The translations under genes were made by a program, and so were the position numbers. From Solirubrobacterales bacterium (GTDB taxonomy: Bacteria; Actinomycetota; Thermoleophilia; Solirubrobacterales; Solirubrobacteraceae), in contig DAHUYQ010000029.1 of assembly GCA_027315115.1 (NCBI GenBank), forward strand, positions 54,761 to 118,760: 64,000 bases of DNA, given 5' to 3'. Below, in pieces: positions 1-64,000 of this stretch. The notes under the pieces are model-generated. The model was not told where the DNA came from. It worked only from the letters and a program-made list of their open reading frames with translations, and made no database searches. Each line of letters opens with the position of its first letter. The stretch's first letter is position 1.

Positions 1-2
1 CG

Positions 3-281
3 CACAGCAAGGCGACGCCGGCGAGCTTCAAGGGGTTCGCCGACGAACCGGCGACTCCAAGCTGTGGCGTGACATGGAACGCCGGTCCGGGCAACAGCAC
101 CCCGCCACCGGCCGGTCCGCTGCCCGCCTACATGGGTGTGATCGTGACCAGCGCCGCCGGACGCTCCGGCTCGAGCATCTCCGGCGACACGACCGGCATC
201 GTGGTGGTCAAGACGAATCCCGGATACGAACCGAACCCGGGCCATGCCGGCACGGGAACGGTGGTCGTGCGAGCCTGCTGA
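3..281 (+). CDS. C-terminal fragment of a secreted/surface protein, truncated at window edge
   Basis: Open frame from the window start (HSKATPASFKGFADEPATPSCGVTWNAGPGNSTPPPAGPLPAYMGVIVTS...VVVRAC*), Pro/Gly/Thr-rich; 5' end outside the window. Confidence 0.5.
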   Translation, partial: HSKATPASFKGFADEPATPSCGVTWNAGPGNSTPPPAGPLPAYMGVIVTSAAGRSGSSISGDTTGIVVVKTNPGYEPNPGHAGTGTVVVRAC

Positions 282-373
282 GCGAGTCTGGGGAGGGCGG
301 GCCGATGACAGCCCGCCCTCCGTCGCCGCGGCAGGAGCGAGGGCGCGAGCGGCCATAGCCTGCCAGAATCGGC

Positions 374-391
374 CAATAATGGTCGTTATCG
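374..391. promoter_or_regulatory. Imperfect palindrome CAATAATG-GT-CGTTATCG, a second copy of the 1261-1278 operator-like site
   Basis: Right half CGTTATCG identical to the site at 1261-1278; left half matches 6/8. Confidence 0.4.
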
Positions 392-512
392 AGGAGCGGA
401 GCGGCGGCCGCGACGGAGCCGTCGAACGCGCGCCTGCCTCGTCACACCGGCGCCGTGCCCGTCGGATAGAGGGGCATGGGATGCCCCGTAGCGCCCGAGC
501 GACACACCACCG

Positions 513-1145
513 ATGACCGCGACTCTGCAGCCGGCGGCTCGAAACCCGCCGCCGGCACGGCGGTACCATGACCTCGTGGCGATCGCGGTCGACACCTCCG
601 AGCTGCACCGGCTCACCGCCGAGGAATACCACGACCTCATCGACGCGGGCGCGTTCGCGACGTCGGGGGCCCGCGTCGAGCTGATCGACGGGCTGCTCTG
701 CGACATGAGTCCGCACACGCCGGCCCACGATCTGATCGTCGAGCGCCTGAACACGATGCTCGCCGCCGCGCTCGACCACACGCGCTTCCGGCTGCGGCCG
801 ACGCTGGCGCTCAGCCTCGGCGCCTCCGAGCCAGAGCCCGACGTCGCGATCGTCGAGCGCGGCACGCCTGAGCCCTACCACCCGGCCGGCGCGGCGCTCG
901 TGATCGAGGTGGCCCTGTCCTCGCGCAGGCGTGACCTCCTCGTCAAGCCGCGCCTCTACGCCCGTGCCCATGTCACCGAGTACTGGGTGATCGACGTGCA
1001 GCGCAACATGGTGGTGGTACACCGCAACCCGGCCGGTGACGGCTACAGCTCGTGCGTCGAGGTCGACCGCGACGGCACGCTCGACGGCGGCGTGATCGCA
1101 GTCGGCGAGATCCCAGTCGCCGACGTGCTCAGCGGCCAGCCGTAG
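513..1145 (+). CDS. Uma2-family (DUF820) putative endonuclease
   Basis: LTAEEYHDLIDAGAF...RVELIDGLLCDMSPHTPAHD...EPEPDVAIVE...LVIEVALSSRRRDLLVKPRLYARAHVTEYWVID, PD-(D/E)XK Uma2 pattern; true start may be internal. Confidence 0.8.
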   Translation: MTATLQPAARNPPPARRYHDLVAIAVDTSELHRLTAEEYHDLIDAGAFATSGARVELIDGLLCDMSPHTPAHDLIVERLNTMLAAALDHTRFRLRPTLALSLGASEPEPDVAIVERGTPEPYHPAGAALVIEVALSSRRRDLLVKPRLYARAHVTEYWVIDVQRNMVVVHRNPAGDGYSSCVEVDRDGTLDGGVIAVGEIPVADVLSGQP

Positions 1146-1260
1146 GTAGCACCTCAGCGCGTCTCGCGACCTCGGCTCGCAGAGAAGCCGAGCCGTCGCG
1201 CTGCGCCCCGCGCGGCGCACCCGCTTCCCATGCGCGAGCAGCGCCAACCTGCCACAATGC

Positions 1261-1278
1261 CGATAACGACCGTTATCG
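1261..1278. promoter_or_regulatory. Perfect palindrome CGATAACG-AC-CGTTATCG, TetR-type operator candidate
   Basis: 8-bp arms, 2-bp spacer, about 95 bp upstream of the SDR start. Confidence 0.55.
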
Positions 1279-1371
1279 AAGCCAGCGCTCCGCGGCCCGA
1301 GCCGGCCGCGCCCCGGCGCGGCCTCGTCCCGAGAGGCCGGCACGCGCCCGCGCCCACCCACAGGAGGAAAG

Positions 1372-2280
1372 ATGAGCACCAACGAGCGCTTCCAGATCGC
1401 CGGCAAGACGGTCTTCATCACCGGCGCCGCCCGCGGGATCGGGGCCGGCGCGGCCGAGCGCCTGTACGCGCGCGGCGCGAACGTCGCGCTGGCCGGACTG
1501 GAGCCTGACCTGCTGAACGCGCTGGCCGGCCGCCTCGGCCAGCGGGCGCTCGCGATCGAGGTCGACGTGACCGACTTCGAGGGCCTCCAGGACGCGGTCG
1601 GAAGGACGGTGGAGCGCTTCGGCGGGATCGACGTCGGGATCGCCAACGCCGGCATCTCCTTCACCGGCCCGCTCTCCAGCGCCCCAATGGAGCAGGTCGA
1701 GCGCACGTTCGCGGTCAACCTGATGGGCGTATGGCGCACCGACCGCGCGCTGATCGACCAGATCGTCGCCAAACGCGGCTACCTGCTGAACATCGCCTCG
1801 CTGGCGGCCGCCTCCCACGCGCCGATGATGGGCCCGTACGCCTCCACGAAGGCCGGCGTGGAGGCGCTCACCAACGTGCTGCGACAGGAGCTCTCGCCCA
1901 CCGGCGCCCGCGTCGGCTGCGCCTACTTCGGCTTCATCGACACCGACCTGGTGCGCGGCGGCTTCAGCCAGCCCTCGGCGGGCGGGCTGAGGGACCAGAT
2001 GCCCAAATTCCTCAGCGACCCGGCGCCGCTCTCAAAGGCGATCGACGCGATCGAGAAGGGCGTCGGCGAGCGCGCGGCGAAGGTCTGGGCGCCGCGCTGG
2101 GTAGGAGCCGCCATCCACCTGCGCACCCTGGTCCAGCCGCTGGCCGAACGGCGGGTGATCTCAGACCAGGCGTCGCTGAGCGAGGCGATGCGCCTGGCGC
2201 GCGAGAGCAACGAGAACGCCACCCAGGACCCGCTGCTCGGCGTCGCGGTCAAGGCGCGCAGCGGCGTCGCGGCCGACTGA
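1372..2280 (+). CDS. SDR family oxidoreductase
   Basis: TGAARGIG nucleotide-binding motif, NAG, YASTK catalytic motif; strong SD (AGGAGGAAAG) before ATG. Confidence 0.9.
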   Translation: MSTNERFQIAGKTVFITGAARGIGAGAAERLYARGANVALAGLEPDLLNALAGRLGQRALAIEVDVTDFEGLQDAVGRTVERFGGIDVGIANAGISFTGPLSSAPMEQVERTFAVNLMGVWRTDRALIDQIVAKRGYLLNIASLAAASHAPMMGPYASTKAGVEALTNVLRQELSPTGARVGCAYFGFIDTDLVRGGFSQPSAGGLRDQMPKFLSDPAPLSKAIDAIEKGVGERAAKVWAPRWVGAAIHLRTLVQPLAERRVISDQASLSEAMRLARESNENATQDPLLGVAVKARSGVAAD

Positions 2281-2290
2281 CCTTTTGAGG

Positions 2291-2310
2291 GCGCCGCCCT
2301 GAGGCGGCGC
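2291..2310 (+). terminator. Stem-loop after SDR gene
   Basis: GCGCCGCC-CTGA-GGCGGCGC, 8-bp perfect stem 10 nt after the stop codon; no U-tract. Confidence 0.5.
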
Positions 2311-2411
2311 TGAGCGGGTTCGCGCAATCCACCCCCGCTCGCCGGCCCAGGTTTGTGAGGAGTTTGTGTACAGGTGATACTGTTGCACCGACCACAAACT
2401 CTGCCGAAACT

Positions 2412-4217
2412 ATGGTCGTCAAACCCGCCGTCATCAAGGCTCTCGAAGCCATCCGCGCAGGCGCAACCGCCGACTCGCAGGAGTCTGAGACGATCGACTT
2501 CAAGCGGGAGGACTCGCACAGCCGCGATGGCACCGTGCGCGAGTTGGTTCAAGCCACGCTCTGCTTCGCGAACACGTATGGCGGCGACACGATCGTCGGG
2601 GTGCGCGACAGGCCGGGCGGTCCAGATGCTCTGATCGGCACCACGCTCGACGCGCGTTGGCTCAAGCAGAGGATCTTCGAGCTGACCAACCCGCACCTGG
2701 CCGTTGACGTGCAGCCGCTGGAGTTCCTTGGCGTGCGGCTGCTGGTCATCAGCGCCCCGGAAAGCCCCGAGATCCACGCCGACAACCAGGGCCGGGCACC
2801 ACGCCGCATCAACACCGACTGCGTCAACATGAGCCCGGCGGAACAGACGCGCCATCGCGAGGACCGCCGCGGCACCGACTGGTCCGCTCTCGCGAGCCAG
2901 CGCGAACCCGCCGAGATCTCGGAGCGCGCCGTCTCGATCGCCCGCGAGCTGCTGGCCGCGCACCCGGACCGTGATCGGGCCGCACTCACGCGCCTGGACG
3001 ACGGAGACCTGCTTCTGCGGCTGGGAGCGCTGCGCCGGGACGGCCGTCTCTCGCGCGCAGGCGAGGTGCTGTTCTGCCCCACGGCAGATGGCTCAGATCG
3101 GCTTGTGTACATGTACCGCGAGACGCCGGCCGGCGAGCCTGTCGACCGGCGGCGCTTCGACGGTCCGCTGCTCGTCGCCTACGAGCGCGTGATGGGCCTC
3201 GTGGAAGCGCGCCGCCGGATCACGCCCGTGACGCTGCCGAAGGGACAGCAGCTCGCGATCGAGGACTTCCCGAACCTCGCCGTGCGCGAGGCGCTCACCA
3301 ACGCGGCAATCCACCGCGACTACCAGCTTGCGGGACCGGTTGTGATCTCTCACTCGCCCCAGGTCTTCGAGATCTCGTCGCCCGGACCGCTCGTGGCCGG
3401 CGTGACCCCGGCGAACATCCTCACCCACGACTCCAAGCCCCGGAACGCCCTGCTCGCCAAGGCCGCACGCATCCTGACCCTCGCCGAGGAGGTGGGAACG
3501 GGGGTGGACCGCATCTACCGCGAGATGATCTCCGCCGGCAAGGATCCGCCGCGCATCGACTCCGACGCCGAGCACGTGCTTGTGACGTTCACCGGGGGAG
3601 CGCCGAACACACGCATCCCACACTTCGTAGCCCAGTTGCCCCCGCAGGAGCAGTCGGATGTCGACACGCTGTTGATCCTTCACACCCTCTGCTACCGCAA
3701 GACGATCTCCGCCACCGACATGGCCCCCATCCTGCAGAAGCGAGAGGAGTCGGCACAGGCCGCGCTGGAGCGCTTGGCCGAGGAGCAGGTCGCGATGATC
3801 GAGCCAACGCGCGGCACAGCCCGACTGCGCTTCCCGAAGTACCGTCTGCGCGAGCACGCAGTCAGAGAGCTCGGCACCGCGGTTCGCTACAACCTCCGGT
3901 CGGTCGACCAGACCGACCGCCGCGTGATCGCACACGTTCGCGAATACGGACAGATCACCAACCGGACGATACGCAACCTCTTCGATGTCCACGTGGATCG
4001 TGCTCGCGCAATACTCGCCGATCTGGTCAAGCGGGAAATCCTCGTCAAGACCTCAGAGGTTTCCCGCGGCCCCAGCGTGACTTACGGCCCCGGGGCCAGG
4101 TTTCCTCATGCCAAGAGCCGCGGCGGCGGACGCCGCGCAGCGGGCGCGCCGGAAAAGCAGAGAGAAAGCAGCGATCACGACCGGCAGCCGGAAGAGCCCG
4201 GCAGCCGCCTCTTCTGA
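2412..4217 (+). CDS. ATP-binding protein with AlbA_2/Schlafen-type N-terminal domain and RecG-like HATPase_c_4 domain
   Basis: ESETIDFKRE..., FANTYGGDTIVGVRD, FPNLAVREALTNAAIHRDYQ, EEVGTGVDRIYREM; C-terminal winged-helix-like region. Start placed at the internal ATG (ORF opens at 2355). Confidence 0.8.
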   Translation: MVVKPAVIKALEAIRAGATADSQESETIDFKREDSHSRDGTVRELVQATLCFANTYGGDTIVGVRDRPGGPDALIGTTLDARWLKQRIFELTNPHLAVDVQPLEFLGVRLLVISAPESPEIHADNQGRAPRRINTDCVNMSPAEQTRHREDRRGTDWSALASQREPAEISERAVSIARELLAAHPDRDRAALTRLDDGDLLLRLGALRRDGRLSRAGEVLFCPTADGSDRLVYMYRETPAGEPVDRRRFDGPLLVAYERVMGLVEARRRITPVTLPKGQQLAIEDFPNLAVREALTNAAIHRDYQLAGPVVISHSPQVFEISSPGPLVAGVTPANILTHDSKPRNALLAKAARILTLAEEVGTGVDRIYREMISAGKDPPRIDSDAEHVLVTFTGGAPNTRIPHFVAQLPPQEQSDVDTLLILHTLCYRKTISATDMAPILQKREESAQAALERLAEEQVAMIEPTRGTARLRFPKYRLREHAVRELGTAVRYNLRSVDQTDRRVIAHVREYGQITNRTIRNLFDVHVDRARAILADLVKREILVKTSEVSRGPSVTYGPGARFPHAKSRGGGRRAAGAPEKQRESSDHDRQPEEPGSRLF

Positions 4218-4326
4218 CCGACGAGCAGGCCCCGACCGGCGTCGAGCTGCATCGTCCTCCCTGACGCCCCCGCCCCGGCGAGGGCATGGGGCCATGGCCG
4301 CTCAGTCGCAGACCGCGCCCGCGACC

Positions 4327-6075
4327 TCAGTGCTTGAAGTGCCGCATCCCGGTGGCGACCATCGCCACGCCGGCGGCGTCGGCGGCCTCCACCGAGAGCT
4401 CGTCACGGATCGAGCCGCCGGGCTGGATGATCGCGCTGACGCCCGCGTCGATGCCAAGCTGCGGCGCGTCGGGGAACGGGAAGTAGGCATCTGAGGCGAG
4501 AACGGAGGCTGCCAGCTTCTCAGGCTGGTGCTCTTTGGCCTTCTCGACCGCGATCCTCACCGCGTCCACGCGGCTCATCTGGCCGGCGCCAATGCCGATG
4601 GTGGCGCCGTCCCTCGCGATCACGATCGCATTGGAGCGCACGCGCATGCATACCTGCCAGGCGAACAGCATGTCCTGCCACTCGCGCTCCTGCGGCTCCT
4701 GGGCGCCCATCACGCGGATCTGCTCCCTGGTCTCGGTGACGGCGTCGCCGTCCTGGACGAGCAGGCCGCCGAGCACGGGCCGGGAATCCAGCGCCTGTCG
4801 CTGAGCCGCCGCGGCGGCGACGGCCGCCTCCGGGGCGAGGTCCAGCAGCCGCACGTTCTTGCTCTGCATCAGAGCCTCGAGGGCGTCCTGGTCGAAGCCG
4901 GGGGCGATCAGCACCTCCACGAACTGTTTGGCGATCGCCTCCGCGCACGCCTTGTCGACTCTGCGGTTGAGCGCGATCACCCCGCCGAAGGCACTCATCG
5001 GGTCGCACGCGAAAGCGCGCTGATAGGCGATCAGGGCGTCCTGCCCGAGAGCGCAGCCGCAGGGGTTGTTGTGCTTGACGATCGCGCATGCCGGGCCGTC
5101 GAAGTCGAAGGCGAGCTGGCGGGCCGCGCTGAGATCGAGCAGGTTGTTGAAGGAGAGCTCCTTGCCGTGAAGCTGGGTGACGCCGGCGAGCAGGTGGGTG
5201 GTGGCGCCGACATGCGTGTAGTAGGCGCCGCGCTGGTGGGGGTTCTCGCCGTAGCGCAGCTCCATCGCCTGCTCGTAGACGGCGGTCACTCGCGCCGGCA
5301 GCGGCTGGGCGTCGGCAGCGACTCCCGCGTCGCCTGCCGTGCCCGCGGCCCGCGCCGGCGCCTCGCCCGCCGCGGCCACCTGCCAATCCACGGCCTCGCG
5401 CTGCGCGAGCCAGGCCGAGATCGCGGCGTCGTAGCGAGCGGTGAGCGAGAACGCCTTGGCCGCCAGCCGCCGGCGCGTGGCGAGCGAGAGGCGCCCGTCG
5501 CCTGCCCGCAACTCCTGCACCACCTGCCCGTAGTCGGCCGGGTCGACCAGCACCGCCGCGTAGTCGTGGTTCTTGGCCGCCGCCCGGATCATCGTCGGGC
5601 CGCCGATGTCGATGTTCTCGATCGCCTGCGCGTCGGTCGCGTCGCCGCGCGCGATCGTCTGCTCGAAGGGATAGAGGTTGACGCAGACCAGGTCGACCTG
5701 CTCGATCCCGTGCTCCGCGGCGGCCGCCAGGTGCGAGGGCTGATCGCGCCGCGCGAGCAGGCCCGCGTACAGGCGCGGGTGCAGGGTCTTCACGCGGCCG
5801 TCCATCATCTCCGGGAAGCCGGTGAAGTCCTCGATCGCGCGCACCGCGACGCCGGCGCCGGCCATCTCACGCGCGGTGCCGCCGGTGGAGACGATCTGCA
5901 CCCCGAGCTCGGCGAGCCCCTTGGCGAGCTCGACCACGCCGGTCTTGTCCGAGACCGAGATCAGCGCGGTCCGCACCCGCGACTCTGCGGCCGCGGCGGG
6001 CTCGATGCCGCCCGCGCCCGCGCCCGCGGACGGGCTCTGCGCTGCCGCGCCGGTTGTCTCAGGCTCGGATGCCAT
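4327..6075 (-). CDS. purH: Bifunctional AICAR formyltransferase/IMP cyclohydrolase
   Basis: ALISVSDKTGVVELAKGL, STGGTA, KTLHPRLYAGLLARR, ELRYGENPHQRGA, KHNNPCG. Confidence 0.97.
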   Translation of the reverse strand: MASEPETTGAAAQSPSAGAGAGGIEPAAAAESRVRTALISVSDKTGVVELAKGLAELGVQIVSTGGTAREMAGAGVAVRAIEDFTGFPEMMDGRVKTLHPRLYAGLLARRDQPSHLAAAAEHGIEQVDLVCVNLYPFEQTIARGDATDAQAIENIDIGGPTMIRAAAKNHDYAAVLVDPADYGQVVQELRAGDGRLSLATRRRLAAKAFSLTARYDAAISAWLAQREAVDWQVAAAGEAPARAAGTAGDAGVAADAQPLPARVTAVYEQAMELRYGENPHQRGAYYTHVGATTHLLAGVTQLHGKELSFNNLLDLSAARQLAFDFDGPACAIVKHNNPCGCALGQDALIAYQRAFACDPMSAFGGVIALNRRVDKACAEAIAKQFVEVLIAPGFDQDALEALMQSKNVRLLDLAPEAAVAAAAAQRQALDSRPVLGGLLVQDGDAVTETREQIRVMGAQEPQEREWQDMLFAWQVCMRVRSNAIVIARDGATIGIGAGQMSRVDAVRIAVEKAKEHQPEKLAASVLASDAYFPFPDAPQLGIDAGVSAIIQPGGSIRDELSVEAADAAGVAMVATGMRHFKH

Positions 6076-6087
6076 CTACCCGGCAGC

Positions 6088-6711
6088 CTATCCGGCGAGC
6101 AGGACCCTGCGGGGGTTGGCCGGGTCGAAGCCGACCGCGCCGGCGGCGATCAGCCTCACCACCTCGGCAAGCAGATCGTGCTCAATCGGATGCAGCGCCT
6201 GCAGCACCGTGTCGGGATCGTCGACCCCCGGCAGCTCGACGGCCCGCTGGGCGATCACGGGGCCGGTGTCCACACCGCCGTCGACGAAGTGCACGGTGAC
6301 GCCGAACAGCTTGACGCCGTAGGCGAGCGCCTGCTCGATCGCGTGCAGGCCGGGAAAGGCGGGCAGCAGCGAGGGGTGCACGTTGATCACCGCGCGCGGA
6401 AACCGGCTCAGGAACTGGTCGCCGAGCAGCTCCATGTAGCCGGCCAGCACGACCAGCTTCGCGCCCTGCTGTTCCAGCCAGTCGGCCAGCGCCGTGTCGC
6501 GGGCGCCGCGATCGGGGTAGTCGCCGCGCGCGAAGCTCGCCACCGGAACCCCCAGGCGCTGAGCGCGCGCGAGCGCCGGGGCGTCGGCTCGCGAGGAGGC
6601 GACCGCGACGACCTGCGCCTCGTGCCCGTGGACCGTGTCCAGCAACGCCTGCAGGTTGGTGCCCACACCGGAGACGAGCACGGCGATCGGCAACGGTTGG
6701 CTTGGCGGCAT
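6088..6711 (-). CDS. purN: Phosphoribosylglycinamide formyltransferase
   Basis: IAVLVSGVGTNLQALLD, LAGYMELL, VINVHPSLLPAFPG, GVTVHFVDGGVDTGPVIAQ; start set at ATG 6711. Confidence 0.95.
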   Translation of the reverse strand: MPPSQPLPIAVLVSGVGTNLQALLDTVHGHEAQVVAVASSRADAPALARAQRLGVPVASFARGDYPDRGARDTALADWLEQQGAKLVVLAGYMELLGDQFLSRFPRAVINVHPSLLPAFPGLHAIEQALAYGVKLFGVTVHFVDGGVDTGPVIAQRAVELPGVDDPDTVLQALHPIEHDLLAEVVRLIAAGAVGFDPANPRRVLLAG

Positions 6712-6869
6712 CGGGGCGCCACGATACCGATGGCGGGCCCGGCAGGCGGATGCAAGCAAGCTTGCCGGTGTGACGCAGTTCACAGACCGGAACGCCGCCC
6801 GCGACTTGAATCTTCCGCAGGGCGGAGAGGCGCTGGCAATCGGCAACGCAACCGACCCGGAGGTCTCTC

Positions 6870-7019
6870 GTGCTCATATCGATCTTGATAGTCGCCCTGA
6901 TCCTGCTCAGCCTCGCCCTCGCGCTGCGCTCGCCGCACGATGAGCGGCTGATCAACAGGCGCCCCTACAACAACGTCCACAGCGACGCGACCGCGGCCCG
7001 CGACGGCCGGCTGGGCTGA
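6870..7019 (+). CDS. Small (49 aa) predicted single-TM protein
   Basis: GTG start with GGAGG SD at proper distance; VLISILIVALILLSLALALRSPHDERLINRRPYNNVHSDATAARDGRLG*; absent from the ORF track because of size. Confidence 0.5.
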   Translation: MLISILIVALILLSLALALRSPHDERLINRRPYNNVHSDATAARDGRLG

Positions 7020-7047
7020 GCCGCGGACGGTGCGCGGGCCGCGCGCG

Positions 7048-7107
7048 CCATCCCAGACGATCGCGAACCATCTCACACGATCGCGATCCATCCCAAACGA
7101 TGACTAC
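7048..7107. repeat. Three tandem 20-bp direct repeats upstream of hicA
   Basis: CCATCCCAGACGATCGCGAA / CCATCTCACACGATCGCGAT / CCATCCCAAACGATGACTAC, the third copy degenerate at its 3' half. Confidence 0.75.
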
Positions 7108-7112
7108 CGTCG

Positions 7113-7305
7113 GTGGACGTGAAGGTCCACGACGCGATCAAGCTCATGGAGCGGGACGGCTGGCGACAGGTGCGCGCGAACGGCAGCCATCGCCACTACC
7201 GTCATCCGTCCAAGCGCGGTACCGTGACCGCGGTAGGTCATCCTCGGGAGAGCCGCACCCGAAGCCACAGCCAGCATCATGCGACAGCCAGGTCTTCAGG
7301 GATGA
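7113..7305 (+). pseudogene. hicA: HicA-type toxin, frameshifted
   Basis: MDVKVHDAIKLMERDGWRQVRANGSHRHYRHPSKRGTVTAVGHP in one frame; EPHPK in the second; TASIMRQPGLQG* in the third. Confidence 0.75.
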
Positions 7306-7535
7306 GCGACAGCGAGCGCTATCTGATCCTCGTCGAGGGTGGCCCACCCTCGAACTACTCGGCGTGGTCCCCGGACATCCCCGGCTGCGTCGCAACCGGC
7401 TCGACGATCTCAGAGTGCGTCTCCGCGATGCGCGGAGCGATCGCGGAGCACATCTCTGTCGTGCGCGGCCACGGCGAAGCCATTCCCACGCCGAGCGGAC
7501 CGGGCGTCTACGTCGAGCGTGCGCTGGCGGCGTAG
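7302..7535 (+). CDS. hicB: HicB-type antitoxin
   Basis: MSDSERYLILVEGGPPSNYSAWSPDIPGCVATGSTISECVSAMRGAIAEHISVVRGHGEAIPTPS; ATG overlaps the stop of the displaced hicA frame (ATGA). Confidence 0.85.
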   Translation: MSDSERYLILVEGGPPSNYSAWSPDIPGCVATGSTISECVSAMRGAIAEHISVVRGHGEAIPTPSGPGVYVERALAA

Positions 7536-7541
7536 ACCCCG

Positions 7542-9086
7542 CTACGCCCGCACGAGCGGCAGCGTCTGCTCCAGGGCGAACTTGCCGCCGGCGTCCTGCG
7601 TTCCGATGAGGGGGTAGTCGCCGGAGAAGCAGGCGTCGCAGTGGGTCTCGCGGCCGCCTCCGACCGCCTCGTAGACGCCCTCAAGCGAGAGGTAGTACAG
7701 CGAGTCGCACCCGAGCTCGGCCGCGATCTGCTCCACCTCGCGGCCGTGGGCGATCATCTCCTCGCGGGTGGACATGTCGATCCCGTAATGGCAGGGGTGC
7801 TTGATCGGCGGCGCGGTGATCCGCAGGTGGACCTCGGCGGCGCCCGCCTCTCTGAGCATCGTCACGATCTGCCGGGTGGTGTTGCCGCGCACGATCGAGT
7901 CGTCGACCACGATCAGCCGCTTGCCGGCGATCACCTCCGGCAGCGGGTTGAACTTCAGGCGCAGGCCGTGCTTGCGCAGCTCCTGTCCGGGCTGGATGAA
8001 GGTCCTGGCGACGTAGCGGTTCTTGACGAATCCGTCGTCCTGGGGGATGCCGGCGGCGCGGGCCAGGCCGCGCGCGGCGGCGTTGCCGGAGTCGGGCACC
8101 GCGATCACGAGGTCCGCGTCGACGGGCTTCTCGCGCCAGAGGATCTCGCCCATCTTCGCGCGCGCGACCTGCAGCACCTGCCCGTTCATCCGCGAGTCCG
8201 GACGCGCGAAGTAGATGTACTCGAAGACGCAGAACGCCCTGCGGGCGGCGGTCGGCACCTGTCGGGAGGTGAGCCCGCGCTCGTCGAGGGTGACGATCTC
8301 GCCGGGCTCCACCTCGCGCAGGTGGTGCGCGCCGATGATGTCGAACGCGCAGGACTCGCTCGCCACGCAGTAGCGGACCGGCTCGCCGGGCCGCACGGGG
8401 TCCAGCGCGCCGATCGAGAGCGGCCGCAGGCCCTGCGGGTCCCGGAAGGCCACGACCCTGTCCCTGCCCATCACCACGATCGAGAACGCGCCCTTGAGCT
8501 TGGGTAGCACCTCGGCGATCGCGTCCTCGAGCTGGTCGGCGGGATGCGCGGCGATCAGCGCCGCGGCGATCTCCGAGTCGGAGGTCGAGCTGAAGGTGAC
8601 GCCCTGCTCCACCAGCTCCGCATGCAGCTCGACGGCGTTGATCAGGTTGCCGTTGTGGCCGAGGGCGATCTCGCGCAGCGAGCCGCCGGTGCCCTGCGAG
8701 CGCTGGACGGGCTGGGAGTTCTCCCAGGCGTTGGAGCCGGTCGTGGAGTAGCGCACGTGCGCGATCGCGAGCTCGCCGGCGAGCGTGCGCAGGTCGTTCT
8801 CGCTGAAGACCTGGTTGACGAGCCCGAGCTCCCTGCGGGTGATGATGTGCCCGCCGCGGTCGGCGGCCGCGATGCCCGCGGACTCCTGTCCGCGGTGCTG
8901 CAGCGCGTAGAGCGCGAAGTAGGAGAGACGGGAGACCTCGTGGCCGGGTGCGTATAGGCCAAAGACGCCGCACTCGTCGCGCGGCCCCTCGCGGTCGCCC
9001 GCTCCGCCGGCGTCCGGGCAGACGGCGCCGCCGGGGCGGATGGGGGCTCCATCCATAGCTCGCCTCACGCTAGCAGCGTGGCTCAC
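7542..9086 (-). CDS. purF: Amidophosphoribosyltransferase
   Basis: [12 protein letters not shown] (N-terminal nucleophile Cys after propeptide), [31 protein letters not shown]. Confidence 0.96.
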
Positions 9087-11479
9087 CGGAAGAGCTCCGC
9101 GAGCGCGCCATGAGCCTCTCTCATGTCCGCGAGGCTCGCGTCCAGCGCGGTCTCACCGACCTCGACCGCCAGCCGGTCTCCGCCGACGCGGCCGATGATC
9201 TGGACGGGCGCGCGGCCGGCGAGCTTGCGCAGCTCGTCCTCCGGCCCGCTGAGCAGGAAGCCGCCCGGCGCCTCGCCGAAGAGCAGCTCGCGCAGGCCGG
9301 CGTCGTCCGCCGGGTCACGCGGGTCGGCATGCTCCGCCCGGTCCCGGGCGCCGGCGTCATCGCCGGGCTCCAGTGAGACCGCGGCGCCCATCCCACCGGC
9401 CAGGCAGCACTCCGCAAGCGCGACTGCGAGCCCGCCCTCGGCGATGTCGTGGGCGCTGCCGATCGCGCCCGAGGCGACCGCGTCGCGCACGGCCGCGATC
9501 GTCTCCACGACCGCGGCCGTCTCGACCGCGGCGAGCTCGCTCGGCAGCGGCCGGCCGTGCAGCTTGGCAAGCTCGCTCGCCTCCAGCGCCGGCCGGAAGG
9601 GGCCGACCAGCGCGATCGCGTCTCCCTCGCGCGCGAAGCCCAGGCGCCCGGCCCCGGCAACGTCGGGCAGCCTCCCCACCATGCCGATCACGGGCGTCGG
9701 ATAGATCGGCCCGGAGGCGCTCTCGTTGTAGAGCGAGACGTTCCCGCCGACGATCGCGATCCCCAGCGCCCGGCAGGCGTCGCCCAGCCCGCGCACCGCC
9801 GAGTCGAGCTGCCAGGCGACGTGCGGCTTCTCCGGGTTGCCGAAGTTGAGGTTGTTGGTGACGCCGAGCGGCTGGGCGCCCACGCAGGCCAGGTTGGCCG
9901 CGCACTCCAGCACCGCCGCCACCGTGCCCGCATACGGGTCGGCCGCGACGCGCCTGCCGTTGCAGTCGATGGAGACCGCGATCCCCGGCCGCGGCCCGCC
10001 GGGCGCCCCGGGCGCCCCGGGCGCCCCGCGCGCCCCGGACGCGGCGTCGGCCGGCGGCCCCTCGGCGGCGGAGCCGGGCTCCCGCGCGCCTGCGGCAGGC
10101 CCGGCCTCAGGCCCACCACCACCGCCACTGCCCAGCGGGTGGATCGCCAGCACCGCCGCGTCGGCGCTCTCCGGCCGGCGCACCGTGCGCGACTGCACGA
10201 CAGGGTCGTAGTGCTCGAAGAGCGGCCGCCGCGAGGCGATGTTCGGGCAGGCCAGCAGCGCGAGCAGACTCTCGCGAGGCGAGGCATCGGCGGCGAGCGT
10301 CGCCTCGGGCGGCGCGTAGATCGGGCTCTGCGGCCGCTGCGGGTGCAGGTCGTAGAGCGGGCAGTCGTCCACGAGCGCGGCCACCGGCATCTCGCCGATC
10401 ACCTCGCCGCCCCGCAGCACCCTCACCGTGCCGGTGTCGGTGACGGCGCCGATCACCGCGCCGCCGACCTCCCAGCGCTCGCAGACGGCCAGCACGTCCG
10501 CCACCCGGTCCGGCACAACCACGCACAGCATCCGCTCCTGGGACTCGGAGACCATCACCTCGAAGGGCTCCATGTCGGCCTCGCGCAGCGGCACCTTCGC
10601 CACGTCGATCTCGACGCCCACGCCGCCCTTGGAGGCCATCTCCGCGGCTGAGGAGGTCAGGCCGGCGGCGCCAAGGTCCTGCAGCGATACCAGTAGGCCA
10701 CGGTCGAGCAGGTCCAGCGAGCACTCCAGCAGCTTCTTGCCCTCGAACGGGTCCCCGACCTGCACTGTCGGGCGCTTGCCGCCGTCGTCCTGCCCGAGCT
10801 CGGCGGAGGCGAGCACTGAGGCGCCGCCGATCCCGTCGCGCCCGGTCGATGCGCCGAACAGCACGAGCACGTTGCCCGGCCCCGCGGCCGCCGCGCTGAT
10901 CAGCCGCTCGCGCGGAGCGATCCCGAGCGCCATCGCGTTGACCAGGCAGTTCTGCGCGTAGGGGGCCTCGAAGTAGACCTCCCCGCCGATCGTCGGCACG
11001 CCGACCGAGTTGCCGTAGTGGGCGATGCCGGCCACCGCGCCGTCGAGCAGGTAGCGGGAGCGGCCCTCCGGCTCGCCGAAGCGCAGCGAGTCGAGCACCG
11101 CGATCGGCCGCGCCCCGATCGCGAAGATGTCGCGCAGGATGCCGCCGACGCCGGTGGCGGCGCCCTGGAAGGGCTCCACGGCGCTCGGATGGTTGTGGGA
11201 CTCCACCTTGAAGGCGCACAGCAGGCCGTCGCCGATGTCCACAGCCCCGGCGTTCTCGCCCGGCCCGAGCACGACGTGCTCGCTTTCGGTGGGCAGCGTC
11301 CGCAGCAGCTTCTTGGAGTGCTTGTAGGCGCAGTGCTCGCTCCAGAGCAGCGAGTACATCGCCAGCTCGACGGTGTTGGGCGCCCGGCCCTGCTTGGCGC
11401 ACACCAGCTCGTACTCGGCCTCGGTCAGCCCGAGCGCCAGCGCGTCCTGCAGGCCCGGCAGCAGCGAGGACTCAGGCAC
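9083..11479 (-). CDS. purL: Phosphoribosylformylglycinamidine synthase, large subunit
   Basis: [71 protein letters not shown]. Confidence 0.96.
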
Positions 11480-12143
11480 GCAGCGCCTCCTCCACGCTCG
11501 CGCGCATCGACTCGAAGACGCAGAGGCCGTCGGTTGAGCCGGTCAGCGCATCGACGGCGTGCTCCAGGTGGGGCATCAGGCCGAACACGTTGCCCTGCTC
11601 GTTGCAGACGCCGGCGACGTCGTCCACCGAGCCGTTGAAGTTCTGGCCGGGCGCGTAGCGAAGGACGATCTGGCCGTTCTCGCGCATCTCCGTGACCGTC
11701 TGCGGCGGCGCGTGCCAGCGGCCGAAGGAGTGCTTGGCCGGCACTGAGAGTGACGGCGGGCAGCCGCGCGTGAACGGGGTGTCCGGGTTCACCAGCTCCA
11801 GCTCCACCTGCCTGAAGGTGAAGCGCCTGTTGACGTTGGGCAGCAGCGCCCCCGGCAGCAGCCGCGCCTCGCAGAGCACCTGGAAGCCGTTGCATATTCC
11901 AAGCACCAGCCCGCCCTCGCGGGCGAAGGCGATCACCGACTCCATCACCGGCGAGAAGCGCGCGATCGCCCCGGCGCGCAGGTAGTCGCCGTAGGAGAAG
12001 CCGCCGGGCACGATCACGGCATCGACGCCCTTCAGGTCGCGGTCGCCGTGCCAGAGGATCTCGGCCTCGCCGACCCTGCGAGCCGCCAGCGCCGCGTCGA
12101 CCTCGTCGCAGGAGCCGGGGAATCGCAGGACGCCGAACTTCAT
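11472..12143 (-). CDS. purQ: Phosphoribosylformylglycinamidine synthase, glutaminase subunit
   Basis: [63 protein letters not shown]. Confidence 0.95.
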
Positions 12144-12328
12144 TTCGCGGTCGGCGATGACCGCTCGTCGCAAAGCTTCATGACTTTCGCGTACCTGTCT
12201 TCGAGCATCTGCTGCTTCATGACGGGCCAGTCGTCCACCGGCATCGGTTCCGCTTTGAGCAGTCTTGCGAACGCCTCAGCGCGACTCGCTTGGATGCGCG
12301 AAAGCTCTTCTGTGGGCATACGGCGCAT
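12140..12328 (-). CDS. Small protein of unknown function between purS and purQ
   Basis: [62 protein letters not shown]; stop overlaps purQ ATG (ATGA). Confidence 0.55.
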   Translation of the reverse strand: MRRMPTEELSRIQASRAEAFARLLKAEPMPVDDWPVMKQQMLEDRYAKVMKLCDERSSPTAK

Positions 12329-12374
12329 GCTAACCGGCGCAGGGGTTGGCACAAATCTCGCGGTGTGCAAGCGC

Positions 12375-12599
12375 CTACACCGGCGCGATGATCTCGTAGT
12401 CCTCGACCAGCGGGTTGGCGAGCAGCATCTCGCACATCTCCGGCAGGCGCTGCGGGTCGGGCACGTCCAGCTCGACCAGGCGTCCCACGTGCACGCCCGA
12501 GACGCCCTCGAACCCGAGGGCGGGCAGCGCCTGCTCCACCGCGATGCCCTGCGGGTCGAGGATGCCCGCCTTGGGGCGGATCAGCACGCGCGCCCTCAC
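12375..12599 (-). CDS. purS: Phosphoribosylformylglycinamidine synthase subunit PurS
   Basis: VRARVLIRPKAGILDPQGIAVEQALPALGFEGVSGVHVGRLVELDV...LLANPLVEDYEIIAPV*; GTGA overlap with purC stop. Confidence 0.92.
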   Translation of the reverse strand: MRARVLIRPKAGILDPQGIAVEQALPALGFEGVSGVHVGRLVELDVPDPQRLPEMCEMLLANPLVEDYEIIAPV

Positions 12600-13498
12600 G
12601 CGGCTGAGCCCGTGCGGGAGAGCCATGCCTCGAAGGGCTCGCCGGCGATCCGCTCGTACGCCTCGACGTAGCGCGCGCGCGTGCCGTCCACCACGTCCTG
12701 CGGGATCTCCGGGGCGGGCGGCAGCTTGTCCCAGCCGGTTGAGCCGGCCCAGTCGCGCACGTACTGCTTGTCGAAGCTCGGCTGCCCGCGGCCGGGCTCG
12801 TAGCCGTCCGCCGGCCAGTAGCGGGAGGAGTCGGGAGTGAGCACCTCGTCGCCGAGCGTGAGCTGCCCGTCCTCGTCGAGGCCAAGCTCGAACTTCGTGT
12901 CGGCGAGGATCACGCCGCGCTCCAGGGCGTGCTTGGCGGCGAAGGAGTAGAGCTCGATCGAGACGTCCCTTACCCGGGCCATCAGATCCGCGTCGCCGAC
13001 GAGCTCCGCGGCGCGCTGGAAGTCGATCGCCTCGTCGTGGCCGACCTCGGCCTTGGTGCTGGGCGTGAAGATCGGCTGCGGCAGCCGATCGCTCTCGCGC
13101 AGGCCGGCCGGCAGCTCGATGCCGGAGACCGAGCCGGTCGCCTGGTAGTCCTTCCAGCCCGAGCCGGTGATGTAGCCGCGCACGACGCACTCGACCGGCA
13201 GCATCTTCAGGCGGGAGACGACCAGCCCCCGGCCCAGCGCCTCCTCCGGCACCCCCTCGGTGGCGGAGACGAAGTGGTTGGGGACGATGTGCCGCGTCAG
13301 CCCGAACCAGAACACCGAGAGTCCGGTGAGGACCTTCCCCTTGTCGGGGATCGGCGTCGGGTGGACGGCGTCGTAGGTGGAGATCCGGTCGCTGGCTACC
13401 ATCAGCAGCCGCGGCCGGTCGTTCTCGTCCGCGCCGAGGTCGTACATCTCGCGGACCTTGCCGCTGGCGATGAGGGGTAGCTCCGCTAGTGCGCTCAT
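12596..13498 (-). CDS. purC: SAICAR synthase
   Basis: LIASGKVREMYDLG, ATYDAVHPTPIPDKGKVLTGLSVFWF-like, VECVVRGYITGSGWKDYQ, LADTKFELGLDEDG. Confidence 0.95.
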   Translation of the reverse strand: MSALAELPLIASGKVREMYDLGADENDRPRLLMVASDRISTYDAVHPTPIPDKGKVLTGLSVFWFGLTRHIVPNHFVSATEGVPEEALGRGLVVSRLKMLPVECVVRGYITGSGWKDYQATGSVSGIELPAGLRESDRLPQPIFTPSTKAEVGHDEAIDFQRAAELVGDADLMARVRDVSIELYSFAAKHALERGVILADTKFELGLDEDGQLTLGDEVLTPDSSRYWPADGYEPGRGQPSFDKQYVRDWAGSTGWDKLPPAPEIPQDVVDGTRARYVEAYERIAGEPFEAWLSRTGSAA

Positions 13499-13591
13499 GC
13501 CCGGCACGATATCCAGTGCGCCGGAGGGCGGGCGCGCGGGCCTGGCACCTCGGCGCGCTCGTCTCGGAACCGGCATGCGGCCTCTCCATGC

Positions 13592-13611
13592 TGATATCAT
13601 TTTAGATATCA
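13592..13611 (+). promoter_or_regulatory. Inverted repeat TGATATC-ATTTTA-GATATCA overlapping the XRE start codon
   Basis: 7-bp perfect arms, 6-bp spacer; last base is the A of ATG at 13611. Confidence 0.55.
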
Positions 13612-13946
13612 TGGAGCCGGGAGAACTGGTACGCGGCACCCGCGAGCGCCTCGGTCTGAGTCAGCGAACGCTGGCACTGCGAGCCGGCACCACCCAGGCC
13701 GCCGTCAGCCGCATCGAGCGGGGCCTGGTCTCGCCGACGTTCGCGACGCTGCGGCAGCTCATGCTCGCGATGGGAGAGCAGCCCGAGCTCTCCGCTCGAC
13801 GCCTTCCCACCGAATGGGACCCGCTGCACCTCGCGAGCACGCTCGCGCGCAGCCCCGAGGAACGGCTGCGCCTTGCCTTTTCCTGGAACCGCATGAGCAG
13901 GCGCATCGCGATCGCCGGGCAGACGGCACGCTCCGACGATGACTGA
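13611..13946 (+). CDS. XRE-family helix-turn-helix protein
   Basis: LVRGTRERLGLSQRTLALRAGTTQAAVSRIERGLVSPTFATLRQLM. Confidence 0.85.
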   Translation: MEPGELVRGTRERLGLSQRTLALRAGTTQAAVSRIERGLVSPTFATLRQLMLAMGEQPELSARRLPTEWDPLHLASTLARSPEERLRLAFSWNRMSRRIAIAGQTARSDDD

Positions 13947-14430
13947 CCAGCCGCTCGACCCCGAGAGCATCTTCGCGGCTTTGGACGCTCACGGCGTGGA
14001 GTACGTGATCGTTGGCGGCATCGCTGTGCAGGCGCATGGCCACGTTCGCATGACCAACGACATCGACCTGATTCCCGCCCCCACGCCGGAGAATCTGCGG
14101 CGGCTGGCGGACGCGCTGGTCGAGATGCGGGCGCAGGTCCTCAATCCAGGCGCCGAGGGCACGGCGATCGATGCGAGCATGTTGCGGCGAGCCACGCTCT
14201 GGCAGCTCTCCACCGCTCACGGAGACGTCGACCTGCTGCACGACGCTCCCGGGGCCGCGCCCTTTGCCGAGCTGTGGGCACGCGCGCTCGTGATCTCGCT
14301 GGGCGACCGTCGAATACCGATCGCCGGGCGAGACGACCTGATCAGCATGAAGCGGGCGAGCGGCAGGGCGGTCGACCTGGCCGACATCGCAGCGCTCACC
14401 GAGCCTGAGCACCAGCGAAAGGACGTCTGA
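13939..14430 (+). CDS. Nucleotidyltransferase-fold protein (AbiEii/MNT-like)
   Basis: YVIVGGIAVQAHGHVRMTNDIDLIPAPTPENLRRL (GG...DxD), HGDVDLL; 8-bp overlap with the XRE gene. Confidence 0.75.
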   Translation: MTDQPLDPESIFAALDAHGVEYVIVGGIAVQAHGHVRMTNDIDLIPAPTPENLRRLADALVEMRAQVLNPGAEGTAIDASMLRRATLWQLSTAHGDVDLLHDAPGAAPFAELWARALVISLGDRRIPIAGRDDLISMKRASGRAVDLADIAALTEPEHQRKDV

Positions 14431-14517
14431 CCGGCGGCTCCGGGGGCCCGCCGGCTCCAGGGTCGCGCCGGCGCAAGCGGCGGCGCGCGGCCCTACGCCA
14501 CCCCTGCGGGCGCGGCC

Positions 14518-15813
14518 CTACGCGATCCCGTCCAGACGCGCGAGGATCTCCTCGGCGTAGCGGACGAAGTGGCCGTAGTCGAAGATCGCGTCGAGGTCCA
14601 GGCCGGCCGCGCGGGGGTCGCCTGCGAGCAGGTCCCGCAGCGGCACGCCCGTGTCGAAGGCGCGTTGCGCGAGCTCCTGGGCGATCCGGTAGGCGTCGTC
14701 GCGGCTCAGCCCCTGCTCGACAAGCGCCAGCAGCACGCGCTGGGAGAAGAGCGCGCCGTGGGTGATCTCGAGATTGGCGCGCATGCGCTCCGCGTCGATG
14801 ACCAGGTCGCGCACCAGCGCGATCATGCGGTGCTGGAGATAGTCGATCAGGATCGTGGAGTCGGGCAGGATCACCCGCTCCACCGAGGAGTGGGAGATGT
14901 CGCGCTCGTGCCAGAGGGCGACGTTCTCCAGCGCCGCCTGCGCGTTGCCGCGCAGCACGCGCGCGAGGCCCGTGATCTGCTCGCTCTTGATCGGGTTGCG
15001 CTTGTGGGGCATGGCGCTTGAGCCCTTCTGACCGGCGCGGAACGGCTCCTGCACCTCGCGCACCTCCGTGCGCTGCAGATGCCTGATCTCGGTCGCCAGC
15101 CGCTCCAGGCCGGCGCCGGCGAGCGCGATCGCCGACAGCAGCGCCGCGTGGCGGTCGCGCGGCACGACCTGCGTGGAGGCGGGCTCGGCCCGCAGGCCCA
15201 GGCGGGAGAGCACGCGCTCCTCGAAGCCGGGCGCGGTCGCGGCGTAGGTGCCCACGGCGCCGGAGATCGCTCCGTAGGAGACCTGCGCGAAGGCCTCGCG
15301 CAGCCGCTCCGCGTTGCGATGCGCCTCGAAGGCGAAGCCCGCGAGCTTGATCCCGAAGGTGGTGGGCTCGGCATGCACGCCGTGGGTGCGCCCGACAGCA
15401 AGCGTGCGCATGTGTTCGCGAGCGCGCGCCGCGAGCACCCGCACGAGCTCTTCGGCGCCCGGCAGGATCGCCTCGCCGGCGGCCTTGAGCTGCAGCGCGA
15501 GCGCGGTGTCGAGCACGTCGGAGGAGGTCAGGCCGAAGTGGATCCAGCGCCCAGAGGGCCCCGCGGAGGCCGCGAGCACGTCCACGAAGGCGGCGACATC
15601 GTGGTCTGTGACGCGCTCGCGCTCGGCGACCGCCTCCACGGTGAAGCCGGCCCGGCCGATCGCCTCCAGGTCGGCCTCGCTCGGCCCCTCCTGACCCGCC
15701 AACAGCCACGGCAGCTCCTGGCAGGCGGCGACCTCGACCTGCCGCCAGGTCTCCATCCGCGCCTGGTCGGTCCAGATCTCTCCGAGCTGGCGACGTGTGT
15801 ATCGGTCGATCAC
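14518..15813 (-). CDS. purB: Adenylosuccinate lyase
   Basis: MIDRYTRRQLGEIWTDQARMETWRQVEVAA, VGRTHGVHAEPTTFG, GQKGSSAMPHKRNPIKSEQITGLARVLR. Confidence 0.96.
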   Translation of the reverse strand: MIDRYTRRQLGEIWTDQARMETWRQVEVAACQELPWLLAGQEGPSEADLEAIGRAGFTVEAVAERERVTDHDVAAFVDVLAASAGPSGRWIHFGLTSSDVLDTALALQLKAAGEAILPGAEELVRVLAARAREHMRTLAVGRTHGVHAEPTTFGIKLAGFAFEAHRNAERLREAFAQVSYGAISGAVGTYAATAPGFEERVLSRLGLRAEPASTQVVPRDRHAALLSAIALAGAGLERLATEIRHLQRTEVREVQEPFRAGQKGSSAMPHKRNPIKSEQITGLARVLRGNAQAALENVALWHERDISHSSVERVILPDSTILIDYLQHRMIALVRDLVIDAERMRANLEITHGALFSQRVLLALVEQGLSRDDAYRIAQELAQRAFDTGVPLRDLLAGDPRAAGLDLDAIFDYGHFVRYAEEILARLDGIA

Positions 15814-15942
15814 GGGGCAGGATTATCGCGGCTGGCGGGCGCGGCCGGCGGGCCCGTCCTGAAAGCCGGGTCCGCCCACCGCCCGACCACGGCGCCGTGC
15901 GCGGGCCGATCATGTACAACGACGGTGACGGTGCAGGCCAGC

Positions 15943-15954
15943 GCACGATCGTGC
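15943..15954. promoter_or_regulatory. 12-bp perfect palindrome GCACGATCGTGC upstream of GYD gene
   Basis: Perfect palindrome 15 nt before the ATG at 15970. Confidence 0.3.
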
Positions 15955-15969
15955 AGATACGGAGGACAC

Positions 15970-16251
15970 ATGCCTACCTACATCATGATGTGCACACTCA
16001 CACCTGACGGGGTCCAGACGGTGAAGAACAACCCGCGCCGGATCCTGGAGGTCAACAACGAGGTCGAGCAGCTCGGCGCGAGCGTGAAGGCGCAGTGGGC
16101 GACGCTCGGCGAGTTCGACTTCATCTCGATCGTCGAGGCGCCCGACGAGAAGACGATGGCGCGCGTCTCGCTGGAGCTCGGCTCACGCGGCACCGGCCGC
16201 TACGAGACGCTCGCCGCCATACCCATGGACGACTTCATCTCGTCTCTGTGA
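15970..16251 (+). CDS. GYD-domain / Lrp-ligand-domain-like small protein
   Basis: [91 protein letters not shown]. Confidence 0.8.
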
Positions 16252-16353
16252 GCAGCGTCTGCCCGCGCCTGGCGGCGTCGCCGCGCCCCGGTCCGTGCCG
16301 AGCACTGTCCCCGGTCGCGCTCCTTGCCAGGCGCGACCATCCACCGCTCACAG
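16246..16353 (+). repeat. Nested symmetric inverted repeat between GYD gene and purD
   Basis: CTGTGAGC(11 nt)GCGCCTGGC(52 nt)GCCAGGCGC(11 nt)GCTCACAG; both arm pairs perfect. Confidence 0.7.
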
Positions 16354-16363
16354 GCGTGGCGGC

Positions 16364-17638
16364 ATGAAGGTCCTCGTCGTCGGCGCCGGCGGGCGCGAGC
16401 ATGCGATCGTGCGGGCGCTTGCGCGCTCGCCGCAGCGCCCCGAGCTGCTCTGCGCGCCCGGCAACGCCGGGATCGCCGGGGACGCGCGGGCGCTCGACGT
16501 CGACGCCCAGGACACGCAGGCGCTCGTAGCCAGGGCGCTGGCCGAGGCGGTCGACCTCGTGGTGGTCGGCCCGGAGGCGCCGCTGGTCGCGGGCCTGGTC
16601 GATGCCTGCGTGGCGGCCGGCGTGCCGGCGTTCGGCCCGAGCGCCGCGGCGGCGCGGCTGGAGGGCTCCAAGGACTTCGCCAAGCAGGCGATGATCCAGG
16701 CGGGAGTGCCGACGGCCGCGTTTGCCACCGTGAGCACGCTGGAGGAGGGCATGGCCGCGATCGAGCGCTACCCGGTCGTGATCAAGGCGGACGGGCTGGC
16801 GGCCGGCAAGGGCGTGGTGATCGCGCAGGACGAGCGGGAGGCTCACAACGCTCTGCGGGAGATACTCGTGGAGCAGCGCTTCGGCGCGCAGAGCGTCGTG
16901 GTGGAGGAGCACCTGGAGGGCCGGGAGCTTTCGCTGCTGGCCCTCTGCGACGGGGAGCGGGCGCTGCCGATGGCCTCGGCGCGCGACTACAAGCGGATCT
17001 TCGAGGGAGACCGCGGGCCGAACACCGGCGGCATGGGCTCCTTCTCGCCGGTCGCGGGCTACGACGAGGAGAAGGTGGCGGAGCTTGCGGCCGTGGTGCA
17101 CCAGCCGATCGTCGATCTGATGGCGGCCCGTGGCACGCCCTTCCACGGCGTGCTCTACGCCGGCCTGATGCTCACCGAGCAGGGGCCGAAGGTGCTCGAG
17201 TTCAACGTGCGCTTCGGCGACCCGGAGACCCAGGCGGTGCTGCCGCGCCTGCGCTCGGACCTGCTGGACGCGCTGCTGGCCTGCACGCGGCCGGGCGGGC
17301 TGGCCGGAATGCGGCTGCAGTGGCGATCGGAGTGCGCGGTGAGCGTCGTGCTGGCCAGCGCCGGATACCCGTCCTCCTCATCCAGCGGAGACGTGATCTC
17401 CGGCCTGTCCGACGTGCCCGCGGAGATCGAGGTGACGCACGCCGGCACCGCTACTCGGGACGGGGAGGTGGTCACAGCCGGGGGCCGGGTGCTGAACGTC
17501 ACAGCGCTGGGCGCCGACTGCGAGTCTGCCCGCGAGGCAGCGTATGCTGCCGCTCGACGGATCTCGTTTAGGGGCATGCAGATGAGGCGCGACATCGCCG
17601 CCACGGCGCTGGAGCAGGCCACGATCCCCGACCGCTGA
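16364..17638 (+). CDS. purD: Phosphoribosylamine-glycine ligase
   Basis: [62 protein letters not shown]. Confidence 0.96.
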
Positions 17639-17671
17639 CCACTTTCCCGATATGAGAGAGAGAAGAGAAGC

Positions 17672-18175
17672 TTGAGCGACCAGGCGCCCACACCGATCAG
17701 GCTGGCCGAGAGCGACCCCGCAGGCGTCGAGTCGGCACAGACGCAGGCACAGTTGGAGGAGTTCGACGTGGACGCGCCGCTGGTCGGGATCGTGATGGGC
17801 TCCGCCAGCGACATGGAGTCGATGGAAAAGGCCGCCGGCGAGCTGCAGGGCCGAGGCATCCCGCACGAGATCAACGTGATGTCCGCCCACCGCGAACCGG
17901 ACACCGTCGCCCAGTACGCCAAGTCCGCCAAGTCGCGTGGCCTGCGCGTGATCATCGCCGGCGCCGGCATCTCCGCGGCGCTGCCGGGCGCCGTCGCCGC
18001 CCACACCGACCTGCCTGTGATCGGCGTCCCGCTCTCCGGCCGCCTCACCGCCGCCGGCGGCCTGGACGCGATCCTCTCGATCGTGCAGATGCCCCCCGGC
18101 GTCCCCGTCGCCTGCGTGGGCCTCGACAACGCGCGCAACGCCGCGGTTCTCGCAGCCCAGATCCTCGGGGCCTGA
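17672..18175 (+). CDS. purE: 5-(carboxyamino)imidazole ribonucleotide mutase
   Basis: VGIVMGSASDMESMEKAAGEL, INVMSAHREPD, AGAGISAALPGAVAAHTDLPVIGVPL; probable TTG start. Confidence 0.93.
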   Translation: MSDQAPTPIRLAESDPAGVESAQTQAQLEEFDVDAPLVGIVMGSASDMESMEKAAGELQGRGIPHEINVMSAHREPDTVAQYAKSAKSRGLRVIIAGAGISAALPGAVAAHTDLPVIGVPLSGRLTAAGGLDAILSIVQMPPGVPVACVGLDNARNAAVLAAQILGA

Positions 18176-18194
18176 GGCCAGGCACTCCCGCTCC

Positions 18195-18230
18195 GGGCTG
18201 GCGCCGGCCGTGCGGGCCGGCCCTCAGCCC
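18195..18230. terminator. Bidirectional stem-loop between convergent purE and E2 gene
   Basis: GGGCTG-gc-GCCGGCC-gtgcg-GGCCGGC-cct-CAGCCC, 13 paired bp. Confidence 0.5.
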
Positions 18231-19561
18231 ATCAACGCGAGCGGCTGCTGCAGCGCCTCGCGGATCGCGCCGAGGAACTCGGCGGCGTCGGCGCCGTAGA
18301 GGATGCGGTGATCGCAGGTGAGGGTGACCATCATCGTGTGCCTGGCGACCAGTTGACCGTCGCGCACGACCGCTCGCTGGGCGAGTGAGCCGACGGCCAG
18401 GATCGCTGCCTGCGGCGGATTGATCACCGCGGTGAACGCGTCGATCCCGAACATGCCGAGGTTCGAGACGCTGAAGGTGCCGCCTGCCAGCTCCGGCGGC
18501 GTGATCGTGCCGTCGCGGGCGGCGAGCGCCAGCCTTCGTGACTCCGCCGCGATCTCCCAGAGCGAGCGGGTGTCGGCGTCGCGCACGACGGGAACCAGCA
18601 ACGCGTCGGCGGCCGCGACCGCCACGCCCACGTTCACGCGCGGGTGCAGTTCGAAGCGACCGTCCTTGTAGGAGCCGTTCGCGCGCGGATGCTCCCTCAG
18701 CGCGAGCGCGCATGCCTTGACGATCATGTCGTTGAAGGACGGCACCGGCCGCTCCTGCCGCTCGGCGAGCGCCTTGAGCTGGCCGCGGAACGCGACCGCC
18801 GCCTCCATGTCGATCTCGCTCTGCAGCGTGAACTCGGGGATGGTCGCCTTGGCTTCGGCCATGCGCCGCGCGATCAGCGACTGTGTGCGGGTGAGCTCGA
18901 CGACCTCGACCTCGCCCTTGGGCGCCGCGGTGGCCGGCGCGAGCGGGGCCGCCGCGGTCGGCGCCTCGGCGGTCGGGGCGGACGGGGTTGGCGCGGCGCC
19001 GGTCAGGCCGCCGGCCACCGCTCGCTCGACGTCGGCCTTGACCACTCTCCCCCTGGGTCCGCTGCCGGCCAGGCTCGCAAGCTCGATGCCTGCGCCCGCA
19101 GCCAGCCGTCGCGCAAGCGGCGAGGCCTTCACGCGCGTGCCCGTGCCGGCGTTCGCGCCGGCGGAGGCCGCCGATGGCGCCGCAGCAGCCTCACGCGCGG
19201 GAGCCTCCGGCGCAGAAGCGGCCTGGCGCGCGGGAGTCCGCCCCTGCGCCGCAGCCTCGGGCGTGGCCGCGGACTTCGTCTCCGCCGCTGGCACGGGCGC
19301 GGCGCTGCTCGCCGCGCCCGGCTGCTCGCCGGCCGCCAGGAGCTGGGCGATCGGCGCCCCCACCGCGAGCGTCTCGCCCTCCTGGGCGAGGATGTGCAGC
19401 GCGCCCTGCTCGTCGGCCTCGTAGACCATCGAGGCCTTGTCGGTCTCGATCTCGGCCAGTTCGTCTCCGCGTTTGACCTCCGCGCCGTCGGCCGCGAGCC
19501 AGCGCAGGATGGTGCCCTCCTCCATCGAGTCGGAGAGGCGTGGCATGGATATCTCGATCAT
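18224..19561 (-). CDS. 2-oxo acid dehydrogenase E2 (dihydrolipoamide acyltransferase)
   Basis: Lipoyl domain MPRLSDSMEEGTILRW...EIETDKASMVYEA; E3-binding region; catalytic TCDHRILYGADAAEFL. Confidence 0.93.
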   Translation of the reverse strand: MIEISMPRLSDSMEEGTILRWLAADGAEVKRGDELAEIETDKASMVYEADEQGALHILAQEGETLAVGAPIAQLLAAGEQPGAASSAAPVPAAETKSAATPEAAAQGRTPARQAASAPEAPAREAAAAPSAASAGANAGTGTRVKASPLARRLAAGAGIELASLAGSGPRGRVVKADVERAVAGGLTGAAPTPSAPTAEAPTAAAPLAPATAAPKGEVEVVELTRTQSLIARRMAEAKATIPEFTLQSEIDMEAAVAFRGQLKALAERQERPVPSFNDMIVKACALALREHPRANGSYKDGRFELHPRVNVGVAVAAADALLVPVVRDADTRSLWEIAAESRRLALAARDGTITPPELAGGTFSVSNLGMFGIDAFTAVINPPQAAILAVGSLAQRAVVRDGQLVARHTMMVTLTCDHRILYGADAAEFLGAIREALQQPLALMG

Positions 19562-20592
19562 GTGCGTCCCAGAGTGTGCAGCACGGCGGCTTCGATGCGG
19601 TCCTCGCCCGGCATCGCCGCCAGCTCGAGGTTCTTGGCGTAGGGCAGCGGGACCTCGGCCATGCCCACGCGCTCGACCGGCGCGTCGAGATCGTCGAAGC
19701 AGGCGCTCTGGATGCGGGCGGCAAGCTCAGCGGTCACGCCGTAGGAGGGCCAGCCCTCCTCCACGCACACCGCGCGGTTGGTCTTGGCGACCGACTGCGC
19801 CACCGTCTCGACGTCCAGCGGGCGCAGCGAGCGCAGATCGACGACCTCGGCGTCCACGCCGTGCCGCTGCGCGAGACGCTCGGCGACCGCGAGCGTGCGG
19901 ACCGTGGCAAACGAATGAGCGATCAGGGTGATGTCCTTTCCGGGCCGGGCGATCGCCGCGCGCCCGATCGGCACGACGAACTCGGGGTCGAGCGGCACCT
20001 CCCCCTTCTCCTTATATATGGGCAGGTTCTCGATCACGAGCACGGGATCGTCGTCGCGGATCGCGGCCTTCAGCAGGCCCTTGGCGTCGGCGGGGTTGGA
20101 GGGCGCCACGACCTTCAGACCCGGCGTACCCGCAAACCAGCCCTCGAAGGACTGCGAATGCTGCGCGGTGAGCTGGTTGCCGGCGCCGCCCGGCGTCCTG
20201 ATCACGATCGGACAGCCGACCTCGCCACCGAACATCGCGCGGATCTTGGCGGCGTGGTTGACGACCTGGTCCATCGCCACGAGTAGGAAGTTGAGGGTCA
20301 TGATCTCGACGATCGGACGCTCGCCGAGCATCGCCGCGCCCACGCCGGCGCCTACGAAGCCCTCCTCGGAGATCGGCGTGTCGCGCACGCGGTCGGGGCC
20401 GAACTGCGCCAGCAGGCCGGCGGAGACCTTGTAGGCGCCTTCGAACAGACCGACCTCCTCTCCCATCAAAAAAACTCGCTCATCTCGCAGCATCTCCTCG
20501 CGCATCGCCAGGCGCAACGCCTCGCGATAGGTCATCCGCTCCACGCCGCTGCGCGCCTCTGTCATGGCCGGCATCTCCTCGACCGCGCTCAT
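19558..20592 (-). CDS. Pyruvate/2-oxoisovalerate dehydrogenase E1 beta subunit
   Basis: TYREALRLAMREEMLRDERVFLMGEEVGLFEGAYKVSAGL, DTPISEEGFVGAGVGAAMLG, VDLRSLRPLDVETV. Confidence 0.93.
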   Translation of the reverse strand: MSAVEEMPAMTEARSGVERMTYREALRLAMREEMLRDERVFLMGEEVGLFEGAYKVSAGLLAQFGPDRVRDTPISEEGFVGAGVGAAMLGERPIVEIMTLNFLLVAMDQVVNHAAKIRAMFGGEVGCPIVIRTPGGAGNQLTAQHSQSFEGWFAGTPGLKVVAPSNPADAKGLLKAAIRDDDPVLVIENLPIYKEKGEVPLDPEFVVPIGRAAIARPGKDITLIAHSFATVRTLAVAERLAQRHGVDAEVVDLRSLRPLDVETVAQSVAKTNRAVCVEEGWPSYGVTAELAARIQSACFDDLDAPVERVGMAEVPLPYAKNLELAAMPGEDRIEAAVLHTLGRT

Positions 20593-21701
20593 CGTCCGAG
20601 TCCCGCGTCGAAGACGAGCTCCTGCTCGCCGAACGGGCTTCCGGGGCGCATGCGCGCGAACTGGATGTCGCTGCCGTGGCAGTAGACGCCCTCCGCCAGC
20701 GCGGAGAGCTCCGGGGGCGGGCTCTGCTCGGCGAAGCGCACCGCCTCGGCGACGGCCGCTCGCGCCCGCTCGCGCGCGTGCGCGATCTCGCTCTCCTGCG
20801 CGCCCATCTGAAGCAGGCTCTCCGCGACCCGCTCGATCGGGTCGTGCTCCTTGTGCGCGGCGATCTCCTCACGGGTCCGGTAGGCAAGGCCTGCGTCCGC
20901 CACCGAATGGCCCCGGTAGCGGTACGTGACCGCCTCCAGCACCGCCGGCTTGCGATCGGTGCGCGCCATCGACAGCAGCCGCTGCGTGGCCTCCGCGACG
21001 GCGTCCAGGTCGTCGCCGTCGACCCGCTCGCCGTGCATCCTGTAGGCGGCGGCGCGACGGAACGCTTCGGGCTCGGCGGAGGCGCGCTGCACGCTGGTGC
21101 CCATGCCGTACTCGTTGTTGACCACCAGGTAGACGATCGGCAGCCGCCAGAGAGAGGCGAGGTTCAGCGACTCGTGCCAGGCGCCCATGTTCACCGCGCC
21201 ATCTCCGAGCTCGCAGAGCACCGCGGCTGTGCGCCCCTGCCGCACGAGGCTGAGCGCGACCCCGGTCGCGACCGGAAGCTGGCCGGCGACGATGCCCCAG
21301 CCGCCGAGGAAGCCGCGGCCGGCGTCGAGCAGGTGCATCGACCCGCCGCGTCCGTGGGCGCAGCCGTCGCGGCGGCCGAACAGCTCCGCCATCACGGCCT
21401 GCGGCGGAACGCCGCGCGCCAGCGCGAAGCCATGGCAGCGGTAGCCCGTGACCAGGAGGTCGTGCTCGCGCATCGCCTGCACGGCGCCGACCGTCATGGC
21501 CTCCTGTCCCGAGGAGAGGTGGCAGTAGCCGCCGATGCGCGCGGCCTTGTACTGGCGCTCGGCCTCCTCCTCGAAGTTCCTGATCAGGCACATCTGCTCG
21601 AAGCGAGCCAGGCGCGAGGCGATCGCCTCGGCGGACACCGGCCCCTGCGCGACCTCGACGGACGCGGACCTCTTGCGGATGGGAGTGCGTGTCGAGGGCA
21701 T
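20589..21701 (-). CDS. Pyruvate dehydrogenase E1 alpha subunit
   Basis: IRNFEEEAERQYKAARIGGYCHLSSGQEAMTVGAV, GRGGSMHLLD, LGDGAVNMGAWHESLNLASLWRLPIVYLVVNNEYGMGT, YRYRGHSVAD. Confidence 0.93.
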   Translation of the reverse strand: MPSTRTPIRKRSASVEVAQGPVSAEAIASRLARFEQMCLIRNFEEEAERQYKAARIGGYCHLSSGQEAMTVGAVQAMREHDLLVTGYRCHGFALARGVPPQAVMAELFGRRDGCAHGRGGSMHLLDAGRGFLGGWGIVAGQLPVATGVALSLVRQGRTAAVLCELGDGAVNMGAWHESLNLASLWRLPIVYLVVNNEYGMGTSVQRASAEPEAFRRAAAYRMHGERVDGDDLDAVAEATQRLLSMARTDRKPAVLEAVTYRYRGHSVADAGLAYRTREEIAAHKEHDPIERVAESLLQMGAQESEIAHARERARAAVAEAVRFAEQSPPPELSALAEGVYCHGSDIQFARMRPGSPFGEQELVFDAGLGR

Positions 21702-21709
21702 CTGGCTCC

Positions 21710-22423
21710 TCAGCTTTCGAAGTAGTCGGGGTGGGAGCGCTCTATGTCGGGGACCGCGGAGACGACCATCTTCAGGTGCTCCCGGAGCGCGTGCTCGGCC
21801 TCCTCGGGCTCGTGGCGACGGACCGCGTCGAGCACGACGGCGTGCTCCTCGATCATCTCGTCGATGTACGCGGGCAGCGTCATGCTCAGTCGCCGGATGC
21901 GGTTGAGGTGGCCGCTGGCGCGCTGCGAGAGCGACCAGGCCACGCCGTGGCCGGAGAGATCGCAGAGGCTGCGATGCAGCTCGTCGTCGAAGAAGTAGAA
22001 GCGGTCGATGTCGCTGTCGCGGAACGCCTCGCGTTGGCGGGCGATGATGGCGTCGAGCGCGGCGATGTCTTCGGGGCGCGCCCGCGTGGCGGCGACCCGC
22101 ACCGCCGCGCCCTCCAGCGCCTCGCGGATGAACTGCGCGTCGTCGATCGCTTGGCGGCTGATGCGGCTGACATACGTGCCGAGCTGCGGCACGATCTCCA
22201 CGAGGCGATCGTCGCGCAGCCGCACGAGCGCCTCCCTGATCGGGGTGCGGCTGACGCCCAGCCGCTCGGCGAGCTCGCTCTCCGACAGGCGCTGTCCGGG
22301 ATGGAACTCGGTGCTCACGATCGCGTCGCGCAGCACCGTGTAGACGCGCCCGCGTGCGCGAGCTCCGCCGGCAGCCCGCTCGGAGATCGAGATGCGCATG
22401 TCCCTGCTGGTCGCCATGCCCAC
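21710..22423 (-). CDS. GntR family (FadR subfamily) transcriptional regulator
   Basis: VYTVLRDAIVSTEFHPGQRLSESELAERLGVSRTPIREALVRLRDDRLVEIVPQLGTYVSRIS plus FCD-type C-terminal domain. Confidence 0.92.
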   Translation of the reverse strand: MGMATSRDMRISISERAAGGARARGRVYTVLRDAIVSTEFHPGQRLSESELAERLGVSRTPIREALVRLRDDRLVEIVPQLGTYVSRISRQAIDDAQFIREALEGAAVRVAATRARPEDIAALDAIIARQREAFRDSDIDRFYFFDDELHRSLCDLSGHGVAWSLSQRASGHLNRIRRLSMTLPAYIDEMIEEHAVVLDAVRRHEPEEAEHALREHLKMVVSAVPDIERSHPDYFES

Positions 22424-22441
22424 ATACTTGCATACAAGTAT
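22424..22441. promoter_or_regulatory. Perfect inverted repeat ATACTTG-CATA-CAAGTAT adjoining the GntR start codon
   Basis: 7-bp perfect arms, 4-bp centre, abuts the GntR gene. Confidence 0.6.
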
Positions 22442-22529
22442 TCGGAGCGCAAGGGAGCGGCCGCCGCGTCAGCCATCTGACGGGAAACTACGTATGACGT
22501 ATGGGGATTCGACCCGTACTTTGCCGCCC

Positions 22530-23096
22530 ATGAACACACATAAACGATTCACCTATGCCAACGTGGTCGCAACACTGGCGCTCGTCTTCGCGATGAGCGG
22601 CGGCGCGATCGCGGCGAACCACTACCTGATCACCTCGACCAAACAGATCAGCCCGAAGGTCATCAAAAAGCTGAAAGGCAAGCGCGGGCCGGCGGGCAAG
22701 CAGGGGCCGGCGGGGCCGGCAGGGCCGCAAGGCAAAGAAGGACCGGTCGGTAAAGAAGGTCTGGCCGGGAAAGACGGCAAAGACGGCGCCGCAGGCGAAC
22801 CAGGCACCGCACGGGCGTACGCCTACATCAGCAAGACCGGAGAAGTGAGCCACGCCAAGGGCATCGCGCAGGCCAATGTGGCGCTGGCGGGCGGCAGCCT
22901 CTACTGCATTCATGGCCTTCCCTTCACTCCTGAAAACGTGATCGCAGCGGCGACGTTCCCCGAATCGAATGACCTGGTCGCAAGCGGCAACTTGGGCGCC
23001 CAAGGTGTCTGCCCGGCCGGCACCCAGGTGTCTGTCGCGACTTACAACACGTCGGGCAGCGTGGTCCGCGGAGACGTGGAGGTGCTCATCAACTGA
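22530..23096 (+). CDS. Collagen-like (GXY) secreted protein
   Basis: Signal peptide-like ANVVATLALVFAMSGGAIAANHYLI, then about 14 GXY triplets (GKRGPAGKQGPAGPAGPQGKEGPVGKEGLAGKDGKDGAAGEPG) and a C-terminal globular domain. Confidence 0.85.
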   Translation: MNTHKRFTYANVVATLALVFAMSGGAIAANHYLITSTKQISPKVIKKLKGKRGPAGKQGPAGPAGPQGKEGPVGKEGLAGKDGKDGAAGEPGTARAYAYISKTGEVSHAKGIAQANVALAGGSLYCIHGLPFTPENVIAAATFPESNDLVASGNLGAQGVCPAGTQVSVATYNTSGSVVRGDVEVLIN

Positions 23097-23115
23097 GGCG
23101 CGGCTGGCCGCGGCC

Positions 23116-23117
<2 letters not shown>
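23095..23117. terminator. Bidirectional hairpin shared by convergent collagen-like gene and clpB
   Basis: GAGGCGCGG-CTGG-CCGCGGCCTC, 9 bp with one bulged C, spanning both stop codons. Confidence 0.5.
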
Positions 23118-25786
<2,669 letters not shown>

Positions 25787-25797
<11 letters not shown>

Positions 25798-26350
25798 CGG
25801 CGCCTTCCCTTCGATCGCGCAGGCGATTGAGCGGGCCCCGCTCGCCGCCGGACGGGCGGGCGCCGGTCCACCGGCGCGCCTGCGAGGCCAGCACCATCTC
25901 CATACCCGGCCGGCCGGGGTGCGCATAGGGGACGAGCTCGGCCTTGAACGAGCGCCGCACCGCCTCGAGCTCTTCGGCGAGGCGCACCTCGGCGGCCAGC
26001 GCCTGGGACTCCAGCTCTTCGATGCGCCTGTTCATGCTCTGCACCTCCGACTCGAGCGCCAGCACGCGTTCGACGCCGGCGAGGTTGAGGCCGAGGTCCG
26101 CGGTCATCTCCTGGATGCGCCGCAGCCGCTCGACGTCGCGCTGCGAGTACAGGCGCGTGCCCTTCGGCGAGCGCTTCGGAGTGATCAGGCCGCGCGCCTC
26201 GTATGTGCGCAACGTCTGCGGGTGCATGTTCGCCAGCTCGGCGGCGACGGAGATCATGAAGACGCCGCGATCGGTCGCGACGCGGATACGCGCCACCTCG
26301 GTGACGCCGCTGCCTTCGACGTGACGCTGCTCTGGCTCGCGCGCGCTCAT
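25787..26350 (-). CDS. hspR: MerR-family heat-shock repressor HspR
   Basis: [69 protein letters not shown]. Confidence 0.95.
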
Positions 26351-27468
26351 CAGACCACCTCTTCGAACAGTCGCGCCCGCGGGTTGCCGTCCAGCACGTG
26401 CGAGAGCGCGTCGACGGCCTGATGCTGCTCGCTGGTGAGCTTGCTCGGGACTTCGATCACGAACCGGTAGTGGATGTCGCCGCGCTGCGCCGCGCCCCCG
26501 GGCTTCGGCGGGCCCTCGCCGCGCAGCCGCTGAACGGTGCCGTGCTTGGTGCCCGGCGGCACCCGCAGCGTCTTGCGGCCCGCGAGCGTCGGCACCTCCA
26601 CCTCGGCGCCGAGCAGCGCCTCGGGCACGGTCAGCGGAACCTCGACCTCCAGGTGCTCTCCCTTGCGCTTGAAGATCGGCGAGGGCGTCACGTGGGTGAG
26701 CACGAACAGATCGCCGGATGGCCCGCCCCGGCGGCCCGGCTCGCCCTTGCCCGGCAGGCGGATGCGCCCGCCGTCCTTCACGCCGGCGGGGATGTTCACG
26801 CGGTAGCGCTTGACCGTCCGCACCGACCCGGAGCCCTTGCAGGTCGCGCAGGGGTCTTCGATCACGGTTCCCGCCCCGCCGCATCGCGAGCAGGGCTGGG
26901 AGATCGAGAACATGCCCTGGCCCTCGGTCTCGATCCCTCGGCCTTCGCAGCGAGGGCAGACCTTCGGCGTGGTGCCGGGCTTGGCGCCGGTTCCATGGCA
27001 GGTCGGGCAGGTGCTGGTCGTCGGCACCGACAGCGACACCTGGGCGCCGGAGATCGCCTGGTCGAAGGAGATCTTGACCTCCGCTTCCAGGTCGCGCCCG
27101 CGCTGGGGCTGCTGGCGGCCGCGCCGGCCGCGGGCGCCGCCAGCGCCGCCGCCGAAGAGGTTGGAGAGGATGTCGCCCATGCTGCCGGCGTCGAAGTCGA
27201 AGCCGGCGAAGCCGCCTGGTCCGCCTGGGCCTGGTCCACCCGTGGCAAATTGGCCCGTTCCCGAGTCGTACTGCTTGCGCTTGTCGGGGTCGCCCAGCAC
27301 GTCGTAGGCCGCCGAGATCTCCTTGAAGCGCGTTTCGGCATCCTGGTTGCCGGGGTTGCGGTCGGGATGGTGCTGGCGTGCCAGCTTGCGGTACGCCTTC
27401 TTGATCTCGTCCTGAGAGGCGTTCTGGGCCACGCCCAGCGCTGCGTAGTAGTCGGGACGTGCCGCCAT
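26350..27468 (-). CDS. dnaJ: Molecular chaperone DnaJ
   Basis: J domain with HPD, G/F region, four CxxCxGxG-type zinc repeats; ATGA overlap with hspR. Confidence 0.97.
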
Positions 27469-27481
27469 CGTTCCTCCGCGC

Positions 27482-28183
27482 TCAGGCGGACACCAGCACC
27501 CGCGCCGGCCTGATCACCATCTCGCCCATCCGGTAGCCGGGCTGGAAGACCTCGGCCACACGGCCGCTCTGCATGCCCTCGACGGGCTGCTGGGCCATCG
27601 CCTCGTGCTCGACGGGGTCGAAGCGCTCGCCCTTCGGGGAGAAGGACTCGATGCCCGCCCGCGCCAGCGCGGCGTGCAGCTCGTTTCGCACGAGCCTGAC
27701 GCCCTCCAGCAGCGGGTCGCCCTCGGCCGCTGCCTCCAGCGCTCGGTCCAGGTTGTCCAGCGCGGGCAGCAGCTCGCCGGCGAGCTTGGCCGCGCCCTTC
27801 TTCTGGGCGATCAGCGACTCCTTGGCGACCCGCTTGCGGTAGTTCTCGAAGTCGGCCTGAGTGCGCTGCGCGAGCGCCAGGTACTCGTCGCGCTTGGCGA
27901 GCGCGTGCACGAGCGCCTCGACGTCGCCCTGCAGCGCCTCGTCGGCCGCGGCCTCGGTAACGCCGTCGGCCTCGGCCGTCTGCCCCGGTGTGCCCTGCGC
28001 CCCCGGCGGCGATTGCGGCGCTGCGCCTGCCGTCGTGCCATGCGTCCCCTGTGGCGCATCATGCGCCGCCCCGGATGCACCATGCGCCGCTGCCGACGCA
28101 TCGTGCGCCTCCGCCGGCGCTTGATCGTGCGCGCCGGCGGGGCTCTGTGACTGCTGGTCGATCGTCTGCTCTGTATCGGACAT
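27482..28183 (-). CDS. grpE: Nucleotide exchange factor GrpE
   Basis: [60 protein letters not shown]; long Ala/His-rich N-terminus. Confidence 0.93.
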
Positions 28184-28187
28184 GCGA

Positions 28188-30113
<1,926 letters not shown>

Positions 30114-30123
30114 GTCTGTCGTT

Positions 30124-30163
30124 CTACTCCTCTGGGTTCGTAAAAATCTAAGCCCGAGAGTAG
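30124..30163 (-). promoter_or_regulatory. Imperfect inverted repeat/hairpin in dnaK leader that includes the putative SD
   Basis: On the minus strand: CTACTCTCGGG-CTTAGATTTTTACGAA-CCCAGAGGAGTAG; 11 bp with single bulged G and A on the 3' arm. Confidence 0.5.
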
Positions 30164-30191
30164 CAGATCTGCGACGTGGCGGGATGCCGGC

Positions 30192-30953
30192 TCAGGCGCC
30201 GGCGAGGCCGACCCTCGGGCACATCCGGAGAAGTGCGCAGGCACCGCACTCGGGTCCGCGCGCATGGCAGGTCCGCCGTCCGTGGCGAAGCAGGTTGAGG
30301 TGCAGCTCGAGCTCCTGGCCCCGGGGCGTGAGCGCCAGCATCGTGTCGTGCAGCTCCTCGAACGGCGCGCGGGGGCGGAACAGGCCGAGCCGGGTACCGA
30401 CCCGCGAGACGTGGGTGTCGACCGGGACGTCGCGCATCCCGAAGCTGAACAGCAGCACGCAGGCGGCGGTCTTGCGCCCGACGCCGGGAAGCGAGCACAG
30501 GTAGGACTGGGCCTCGGGTACCGGCGTGCGCGCCAGCCCGTCGAGCGACAGGGTGCCTTCGGCGGGGGTGGCTTGTGGACCACCCCCGCCGCGACGCGCG
30601 CCGGCCGGCGACGGCCGTGACTCGGGGTTGTCGGTGATGGCCCGCAGGATCGCCTTGATCCGCGCCGACTTGACCTTCGAGATCCCGCCGGGACGGATCG
30701 CCTCCTCGACCGCGTCGACGGGCGCGTCGCGGACCTCCTCCCAGGTGGGGAAGCGCTCGCGCAGCGCCAGGTAGGCGACGTCGCGGTTGCGATCGTTGGT
30801 CGACTGCGAGAGCACGGTCAGGACCAGCTCGGCGATCGGCTGGCCGTGCGGTGCGGCACGCGGGATGCCGTATACCTGGCGCAGCCGGTCGCGGATCGCC
30901 CGCACCCGGCGCCTGGCCGCCGCGTCCGGTCGGCTGCGGCGAACCACCGTCAT
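30192..30953 (-). CDS. nth: Endonuclease III family DNA glycosylase
   Basis: VLTVLSQSTNDRNRDVAYLAL, LCSLPGVGRKTAACVLLFSFGMRDVPVDTHVSRVG, Cys cluster C-x6-C-x2-C-x5-C. Confidence 0.9.
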   Translation of the reverse strand: MTVVRRSRPDAAARRRVRAIRDRLRQVYGIPRAAPHGQPIAELVLTVLSQSTNDRNRDVAYLALRERFPTWEEVRDAPVDAVEEAIRPGGISKVKSARIKAILRAITDNPESRPSPAGARRGGGGPQATPAEGTLSLDGLARTPVPEAQSYLCSLPGVGRKTAACVLLFSFGMRDVPVDTHVSRVGTRLGLFRPRAPFEELHDTMLALTPRGQELELHLNLLRHGRRTCHARGPECGACALLRMCPRVGLAGA

Positions 30954-30973
30954 CGCGCGACAGGCGGCAACTT

Positions 30974-31070
30974 GCCCCAAACCGCTCCGGCGTACGGCGA
31001 TCTGGGGGAATCTGCCGCTGTGAGCGGCGCTTTTCCCCAAATCACCGTTGACGCTTCCGATTTGGGGGCG
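30974..31070. repeat. Cluster of three hairpin-forming inverted repeats upstream of nth
   Basis: CCCCAAACCG/CGATCTGGGG (8/10), GCCGCT-gtg-AGCGGC, CCCCAAATC-15 nt-GATTTGGGG. Confidence 0.55.
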
Positions 31071-31117
31071 GCGGCCGGTTCTCGTCCGGCGGAGCGGGGG
31101 CGGCCCGCGCGGGTCCT

Positions 31118-31147
31118 GGGCGTGCCAGAACCGGGCGTGCCAGAACC
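31118..31147. repeat. Perfect 15-bp tandem duplication
   Basis: GGGCGTGCCAGAACC x2. Confidence 0.7.
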
Positions 31148-31203
31148 GGGCGCGAGACCGGGACGCGCCCGACGCGAATGCGGAAGCCAGCCGGACACGG
31201 CCG

Positions 31204-32136
31204 CTAGTCGACCGCGCCCCAGCGGCGGCGGGCGGCGGCGCCCGCCGCGAGCGCGTCGTCGAGCCCAGCGGCGATCACGGGTTCGTAGAAGTCGCTCGCC
31301 TCGAGCCGCGCCAGCAGGGCAGCGGTGACCGCCGCGCCCGTGCCGACCGAGCTCACCGATCCCACCGCCGGCGCAGGCGGGGCATCGCGCCGCAGGCGGC
31401 CGCGCAGCAGCGCCCCCGCGCCGCCGAGCGTCAGCACGACGTTGCGGGCGCCCGCCTTGAGCAGCGCCGCGGCGACCCGCTCGGGCTCGTCCTCGCCGGT
31501 CATCAGCCGCGCCTCGTCGAGGTCCAGGCGGACGAGCAGCGCGTCGGGCACGCACGCGTTGGCGCTGGCCGCGGCGTCCGCGCGCGAGCGCCACCGGCGC
31601 AGCCGCACGCTCGGGTCGAACACGACCGGGCGCCCCGCTGCGAGCGCCAGCTCGCGGGCGCGCATCGTGAGCTCGCGCTCGTCGTCGTCCACGAGCGTGT
31701 CGCTCGACAGCAGCAGCGCGCCGCTGCGCTCGACGGCGCCCTCGAGCGAACCGCCGACCGCGCCGACGAGCACACCCGTGGGATCGCCGCAGACGGTGTA
31801 CGTGGCTTCGCCGTCGGGATCGACCGTGACCAGCGCGATCCGCGTGGTCGAGCCTGCGACCGTCACGAAGCCGCCGACGTCGACGCCGGCGTGCGCGAGC
31901 TGCTCGCGCAGCCAGCTTCCCCAGACGTCGTCGCCGACGCCTCCGGCGATCGCGATGCGGGCTCCGGCGCGCGCGGCCAGCACAGCGACGTTCGCCACCA
32001 GGCCGCCGAAGTGCGGGACGAACGCGTCGACCTCCGCGAGCGAGGCGACCGGCCGCTCGCAGATCAGGTCGACCAGCGCCTCGCCGAGGCACAGGACGCC
32101 GCGTGGCCGGGGCGCGTCTGGGGGCTCGGCGCTCAC
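31204..32136 (-). CDS. PfkB-family carbohydrate kinase
   Basis: VLCLGEALVDLI, HFGGLVANVAVLAARAGA, LTLGGAGALL, SVGTGAAVTAALLAR. Confidence 0.85.
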   Translation of the reverse strand: MSAEPPDAPRPRGVLCLGEALVDLICERPVASLAEVDAFVPHFGGLVANVAVLAARAGARIAIAGGVGDDVWGSWLREQLAHAGVDVGGFVTVAGSTTRIALVTVDPDGEATYTVCGDPTGVLVGAVGGSLEGAVERSGALLLSSDTLVDDDERELTMRARELALAAGRPVVFDPSVRLRRWRSRADAAASANACVPDALLVRLDLDEARLMTGEDEPERVAAALLKAGARNVVLTLGGAGALLRGRLRRDAPPAPAVGSVSSVGTGAAVTAALLARLEASDFYEPVIAAGLDDALAAGAAARRRWGAVD

Positions 32137-32141
32137 GGCGC

Positions 32142-32822
32142 TCAGCGGCTGCCCGTGAGACTCACCGTGCCCACCAGCTGGCCGACCCGGAAGCGGTGCG
32201 CCTGGTCGTTGTAGGCCTGCTGGTTGAACAGCTGTGCACCGTTTGCGAGCAGCTTCAGCTCGAGCCCGGAGATCGTCAGCGTGCCACTGCGCGCGTAGTG
32301 GCGGATCCCGGACATCGCGAGGCTCGCGATCGGAAGGTCATGGTAGGTCTGCTTGCCGATGAAGGTCGCGGTCAGGACCGCCGGAGCGGTCGAGAGGTCG
32401 AGCGCGAACCCGGTCAGCTTGAACTGGATCAGGCTGTCCTGGCCGGCGGTCGTGTTGTGGGAGACCGTGTTGAACTCGATGCCACCCCGGCTCCTGGCCG
32501 AGCCCGTCAGCACCGACGGATCGACCTGCCCTCCAGCCACCGGAAACGTGAAGGTGCCGCCGCTGCTCGCCGGCCCGCCGCTCGCCCCCGGCGGGATCGA
32601 GACCAGCGAGCGGGTGTCGGGATAGGCGCCCCGAGTGGTGGACGTGAGCGCCCTGTAGGTCCGGGGCCACAGCGCCAACGTGACCGTGCCGGATCTGAGC
32701 GTGTAGACGCCCGACTGCGCCAGCGCGACCGGGGTCGCGACTGCGGCGGCCGCGGCGAGCAGCGGGGCGATGTACGAGGCGAGGCGGGACACGCTTGGAG
32801 GTGGTCGCGGGGATCGTCGCAC
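32142..32822 (-). CDS. Secreted protein of unknown function (HtaA-like?)
   Basis: N-terminal signal peptide (ASYIAPLLAAAAAVATPVALAQ); VDPSVLTGSARSRGGIEFNT...DLSTAPAVLTA. Confidence 0.6.
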   Translation of the reverse strand: MRRSPRPPPSVSRLASYIAPLLAAAAAVATPVALAQSGVYTLRSGTVTLALWPRTYRALTSTTRGAYPDTRSLVSIPPGASGGPASSGGTFTFPVAGGQVDPSVLTGSARSRGGIEFNTVSHNTTAGQDSLIQFKLTGFALDLSTAPAVLTATFIGKQTYHDLPIASLAMSGIRHYARSGTLTISGLELKLLANGAQLFNQQAYNDQAHRFRVGQLVGTVSLTGSR

Positions 32823-32934
32823 AGTCGGCTTGCGCGAGGCACGAATCGCTTCGGCGGTCCGATCCGCGCAGGCTGACCGCGCCGGCAGCCGGATCCCGCG
32901 GCGCCCGAAGCCGTACGCTTACCCGCGAGCAGCG

Positions 32935-33603
32935 ATGGCCGACTCGGACACGACCACGAGGCCCCGCCCGCCCCGCCGCGAGCACCGCCGCCGCGAGCGG
33001 GCGGACAGGAACCGGCCGACGACGCAGGAGCTGATGCGCGAGCGGCTGATCGAGTCGCGGCTGACCCCGAACGCGATCAGCCTCACCGGATTCGTGCTGA
33101 ACTGCGCCGGCGCCGGGCTCGTCGTCGCGCGACTGTTCTTCCTCGCCGGAGTCGCGTTCATCGTCGGCTCGATCATGGACACGCTCGACGGCCGCTACAG
33201 CCGCATGTCGGGCAAGGGCACCCAGTTCGGGGCGTTCCTCGACTCGACGCTCGACCGGCTCGAGGAGGGAATCGTCCTGACCGCGGTCGCGGCCTACTTC
33301 GCCGCCCGCCACAACGAGGTGGCGGTCGCCGCCGTGGTCGCGGCCGTGCTCGGCTCGCTGATGGTGTCCTACACGCGCGCACGGGCGGAGGCGCTCGGAG
33401 TCGCCTGCACGGTGGGGCTCGCGACGCGGCCGGTCCGGGTCGTGATCCTGTCGATCGGGCTCGTGTTCGCCCGCGGGGCTTCGCTCGGCGACTTCGAGCT
33501 GCTGGCGCCGGCCGTGTACGTGCTCGCCGCCCTGACGGTGCTGACCACGGTCCAGCGAATCGTCCACGTCCACTCGCAGCTGGCGGCGGCGCAGCGAAGC
33601 TGA
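32935..33603 (+). CDS. CDP-alcohol phosphatidyltransferase, possible phosphatidylinositol-phosphate synthase
   Basis: [10 protein letters not shown]...[14 protein letters not shown], the CDP-alcohol phosphotransferase signature; directly upstream of ino1. Confidence 0.88.
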
Positions 33604-33722
33604 GCACGGGAGTCCGACCGAGCCGTGTAACCGTAGAGTGGGTTCGGCCTACCTCCTATGGGTCCCGCGCCGGCGCGCAGGAGCGAACAGCACCCCACCT
33701 CGACAAAAGGGAAGTTCTCACC

Positions 33723-34928
33723 GTGAGCACGAAAAACGGCTCTGCAAAGCGCAACGGCGATGCGATCGCAGGCGGAGCGCCCCGCCACCAAGCCGACAAG
33801 GTCCGGGTCGCAATCATCGGCGTCGGCAACTGCGCCAGCTCGTTCGTCCAGGGCGTCCACTACTACCGCGACGCCGACCCGACGCAGCAGGTCCCGGGGC
33901 TGATGCACGTCGACCTCGGCGGGTATCACGTGTCCGACATAGAGTTCTCGGCGGCGTTCGACATCGACGTCGAGAAGGTCGGCAAGGACCTGTCCGAGGC
34001 GATCTTCGCCGGCCAGAACAACACGCTCCGGTTCGACACAGACGTGCCGCGGCTGAAGGTGCGCGTCGAGCGCGGGATGACCCACGACGGGCTCGGCAAG
34101 TACCTCTCGCAGAAGATCACGAAGGCGCCCGGTCCGACCGCCGACATCGTCGAGATCCTCAAGCAGACCCGTACCGACGTGGTCGTCTCCTACCTGCCGG
34201 TCGGCTCCGAGCAGGCGACCAAGTGGTACGTCGAGCAGATCCTCGAGGCCGGCTGCGCCTTCGTCAACTGCATCCCCGTGTTCATCGCACGCGAGGACTA
34301 CTGGAACAAGCGCTTCACGAAGGCGGGGCTGCCGATCGTCGGCGACGACATCAAGAGCCAGGTCGGCGCGACGATCGTCCACCGCCAGCTGGCGCGGCTG
34401 TTCCACGACCGCGGCGTCAAGCTGCTGCGCACGAGCCAGCTGAACGTCGGCGGCAACATGGACTTCTTCAACATGCTCGAGCGCGAGCGGCTCGAGTCCA
34501 AGAAGATCTCGAAGACCAACGCGGTCACGTCGATCATGGGCCACACCGTGCCCGCCGACGACGTTCACGTCGGTCCGTCCGATTACGTGCCGTGGCTGAC
34601 CGACCGCAAGTGGGCGCACATCCGGCTGGAGGGACAGGCGTACGGCGACGTGCCGTTGACGATCGAGACCAAGCTCGAGGTGTGGGACGCGCCGAACAGC
34701 GCCGGGATCGTCACCGACGCCGTGCGGATCTGCAAGCTCGCGCTCAACAACGGCCTCAGCGGCCAGCTCGACGGACCGAGCTCGTACCTGATGAAGTCAC
34801 CCCACACGCAGCGCCCCGACGACGAGGCGCGCGAGGCCACGGAGGAGTTCATCCGCAGCTACGCGCGCAAGCCGGCGGCGGCGCCGTCGCACGGAGCGGC
34901 GGCGCCCGAGGTCACGACGCGAGCTTGA
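33723..34928 (+). CDS. ino1: Inositol-3-phosphate synthase
   Basis: [74 protein letters not shown]. Confidence 0.95.
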
Positions 34929-34994
34929 AGCCCTCGACGAGCTGCTCGAGCGACCCCGCGGTGCTCGCCAGGCCGCCGCGGAATGCCACTGCGG

Positions 34995-36305
34995 TCAGGC
35001 GAAGTCTGCGGCGGCCCCGCCGGGCGCGTCGGTGGAGACCCGAACGCGCAGCGTGAACCGCGCTCCGCCCTCGGCGACGTTCTCGACCGAGACCTCGCCG
35101 CCCATCCGGTCGGCCAGCTCCGCGACGATCGCGAGGCCGAGGCCGGAGCCGACGGGCCGCTCGCTGGCGTAGCGGTCGTACAGGTAGAACCGCTCGAACG
35201 CGCGCGGAAGGTCCTCGGGCGACAGCCCGGGACCGGTGTCGGTGACCGAGATCGCGCCGGGGGCGGCGGACACGGTCACCGCGCCGCCGGCAGGGGTCAC
35301 GCGCAACGCGTTCTCGATCAGGTTCGAGGTGGCCTGCAGCAGGCGATCGGCGTCGCCCGATCCGGGTGCCGGCCCGTTGCGATCGGCGACCAGCTCCACC
35401 GACAGCTCCCGGGCGCGCGGCCGGTGGCGCTCGACCGCGCGGCTGGCGATCTCGCCGAGCTCGAGCTCGGCATGCTCGACCGAGAACTCGGCCCGTTGCA
35501 GCCGCGCCAGGTCGAGCAGGTCGGCGACGAGCCGCTCGAGGCGGCCCGCCTCGGCGCCGATCACCTGAGCGGCCACCGGCGACTCGATCGCGCCGTCGGC
35601 GAGCCCCTCGGCGTATCCGCGGATCGAGGTGAGCGGCGTCTTCAGCTCGTGGCTCACGGACTCGAGGAACGCGCGCTGCTGGACGCGGCTCGCCGCCAGC
35701 TTGCGCGCCATCTCCTGGAACGCGCGAGCCAGCCGGGCGAGCTCATCGTCGCCGTGCACCCCGGCCAGCTCGACTTCGGCGTCGCCCGCCGCGACCTGGG
35801 CGGTCGCCAGCGCGAGCTCGCCGATCGGCCGGGTCAGCCGGCGCGCGAGCAGCCAGGAGCTGGCGGCGGCGAGCGCCACCCCGCCGAGCGCCGCGAGCAC
35901 CAGGTCGAGCAGGAACGGGCGCCAGACCCCGAAGCCGACCCCCGCGCGGCGAATCAGCACGACGCCGCCGGTGGTGGTGGCGCGCGCGGCGTACAGGAAG
36001 CTGTGCCCGTCCAACGTGATCGTCCCCTGCGAGCGCAGCGGCGAGGCGACCCGCTCGAGCACGTCCCGTGCCAGCGCAGGACGCACCCGCAGCGGGCGGC
36101 CGCTCCCGACCCGGAAGACCCGCTCGCCGGCGGCGAGCGGCCCGCGCCGATCGAGAACCGCGGCAACGGTCCCCGCCTCGCGCTCCAGTGCGGACAGCTG
36201 ACCGGCGGCGAGCCGGTGGCGCACGAGCACGACCCCGACGCCGACGGTGAGCAGGCACGCGGCGATCGCGACCACCACCACGTAGGAGAACACGCGGCGC
36301 CTCAC
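34995..36305 (-). CDS. Sensor histidine kinase with HAMP domain
   Basis: TM-HAMP, SVSHELKTPLTSIRGYAEGL (H box), DTGPGLSPEDLPRAFERFY, GSGLGLAIVAEL; GTGA overlap with regulator. Confidence 0.93.
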   Translation of the reverse strand: MRRRVFSYVVVVAIAACLLTVGVGVVLVRHRLAAGQLSALEREAGTVAAVLDRRGPLAAGERVFRVGSGRPLRVRPALARDVLERVASPLRSQGTITLDGHSFLYAARATTTGGVVLIRRAGVGFGVWRPFLLDLVLAALGGVALAAASSWLLARRLTRPIGELALATAQVAAGDAEVELAGVHGDDELARLARAFQEMARKLAASRVQQRAFLESVSHELKTPLTSIRGYAEGLADGAIESPVAAQVIGAEAGRLERLVADLLDLARLQRAEFSVEHAELELGEIASRAVERHRPRARELSVELVADRNGPAPGSGDADRLLQATSNLIENALRVTPAGGAVTVSAAPGAISVTDTGPGLSPEDLPRAFERFYLYDRYASERPVGSGLGLAIVAELADRMGGEVSVENVAEGGARFTLRVRVSTDAPGGAAADFA

Positions 36306-36961
36306 GCAATCGCCTTGTAGCCGATGCCGCGCAGGGTCCGGATCAGCTCCGGGTGGCCGAGCTTCTTGCGCAGCTGGGCGACGTGAACCTCGACCGTGCG
36401 GGTCTGGCCGGGGCTGAGGAAGCCCCACACCTCGTCGAGCAGCTCGTCGCGGCCGACCACCCGGCCGGCGTTGCGGACGAGGTACTCGAGCAGGTCGAAC
36501 TCGCGCTGGGTGAGCTCGACCTCGCGTCCGGCGACGCGGGCCTCGCGGGCGGCGCGGTCGATGCTGAGCGGACCGAGCGTCAGCAGCTCGGGCGCGGACG
36601 GGCCGTCGGCACGGCGCAGCACGGCCCTGATCCGGGCCGTCAGCTCCCGTGGCGAGAAGGGTTTGGGCACGTAGTCGTCGGCGCCGAGCTCGAGCCCCGC
36701 GACCCGGTCGGCAACCTCGTCACGCGCGGTCAGGACGATGACGGGCAGCCGGCGACCGAGCCGGCGCAGGACCTCGAACCCGTCGATCCCCGGCAGCCCG
36801 ATGTCGAGCACGACGAGCCGCACGGGGTGACGCGGCAGCTCGGCGAGCGCCTGCTCGCCCGAGCGGCACCACACGACCTCGTAGCCGTCGCGTGCGAGGT
36901 AGGTACGCACGAGCGACCCGATGTTGGGGTCGTCCTCGACGACGAGGATCGTGTCCGCCAT
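36302..36961 (-). CDS. OmpR/PhoB-family response regulator
   Basis: ILVVEDDPNIGSLVRTYL, VVLDIGLPGIDGFEVLRRL, GADDYVPKPFSPREL, winged-helix domain with RTLRGIGYK. Confidence 0.95.
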   Translation of the reverse strand: MADTILVVEDDPNIGSLVRTYLARDGYEVVWCRSGEQALAELPRHPVRLVVLDIGLPGIDGFEVLRRLGRRLPVIVLTARDEVADRVAGLELGADDYVPKPFSPRELTARIRAVLRRADGPSAPELLTLGPLSIDRAAREARVAGREVELTQREFDLLEYLVRNAGRVVGRDELLDEVWGFLSPGQTRTVEVHVAQLRKKLGHPELIRTLRGIGYKAIA

Positions 36962-37066
36962 CTCGCGGCCATCGTAGGGCGGCACGTCGGCGCAGGCTTC
37001 GGAGGATTTACACGCAGCTGACGTTGGCGTGACCCGGGGCTTGCGAGCGCCCGCGATCCTGCGCCC

Positions 37067-37513
37067 ATGCACCGATTCCTCAGAAATCATCTCAAGCTCG
37101 CTGCGGTCGCCGTGAGCTGCGCCGCAGCCGGCGCGGCGGCCGGCTCGATCGCGAGCGCCGGCGCCGCGACCAGCCAGGCGCGCTCGCGGGCCGTTCGCCC
37201 CGGGCTCCTGTTCCGCCACCTGGGCCGAGTCGTCGCCGGCACCCTCGTGGTCGCCACTCCCGGGGGCAGCTTCGCGAACGTGACCGTCGCCCGCGGCTCG
37301 GTCGTGTCGGTCTCCGGCCAGCAGCTGACGCTCGACGAGGGCACGAAGACAGCCACCTACCAGCGGGTCACGCTGACCCTACCGGCGACGACGACGGTAC
37401 GCGACAACGGGCAGTCCTCGACGCTCGCGCAGCTGCAGCAGGGCGAGCGGGCGCTCGTGGTGATCGGGCCGAATCGCGCGTTCGTGCGCGCCCGCACACC
37501 GAGCGGCGGCTGA
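37067..37513 (+). CDS. Secreted protein of unknown function
   Basis: Signal peptide MHRFLRNHLKLAAVAVSCAAAGAAAGSIASAGAA; beta-rich remainder; divergent from the two-component system. Confidence 0.6.
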   Translation: MHRFLRNHLKLAAVAVSCAAAGAAAGSIASAGAATSQARSRAVRPGLLFRHLGRVVAGTLVVATPGGSFANVTVARGSVVSVSGQQLTLDEGTKTATYQRVTLTLPATTTVRDNGQSSTLAQLQQGERALVVIGPNRAFVRARTPSGG

Positions 37514-37532
37514 CGCTCCGCACCCTGGAGGA

Positions 37533-37558
37533 GGCCGCCGGCTCACAGGCCGGCGGCC
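37533..37558 (+). terminator. GC-rich stem-loop
   Basis: GGCCGCCGGC-TCACAG-GCCGGCGGCC, 10-bp perfect stem, 6-nt loop, 19 nt after stop. Confidence 0.6.
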
Positions 37559-37594
37559 CGCTCGGGCTCACATACGAGCACTAGACTGCGGCGC

Positions 37595-39502
37595 GTGCCG
37601 CCCGAGGACCGCCTCGCGATCGCGCATGTGACGCCGTTTGCCTGGGAGGCGCGCACGGAGGTCTCCGAGCACGTCGCGGGCGTGTGCCGCGAGCTGGCCG
37701 CGCGCGGGCACCGGGTGCTGGTGGTCGCGCCGTCGGAGTCGGCCGAGCTCGTGCGCGACACCCGCCGGGCGCTGCGGTCAGATCCGGCCGGCCTGCTGGC
37801 CCAGGCCGACGGCGAGCCGCTCGTGCTCGGGGTCGGCGAGGTGCTGCCGTTCGCACCGACACGACGCCGCGCCGCGTCGATCCCGGTCGACGTCGCGCGC
37901 ACGATCGAGACGGCGCTGCTGACGCTGCCGCTGGACGTGGTCCACGTGCACGAACCGTTCGCCCCCAGCGCGGCAAGTGTCGCGCTGCGCCAGTCGCGAG
38001 CGCTGAACGTCGCCACGTTCCACGCGGCGACCGAGCGCGTGCTCTCGACGCAGCTCGGCCGGCAGCTGTCGCAGCTTCTGTTCAGCCGGCTCGACGCGCG
38101 CACCGCGAGCTATCACGCCACCCGCGAGCTGATGGGGCGCTTCTTCCCGGGGAGCTACGAGGTGCTCCCGCCCGCCGCGGAACCAGTGCCGCACGTTCGC
38201 ACCGGCACGCTCGAGCTGGTGATGATCGCCGACGAGGAGCGGGTGGCGCTACGTGCCTTCCTGCGCGCGCTGCGGGCGCTGCCGGCCGAGCCGAGCTGGC
38301 ATGCGACGGTGTGGTCGTCGCGGCCACTCGCGGCGCCGGCGACGCTCGGGCGCGCGCTCCGCGAACGGGTCACGTTCGTCGACGCCGAGGCCGCGGGGCC
38401 GCGGGACGTGCTTGCAGGCGCCGACGTGGTCGTGCTCGCGTCCGAGGGGCTGCGGGCGACCCCGGGGTTGCTGATCCAGGCGCTCGCCAGCGGGATCGTG
38501 CCGGTCGCCTCGCGGCTGCCGGTGTACGAGGAGCTCCTGTCCGACGAGCGCGGCGACGGCGACCGGGGGCTCGTGTTCGAGCCGGGCGACGTGATCACGC
38601 TCGCCGCTCACCTGACCCGCCTGGTGGGCGACGCCGGGCTGCGCCAGGAGCTGCGGGCGCGGGCCGCGCCGCTGCGCGGCGGGCTCGGCTACCGACGGAT
38701 CGCGGACGCGCTCGAGGCGCTGTACGGGCGCCTGGTCGCACGCCGCCACGACGGCCGCGCGGACGCCCGCGCGCGGCGGCGGGTCGCGGGCCGGTCGCTG
38801 ATCGACGTCGACCTCCACATGCACACCGATCACTCCTACGACTGCGCGACGCCGGTCGAGGTGCTGCTCGCCGAGGCACGGGCGCGCGGGCTCGGTGCGA
38901 TCGCGGTCACCGATCACAACGAGGTGTCCGGCGCGCTCGAGGCGCGCGCGAAGGCACACGGGATCAAGGTGATCGTCGGTGAGGAGGTGAAGACCGCCGA
39001 GCAGGGCGAGGTGATCGGCCTGTTCATCGAGGAACGGATCCCGCGCGGGCTGACGCTGCAGGAGACGATCGCGGAGATCCGCCGCCAGGGAGGGATCGTG
39101 TACGTCCCCCACCCGTTCGACCGGCTGCACTCGGTGCCCGACTACGAGCATCTGCTCGCGGTGCTCGACGAGGTCGACGCGATCGAGGTGTTCAACCCGC
39201 GGGTGGCGATCTCCGAGTTCAACGAGGAGGCGGTCAGGTTCGCCGCCAAGTACCGGATCCCCGCCGGCGCCGGCTCCGACGCGCACGTGCCGCAGGGGCT
39301 CGGCTCGGTGCGGATCCGGATGCGCGACTTCGACGGTCCCGCCGAGTTCCTCGAGTCGCTGCGCGACGCCGACATCGTTCGCAATCCGGCGAGCCTCCTC
39401 TACGTGCAGGCGCTCAAGTTCCTGCAGACCAAGGCGCTGCCCGAATCGGCGCGAAGGGCCGCCCGCGATCGGCGCGTCAAACGGGTGGCACGCAAGGCGT
39501 GA
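37595..39502 (+). CDS. Fusion: GT4-type (PimA-like) glycosyltransferase + PHP-domain phosphoesterase
   Basis: GT part: HVTPFAWEARTEVSEHVAGVCRELAARGHRV, VDVVHVHEPFAPSAASVALRQS-like; PHP part: DVDLHMHTDHSYDC, AVTDHNE, GEEVKT, VPHPFDR, AGSDAH. Confidence 0.85.
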   Translation: MPPEDRLAIAHVTPFAWEARTEVSEHVAGVCRELAARGHRVLVVAPSESAELVRDTRRALRSDPAGLLAQADGEPLVLGVGEVLPFAPTRRRAASIPVDVARTIETALLTLPLDVVHVHEPFAPSAASVALRQSRALNVATFHAATERVLSTQLGRQLSQLLFSRLDARTASYHATRELMGRFFPGSYEVLPPAAEPVPHVRTGTLELVMIADEERVALRAFLRALRALPAEPSWHATVWSSRPLAAPATLGRALRERVTFVDAEAAGPRDVLAGADVVVLASEGLRATPGLLIQALASGIVPVASRLPVYEELLSDERGDGDRGLVFEPGDVITLAAHLTRLVGDAGLRQELRARAAPLRGGLGYRRIADALEALYGRLVARRHDGRADARARRRVAGRSLIDVDLHMHTDHSYDCATPVEVLLAEARARGLGAIAVTDHNEVSGALEARAKAHGIKVIVGEEVKTAEQGEVIGLFIEERIPRGLTLQETIAEIRRQGGIVYVPHPFDRLHSVPDYEHLLAVLDEVDAIEVFNPRVAISEFNEEAVRFAAKYRIPAGAGSDAHVPQGLGSVRIRMRDFDGPAEFLESLRDADIVRNPASLLYVQALKFLQTKALPESARRAARDRRVKRVARKA

Positions 39503-39539
39503 GCAGGCAGTTTCGATCCCGACAGGCGCGCAACTCCTG

Positions 39540-40190
39540 ATGCACCCGCAAGGACATGCCGGCCGGCCGTCCAATCCGGGTGGGATGCCTGCGACAGACG
39601 ACGAGATCCGGGAGAAGTACCTGGAGCGCGCGATCCGCGAGCTCAACCAGCTCGCACGCGAGCTGCAGGAATGCCAGCAGTGCCCGCGCGGCCAGCTGCT
39701 GCCGGTGCTCGGGTCGGGGCATCCGCAGGCCGACATCCTCCTCGTCAAGCACGCGGCGCGGCCGGCCGAGGTCGAAGAGGGCGTCGCCTTCTACGGCCGC
39801 ACGGGCAACGCGCTGATGAAATCGCTGAAGCGCCTGGACATCGATCCGCTCGCCGTGTACGGGACGCTGTGCGTCAAGTGCCCGGTGCTCGATCCGGTGA
39901 TGGCCGACCCGGGCTGCATCGCGCGGCTGGCCGAGGAGATCGCGATCATCTCGCCGAAGATCGTGGTCGTGATGGGCCGCGAGGCGCTGGCCGTCGTCAA
40001 CGACCTCGACCTGCCGCTGAGCCGCGAGCTCGACCCGCGGCCGGGCGAGCTGCAGCGGCTGACCCCGTCGATCGAGGCGCTGTTCGTCCCGAACATCGAC
40101 GAGGCGCTCGACGAGGAGGGCGCCAAGCGCGAGTTCTGGAAGGCATTCCGCGTGCTCGGGCAGTGGTGGGCCGACCTGCCGCCGTACTGA
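39540..40190 (+). CDS. Uracil-DNA glycosylase superfamily-like protein (divergent)
   Basis: CQQCPRGQLLPVLGSGHPQADILLV...FYGRTGNALMKSLKRLDID...VYGTLCVKCPVLDP...IISPKIVVVMGREAL; probable start ATG 39585. Confidence 0.7.
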   Translation: MHPQGHAGRPSNPGGMPATDDEIREKYLERAIRELNQLARELQECQQCPRGQLLPVLGSGHPQADILLVKHAARPAEVEEGVAFYGRTGNALMKSLKRLDIDPLAVYGTLCVKCPVLDPVMADPGCIARLAEEIAIISPKIVVVMGREALAVVNDLDLPLSRELDPRPGELQRLTPSIEALFVPNIDEALDEEGAKREFWKAFRVLGQWWADLPPY

Positions 40191-40241
40191 CGAACCGGCG
40201 CTCGCGTGATCGCGGTCGCGCGAACGGGGTAAGCTCGGCGT

Positions 40242-40421
40242 ATGGACCTCGAAGAGCGAACACTCGAGAAGACCGGATCCCGCTGCGAGGTGTGCGGCGC
40301 GAAGCTGACGCCGCAGGAGCTGCAGACGGTGCTCGAGTCGGGCGGCCCGGCGCTGTGCACGATCCACGCCGCCGAGCTCGAGCCCGCACTCGAGGAAGAG
40401 GACGCGGAGTTCGGCGAGTAG
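40242..40421 (+). CDS. 59-aa CxxC zinc-ribbon-like small protein
   Basis: MDLEERTLEKTGSRCEVCGAKLTPQELQTVLESGGPALCTIHAAELEPALEEEDAEFGE*; below ORF-track length cutoff. Confidence 0.6.
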   Translation: MDLEERTLEKTGSRCEVCGAKLTPQELQTVLESGGPALCTIHAAELEPALEEEDAEFGE

Positions 40422-40475
40422 GCAGGCCCGCGATCCGCCGCTCGCTCGCAAGCTCGGATCGGACCGGGTAGGCGG

Positions 40476-41138
40476 ATGCCCCATACACCCGAGGAGATCC
40501 TCGCGGGCGTGTGGCACTGGAGCGCCCCCCATCCCAAGATCAGGGTCGAGGTCGACTCGTACTGGCTCGCGCGGTCCGGCGTGCTGATCGATCCGCTCGT
40601 GCCGGTGCAGGGCGGCGGTCTCGAATGGTTCGACGAACGCAGCGGCGGCGCGGCTTCGCCGACCGCGATCGTGCTGTCGAACCGGCTGCACTCGCGCGAG
40701 AGCGCGCGGTTCCTCGCGCGGTTCGGCTGCGGCGTGCACGCGCCGGCGAGCGGGATGCACCAGCCCGAGGTGCGTGCGCTGGGGGCGTTGCCGTACGAGC
40801 CCGGCTCGGTGCTGCCGGGCGAGCTGGTCGCGTGGGAGATCGGGTCGCTGTGCCCGGACGACATGGCGCTGGCCGATGCGGAGGCCGGAGCCGTGTACTT
40901 CGCCGACGGGGTCGTGCTCGGCTGGAGCGGAGGACGCCGCGGCGACGGCGAACCTGAACTCGGGTTCGTTCCGGACGGCCTGATGGATGACCCGCCTGGC
41001 ACGAAGCGGGGGTTGCTCGCGGCCCTTGCGACACTGCTCGAAGGGGTCGAGTTCGAGCACGTCATGTGCGCCCACGGGGGACCGCTGCTCGGCGGCCGCT
41101 CGTCGCTGGAGGAGCTGGTGCGGGTCGGGCTCAGATGA
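40476..41138 (+). CDS. Metallo-beta-lactamase-fold-like protein lacking canonical HxHxDH
   Basis: YWLARSGVLIDPLVPVQGG, AIVLSNRLHSRES, VYFADGVVL, VMCAHGGPLLGG. Confidence 0.5.
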   Translation: MPHTPEEILAGVWHWSAPHPKIRVEVDSYWLARSGVLIDPLVPVQGGGLEWFDERSGGAASPTAIVLSNRLHSRESARFLARFGCGVHAPASGMHQPEVRALGALPYEPGSVLPGELVAWEIGSLCPDDMALADAEAGAVYFADGVVLGWSGGRRGDGEPELGFVPDGLMDDPPGTKRGLLAALATLLEGVEFEHVMCAHGGPLLGGRSSLEELVRVGLR

Positions 41139-42075
41139 CCAGCACGATCTTGCCGAGCTTGGCGCCGGCGGCGAACCGGTCGTAGGCGGCGACCGCCTCC
41201 TCCAGCGGGTAGGTGGCGGCGAGCGGGACGGTCAGCGCGCCGCTCTCGAGCAGCGGCAGCACGCTGCGCTCGACCGCGCGGGCGGCGAGCGCCTTCTCCT
41301 CGAGCGGCCGCGCGCGCAGCGTCGAGCCCGTCAGCCGTGCGCGCTTGCCCATCAGGACGCCGAGGTTGATCTCGCCGACAGCGCCGGCGCCGACCCCGAT
41401 CACGGCGATCCGCCCACCGATCTCGAGCGCGCGCAGATTCGCCGCCAGGTTCGGGGCGCCGACCAGCTCGAGGATCACGTCGAACGGACCGTGGTCGGAG
41501 AACCCTTCGGGCGCGATCACGGTCGCGCCGAGGGCGGCGACCTGCTCGCGCGCGGCCGGATTGCGGACCGTCGCGTGCACGCGGGCGCCGGCCGCCCGGC
41601 CGAGCTGGACCGCGGCGGTGCCGACCCCGCCGGCGGCGCCGTGGACGAGCAGCCGCTCGCCGGCGCGCAGCTCGGCTTGAGTGAACAGCGCGTCGTGCGC
41701 GGTCGTGAACACCTCGGGGACGCCGCCGGCTGCCGGCCAGTCGAGCGCGTCCGGGACGGGCATCAGCAGGCGCTCGTGGACGGTCGCGAGCTGGGCCTGG
41801 CCGCCGCCGCCGACGATCGCCATCACCCGATCGCCGAGCTTGAATCGAGACCCGCCCCCGCCGCGGCCGAGCGCGACGACCTCGCCGGCCAGCTCGAGCC
41901 CCGGGATGTCCTGCGGATCGCCGGGAGGGGCGGGGTAGCGGCCGGCGCGCTGGTGCATGTCGGCGCCGTTGATCCCGGCCGCGCGGACGCTGACGAGGAC
42001 CTCGCGGACACCGGGCTCGGGGTCGGGGTGCTCGGCCACCAGCAGCTCGCCGTCCCGAATCGTCACCGCTCGCAT
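41131..42075 (-). CDS. Zinc-type alcohol dehydrogenase-like / NAD(P)H:quinone oxidoreductase
   Basis: GINGADMHQRAGRYPAPPG, GLELAGEVVALG, LLVHGAAGGVGTAAVQLGRAAGARVHATV. Confidence 0.92.
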   Translation of the reverse strand: MRAVTIRDGELLVAEHPDPEPGVREVLVSVRAAGINGADMHQRAGRYPAPPGDPQDIPGLELAGEVVALGRGGGGSRFKLGDRVMAIVGGGGQAQLATVHERLLMPVPDALDWPAAGGVPEVFTTAHDALFTQAELRAGERLLVHGAAGGVGTAAVQLGRAAGARVHATVRNPAAREQVAALGATVIAPEGFSDHGPFDVILELVGAPNLAANLRALEIGGRIAVIGVGAGAVGEINLGVLMGKRARLTGSTLRARPLEEKALAARAVERSVLPLLESGALTVPLAATYPLEEAVAAYDRFAAGAKLGKIVLVI

Positions 42076-42101
42076 CGAGCTCTGAGGCTACCGTTGCGCC
42101 G

Positions 42102-42776
42102 GTGCGATCGATCGTCGCGTTGACGGGCGCGGGGCTGCCCCCGGTGCGGGCCGGCTATCCCCGGCCGGGGAGCGCCCGCATCTGGGACACCGACCTGTTC
42201 GAGGACTCGAACCGCTCGTCGGGGCAGACGCTGCGGATCCCGACCGGACGTTCGCGGGTGGTGCAGGCACTGCACCGCGCCGGCCACTACAGCATCTGCT
42301 ACGTCGAGGCGGGCGCCTTCCAGGCCGGCCTTCCCGACGTCGCGGATTTCGCGGCGGTCGACTACGGCCGCGGGCGGATCCGCCACCGGATGCGGGGCTA
42401 CCCGGACGAGTGGTGGTTCGACCTTGCCGGCTTCCGAGACTACGTCGCGGGCGATCCTGCCTCGCTGAAAGGCGCCGCCGTCAACATCGCAGCCGGGCTC
42501 GCGAGGCGGTTCGCCTGGTGCGGCCTCGAGGGCCAGGACGCGGTCGAGCCCGACGACCCGTGCGCCGGCCGGGGCGGTGACTGGAGCGCCTACCTCGCGG
42601 CCGGCAAGCCGGTGCTCGACGCCGAGTACTCGGAGGACGGCGAGACGACAGCGAAGTTCTGCGCGAGCGACCGGCGCTGGCGGATCTGGGGTGCCCTGTT
42701 CGGCGTCGCGCTGGACGGAGCCCGCGGCTACCGGGTCTGCTGGGGCTCGTCGGCCGCGCTGCGAACCCGGAGCTGA
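42102..42776 (+). CDS. GH114-type endo-alpha-1,4 polygalactosaminidase-like protein
   Basis: YDTDLFEDS-type opening (IWDTDLFEDSNRS), VCYVEAGAFQ-like (ICYVEAGAFQAGLPD), DEWWFDLAGF, FAWCGLEGQDAVEPDDPCA, KPVLDAEYS. Confidence 0.7.
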   Translation: MRSIVALTGAGLPPVRAGYPRPGSARIWDTDLFEDSNRSSGQTLRIPTGRSRVVQALHRAGHYSICYVEAGAFQAGLPDVADFAAVDYGRGRIRHRMRGYPDEWWFDLAGFRDYVAGDPASLKGAAVNIAAGLARRFAWCGLEGQDAVEPDDPCAGRGGDWSAYLAAGKPVLDAEYSEDGETTAKFCASDRRWRIWGALFGVALDGARGYRVCWGSSAALRTRS

Positions 42777-44152
42777 GCGCCGCGCGGGCGCACGAGCTCG
42801 GCGACGCACTCGACGTGCGGCGTCTGCGGGAACATGTCGACCGCCCGGACGCGCCGCAGCTCGTATCCGGCCTGCACCAGTTGCGCGGCGTTCGGAGCGA
42901 GCGTCGTCGGGTTGCACGAGACGTACACGATCCGCCGGGGGGCGGCCTCGATGATCCGCCGCACGATCTTCTGCGAGAGGCCCGCGCGCGGCGGGTCGAC
43001 CACGAGCACGTCGGGCTGGCCTGCGCGCGCGACCAGGTCGCGGAGCGCCAGCCGCACGTCGCCGGCGAGGAAGCGCGCGTTGTCGACCTGGTTGCTCTGA
43101 GCGTTGCGGACGGCATCCGCGACTGCGTCCTCGATCAGCTCGAGTCCCCACAGCTGCGCCGCCCGCGGCGCGAGCAGGAGGCCGATCGTGCCGATCCCGC
43201 AGTACAGGTCGTAGATGCGCTCCGGGCCGGCCAGCTCCGCGTAGCGAGCCGCCAGCGCGTACAGCTGCTCGGCCATCTCGGTGTTCGTCTGAAAGAACGC
43301 CTGCGGAGAGATCGCGAGCTGGAGGCCGCCGAGCTCCTCGTCGAGGCGCTCGACGCCGGCCACGAGCTCGGTCCGCCCGGTCGCCGTCGTCTCGGCGACG
43401 GCGTCCGTCCGCGTCCACAACAGCCCGCTGGCGCTGGACGCCGCCGCCGCCAGCGAGTCGGCGTCGAACCCGCCGGCCGGCTTGGGGCCCGTGACGAGGC
43501 GCACCTGGAGCTGGCCGGTGCGCCGGCCCTCCCGCACCACGAGGTTTCGCAGGAAGCCGGTGCCGGTGCGCCGATCGAACGCCGTGAGCCGCTGCGCGCG
43601 GCACCAGGCGAGCACCTCCTCACGGGCGCGATTGGCCGGCTCGGAGGCGAGCAGGCAGTCGCTCAGGCCGACGATCTCGTGCCACTGCCCGGGAGCGTGA
43701 AACCCGCATACGAGCTCCCCGGCCGCGTCGGTGCCGAACGAGTACTCGAGCTTGTTGCGGTAGCGCCACTGCTCCACCGCCGGGACGATCGGCTCGAGCG
43801 CGTACCCGTCGAGGCGCCCGATCCGCCGCAGCGCCTCGTCCACCTGGTCGTGCTTGATCTCGAGCTGGCGGGCGTACGGGATCACCTGCCACGGCGCCCC
43901 CGGATGCTCGGCGAGCGGCGCGACCCGATCGGGGCTCGGCGAGAGGATCTCGAGCGCGCGCGCCTCGGCATACGCACGCTTCGATTTGCCCACGACCGCA
44001 CGGACGGTGTCGCCCGGGACGGCGCCGCTGACGAACACGACGAACCCGGCGTGACGAGCCACGCCGGCGCCGCCGAAGGCGAGCGAGTCGACCGACAGCT
44101 CGAGCTCGTCGCCACGGCGCGGGCGGGTCGTGACGGCAGGCCCCTGGTCCAT
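42728..44152 (-). CDS. rlmD: 23S rRNA (uracil-C5)-methyltransferase, RlmD/TrmA-like with TRAM domain
   Basis: TRAM N-terminus (ELSVDSLAFGGAGVARHAGFVVFVSGAVPGD), IYDLYCGIGTIGLLLA, VVDPPRAGL, RIVYVSCNPTTLAPNA. Confidence 0.92.
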   Translation of the reverse strand: MDQGPAVTTRPRRGDELELSVDSLAFGGAGVARHAGFVVFVSGAVPGDTVRAVVGKSKRAYAEARALEILSPSPDRVAPLAEHPGAPWQVIPYARQLEIKHDQVDEALRRIGRLDGYALEPIVPAVEQWRYRNKLEYSFGTDAAGELVCGFHAPGQWHEIVGLSDCLLASEPANRAREEVLAWCRAQRLTAFDRRTGTGFLRNLVVREGRRTGQLQVRLVTGPKPAGGFDADSLAAAASSASGLLWTRTDAVAETTATGRTELVAGVERLDEELGGLQLAISPQAFFQTNTEMAEQLYALAARYAELAGPERIYDLYCGIGTIGLLLAPRAAQLWGLELIEDAVADAVRNAQSNQVDNARFLAGDVRLALRDLVARAGQPDVLVVDPPRAGLSQKIVRRIIEAAPRRIVYVSCNPTTLAPNAAQLVQAGYELRRVRAVDMFPQTPHVECVAELVRPRGAQLRVRSAADEPQQTR

Positions 44153-44257
44153 CCGTCGAGCTTATCGACCGCACGGTTTTTCCCAGCACGCCACCGGTTA
44201 TCCTGTGCGCGTACGATCGTTTGAAGGGACCGCGGCTCCGGTGGGAAGGATGCTCGG

Positions 44258-46801
44258 ATGGCGGCTCCGCGTGGCTCATGGCGGACACAGCGCTGGACTG
44301 CGACGGCACGGTTGCGCGCCTACTTCGCGGGGCTGGTCGTGCTGGTCGGCGTCGCCGCGCTGGCGGGTGCGTTGTACGTCCGCGCGCAGAGCGACGACGA
44401 TGCGAACGGCAGGGCGGTTCAGGAGGCGTCGTTCGCGGCCGGTGGCGCCGCCCAGCTGATCTCCGGGGGCGTCACGGGGATGCAGACAGGTCTCGGCGCG
44501 CTGGCCGCCGATGCGGCGACGGTCACGGCGGTGCTGGCCCACCCGCACGGCTGCGTCCTGACGTTCTCCCCGAACGGCGTGTTCGCGACCGGGCACGTCG
44601 ACATCGTCCACAGCGACGGCCGGGTCGCCTGTACCTCGCTGCGCCTGCGCCCGGGCGCACAGCTGCGCTATCCGGTCAGCGGCTGGGCGCGCGAGGCAGG
44701 CGTGCGCCCGCAACTGCTCGCGCCCGTGCCGGACCCGGCGAACGGTGAGCCGTCGCTCGTCGTCACGCTGCCCGTCCGCGGCGGGTTCGTCGCGGTGGCC
44801 GCAGATCTGAGAGAGGTCGGGCCACAGCTGCTCTCGCAGCTGTCCGGGCTGACCGGGCTGACCTACATGGTCGCCTCCGGCGGCGGCCGCACGCTGCTCG
44901 CGAGCTCGACCGCGCCGGAGAGGTGGGTCGGGCGCTCACTCCTCGGAACCGGTTTCTACCGGGCGCGGGGCCGGACCGAGCGACCGGGGCTCGATCGAAC
45001 CGTGCGCCTGTTCGCAGCGGCCGCCGTCCCCGGGCTCGGCTGGCAGGTGTTCGCCGGGATCGACCGCTCGGTGGCGCTGCACTCATCGGCGAGCCTGTTC
45101 GACAACCTGCTGTGGCTGATCCTGGCGGCGGTGGCGCTGGTGCTGATCGTGGCGCTGGCGATCGAGCGGCGGATCGAGCGCGAGCTCGAGCGGCGTCGAG
45201 CGGCCGAGGCGGCCGCCCGAGCGGCCGAGGCACAGTCGCGCAGCGCCGAGGCCGAGACCGCCGCGGCGAGCGAGGCCTACCAGCTGCTGTTCAGCGCGAA
45301 CCCGCTGCCGATGTGGATCTACGACCCGGCGACACTCGCAGTGCTGGAGGCGAACCAGGCGGCGCTCACCAAGTACGGGTACTCGCGGGAGGAGTTCCTG
45401 GCGCTCACGATCGCCGAGCTGCGCCCGCCGGAGGACGTGCCGGCGATGCTGGAGAGCGTGCGCGACCACACGGCCCGCCAGCTGTCGGGGCCGTGGCGCC
45501 ACCAGACGCGCGACGGCAAGGCGTTCAACGTCGAGATCGTGTCGAGCGCCGTCCGCTACCGCGGGCGTGACGGACGGTTCGTGGTCGCGATCGACGTGAC
45601 CGACCGTGAGCGGCTGCAGCAGCAACTGGCGCAGGCGCAGCGGCTCGAGAGCCTCGGCCAGCTCGCCGGCGGGGTGGCACACGACTTCAACAACCTGCTC
45701 GGCGTGATCATCAACTACGCCGCCTTCGTCGCCGAGCAGCTGAGCGAAACCGCGCCGGACGCGGTGCTGGAGGCCGCGCGCGCCGACCTCGCCCAGATCG
45801 ACCGGGCGGCCCACCAGGCGACCCGGCTGACGCGACAGCTGCTGGCGTTCGCGCGGCGCGAGGTGGCTCACCCCGAGGTGGTGGACCTCAACAAGATCGT
45901 GCGCGAGACCGAGCAGCTGCTGACGCGCTCGCTCGGCGAGCACGTCGAGCTCACGACCACGCTCGCCGCCGAGCTGTCACCCGTCCTCGCCGACCCCGGC
46001 CAGCTCGAGCAGGTGCTCGTCAACCTGGCGGTCAACGCTCGCGACGCGATGCCGAGCGGCGGCACGCTGCTGATCGAGACGAGGGACGTGGAGGTCGACC
46101 GGGACTACGCCGACACGCATCCGGGACTCACCCCGGGCCGGTACGCGCGGCTGCGCGTCAGCGACACCGGCGTGGGGATGGAGCCGACCGTGATCGAACG
46201 AGCGTTCGAGCCGTTCTTCACGACGAAGCCGGCCGGGCACGGCACCGGCCTCGGGCTCGCGACGATCTACGGGATCGTCACGCAGCTCGGCGGCCGGGTC
46301 AGCCTGTACTCGGAGGTCGGGATCGGGACCACATGCAGCGTCATGCTGCCCGCCGCCACACAGCCCGCCGCCACCGCGACGCCGCAGCCTTTGCTCGAGC
46401 TCGGCGGCGACGGCCAGCACGTCCTGCTCGTCGAGGACGAGGAGGGGATCCGCGAGGTCGCCCGCCGGATCCTCGAGCGTCACGGCTACCTGGTCCAGAC
46501 CGCCGCCAGCGGGGCGGAAGCGCTCGAGCTCGCGGCGACGGGCGCCCCGATCGAGCTGCTGCTCACCGACGTGATCATGCCCGGGATGCTCGGCAAGGAG
46601 CTCGCCGAGCGGATCCTGGAGCGCCGTCCCGAGACGCGCGTGCTTTACATGTCCGGGTACGCGAGCCCGATGCTGGGGATGACCGCGACGGTGCCGCCGG
46701 GCATGCACCTGGTCGAGAAGCCGTTCACCGAGCAGACGCTGCTGGCGAAGGTCCGCGAGGCGCTCGCGGCGCCGGCGTCAGTCCGTACCGGCGACGAGTA
46801 G
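44258..46801 (+). CDS. Hybrid sensor histidine kinase (extracellular sensor, PAS, HisKA, HATPase, C-terminal receiver)
   Basis: TM helices, PAS (LLFSANPLPMWIYDPATLAVLEAN), GQLAGGVAHDFNNLLGVI, GTGLGLATIYGIV, HVLLVEDEEGIREVARRIL...LLTDVIMPGMLG. Confidence 0.93.
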   Translation: MAAPRGSWRTQRWTATARLRAYFAGLVVLVGVAALAGALYVRAQSDDDANGRAVQEASFAAGGAAQLISGGVTGMQTGLGALAADAATVTAVLAHPHGCVLTFSPNGVFATGHVDIVHSDGRVACTSLRLRPGAQLRYPVSGWAREAGVRPQLLAPVPDPANGEPSLVVTLPVRGGFVAVAADLREVGPQLLSQLSGLTGLTYMVASGGGRTLLASSTAPERWVGRSLLGTGFYRARGRTERPGLDRTVRLFAAAAVPGLGWQVFAGIDRSVALHSSASLFDNLLWLILAAVALVLIVALAIERRIERELERRRAAEAAARAAEAQSRSAEAETAAASEAYQLLFSANPLPMWIYDPATLAVLEANQAALTKYGYSREEFLALTIAELRPPEDVPAMLESVRDHTARQLSGPWRHQTRDGKAFNVEIVSSAVRYRGRDGRFVVAIDVTDRERLQQQLAQAQRLESLGQLAGGVAHDFNNLLGVIINYAAFVAEQLSETAPDAVLEAARADLAQIDRAAHQATRLTRQLLAFARREVAHPEVVDLNKIVRETEQLLTRSLGEHVELTTTLAAELSPVLADPGQLEQVLVNLAVNARDAMPSGGTLLIETRDVEVDRDYADTHPGLTPGRYARLRVSDTGVGMEPTVIERAFEPFFTTKPAGHGTGLGLATIYGIVTQLGGRVSLYSEVGIGTTCSVMLPAATQPAATATPQPLLELGGDGQHVLLVEDEEGIREVARRILERHGYLVQTAASGAEALELAATGAPIELLLTDVIMPGMLGKELAERILERRPETRVLYMSGYASPMLGMTATVPPGMHLVEKPFTEQTLLAKVREALAAPASVRTGDE

Positions 46802-47697
46802 CTCGAGCAGCGCCTTCTGGGCGTGGCGGCGGTTCTCGGCCTGGTCCCAGATCCGCTGGCGGTCGCCGTACAGGACCGCCTCGGTGATCTCCTCGCCGGG
46901 GTGCGCCGGCAGGCAGTGCAGCGCGACGGCCGAAGGCTTGGCGGCGTCGAGCAGCGCCTGATCGAGCCGGTAGGGGGCGAGCGCCCGCCGGCGCGCGTCC
47001 GCCTCGTCGTCGGAGTCGCTCATGCTCACCCAGACGTCGGTGTAGAGCGCATCGGCGCCGCGCGCGGCAGCGAGCGGATCGTCGGTCAGGACCGCACCGG
47101 CGACCGGGTCGAGCTGGTAGCCGTCGGGCGCCGCCACCCGCACCTCGACGCCGGCCAGCGCGCCGAGGATCGCCAGCGAGCGCGCGACGTTGTTGCCGTC
47201 GCCGACGTAGGCGAGCACCAGCCCGTCGAGCCGGCCGAACGCCTCGCGCAGCGTCAGCAGGTCGGCGAGCGCCTGGCAGGGGTGGTGGGCGGCGGTGAGC
47301 ATGTTGATCACCGGCACGGTCGCGTTGGCGGCGAGCTCGCGGACGACCTCGTCGGGGCCGGTGCGGATCCCGATCGCGGCGACGTGGCGCGAGAGCACGA
47401 GGGCGGTGTCACGGATCGACTCGCCGCGACTCAGCTGCATCTCGCCCGACCGCAATACGAGCGGGTGGCCGCCGAGCTCGTGGACTCCGGTCTCGAACGA
47501 GACACGGGTCCGGGTCGACGGCCGCTCGAACATCAGCGCGACGGTACGGCCGACCAGCACCCGCGAGGCGAGCGGGCCGGCCTTCAGCTCCAGCGCCCGG
47601 TCGAGCAGGCCCGCGAGCCGGTCGGCGCTGAGCTCCTCGCCCGTCAGGAAGTGCGCCGCTGGTCGAGTCGTGGGTCCCAAGCGCAGCAGTCTAGGTG

Positions 47698-47701
<4 letters not shown>
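46778..47701 (-). CDS. argF: Ornithine carbamoyltransferase
   Basis: ALMFERPSTRTRVSFETGVHELGGH, TAAHHPCQALADLLTLRE, ALHCLPAHPGEEITEAVL. Confidence 0.94.
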
Positions 47702-49004
<1,303 letters not shown>

Positions 49005-49008
<4 letters not shown>

Positions 49009-49361
49009 TCGGCGCTCACCGGAGTGACCGCGTCGCGATCGGTCTCGCCGGTGCGGATCCGGACGGCCTGCTCGAGCGTCACCACGAAGATCTTGCCGTC
49101 GCCGACCTCGCCCGTCCGAGCGGCGTCGCACAGCGCCTGGATCGTCGGCTGCACGAACGAGTCGGACACCGCGATCTCGAACCGGACCTTCTCCGACAGC
49201 TCCATCTTGACGGTCGTGCCGCGATACGTCTCGACGCGATCGAGCTCACCGCCGTGGCCCTGCACCCGGCTGATCGACAGCCCGTGGATGTCGGCGCGGT
49301 ACAGCGCCTCGAGCACGTCGTTGGCCTTCTCCGGGCGGACGATCCCGATCACGAGCTTCAT
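49005..49361 (-). CDS. glnB/glnK: P-II family nitrogen regulatory protein
   Basis: MKLVIGIVRPEKANDVLEAL, GLSISRVQGHGGE, ETYRGTTVKMELSEKVRFEIAVSD, TGEVGDGKIFV; ATGA overlap with amt. Confidence 0.95.
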
Positions 49362-49409
49362 TGACAATGCCTCCTGGGCAGCGGTACGCGGGGCAAGCGG
49401 ACGCAGACC

Positions 49410-49424
49410 GGCCCGTTGCGGGCC
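49410..49424 (-). terminator. Short hairpin GGCCCG-TTG-CGGGCC
   Basis: 6-bp perfect stem, 3-nt loop between AEC transporter and glnB. Confidence 0.35.
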
Positions 49425-49427
49425 ACA

Positions 49428-49443
49428 GCCTAGCTAGCTAGGC
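49428..49443. promoter_or_regulatory. 16-bp perfect palindrome GCCTAGCTAGCTAGGC
   Basis: Contains three overlapping-register CTAG tetramers; includes the AEC transporter stop; 67 bp upstream of glnB start. Confidence 0.5.
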
Positions 49444-50349
49444 GAGATACGCGGCGCTGGCCACGACCAGGACCGCGAGCGTGCTCCAGACGATGATCGT
49501 CGCGATCAGCCGCTGGTCGAGCCCGAATGCGTGGCCGACGATCAGGGTGTTGATCCCGGTCGCCATCGCCGCCTGGATCAGGTACGCGTCCGGGATCGCG
49601 AGTCCGGCGCCGCCGGCCGCCAGCAGCAGCAGCGGCGTGACCCCGAACCGCAGCGCGAGCGCCAGGCCGACGCGGCGGTCGGGCCACTCGAGCAGCGGCG
49701 CGTGGTCGTCGCGGCGCTCGGCCGACAGATACACGCCGACCGCGAAGAAGCCGACCGGGAGCAGCCCGTAGACGATCGTTCGCGACGCGAGCACGAACGC
49801 GTGCGGCGCCCATGCCACCGGCACCACGAGCCCAGCCACGGCGGCGAGCAGCGGAGGGTTGCGCGTCAGGAACGCGACCGGGCGCCCGCGTCGCGCCGCG
49901 CGGCGCCGCGTACCGAACGCGGCACCGACCGCGAACCCGGCGGTGAACCACATCGTCCCGCTGATCACCTGGTCGTAGGCGACGGCGTGGCTGAGCGCAC
50001 TCCCGCCGAGCAGCGCCTCCGTGACGGGGAGGCCGAGGTAGCCCGTGTTGACGACGATCACGCTGACGATCACCGCCCCGAGCGCCGGGCCTGCGAGCCC
50101 GAGGCGGCGTCCGAGCGCCCAGGCGAGCGCCCCGGCGAGGCCCAGCCCGCAATACGCCAGCGCGAGCCCGACCCCTGCGTCGAGCGACAGCGACAGGTGC
50201 GCGAAGCCGACGTACGCGATGAACGGCACCAGCACGTACAGCATCGCCCCCAGCGCGAGCCGGGCCAGACGTTGCGCGTCGGCCCCGCGGCGCTCGCAGG
50301 CGATCCCGGCCGATGTCGCGAGCAGGACCGCGACCGCGACGAGCAGCAC
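49438..50349 (-). CDS. AEC (auxin efflux carrier) family transporter
   Basis: About ten hydrophobic helices; VNTGYLGLPVTEALLGG, ATGINTLIVGHAFGLD. Confidence 0.85.
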   Translation of the reverse strand: MLLVAVAVLLATSAGIACERRGADAQRLARLALGAMLYVLVPFIAYVGFAHLSLSLDAGVGLALAYCGLGLAGALAWALGRRLGLAGPALGAVIVSVIVVNTGYLGLPVTEALLGGSALSHAVAYDQVISGTMWFTAGFAVGAAFGTRRRAARRGRPVAFLTRNPPLLAAVAGLVVPVAWAPHAFVLASRTIVYGLLPVGFFAVGVYLSAERRDDHAPLLEWPDRRVGLALALRFGVTPLLLLAAGGAGLAIPDAYLIQAAMATGINTLIVGHAFGLDQRLIATIIVWSTLAVLVVASAAYLA

Positions 50350-50379
50350 CGCTGCCTCAGGCCCGCACGAGCGGAGCGC

Positions 50380-51671
<1,292 letters not shown>

Positions 51672-51878
51672 TCAGCCCCCCTGGACGGCGGTCAGCACTT
51701 CGATCCGGGCGCCCTCGCGCAGCTCCGTCGCCGGCCATGCCGAGCGGGGCACGACCTCGCCGCCGAGCGCCACGGCGACCCCGCGACCGTCACCGGGAGC
51801 GCCAAGCGAGGCGACCAGCTCCGCCACCGTCGTGCCGGCGTCCACGCGCCGCTCGCTGCCGTTGACGATCACGATCAT
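51672..51878 (-). CDS. thiS: Sulfur carrier protein ThiS
   Basis: MIVIVNGSERRVDAGTTVAELVASLG...GARIEVLTAVQGG*, C-terminal GG. Confidence 0.93.
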   Translation of the reverse strand: MIVIVNGSERRVDAGTTVAELVASLGAPGDGRGVAVALGGEVVPRSAWPATELREGARIEVLTAVQGG

Positions 51879-53038
51879 CGCCGCTCGATCGCTCCACTGA
51901 TCGCCGGCGCAAACCGGGCGGGAGCCAGCGGACGGGCCAGCTCCGGGACGTCGTCGCCGGCCAGCAGGCCGGCGACGATCTCGGCGGTCACAGGCGCCAG
52001 CAGGATTCCGTGGCGGTAGTGGCCGGTCGCCCAGACGAGCCCGTCGAGCGCGCCGCGACCGACGATCGGCAGGTTGTCCGGGGTTCCGGGGCGGGTGCCC
52101 GCCATCAGCTCCTCGACGATCAGCTCCGACACTCCCGGGATCAGCTCGGTCGCGTCGCGCAGCAGCTGGAACAGCGCTCCGGCGGTCACCGTCACGTCGT
52201 AACCGCGCTCCTCGACGGTGGCGCCGAGCGCGTAGCGGCCGTCGCCGCGGGGAACGAGGTAGCCGGGCTGCATCCTGATCACGCGCTGCACGAGGCCGGG
52301 GCCGCCCGGATCGCGCAGCGTCATGATCTGGCCCTTGACGGGACGCACCGGAATGCGCGCGTCGTCGGGCAGCCCGGGCAGCTTCGCGGACCACGGGCCA
52401 GCGGCGACAACCACCTGCCCGGCTTCGAGCACGCGCCCGCCGGCGACCTGCACGCCGGTGACACGCCGGCCGGCGAGGACCAGCTCGGTGACCTCCACGC
52501 CGGTCTCGAGCTCGCCGCCGGCGGCGGTGAACGCGTCCGCGAGCGCCGCCGCCAGCGCCCGCGGATCGACCGCGTGGTCGTCGGGGATCTCGAGGCCGAG
52601 CCGCAGGGTCGGCGCCAGCGCCGGCTCGAGCGCCCGCGCCTCGCTCGCCCGCAGCCGGCGAACCGGCAGCTCGAGCGAGCGCCGGAAGGCCAGCTCACGC
52701 TCGAGCGCGGCCGCCTCGTCCGCGTCGCGCGCCACCAGCAGCGTCCCGGGGCGGTGGTAGCCGGGATCGCGGCCGCTCGCCTCCCGCAGCTCCTCGACGA
52801 ACCCGGGGTACAGGCGGGCGCTCTCGAGCGCGAGCGCCAGCACTGCGGGCTCGGACGGTTGCGCCTCGGCGATCGGGGCGATCATCCCGGCGGCTGTGCG
52901 GGTTGTCGCGGCGCCAGGCAGATCGCGCTCGACGATCCGGACGCGCAACCCCCGGCGCGCAGCTCGCCAACCGGCCGCCAATCCGATCACGCCGCCACCG
53001 ACGATCAGGACATCGGGAGGGGTGCGCTCAGCGTTCAC
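51875..53038 (-). CDS. thiO: Glycine oxidase ThiO
   Basis: DVLIVGGGVIGLAAGWRAARRGLRV, AAGMIAPIAEA, GHYRHGILLAPVTAEIVAGLL. Confidence 0.92.
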   Translation of the reverse strand: MNAERTPPDVLIVGGGVIGLAAGWRAARRGLRVRIVERDLPGAATTRTAAGMIAPIAEAQPSEPAVLALALESARLYPGFVEELREASGRDPGYHRPGTLLVARDADEAAALERELAFRRSLELPVRRLRASEARALEPALAPTLRLGLEIPDDHAVDPRALAAALADAFTAAGGELETGVEVTELVLAGRRVTGVQVAGGRVLEAGQVVVAAGPWSAKLPGLPDDARIPVRPVKGQIMTLRDPGGPGLVQRVIRMQPGYLVPRGDGRYALGATVEERGYDVTVTAGALFQLLRDATELIPGVSELIVEELMAGTRPGTPDNLPIVGRGALDGLVWATGHYRHGILLAPVTAEIVAGLLAGDDVPELARPLAPARFAPAISGAIERR

Positions 53039-53084
53039 GGTCTCGTCTCGATCCTAGCGCGGCGGCCTTGCCAGACTGGGGGTG

Positions 53085-53723
53085 ATGGACGACCGCCGCC
53101 AGCGCCTCGCCGGTGCCCGCCTGTACCTCGTCTGCGGCGCGATCGCGAGCGATCGGCTCGAGGCGGTGCTGCGCGGCGGCGTCGAGATCGTGCAGCTGCG
53201 GATGAAGGAGGCAGCGGACGCCGCGATCCTCGCGGCCGCGCAGCGGTTCGCGCCGATCTGCGCCGCCCACGGCGCCCTCTTGATCGTCCACGACCGCCCC
53301 GAGCTGGCGGTCAGCACCGGCGCCGACGGCGTCCACCTCGGCCAGGACGACGTTCCCGTGGCAGACGCGCGGGCGCTGGTCGGGCCGGAGCTCCTGATCG
53401 GCCGCTCGACCCACACGCCCGGGCAGATCGAGGCTGCGGGCGAGCTCGACGTCGACTACATCGGCGTCGGCCCGGTGCACGCGACCCCGACCAAGCCGGG
53501 CCGGCCGGCGGTCGGGACCGAGCTGGTCCGCTACGCGGCCGCGCACGCGACGATGCCGTTCTTCGCGATCGGGGGGATCGATCAGAGCAACGTCGGGGCC
53601 GTCGTCGGGGCCGGGGCGCGGCGGATCGCGGTCGTGCGGGCGCTGACCGGGGCGGCCGACCCCGAGACCGCCGCACGCGCGCTGCGCGCGGCGCTCGCCG
53701 GCCGGGAGGCGTCCGTTGGATGA
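53085..53723 (+). CDS. thiE: Thiamine phosphate synthase
   Basis: LYLVCGAIA, VQLRMKEA, LIVHDRPELAVSTGADGVHLGQDDVPVADAR, IGRSTHTPGQ, DYIGVGPVHATPTKPGR. Confidence 0.94.
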   Translation: MDDRRQRLAGARLYLVCGAIASDRLEAVLRGGVEIVQLRMKEAADAAILAAAQRFAPICAAHGALLIVHDRPELAVSTGADGVHLGQDDVPVADARALVGPELLIGRSTHTPGQIEAAGELDVDYIGVGPVHATPTKPGRPAVGTELVRYAAAHATMPFFAIGGIDQSNVGAVVGAGARRIAVVRALTGAADPETAARALRAALAGREASVG

Positions 53724-54162
53724 GGACTTCGTCGAGCGCTACCGCGCCCGTACGGAGGCGCGCAACGCGGCCGTGCGGGCGACGCTCGTGCCGCTCGCGC
53801 CGGGGGAGCGGCCCTGGCCCCTGCGCGCTTCAGTCGCGGTCACCGCGATCGCGGGCATCGCCAACCTGATCCTGTACGCGGCCGGGGCGAAGATCGGCGG
53901 CCAGCGGCCGGCGCCATCGGCGATCGCCGGGTTCTCGGTGCTGACGCTCGCGCTGGCGTACGGGATGTGGCGGCGCTACTACCCGGCGGTGCTGGGCTTC
54001 ATGGCGCTGCTGACGATCGTGGTCGTGATCTTCTCGCTGTTCCTGGTCGAGGCCTCGAATCTGCTCGGCCTGCTCGTGCCACCCGTGTTCATCGTCGGCG
54101 GGGGATGGCTGTTCTGGAAGCTCGTGCGCGTCCTCGGGCGGATTCAGGCACCGTCGCGATAG
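53716..54162 (+). CDS. Small membrane protein of unknown function
   Basis: Four predicted TM segments; overlaps thiE end. Confidence 0.65.
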   Translation: MDEDFVERYRARTEARNAAVRATLVPLAPGERPWPLRASVAVTAIAGIANLILYAAGAKIGGQRPAPSAIAGFSVLTLALAYGMWRRYYPAVLGFMALLTIVVVIFSLFLVEASNLLGLLVPPVFIVGGGWLFWKLVRVLGRIQAPSR

Positions 54163-54171
54163 GCTCCCGGG

Positions 54172-55542
54172 GTGCCCGAGACAAGCTACGACTGCATCGT
54201 GGTCGGTTCCGGCCCGGGCGGCTACGTCGCCGCGATCCGCGCCGCCCAGCTGGGAATGAAGACGGCGGTGATCGAGAAGGACAGGATCGGGGGTCGCTGC
54301 CTGAACTACGCGTGCATCCCCGCCAAGGCGGTCCTGCGCTCCGCCGACGTGCTGCAGGAGATCCGCGACGCCGGCGAGTTCGGGATCAAGGTCGGCGCAC
54401 CCGAGGTCGATTTCGGGGCGGTGATGGAGCGCCGCGACAAGGTCGTCAAGACGCTCACGGGCGGCGTCTCGGGGTTGCTCAAGAAGAACTCGATCGAGGT
54501 CGTGGAGGGAGTCGGCTCGCTCGCGGGCGATGGTGCGGTGACGGTCGAGGGTCGCACCCTTCGAGCGAAGACGATCGTGCTCGCGACCGGCTCGGTCCCG
54601 CGCGGGATTCCCGGGGTGGCGCTCGGCGGGCGCGTGATCGGCACCGAGGAGGCATGGGCGCTCGAGCGGCTGCCGCAGTCGCTGGCGGTCGTCGGCGCCG
54701 GCGCATCGGGGGCCGAGATCGCCTCGGCGTACGCCCGGCTGGGGGTCGAGGTGCGGCTGTTCGAGATGCTCGATCGCGTGCTGCCGACCGAGGACGCCGA
54801 CATCTCGAAGGCCGCCGAGCGTGGCCTCAAGAAGCAGGGAATGAGCATCTACACGAGCACTCGGATCGCGAACGTGGAGTCGGGCGACGACCGCGTCACG
54901 TTCAGCTTCGGGGAGGAGTCGGGGAGCGCCGACTGGCTCGTACTCGCCACCGGGCGCGGCCCGGACGTGGAGGCACTCGGGCTCGAGGTCGCCGGCGTCG
55001 AGCTCGACGAGCGCGGCCTGATCAACGTCGACGGGGCGCTGCGCACGAGCGCCGCCGGGGTGTACGCGATCGGCGATCTGGTGCCCGGACCGGCGCTCGC
55101 CCACAAGGCGTCGGACGAGGGCGTGATCGCCGTGGAGGACGCCGCCGGCCGCGACACCCACCCGATCAGCTATCCCGACATCCCGCGCGCGACGTTCTGC
55201 ACGCCGAACGTCGGCTCGTTCGGACTGACCGAGGCGCAGGCCCGCGAGCAGGGTTACGACGTCGTCGTCGGCAAGCTCCAGTACGGCGCGGTCGGTGCGG
55301 GCACCGTGTACGGCGACCGCAGCGGGATCGTCAAGCTCGTCGGCGAGCGCAGGTACGGCGAGCTGCTCGGCGGGCACATCTGCGGCACGCGCGCGACCGA
55401 CCTGATCCAGGAGCTCGTCAACACCAAGGCGCTCGAGGGCGGCTACCCCGAGGTGGCGCGGGTGATCCACGGCCACCCGACGCTGTCCGAGGCGATCATG
55501 GAGGCGGCCCGAGCCGCCGACGGCTGGCTGATCCACGGCTAG
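54172..55542 (+). CDS. lpdA: Dihydrolipoyl dehydrogenase
   Basis: CIVVGSGPGGYVAAIRAAQLG, GGRCLNYACIPAKAVL (CxxxxC), AIGDLVPGPALAHKASDEG, HGHPTLSEAIMEAARAADGW. Confidence 0.95.
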   Translation: MPETSYDCIVVGSGPGGYVAAIRAAQLGMKTAVIEKDRIGGRCLNYACIPAKAVLRSADVLQEIRDAGEFGIKVGAPEVDFGAVMERRDKVVKTLTGGVSGLLKKNSIEVVEGVGSLAGDGAVTVEGRTLRAKTIVLATGSVPRGIPGVALGGRVIGTEEAWALERLPQSLAVVGAGASGAEIASAYARLGVEVRLFEMLDRVLPTEDADISKAAERGLKKQGMSIYTSTRIANVESGDDRVTFSFGEESGSADWLVLATGRGPDVEALGLEVAGVELDERGLINVDGALRTSAAGVYAIGDLVPGPALAHKASDEGVIAVEDAAGRDTHPISYPDIPRATFCTPNVGSFGLTEAQAREQGYDVVVGKLQYGAVGAGTVYGDRSGIVKLVGERRYGELLGGHICGTRATDLIQELVNTKALEGGYPEVARVIHGHPTLSEAIMEAARAADGWLIHG

Positions 55543-56114
55543 TGGATCAGCCGGAAGCTGTCTTCTTCTACGACCTCGGCGACCCGGAGTGCTACCTGGC
55601 CGCCGAGCGGATCACGGCGGCACTGCCGGTGCTCGCCGAGTGGGAGCCCGTGCTCGCCGCGGCCGTCCTCGACGACGGGCTTCCGAGACGGGACCTGGAC
55701 GTGCTCGCCGAGCGCGCCGCCGAGCAGGGACTGCTGGCGCTGCACCGGCCGGTCGGCTGGCCGCCCGACACGCGCGCGGCGATGCTCGCCGCCACCTATG
55801 CCAAGCGCGGCGGACGCGCGGTCGCGTTCTCGCTCGCCGCGTTCCGGCAGGCGTTCGCCGGCGGCCGCGACCTCGCCGACGAGAACACGGTGCTGATCGC
55901 CGCGGCCGCATGCGAGCTTCATCCCGCAGCCGTGCTGAAGGCGATCTCGATGGATTCGGTGGCGGCGCAGCTCGAAGCCGCCGGCGCGCGGGCCAGGGCC
56001 GCAGGCGTGGTCGCGCTGCCGGCGATCGCCGCCGGCGGCTCGATCGTGTGCGGCGCCGATTCGGTCGAGCGCGCGGCGGCGCTGCTCGGCGGAGCGGCCG
56101 GGGCGAAGCTGTAG
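55542..56114 (+). CDS. DsbA-family / 2-hydroxychromene-2-carboxylate isomerase-like protein
   Basis: GTG start overlapping the lpdA TAG; DQPEAVFFYDLGDPECYLAAERI...GVVALPAIAAGGSIVCGADSVERAAALL. Confidence 0.7.
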   Translation: MDQPEAVFFYDLGDPECYLAAERITAALPVLAEWEPVLAAAVLDDGLPRRDLDVLAERAAEQGLLALHRPVGWPPDTRAAMLAATYAKRGGRAVAFSLAAFRQAFAGGRDLADENTVLIAAAACELHPAAVLKAISMDSVAAQLEAAGARARAAGVVALPAIAAGGSIVCGADSVERAAALLGGAAGAKL

Positions 56115-56187
56115 CGGCGGGGCAGGCCCACCAGGCCAGCCCCGCCAGCTGAACGGTCAATCCCGGCCCGCGCCGGGGGAGCGGTTA

Positions 56188-56886
56188 ATGTCCCGTCGCA
56201 TGAACGAGGCCCCGGCCAGCGTGGGAGCCAAGGGCGAGGTCACGACGGTCGAGCTCGACCGCCACGAGCGGACGGTCGCCCGGCGCAGCGCCGAATCGCG
56301 GGCGACGATCCCCAACGTCGAGTTCACGGCGGAGGTCGCGATGGAGGCGACGCTCGCGCGCGAGGCCGAGCTCGGGTGCGGCACCACCGCGCTGCTGGTG
56401 CGCGCGGTCGCGCAGGCGCTGAGTGCGGTGCCGCGCGTCAACGGCGCCTACCGGGACGGGCGCTACGAGCTGTACTCGCGCGTCAACATCGGGGTGACGA
56501 TCGCCGACGAAGGGCTGTACGTGGTTCCCACCGTCTTCGACGCGAACGAGAAGAGCGCAGTCGAGATCGCGACCGAACTTGCCGATCTGTACGTACGCGC
56601 CCGAGAGGAACGCCTGACCCCGCCGGACCTGTCGGGCGCTACGTTCACGTTGACTGACTCGATCGCCTACGACATCGCCACGCTGACCCCGTTGATCGTG
56701 CCATCACAGGCTGCCGCCCTCGCCGCCGGACCGATCCGGGACGTACCCGTCGTCCGCGACGGGCAGGTCGCCCCGGGCCACACGATGGTGCTGACCCTGG
56801 CCTGCGACCACCGGATCGTCTATGGAGCCCACGCATCCGCCTTCCTCGAAGAGCTGAAGGCGCGGCTGGAGGAGGCAATGCAATGA
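56188..56886 (+). CDS. 2-oxo acid dehydrogenase acyltransferase-like protein, catalytic domain only
   Basis: ARRSAESRATIPNVEFTAEVAME...VNIGVTIADEGLYVVPTVFDAN...FTLTDS...LTLACDHRIVYGAHASAFLEEL; no lipoyl domain. Confidence 0.85.
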   Translation: MSRRMNEAPASVGAKGEVTTVELDRHERTVARRSAESRATIPNVEFTAEVAMEATLAREAELGCGTTALLVRAVAQALSAVPRVNGAYRDGRYELYSRVNIGVTIADEGLYVVPTVFDANEKSAVEIATELADLYVRAREERLTPPDLSGATFTLTDSIAYDIATLTPLIVPSQAAALAAGPIRDVPVVRDGQVAPGHTMVLTLACDHRIVYGAHASAFLEELKARLEEAMQ

Positions 56887-57890
56887 ACCAGGAGTCGGTC
56901 GAGGCGCTCGCCGAGCAGCTCGCCGCCCATGGCCGCGACGCCCTGATCGAGCGGCTGCGGGCCGCGTTCGCCGACGCGGCGGCCGCGCACGCCGACATCG
57001 TCGAGCTCGACGAGCAGAAGCTGGAGGCGCTCGTCCAGAGCTCCGCGGACCGGGCCGACGGGCTGCAGTGGCGCCGCGCGCTCGCGACGCTCGCCGCCGA
57101 CGCGCTGGGGGTGCCGGTGACCGAGGCGCTCACGCATCCGGCGGTCGCGCGCGCCCAGGAATTGGTCGGCGCCCCTTCCTACGAGCACAGCCTCGCCGAG
57201 CTGATCCGGCGCCCGGTGCCCGAGGCCGAGGGCGCGGCAATCGAGGCCGAGGCGCACGAGCCCGGGCCGGCGGAGCAGGACCCGTCCGCGTACGAGCAGG
57301 CTGACTACGAACCACCCGAGCCCGAGACGGTCGAGCCCGAGACGGTCGAGCCCGAAACGGTCGAGCCCGAGACGGCGTGGAGTCACGAGGAGCCACCGGC
57401 ACCAGCGGTCGAGTCGGGCTCTGCGTGGGGTTCGACCGAGACCGCGACGCCACCGGCGGCGGAGCAGGCACCCGAGACCGAAACGGAAGCGGGGACGGAA
57501 ACGGAGGGCGAGACGGGAACGGGGACCGAGACGGAGACGGAGACGACGGGCGAGGACGGCGAGCAGCACACGCTGCGAGTCGCGGCGGTCCATCTCGGAG
57601 GCGTCGCCAACCTGCCCACCGACGACCGCAAGATCGACCTTCGGCTGTCCGATGTCGGGCTCGACATCATGCGCGAGCACGACGAGATCATGGGCAGGCT
57701 CGGATGGGACGACATCGAGGCGCTGGAGGTGCCCGCACACCGCGGTCGCCTGCGACGGCGTACGCCCACCCGAGCGCAGCTGGTCGTGCGCACCGCCGCC
57801 GGCGACGCCAGCTTCGAGATCCCGGCGTTCTCGAGCGACGAGCTGCGCGAGCGGGTCGACGCGCTGTTCGTCCGTTACGGTCGCAAGTAG
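56883..57890 (+). CDS. Protein of unknown function with acidic EPETV/TETE repeats
   Basis: Helical N-terminus, acidic repeat linker, conserved-looking C-terminal beta domain; ATGA overlap with upstream gene. Confidence 0.7.
   Translation: MNQESVEALAEQLAAHGRDALIERLRAAFADAAAAHADIVELDEQKLEALVQSSADRADGLQWRRALATLAADALGVPVTEALTHPAVARAQELVGAPSYEHSLAELIRRPVPEAEGAAIEAEAHEPGPAEQDPSAYEQADYEPPEPETVEPETVEPETVEPETAWSHEEPPAPAVESGSAWGSTETATPPAAEQAPETETEAGTETEGETGTGTETETETTGEDGEQHTLRVAAVHLGGVANLPTDDRKIDLRLSDVGLDIMREHDEIMGRLGWDDIEALEVPAHRGRLRRRTPTRAQLVVRTAAGDASFEIPAFSSDELRERVDALFVRYGRK
57318..57377. repeat. Four 15-bp tandem repeats GAGCCCGAGACGGTC
   Basis: Near-identical, in frame (EPETV), followed at about 57473-57553 by GAC/GGA-rich hexamer repeats. 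Confidence 0.85.
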
Positions 57891-57983
57891 GAGCGCACGC
57901 CGCGCGCCGCAGACACGGAGGCGCGAACGCCCACCGCCGACACGCTCGCACGGGAGCTGGCCGACTGGATCGGCGACCGTCGC

Positions 57984-58574
57984 GTGCTCGAAGCGGTCAC
58001 CACCGTCCCCCGCGAACGGTTCACGCCGCCGAACCTGCGCGAGCGGGCGTACGAGAACGTCGCGCTGCCGATCGGGTGCGGCCAGACGATCTCCCAGCCG
58101 GTGGTGGTCGCGAGGATGCTCGAGCTGCTCGAGCTGACCGGCTCCGAGCGCGTGCTCGACATCGGCACCGGCTCGGGGTATCACGCCGCGCTGCTGGCGA
58201 CGCTCGCGGCGCGCGTGCTGACGATCGAGCGGCACGCGGCGCTGACCGAGGCTGCAGGGCTTGCCCTGTGCGAGCTCGGGCTGACGAACGTGGAGCTGTT
58301 CATCGGCGACGGCAGTCGCGGGATCCCCAGTCGAGCGCCGTTCGACGCGATCAACGTCGCCGCGGCGATCGGCGGTCCGGTCCCCACCGCACTGATCGAT
58401 CAGCTGGCGCCGGGTGGACGGCTGGTGGCGCCCGTGTGCGAGGACCCGGAGCAGCCCGACAAGCAGCGCCTGACCGTGATCCGGCGCAGCGAGCGCGGCG
58501 TCTCGCAGGCGCTGCTCGACCCGGTCAGGTTCGTTCCGCTCGTGGTCGGGCGGCAGCGAGCCGCTCGCGCATGA
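57984..58574 (+). CDS. pcm: Protein-L-isoaspartate O-methyltransferase
   Basis: VPRERFTPPNLRERAYENVALPIGCGQTISQPVVVARMLELL, VLDIGTGSGYHAALLATLA; homologous-looking residues continue upstream of this GTG. Confidence 0.88.
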   Translation: MLEAVTTVPRERFTPPNLRERAYENVALPIGCGQTISQPVVVARMLELLELTGSERVLDIGTGSGYHAALLATLAARVLTIERHAALTEAAGLALCELGLTNVELFIGDGSRGIPSRAPFDAINVAAAIGGPVPTALIDQLAPGGRLVAPVCEDPEQPDKQRLTVIRRSERGVSQALLDPVRFVPLVVGRQRAARA

Positions 58575-59616
58575 CCGCGTGCGCGACCGGGCTCGAGTCG
58601 ACCAGCACGAACCGCCGACCGAGCTGCCGGCAGACCGCGCCCAGCGTGCCCGACCCGGCGAACGGGTCCAGGCACCAGCCACCCGGCCGCGACGAGGCGG
58701 ACACGATCCGCCGCAGCACGCCTTCGGGCTTCTGCGTCGGGTAGCCGGTCTTCTCCCGACCGTTCGTCGGCACGATCGTGTGAAACCAGACGTCGGTGGG
58801 TCGCTTGCCGCGCGCCGCCTTATCGGGGCCGACCAGCCCGGGCGCCATGTACGGCTCGCGCTCGACGGCGTCGGCGTCGAAGTGATGGCGCCCCGGAACG
58901 CGGGCGTACACGAGGATCGTGTCGTGCTTGGCCGGCCAGCGCCGCCGCGGCTTGGCGCCGTAGTCGTAGGCCCAGATCAGCTCGTTGAGAAACGCCTCGC
59001 GCCCGAAGACCTCGTCGAGCAGCAGCTTGCAGTAGTGCGCCTCGCGGTAGTCGATGTGGAAGTACAGCGTGCCGTGGTCGGCCAGCAGCCCGCGGGCGGC
59101 CCGCAGTCGCGGCTCGAGGAACTCGAGGTAGTCCCCGAAGGCATCCTCGTAGCTGAGCCGCTGGAGCAGCGTCGAGCGATAGCGCCGGCCGCCGAAGCCG
59201 GTCCGCAGGCCCGAACGGGCGCCGTCCGCCGCTTCGTCGCGGGCCACTGCCAGCGTCGCCCGTGTCTGGGCGCGACCGGTGTTGAACGGCGGATCGAGGT
59301 ACACGAGATCGAATGCGCCTCGCGGCAGCGCTGCGAGGGCCGGCAGGTTGTCGCCCAGGATCAGGAGGTCGTCGTCGAGCACGAGCCCGGGTTCCGGTTG
59401 GGGCTCGCGCTCGGGGGCCGGGCCCGAATCGGGGTCGGTCTCGGGTGGCCGGGCTCCAACGGCTTCGAATTCGCAGATGCGCACGCCGGCCGTAGACGCT
59501 ACCGTCGCGGGCGGGCGCAACGTCGACCCCCGCACGGGGTTACCGACATTTGTAAGGGCAGCGTAAAGGCAAGCTGACCCGCAGATCAAGATGGCGTTTC
59601 CACAGGTAAGCTTCAC
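58525..59616 (-). CDS. Site-specific DNA methyltransferase (beta-type N6-adenine/N4-cytosine), orphan
   Basis: FDLVYLDPPFNTGRAQTR (DPPF), TGYPTQKPEGVLRRIV, CLDPFAGSGTLGAVCRQLGRRFVLVD (FAGSGT); true start probably internal. Confidence 0.85.
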   Translation of the reverse strand: MKLTCGNAILICGSACLYAALTNVGNPVRGSTLRPPATVASTAGVRICEFEAVGARPPETDPDSGPAPEREPQPEPGLVLDDDLLILGDNLPALAALPRGAFDLVYLDPPFNTGRAQTRATLAVARDEAADGARSGLRTGFGGRRYRSTLLQRLSYEDAFGDYLEFLEPRLRAARGLLADHGTLYFHIDYREAHYCKLLLDEVFGREAFLNELIWAYDYGAKPRRRWPAKHDTILVYARVPGRHHFDADAVEREPYMAPGLVGPDKAARGKRPTDVWFHTIVPTNGREKTGYPTQKPEGVLRRIVSASSRPGGWCLDPFAGSGTLGAVCRQLGRRFVLVDSSPVAHAVMRERLAAARPRAERT

Positions 59617-59618
59617 GT

Positions 59619-60185
59619 ATGGCCACGGACACCCAGAAGTCGCAGCGCGCGGCTGACCTGCGGACGCGCGTTGCCGGCTCTGCGGTGGCCGCGCGGCTCC
59701 AGCGTCTGACCGAGCGGCGGATCATTCGCTTCGCGATTTCGTCCGCGATCGCAGCCGGGACGAGCGCCGTCGTGTTCCCGATCCTGTACGTGCTCGGAGC
59801 TTCGACGACCGTGTGCTCGATCGGTGCTTTCGTCGCGGGCGCGATCCCGAACTGGACGATCAACCGGCGCTGGACGTGGAAGGTCGAGGGCCGGGTCGCG
59901 TTCGGGCGCGAGGTGATCGCCTACGTGGTCCTGTCGGCGTCGACGCTGGTGCTGTTGTCGCTCGTGACCGGCTGGACGGACGATCGGGCCCATTCGATCC
60001 CCCCCGGCGACGGGCTGCGCGCGCTCGTCGTCACGGCCTCGTACTTCGCGACGCTCGCCGTCCTCTACGGCGTGCGCTTCTTCCTCTACGAGCGCTGGAT
60101 CTTCTCGGGTCGCAGCCGCTTCCGCGCCGCGTTGCGGTCCCGCCGCCAGGTGTGGATCGCCGCTCGCGCGAACCGCACTCCGTAG
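59619..60185 (+). CDS. GtrA family membrane protein
   Basis: RFAISSAIAAGTSAVVFPILYVLG, FVAGAIPNWTINRRWTWK, FFLYERWIF. Confidence 0.88.
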   Translation: MATDTQKSQRAADLRTRVAGSAVAARLQRLTERRIIRFAISSAIAAGTSAVVFPILYVLGASTTVCSIGAFVAGAIPNWTINRRWTWKVEGRVAFGREVIAYVVLSASTLVLLSLVTGWTDDRAHSIPPGDGLRALVVTASYFATLAVLYGVRFFLYERWIFSGRSRFRAALRSRRQVWIAARANRTP

Positions 60186-60937
60186 CCGAAGTTACCGCCC
60201 TTCTTGGTGCCGGTCGCGTGGACGCCCCGGTCGCGCATCGTCGTCGGCACCTCGGCGAGGCGGAAGCCGCCCAGCGCGGCGCTGATCTGCAGCTCGGCGG
60301 CCTGATACTGGGGCTGCTCGAGCGTCACAGCGGCCGTCACCTCCGCGCGCATCGCCCGCAGGCCGCACGCCGGATCGGTGATCCGGTGGCGGGTGAGGAC
60401 GGTCAGGATCGCGCCGAACACCAGCACCCCCAGGTGCCGCGTGGCGTCGGTCGTCAGCTCGGTGCCGAGCCTGCGTGAGCCGGACACGAAGTCGGCGCGG
60501 CCGTCGATGATCGGCTGCACCACCGCCGCGATCTCGCTCGGCTCGTACTGCCCGTCGGCGTCGATCGTGCAGATGATCTGCGCGCCACGGGCCCGCGCGA
60601 GCCAGTAGCCGAGCCGCAGCGCGGCCCCCTGCCCGCGATTTACCTTGACGTCGCACACGAGCGCGCCGGCTGCCGCTGCGACCTCCGCGGTGCGGTCCCC
60701 GGCGCCGTCGACCACGACGATCACCTCGAGCGCGAGCCCGGCCATCGCCGGCGGGATCTCGGCGATCACCTCCGCGACCGTCGGCTCCTCGTTGTACGCA
60801 GGGATCACGATCGCCAGCGGCGCCCCGGTGCAGGGCGGGTGCTGCTCCAGAAACGCGAGCGCGGCGGCGCGCTCGACTGGAGCGAGCAGCGCCAGCTGCC
60901 CCTCGCGATCGAACGTGGGCGGCCGGGTGGCGGTCAT
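60086..60937 (-). CDS. Family 2 glycosyltransferase (dolichyl-phosphate-sugar synthase-like)
   Basis: LAIVIPAYNEEPTVAEVIAEIP, VNRGQGAALRLGYWLARARGAQIICTIDADGQYEP, FVSGSRRLG. Confidence 0.9.
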   Translation of the reverse strand: MTATRPPTFDREGQLALLAPVERAAALAFLEQHPPCTGAPLAIVIPAYNEEPTVAEVIAEIPPAMAGLALEVIVVVDGAGDRTAEVAAAAGALVCDVKVNRGQGAALRLGYWLARARGAQIICTIDADGQYEPSEIAAVVQPIIDGRADFVSGSRRLGTELTTDATRHLGVLVFGAILTVLTRHRITDPACGLRAMRAEVTAAVTLEQPQYQAAELQISAALGGFRLAEVPTTMRDRGVHATGTKKGGNFGYGVRFARAAIHTWRRDRNAARKRLRPEKIQRS

Positions 60938-61941
60938 GTCGCCGCGTCCGCCGTGGTCGAGATCTCGGCGCCTCCGGGCAGCGGCGCGGCTCCCTCGACG
61001 TCGAGCGTCCGCCACTCCTCCCAGACGCCCGCAACCCCCTCCGTGAACTGGTAGCGGGGACGCCAGCCGGCCGCGTGGGCGCGGCTGGGGTCGACGATCA
61101 CGGCCGGCATCTCGCCCTGCTTCGCCGGTCCATGGGTGACGCTCAGCTGGGCCCCGGATGCGCGACGGACCTCGTCGACCACCTCGAGCACGGACAGCGA
61201 GCGGCCGGAGCCGATCACGAGCGGGCCGTGCAGGCGCTCGTCGGTGAGCGCTAGCGCGAACGCCGCGACGACGTCGGCCGCGTGCACGTAGTCGCGGACC
61301 TGACGACCGTCGCCGTAGATCTCGAACGTCGTGCCGAGCCTGATCGCTCGCATCAGCCGCGCGACGATGCTGTCCTTCGCCTGCATCCCGGGTCCGTAGA
61401 CGTTCGTCAGACGCAGCGCGGTGCACCTGACCCCGTAGACGGCGGTGTAGGCCGACATCATCATCTCCGCCGCCGCCTTGGTCGCGCCGTACGGGGTGAG
61501 CGGTCGTAGCGCCGCCCGCTCGGTGATCGCGGGCTCCTCCATCGGGCCGGTGACGGCGTTCGTCGAGGCGAACGCGAGCGCACCGACACCGGCCGCGCGC
61601 GCGGCCTCGAGCACGCGATGCGTCCCCTCGACGTTGGTCCGATGGGTGAGCTCGGGATCCTCGATCGACTTCAGCACCGACGTCCGCGCCGCCAGGTGCA
61701 CGATTCCGTCGAAGCCGCCGTCGAGCGCAGCGTCGACCGTGTCGCGGTCGACGATGTCGCCCTGGACGATGTCGACGGCGGGGTCGGGATGCGGTTGCAG
61801 ATCGACGACCCGAACGACGGCGCCCGCCGTCGTCAGCGCAGCGACCATCTGGCGGCCGATGAAGCCGGAGCCCCCGGTCACGAGGATCCGCCGGCCGGCG
61901 AGCGCTGGCAGGGCTTCTGATGCCGGAGACGGCTGGGCCAC
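60934..61941 (-). CDS. NAD-dependent epimerase/dehydratase
   Basis: RRILVTGGSGFIGRQMVAAL, HLAARTSV, STNAVTGPMEEP, YGATKAAAE; GTG start inferred. Confidence 0.9.
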   Translation of the reverse strand: MAQPSPASEALPALAGRRILVTGGSGFIGRQMVAALTTAGAVVRVVDLQPHPDPAVDIVQGDIVDRDTVDAALDGGFDGIVHLAARTSVLKSIEDPELTHRTNVEGTHRVLEAARAAGVGALAFASTNAVTGPMEEPAITERAALRPLTPYGATKAAAEMMMSAYTAVYGVRCTALRLTNVYGPGMQAKDSIVARLMRAIRLGTTFEIYGDGRQVRDYVHAADVVAAFALALTDERLHGPLVIGSGRSLSVLEVVDEVRRASGAQLSVTHGPAKQGEMPAVIVDPSRAHAAGWRPRYQFTEGVAGVWEEWRTLDVEGAAPLPGGAEISTTADAAT

Positions 61942-62034
61942 GGACGGGCGAGGATAGCCGAAACGTCCCTGCTGCCACGCTCCGTCCGCGACCTCGCAGG
62001 GTCCTCGGCGCTGCCGCTGGTACCTTGGGTCCGC

Positions 62035-63552
62035 GTGAGCTCGCCCAGGGCCCGGCCCCCCCGCGCCTCCCGCAGGCCACCGCGCTCGCCGCGCACGGGC
62101 GCGAGAGGCCGGCCGCCGCTGTCGCCCCACAGCCGGATCTTCCGCCGGCGGCTGGTCGCGCTCGGACTGCTGGGGCTGATCGTCCTGATCGCGGTGCGCA
62201 GCATCGCCGGTGGCGGGGTGCAGGCCCCGCCTGCGCCCGGGCTGGCCGGCCCGGGCGCAGGCGGACCGGGCGTTGCCTTCCGGTACCTGCCGTCCCGCGA
62301 GGCTGCGTACGCGGCGCGGGCCACCGCCGGCAGCGCCCAGGTGCTCTACACGATGAGCCCGGGCGGGGCGCTGGCCACCGCAGCACGGGTGGCGCCATTC
62401 CGGAAGCTGATCGACGCCGCGGTGCGCGGCACGCCGATCCCCGCGCGGCTGCTGGAGGCGCTCGTGTTCCTCGAGAGCGCCGGGCGCCCGCAGGTGATCG
62501 CGGGCTCGAGCGCCGCCGACGCGGCCGGCCTCACGCAGATCCTCGCCGGAACGGGACAGCAGCTGCTCGGAATGCGGATCGACCTGGCGCGCAGCGAGCG
62601 CCTGACCGGGGAGATCGAGCGAGCCACGGCGCTTGGCCAGGCTGCTCGCGTGAGCGCGCTGGAGCGCCACCGTGCCGCGATCGATCAGCGGTTCGTCCCG
62701 CGGGCCGCGCTGGCTGCGACCGTGCGCTACCTGCAGATCGCGCTACACGATTTCGGTGGCCGGCTCGACCTCGCGGTCGCCGCCTACCACGCCGGGATCG
62801 GCAACCTCCAGCAGGTGCTCGGCGACTACGGCGCAGGACGCCCGGTCCCGTACGCGCAGCTGTACTTCGACAGCTCGCCGGTCAGCCACGCGGCCGCCTA
62901 CGACCTCCTGTACAGCCTCAGCGACGACTCGTCGCTGTACTGGTGGCGCGTGCTGGGCGCCGAGCAGATCATGTCGCTGTACCGCACCGACCGGGCGGCG
63001 CTGAATCGGATCGCGGCACTCCAGACGGCCTACCCGTCGAACGCCGAGGTGCTCGTGCCGCCCGGCTCGACCGCGAGCTTCGCGGGACCGCAGGGGGTGT
63101 CCGACGCGTACGTCTCTCGAGCGCTCGTGCCGCTGCCGCGCAACGCCTCCGCGCTGCACCTCGCATACGCGAGCTCGATGGGCGAGGACGCACGCAAGCT
63201 GAGCGCTCCGGTGGGCCTGTATCGCGGTCTGCGCCCGGCGGCGCTGACCACACTGCTCGCGATCGCGGCCGAGGTCCACGCGATCGCGCCGGGCAGCGCG
63301 CCGCTGACGGTGACGCAGACCGTCGTCGATCGCAGCTACCTGCAGCTCCTGGGCGAGGTCGACCCGCCCGCGACGACCGGCTACACGTTTCAGATCGAGC
63401 GTCGCTACTCCTCCCCGGCGCAGGCCGCCGCGTTTCAGTTCGTACTCGACCGCCTGCAGGCGCTCGACGTGATCGCGTGGACGCGGCTGCCCGCGACGAT
63501 CGAGATCACCGTCGCCCCCGACGCCGCGGCGGTGCTCGAGCACGGACCCTAG
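62035..63552 (+). CDS. Membrane-anchored lytic transglycosylase (SLT domain)
   Basis: N-terminal TM helix; LLEALVFLESAGRPQVIAGSSAADAAGLTQI, AVAAYHAGIGNLQQVL. Confidence 0.85.
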   Translation: MSSPRARPPRASRRPPRSPRTGARGRPPLSPHSRIFRRRLVALGLLGLIVLIAVRSIAGGGVQAPPAPGLAGPGAGGPGVAFRYLPSREAAYAARATAGSAQVLYTMSPGGALATAARVAPFRKLIDAAVRGTPIPARLLEALVFLESAGRPQVIAGSSAADAAGLTQILAGTGQQLLGMRIDLARSERLTGEIERATALGQAARVSALERHRAAIDQRFVPRAALAATVRYLQIALHDFGGRLDLAVAAYHAGIGNLQQVLGDYGAGRPVPYAQLYFDSSPVSHAAAYDLLYSLSDDSSLYWWRVLGAEQIMSLYRTDRAALNRIAALQTAYPSNAEVLVPPGSTASFAGPQGVSDAYVSRALVPLPRNASALHLAYASSMGEDARKLSAPVGLYRGLRPAALTTLLAIAAEVHAIAPGSAPLTVTQTVVDRSYLQLLGEVDPPATTGYTFQIERRYSSPAQAAAFQFVLDRLQALDVIAWTRLPATIEITVAPDAAAVLEHGP

Positions 63553-63597
63553 TGGATGGGAACGGCCGTCCCGTCAGCGGCGGCCGCGGCACGCTGC

Positions 63598-63674
63598 TTG
63601 CCGGTTGCCGGTTGCCGGTTGCCGGTTGCCGGTTGCCGGTTGCCGGTTGCCGGTTGCCGGTTGGCGGTTGACGG
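63598..63674. repeat. Heptanucleotide tandem repeat (TTGCCGG), 9 perfect + 2 degenerate copies
   Basis: Direct reading of positions 63598-63674. Confidence 0.97.
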
Positions 63675-64000
63675 TTGCGCGCATGACTTTCGTCGGATCG
63701 AACGCGCCGCCGCAACGCCGTGCCGCGGCCGCCGGGTAGGCAGATCGCCGGCGGCGCAGCGGGCGCGAGACGGGCGGGGCGCCCGGCGGGTGGGGTGGGT
63801 GGTGCCGCGATGCGGTGCTGTGCGGGCGCTTGGCGACATCGATCGAGCTCGCCCCCCGGCCGCCGACCGGGCACAACCGCGCCAGCACCGGCCCCGCGAC
63901 CACACCGCGCGCAGCCACGCCGCCATACGCAGCGGATCTGCACCACCCCAACCGCAAGCCTCGGTGCTGTCGACGTTATGCGGTTTCCGGGGCGACGACA

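Follow-up and report, generated by a model that had tools for sequence, protein, structure and literature searches.

A probable mobile, autoregulated XRE/MenT1-like toxin-antitoxin module between purB and purC in a Solirubrobacterales genome

RESULTS

A two-gene unit in the genome of a Solirubrobacterales bacterium, consisting of a gene for an XRE regulator and a gene for a nucleotidyltransferase (NTase), is probably a mobile, autoregulated toxin-antitoxin module whose toxin resembles MenT1 of Mycobacterium tuberculosis. The unit lies in a stretch of 64,000 nucleotides, here called the window, to which all positions refer unless a contig is named. The pair itself is real, conserved, and mobile, and its assignment to the toxin-antitoxin type is well supported by sequence comparison. 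The original prediction had spoken of a toxin-antitoxin or abortive module. Its toxin-antitoxin part is borne out by a conserved two-gene unit, a MenT1-like NTase that keeps the catalytic residues, a putative operator on the promoter, and a patchy, mobile distribution; the abortive part is weighed below.

Gene layout and insertion site

The XRE gene (13611 to 13946, plus strand) encodes a putative antitoxin and autorepressor of 111 amino acids, and the NTase gene (13939 to 14430, plus strand) a putative toxin of 163 amino acids. The two open reading frames share 8 bp, with the NTase start inside the end of the XRE gene; these sizes and the overlap had been predicted correctly to the base. We rejected a longer XRE frame that would start with an ATG at 13575, since conservation among relatives sets in only at 13611 and the promoter lies between the two start codons. 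The regulator had been described as a plain XRE protein, which agrees with its HTH_3 match of 43.8 bits, and the same domain was found in all 43 aligned XRE relatives. Among solved proteins, the antitoxins HigA and HipB come closest, matched via the helix-turn-helix (HTH) domain only. A fold predicted from the single XRE sequence was poor (pLDDT 51) and was left unused.

The pair is flanked by purC (12596 to 13498) and purB (14518 to 15813), both on the minus strand and antisense to it. The interval between these genes (13499 to 14517) measures 1019 bp here versus 15 to 78 bp in the 18 genomes of the same genus in which both could be placed. Judged by this gap, the pair is an insertion of about 1 kb, and the purine setting is therefore accidental: the predicted position beside purC and purB is right, but the purine cluster is merely the place of insertion. 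No clean target-site duplication was found around the insertion. An exact 14-bp direct repeat (GCGCGGCCCTACGC, 14485 to 14498 and 14510 to 14523) lies at the purB stop codon and is perhaps a trace of it.

Distribution and mobility

NTase relatives are present in 121 of 232 genomes of the order and in 116 of 399 genomes from a sample of the class. We examined 77 NTase copies in the order; in 64, the gene immediately upstream and in the same orientation is an XRE gene, always of one family and in a few cases a fragment. Some copies stand without XRE, and two of them, L012 and L013 on contigs C29 and C46, are NTase relatives in the window's own genome without a recognizable partner. The same genome carries a second XRE-NTase pair (L011/L063, contig C44, about 4769 to 5233) with a different operator, GACACC-GTAT-GCGGTGT, and here the XRE ATG lies inside the palindrome. 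A search of genome contigs with the single protein gave one match, which was weak and unrelated. Pairwise distances between XRE proteins and between NTases are correlated with r = 0.71 (at most 0.14 in 2000 permutations), a mirror-tree value that includes shared ancestry. Both genes are under purifying selection, with a dN/dS of about 0.1 to 0.5 in the nine closest pairs.

The flanking genes of the other compared copies have nothing in common with the window locus. Related pairs, annotated as "helix-turn-helix transcriptional regulator" and "hypothetical protein," are plasmid-borne in Miltoncostaea oceani and Mycolicibacterium rufum. Furthermore, one genome (G150; locus L061, contig C162) holds a decayed copy with the NTase split into two frames and a truncated XRE gene. 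Together with the unique insertion, these observations form the pattern of a mobile module. A search of phage records for the NTase gave no match, and phages were set aside as carriers because the matches in IMG/VR are distant (27 to 34% identity) and the inspected IMG/VR flanks have no XRE gene directly upstream of the NTase match.

Relationship of the NTase to MenT1

The GG, DID, and DVD motifs predicted for the NTase were found at residues 26 to 27, 41 to 43, and 96 to 98. The profile search that had been suggested against the AbiEii, MNT, and DUF6036 families gave a divided result. With Pfam DUF6036 (PF19502), the protein scores 26.3 bits, above the gathering cutoff of 23.6, over residues 19 to 64 only, and all 50 NTase relatives match this family as well. 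AbiEii (PF08843, DUF1814) stays below its cutoff (15.8 versus 22.5 bits) and matches 22 of the 50 relatives at an E value of ≤0.01. The PADLOC AbiEii score is 19 bits, covering residues 19 to 65 only; among the relatives, 35 of 50 are matched by PADLOC AbiEii models, weakly and with low, partial scores. Aminoglyc_resit reaches 19 bits, slightly below its cutoff of 21, Pfam NTP_transf_2 has no match in the window NTase, and no NCBIfam family was found for it. DUF6036 itself carries no assigned function, and our literature search found no paper naming the family.

A family profile of the 50 relatives was compared with all solved structures. MenT1 (PDB 8an4, 8an5, and 8rr5; E = 1e-9) was its sole full-length sequence match, spanning positions 10 to 155 of 159. 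The next matches, TM1012 and another NTase (E = 0.04 to 0.14), cover the first motif only, and LnuA and ANT(2'') gave no sequence match at an E value of ≤1. The window NTase alone matches MenT1 weakly (E = 0.0084); it is the family profile, not the single protein, that gives the strong sequence match. For the predicted NTase fold (pLDDT 88), the five best matches are all MenT1 structures (E = 4e-8 to 9e-7), followed by LnuA (2e-5), TM1012, and ANT(2''), with E values of 2e-5 to 7e-4 for LnuA and ANT(2'').

In the alignment, T39, D41, D43, K137, R146, D149, and D152 of MenT1 correspond to T39, D41, D43, K138, R143, D146, and D149 of the window NTase. The first motif with G26, G27, T39, D41, and D43 (14014 to 14067, plus strand) is invariant among the 50 relatives. 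In the C-terminal motif (14350 to 14385, plus strand), K138 and D146 are likewise invariant, and R143 and D149 are kept in at least 90%. MenT1 is a toxin that extends tRNAs. Its D41A, K137A, and D152A variants have lost tRNA modification, and its T39 is phosphorylated in the presence of the antitoxin (PMC11375011, PMC10435456).

Putative operator and promoter

The inverted repeat TGATATC-ATTTTA-GATATCA (13592 to 13611) has the A of the XRE ATG as its last base, as had been noted. It has a single match in the 3.3-Mb genome at up to 2 mismatches; the number of matches expected in the window, with up to 3 mismatches allowed, is 0.22. Its position is conserved in relatives. Among 56 relatives with a complete XRE gene, inverted repeats around the XRE start score at least 6 in 30 (7.2 expected from dinucleotide shuffles) and at least 7 in 17 (1.9 expected). 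Also, the operator letters vary by subgroup with the recognition helix of XRE: TTQAAVSRIERG, encoded at 13689 to 13724 (plus strand) in the window, goes with TGATATM/GATATCA, TSQDAISRIERG with ACACC-GTAT-GGTGT, and TTQAALSRLER with TATACC/GGTATA. This is as expected of an autoregulator on its own site, and the palindrome is a conserved putative XRE operator.

The predicted -10 box, TATCAT (13595 to 13600, plus strand), is present within this putative operator, and a TANNNT box ends 6 to 8 nt before the XRE start in 31 of 48 relatives. Because of this distance, the mRNA is predicted to be leaderless or nearly so; the proposal of an almost leaderless transcript with the operator on its promoter is thus supported by the relatives. 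A scan for sigma-70 promoters came out empty, which is explained by its requirement for a -35 box. In most genomes of the same genus, purC has a -10-like box about 6 to 8 nt before its start (13499 to 13520 in the window; L112 to L125) and is probably leaderless, so leaderless genes are not peculiar to the pair.

XRE genes with an ATC at the start position

ATG, GTG, and TTG are all missing from the expected start position of the XRE frame in three relatives from one genus (L016, L019, and L023) and one from the window's genus (L020). L016, L020, and L023 lack these codons throughout the part of the open frame that precedes the HTH domain; the only one in L019 lies upstream of the promoter. 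Each of the four has an ATC exactly 7 nt downstream of the -10 box and inside an operator half-site, and this is the sole start-like codon at the expected XRE start. A sister, L018, which occupies the same genomic locus as L020, has an ATG at this spacing, and the five form one clade with 98 to 100% support. Purifying selection acts on both genes within this clade. The plain reading of these sequences is that XRE translation would start at AUC on a leaderless mRNA; alternatively, there may be an internal start or other processing. A limited literature search found no paper on an AUC start codon on a leaderless mRNA. L174 has no ATG, GTG, or TTG at its XRE start, and a CTG 6 nt after TATATT is a possible leaderless start there.

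In the window, an ATC in the XRE frame (13608 to 13610, plus strand) precedes the ATG, 7 nt after the -10 box as in the clade. The predicted transcription start, placed by counting this spacing, falls on the same triplet, so the ATC may be either a 3-nt leader of the mRNA or its start.

DISCUSSION

We infer repression, toxicity, a tRNA target, and a mode of neutralization as follows. XRE would act as antitoxin and repressor, and the DUF6036 NTase as a MenT1-like toxin. A dimer of XRE, alone or with the toxin, would bind the 20-bp inverted repeat over the -10 box and transcription start and thereby silence the pair, whose shared mRNA would be leaderless or almost so, with toxin translation coupled via the 8-bp overlap. 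If XRE were lost or outnumbered, free NTase would most likely add nucleotides to tRNA 3' ends and thereby block translation. XRE would neutralize the NTase by direct binding and possibly also promote phosphorylation of T39, whose MenT1 counterpart is phosphorylated. Counted against this explanation are the NTase copies without XRE, the weak single-protein match to MenT1, an antitoxin side that differs from that of MenAT1, the share of common ancestry in the mirror-tree value, the lack of a sigma-70 promoter with a -35 box, and the likeness of the predicted fold to the antibiotic-modifying enzymes LnuA and ANT(2'').

The last point would suit a resistance-type or small-molecule NTase, like LnuA or ANT(2''), that is held under an XRE repressor and is no toxin. 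Both enzymes follow MenT1 among the fold matches, and the Aminoglyc_resit score comes close to its cutoff; however, the family profile misses both and matches MenT1, and the tight, near-constant association with XRE, the presence of several diverged copies in a genome, and the divergence of operators are more toxin-antitoxin-like, which makes this reading unlikely. A nontoxic role in tuning transcription, with XRE or another protein as the substrate of the NTase, strikes us as quite improbable. Co-inheritance and operator coevolution would fit such a regulatory pair, and MenT2 of a related family has no detectable toxic activity (PMC11375011), but a patchy, mobile distribution suits a selfish module better, and the genome has just one copy of the operator, which argues against a regulon beyond the pair.

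A role in regulating or serving purC and purB is extremely improbable. The pair sits between the two genes and the purC -10 region contains GATATC, but the same purC GATATC is found in L127, from the same genus and without an insertion at this site, and the full operator is missing at purC. Since the pair is a unique insertion, absent from purB-purC in the 18 same-genus genomes and with its relatives located elsewhere, purine regulation is largely refuted. Finally, the module might serve defense, with the same biochemistry triggered by phage infection as in abortive infection, and this would be compatible with a toxin-antitoxin system. The related AbiE is an anti-phage system (PMC7725324, PMC11375011), and the weak PADLOC AbiEii matches among the relatives and the patchy distribution also speak for defense. 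Against it stand the low, partial PADLOC scores and the neighborhood of the window copy, which has purine genes on both sides and no adjoining defense genes. We consider a defense role somewhat unlikely.

The mobile, autoregulated toxin-antitoxin module stays our preferred explanation. DUF6036 is a common NTase family with no assigned function, and the link to MenT1 and to a constant XRE partner would give it a testable one. If the explanation is true, XRE proteins join the antitoxin types that control MenT-like toxins, with a transcriptional autoregulation unlike MenAT1, and the conserved T39 makes it possible to ask if antitoxin-induced phosphorylation extends beyond MenA1 and MenA3. Tentatively, and short of calling it probable, we suggest a large, undescribed actinomycetotal family of XRE/DUF6036 toxin-antitoxin systems whose operator would be fused with the -10 box, the transcription start, and the start codon within about 20 bp. 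The operator GATATC could thus replace the start codon, and one well-supported clade would have an AUC-first leaderless antitoxin. This clade would offer a test of AUC as a possible first codon of leaderless mRNAs.

Comparison with known systems

MenAT1 (MenT1/MenA1) has the NTase fold in common with the window NTase, which shows a near full-length profile match and the same catalytic residues, including equivalents of D41/D43, K137, and D152. In both systems, the antitoxin gene lies upstream of the toxin gene. The antitoxin side differs, with MenA1 unrelated to XRE: this protein of 68 amino acids lacks a DNA-binding domain, and MenAT1 was not autoregulated at the transcriptional level (PMC11375011), whereas the window pair has a 111-amino-acid XRE partner and a putative operator on its promoter. 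As MenA3 and MenA4 are COG5340 antitoxins and the HTH_3 partner found here is of neither COG5340, COG4861, nor MenA1 type, the pair is not MenAT by its antitoxin; its NTase also differs by remaining below the Pfam AbiEii cutoff.

AbiE and MNT/HEPN had been named as known systems with NTase-fold toxins, and membership of the pair in either is not supported. AbiE (AbiEi/AbiEii) resembles it in having related NTase toxins and an autoregulated two-gene operon, but AbiEi belongs to COG5340 and joins a winged helix to a C-terminal antitoxin domain; the window has XRE in its place, and the AbiEii score is too low. MNT/HEPN systems are also two-gene modules with an NTase-fold protein, but the window NTase lacks an NTP_transf_2 match and has XRE, purC, and purB as neighbors instead of a HEPN gene. 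DUF6036 membership, with a score above the gathering cutoff, points to no function.

The pairing itself is found in Xress-MNTss of Streptococcus suis, an XRE antitoxin gene with an NTase-fold toxin, which is the one experimental precedent that we found for an XRE-NTase toxin-antitoxin pair. It acts as a toxin-antitoxin system, in which XRE and the complex bind their own palindrome-bearing promoter; MNTss was described as kanamycin-NTase-like and is toxic in Escherichia coli solely when sent to the periplasm (PMC8406773). The window pair likewise has XRE and NTase-fold genes in one operon and a palindrome in the shared promoter, and the two are likened by gene pairing, NTase fold, and promoter palindromes. 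Overall, functional likeness to MenT1 and Xre-MNT is better supported than membership in any family.
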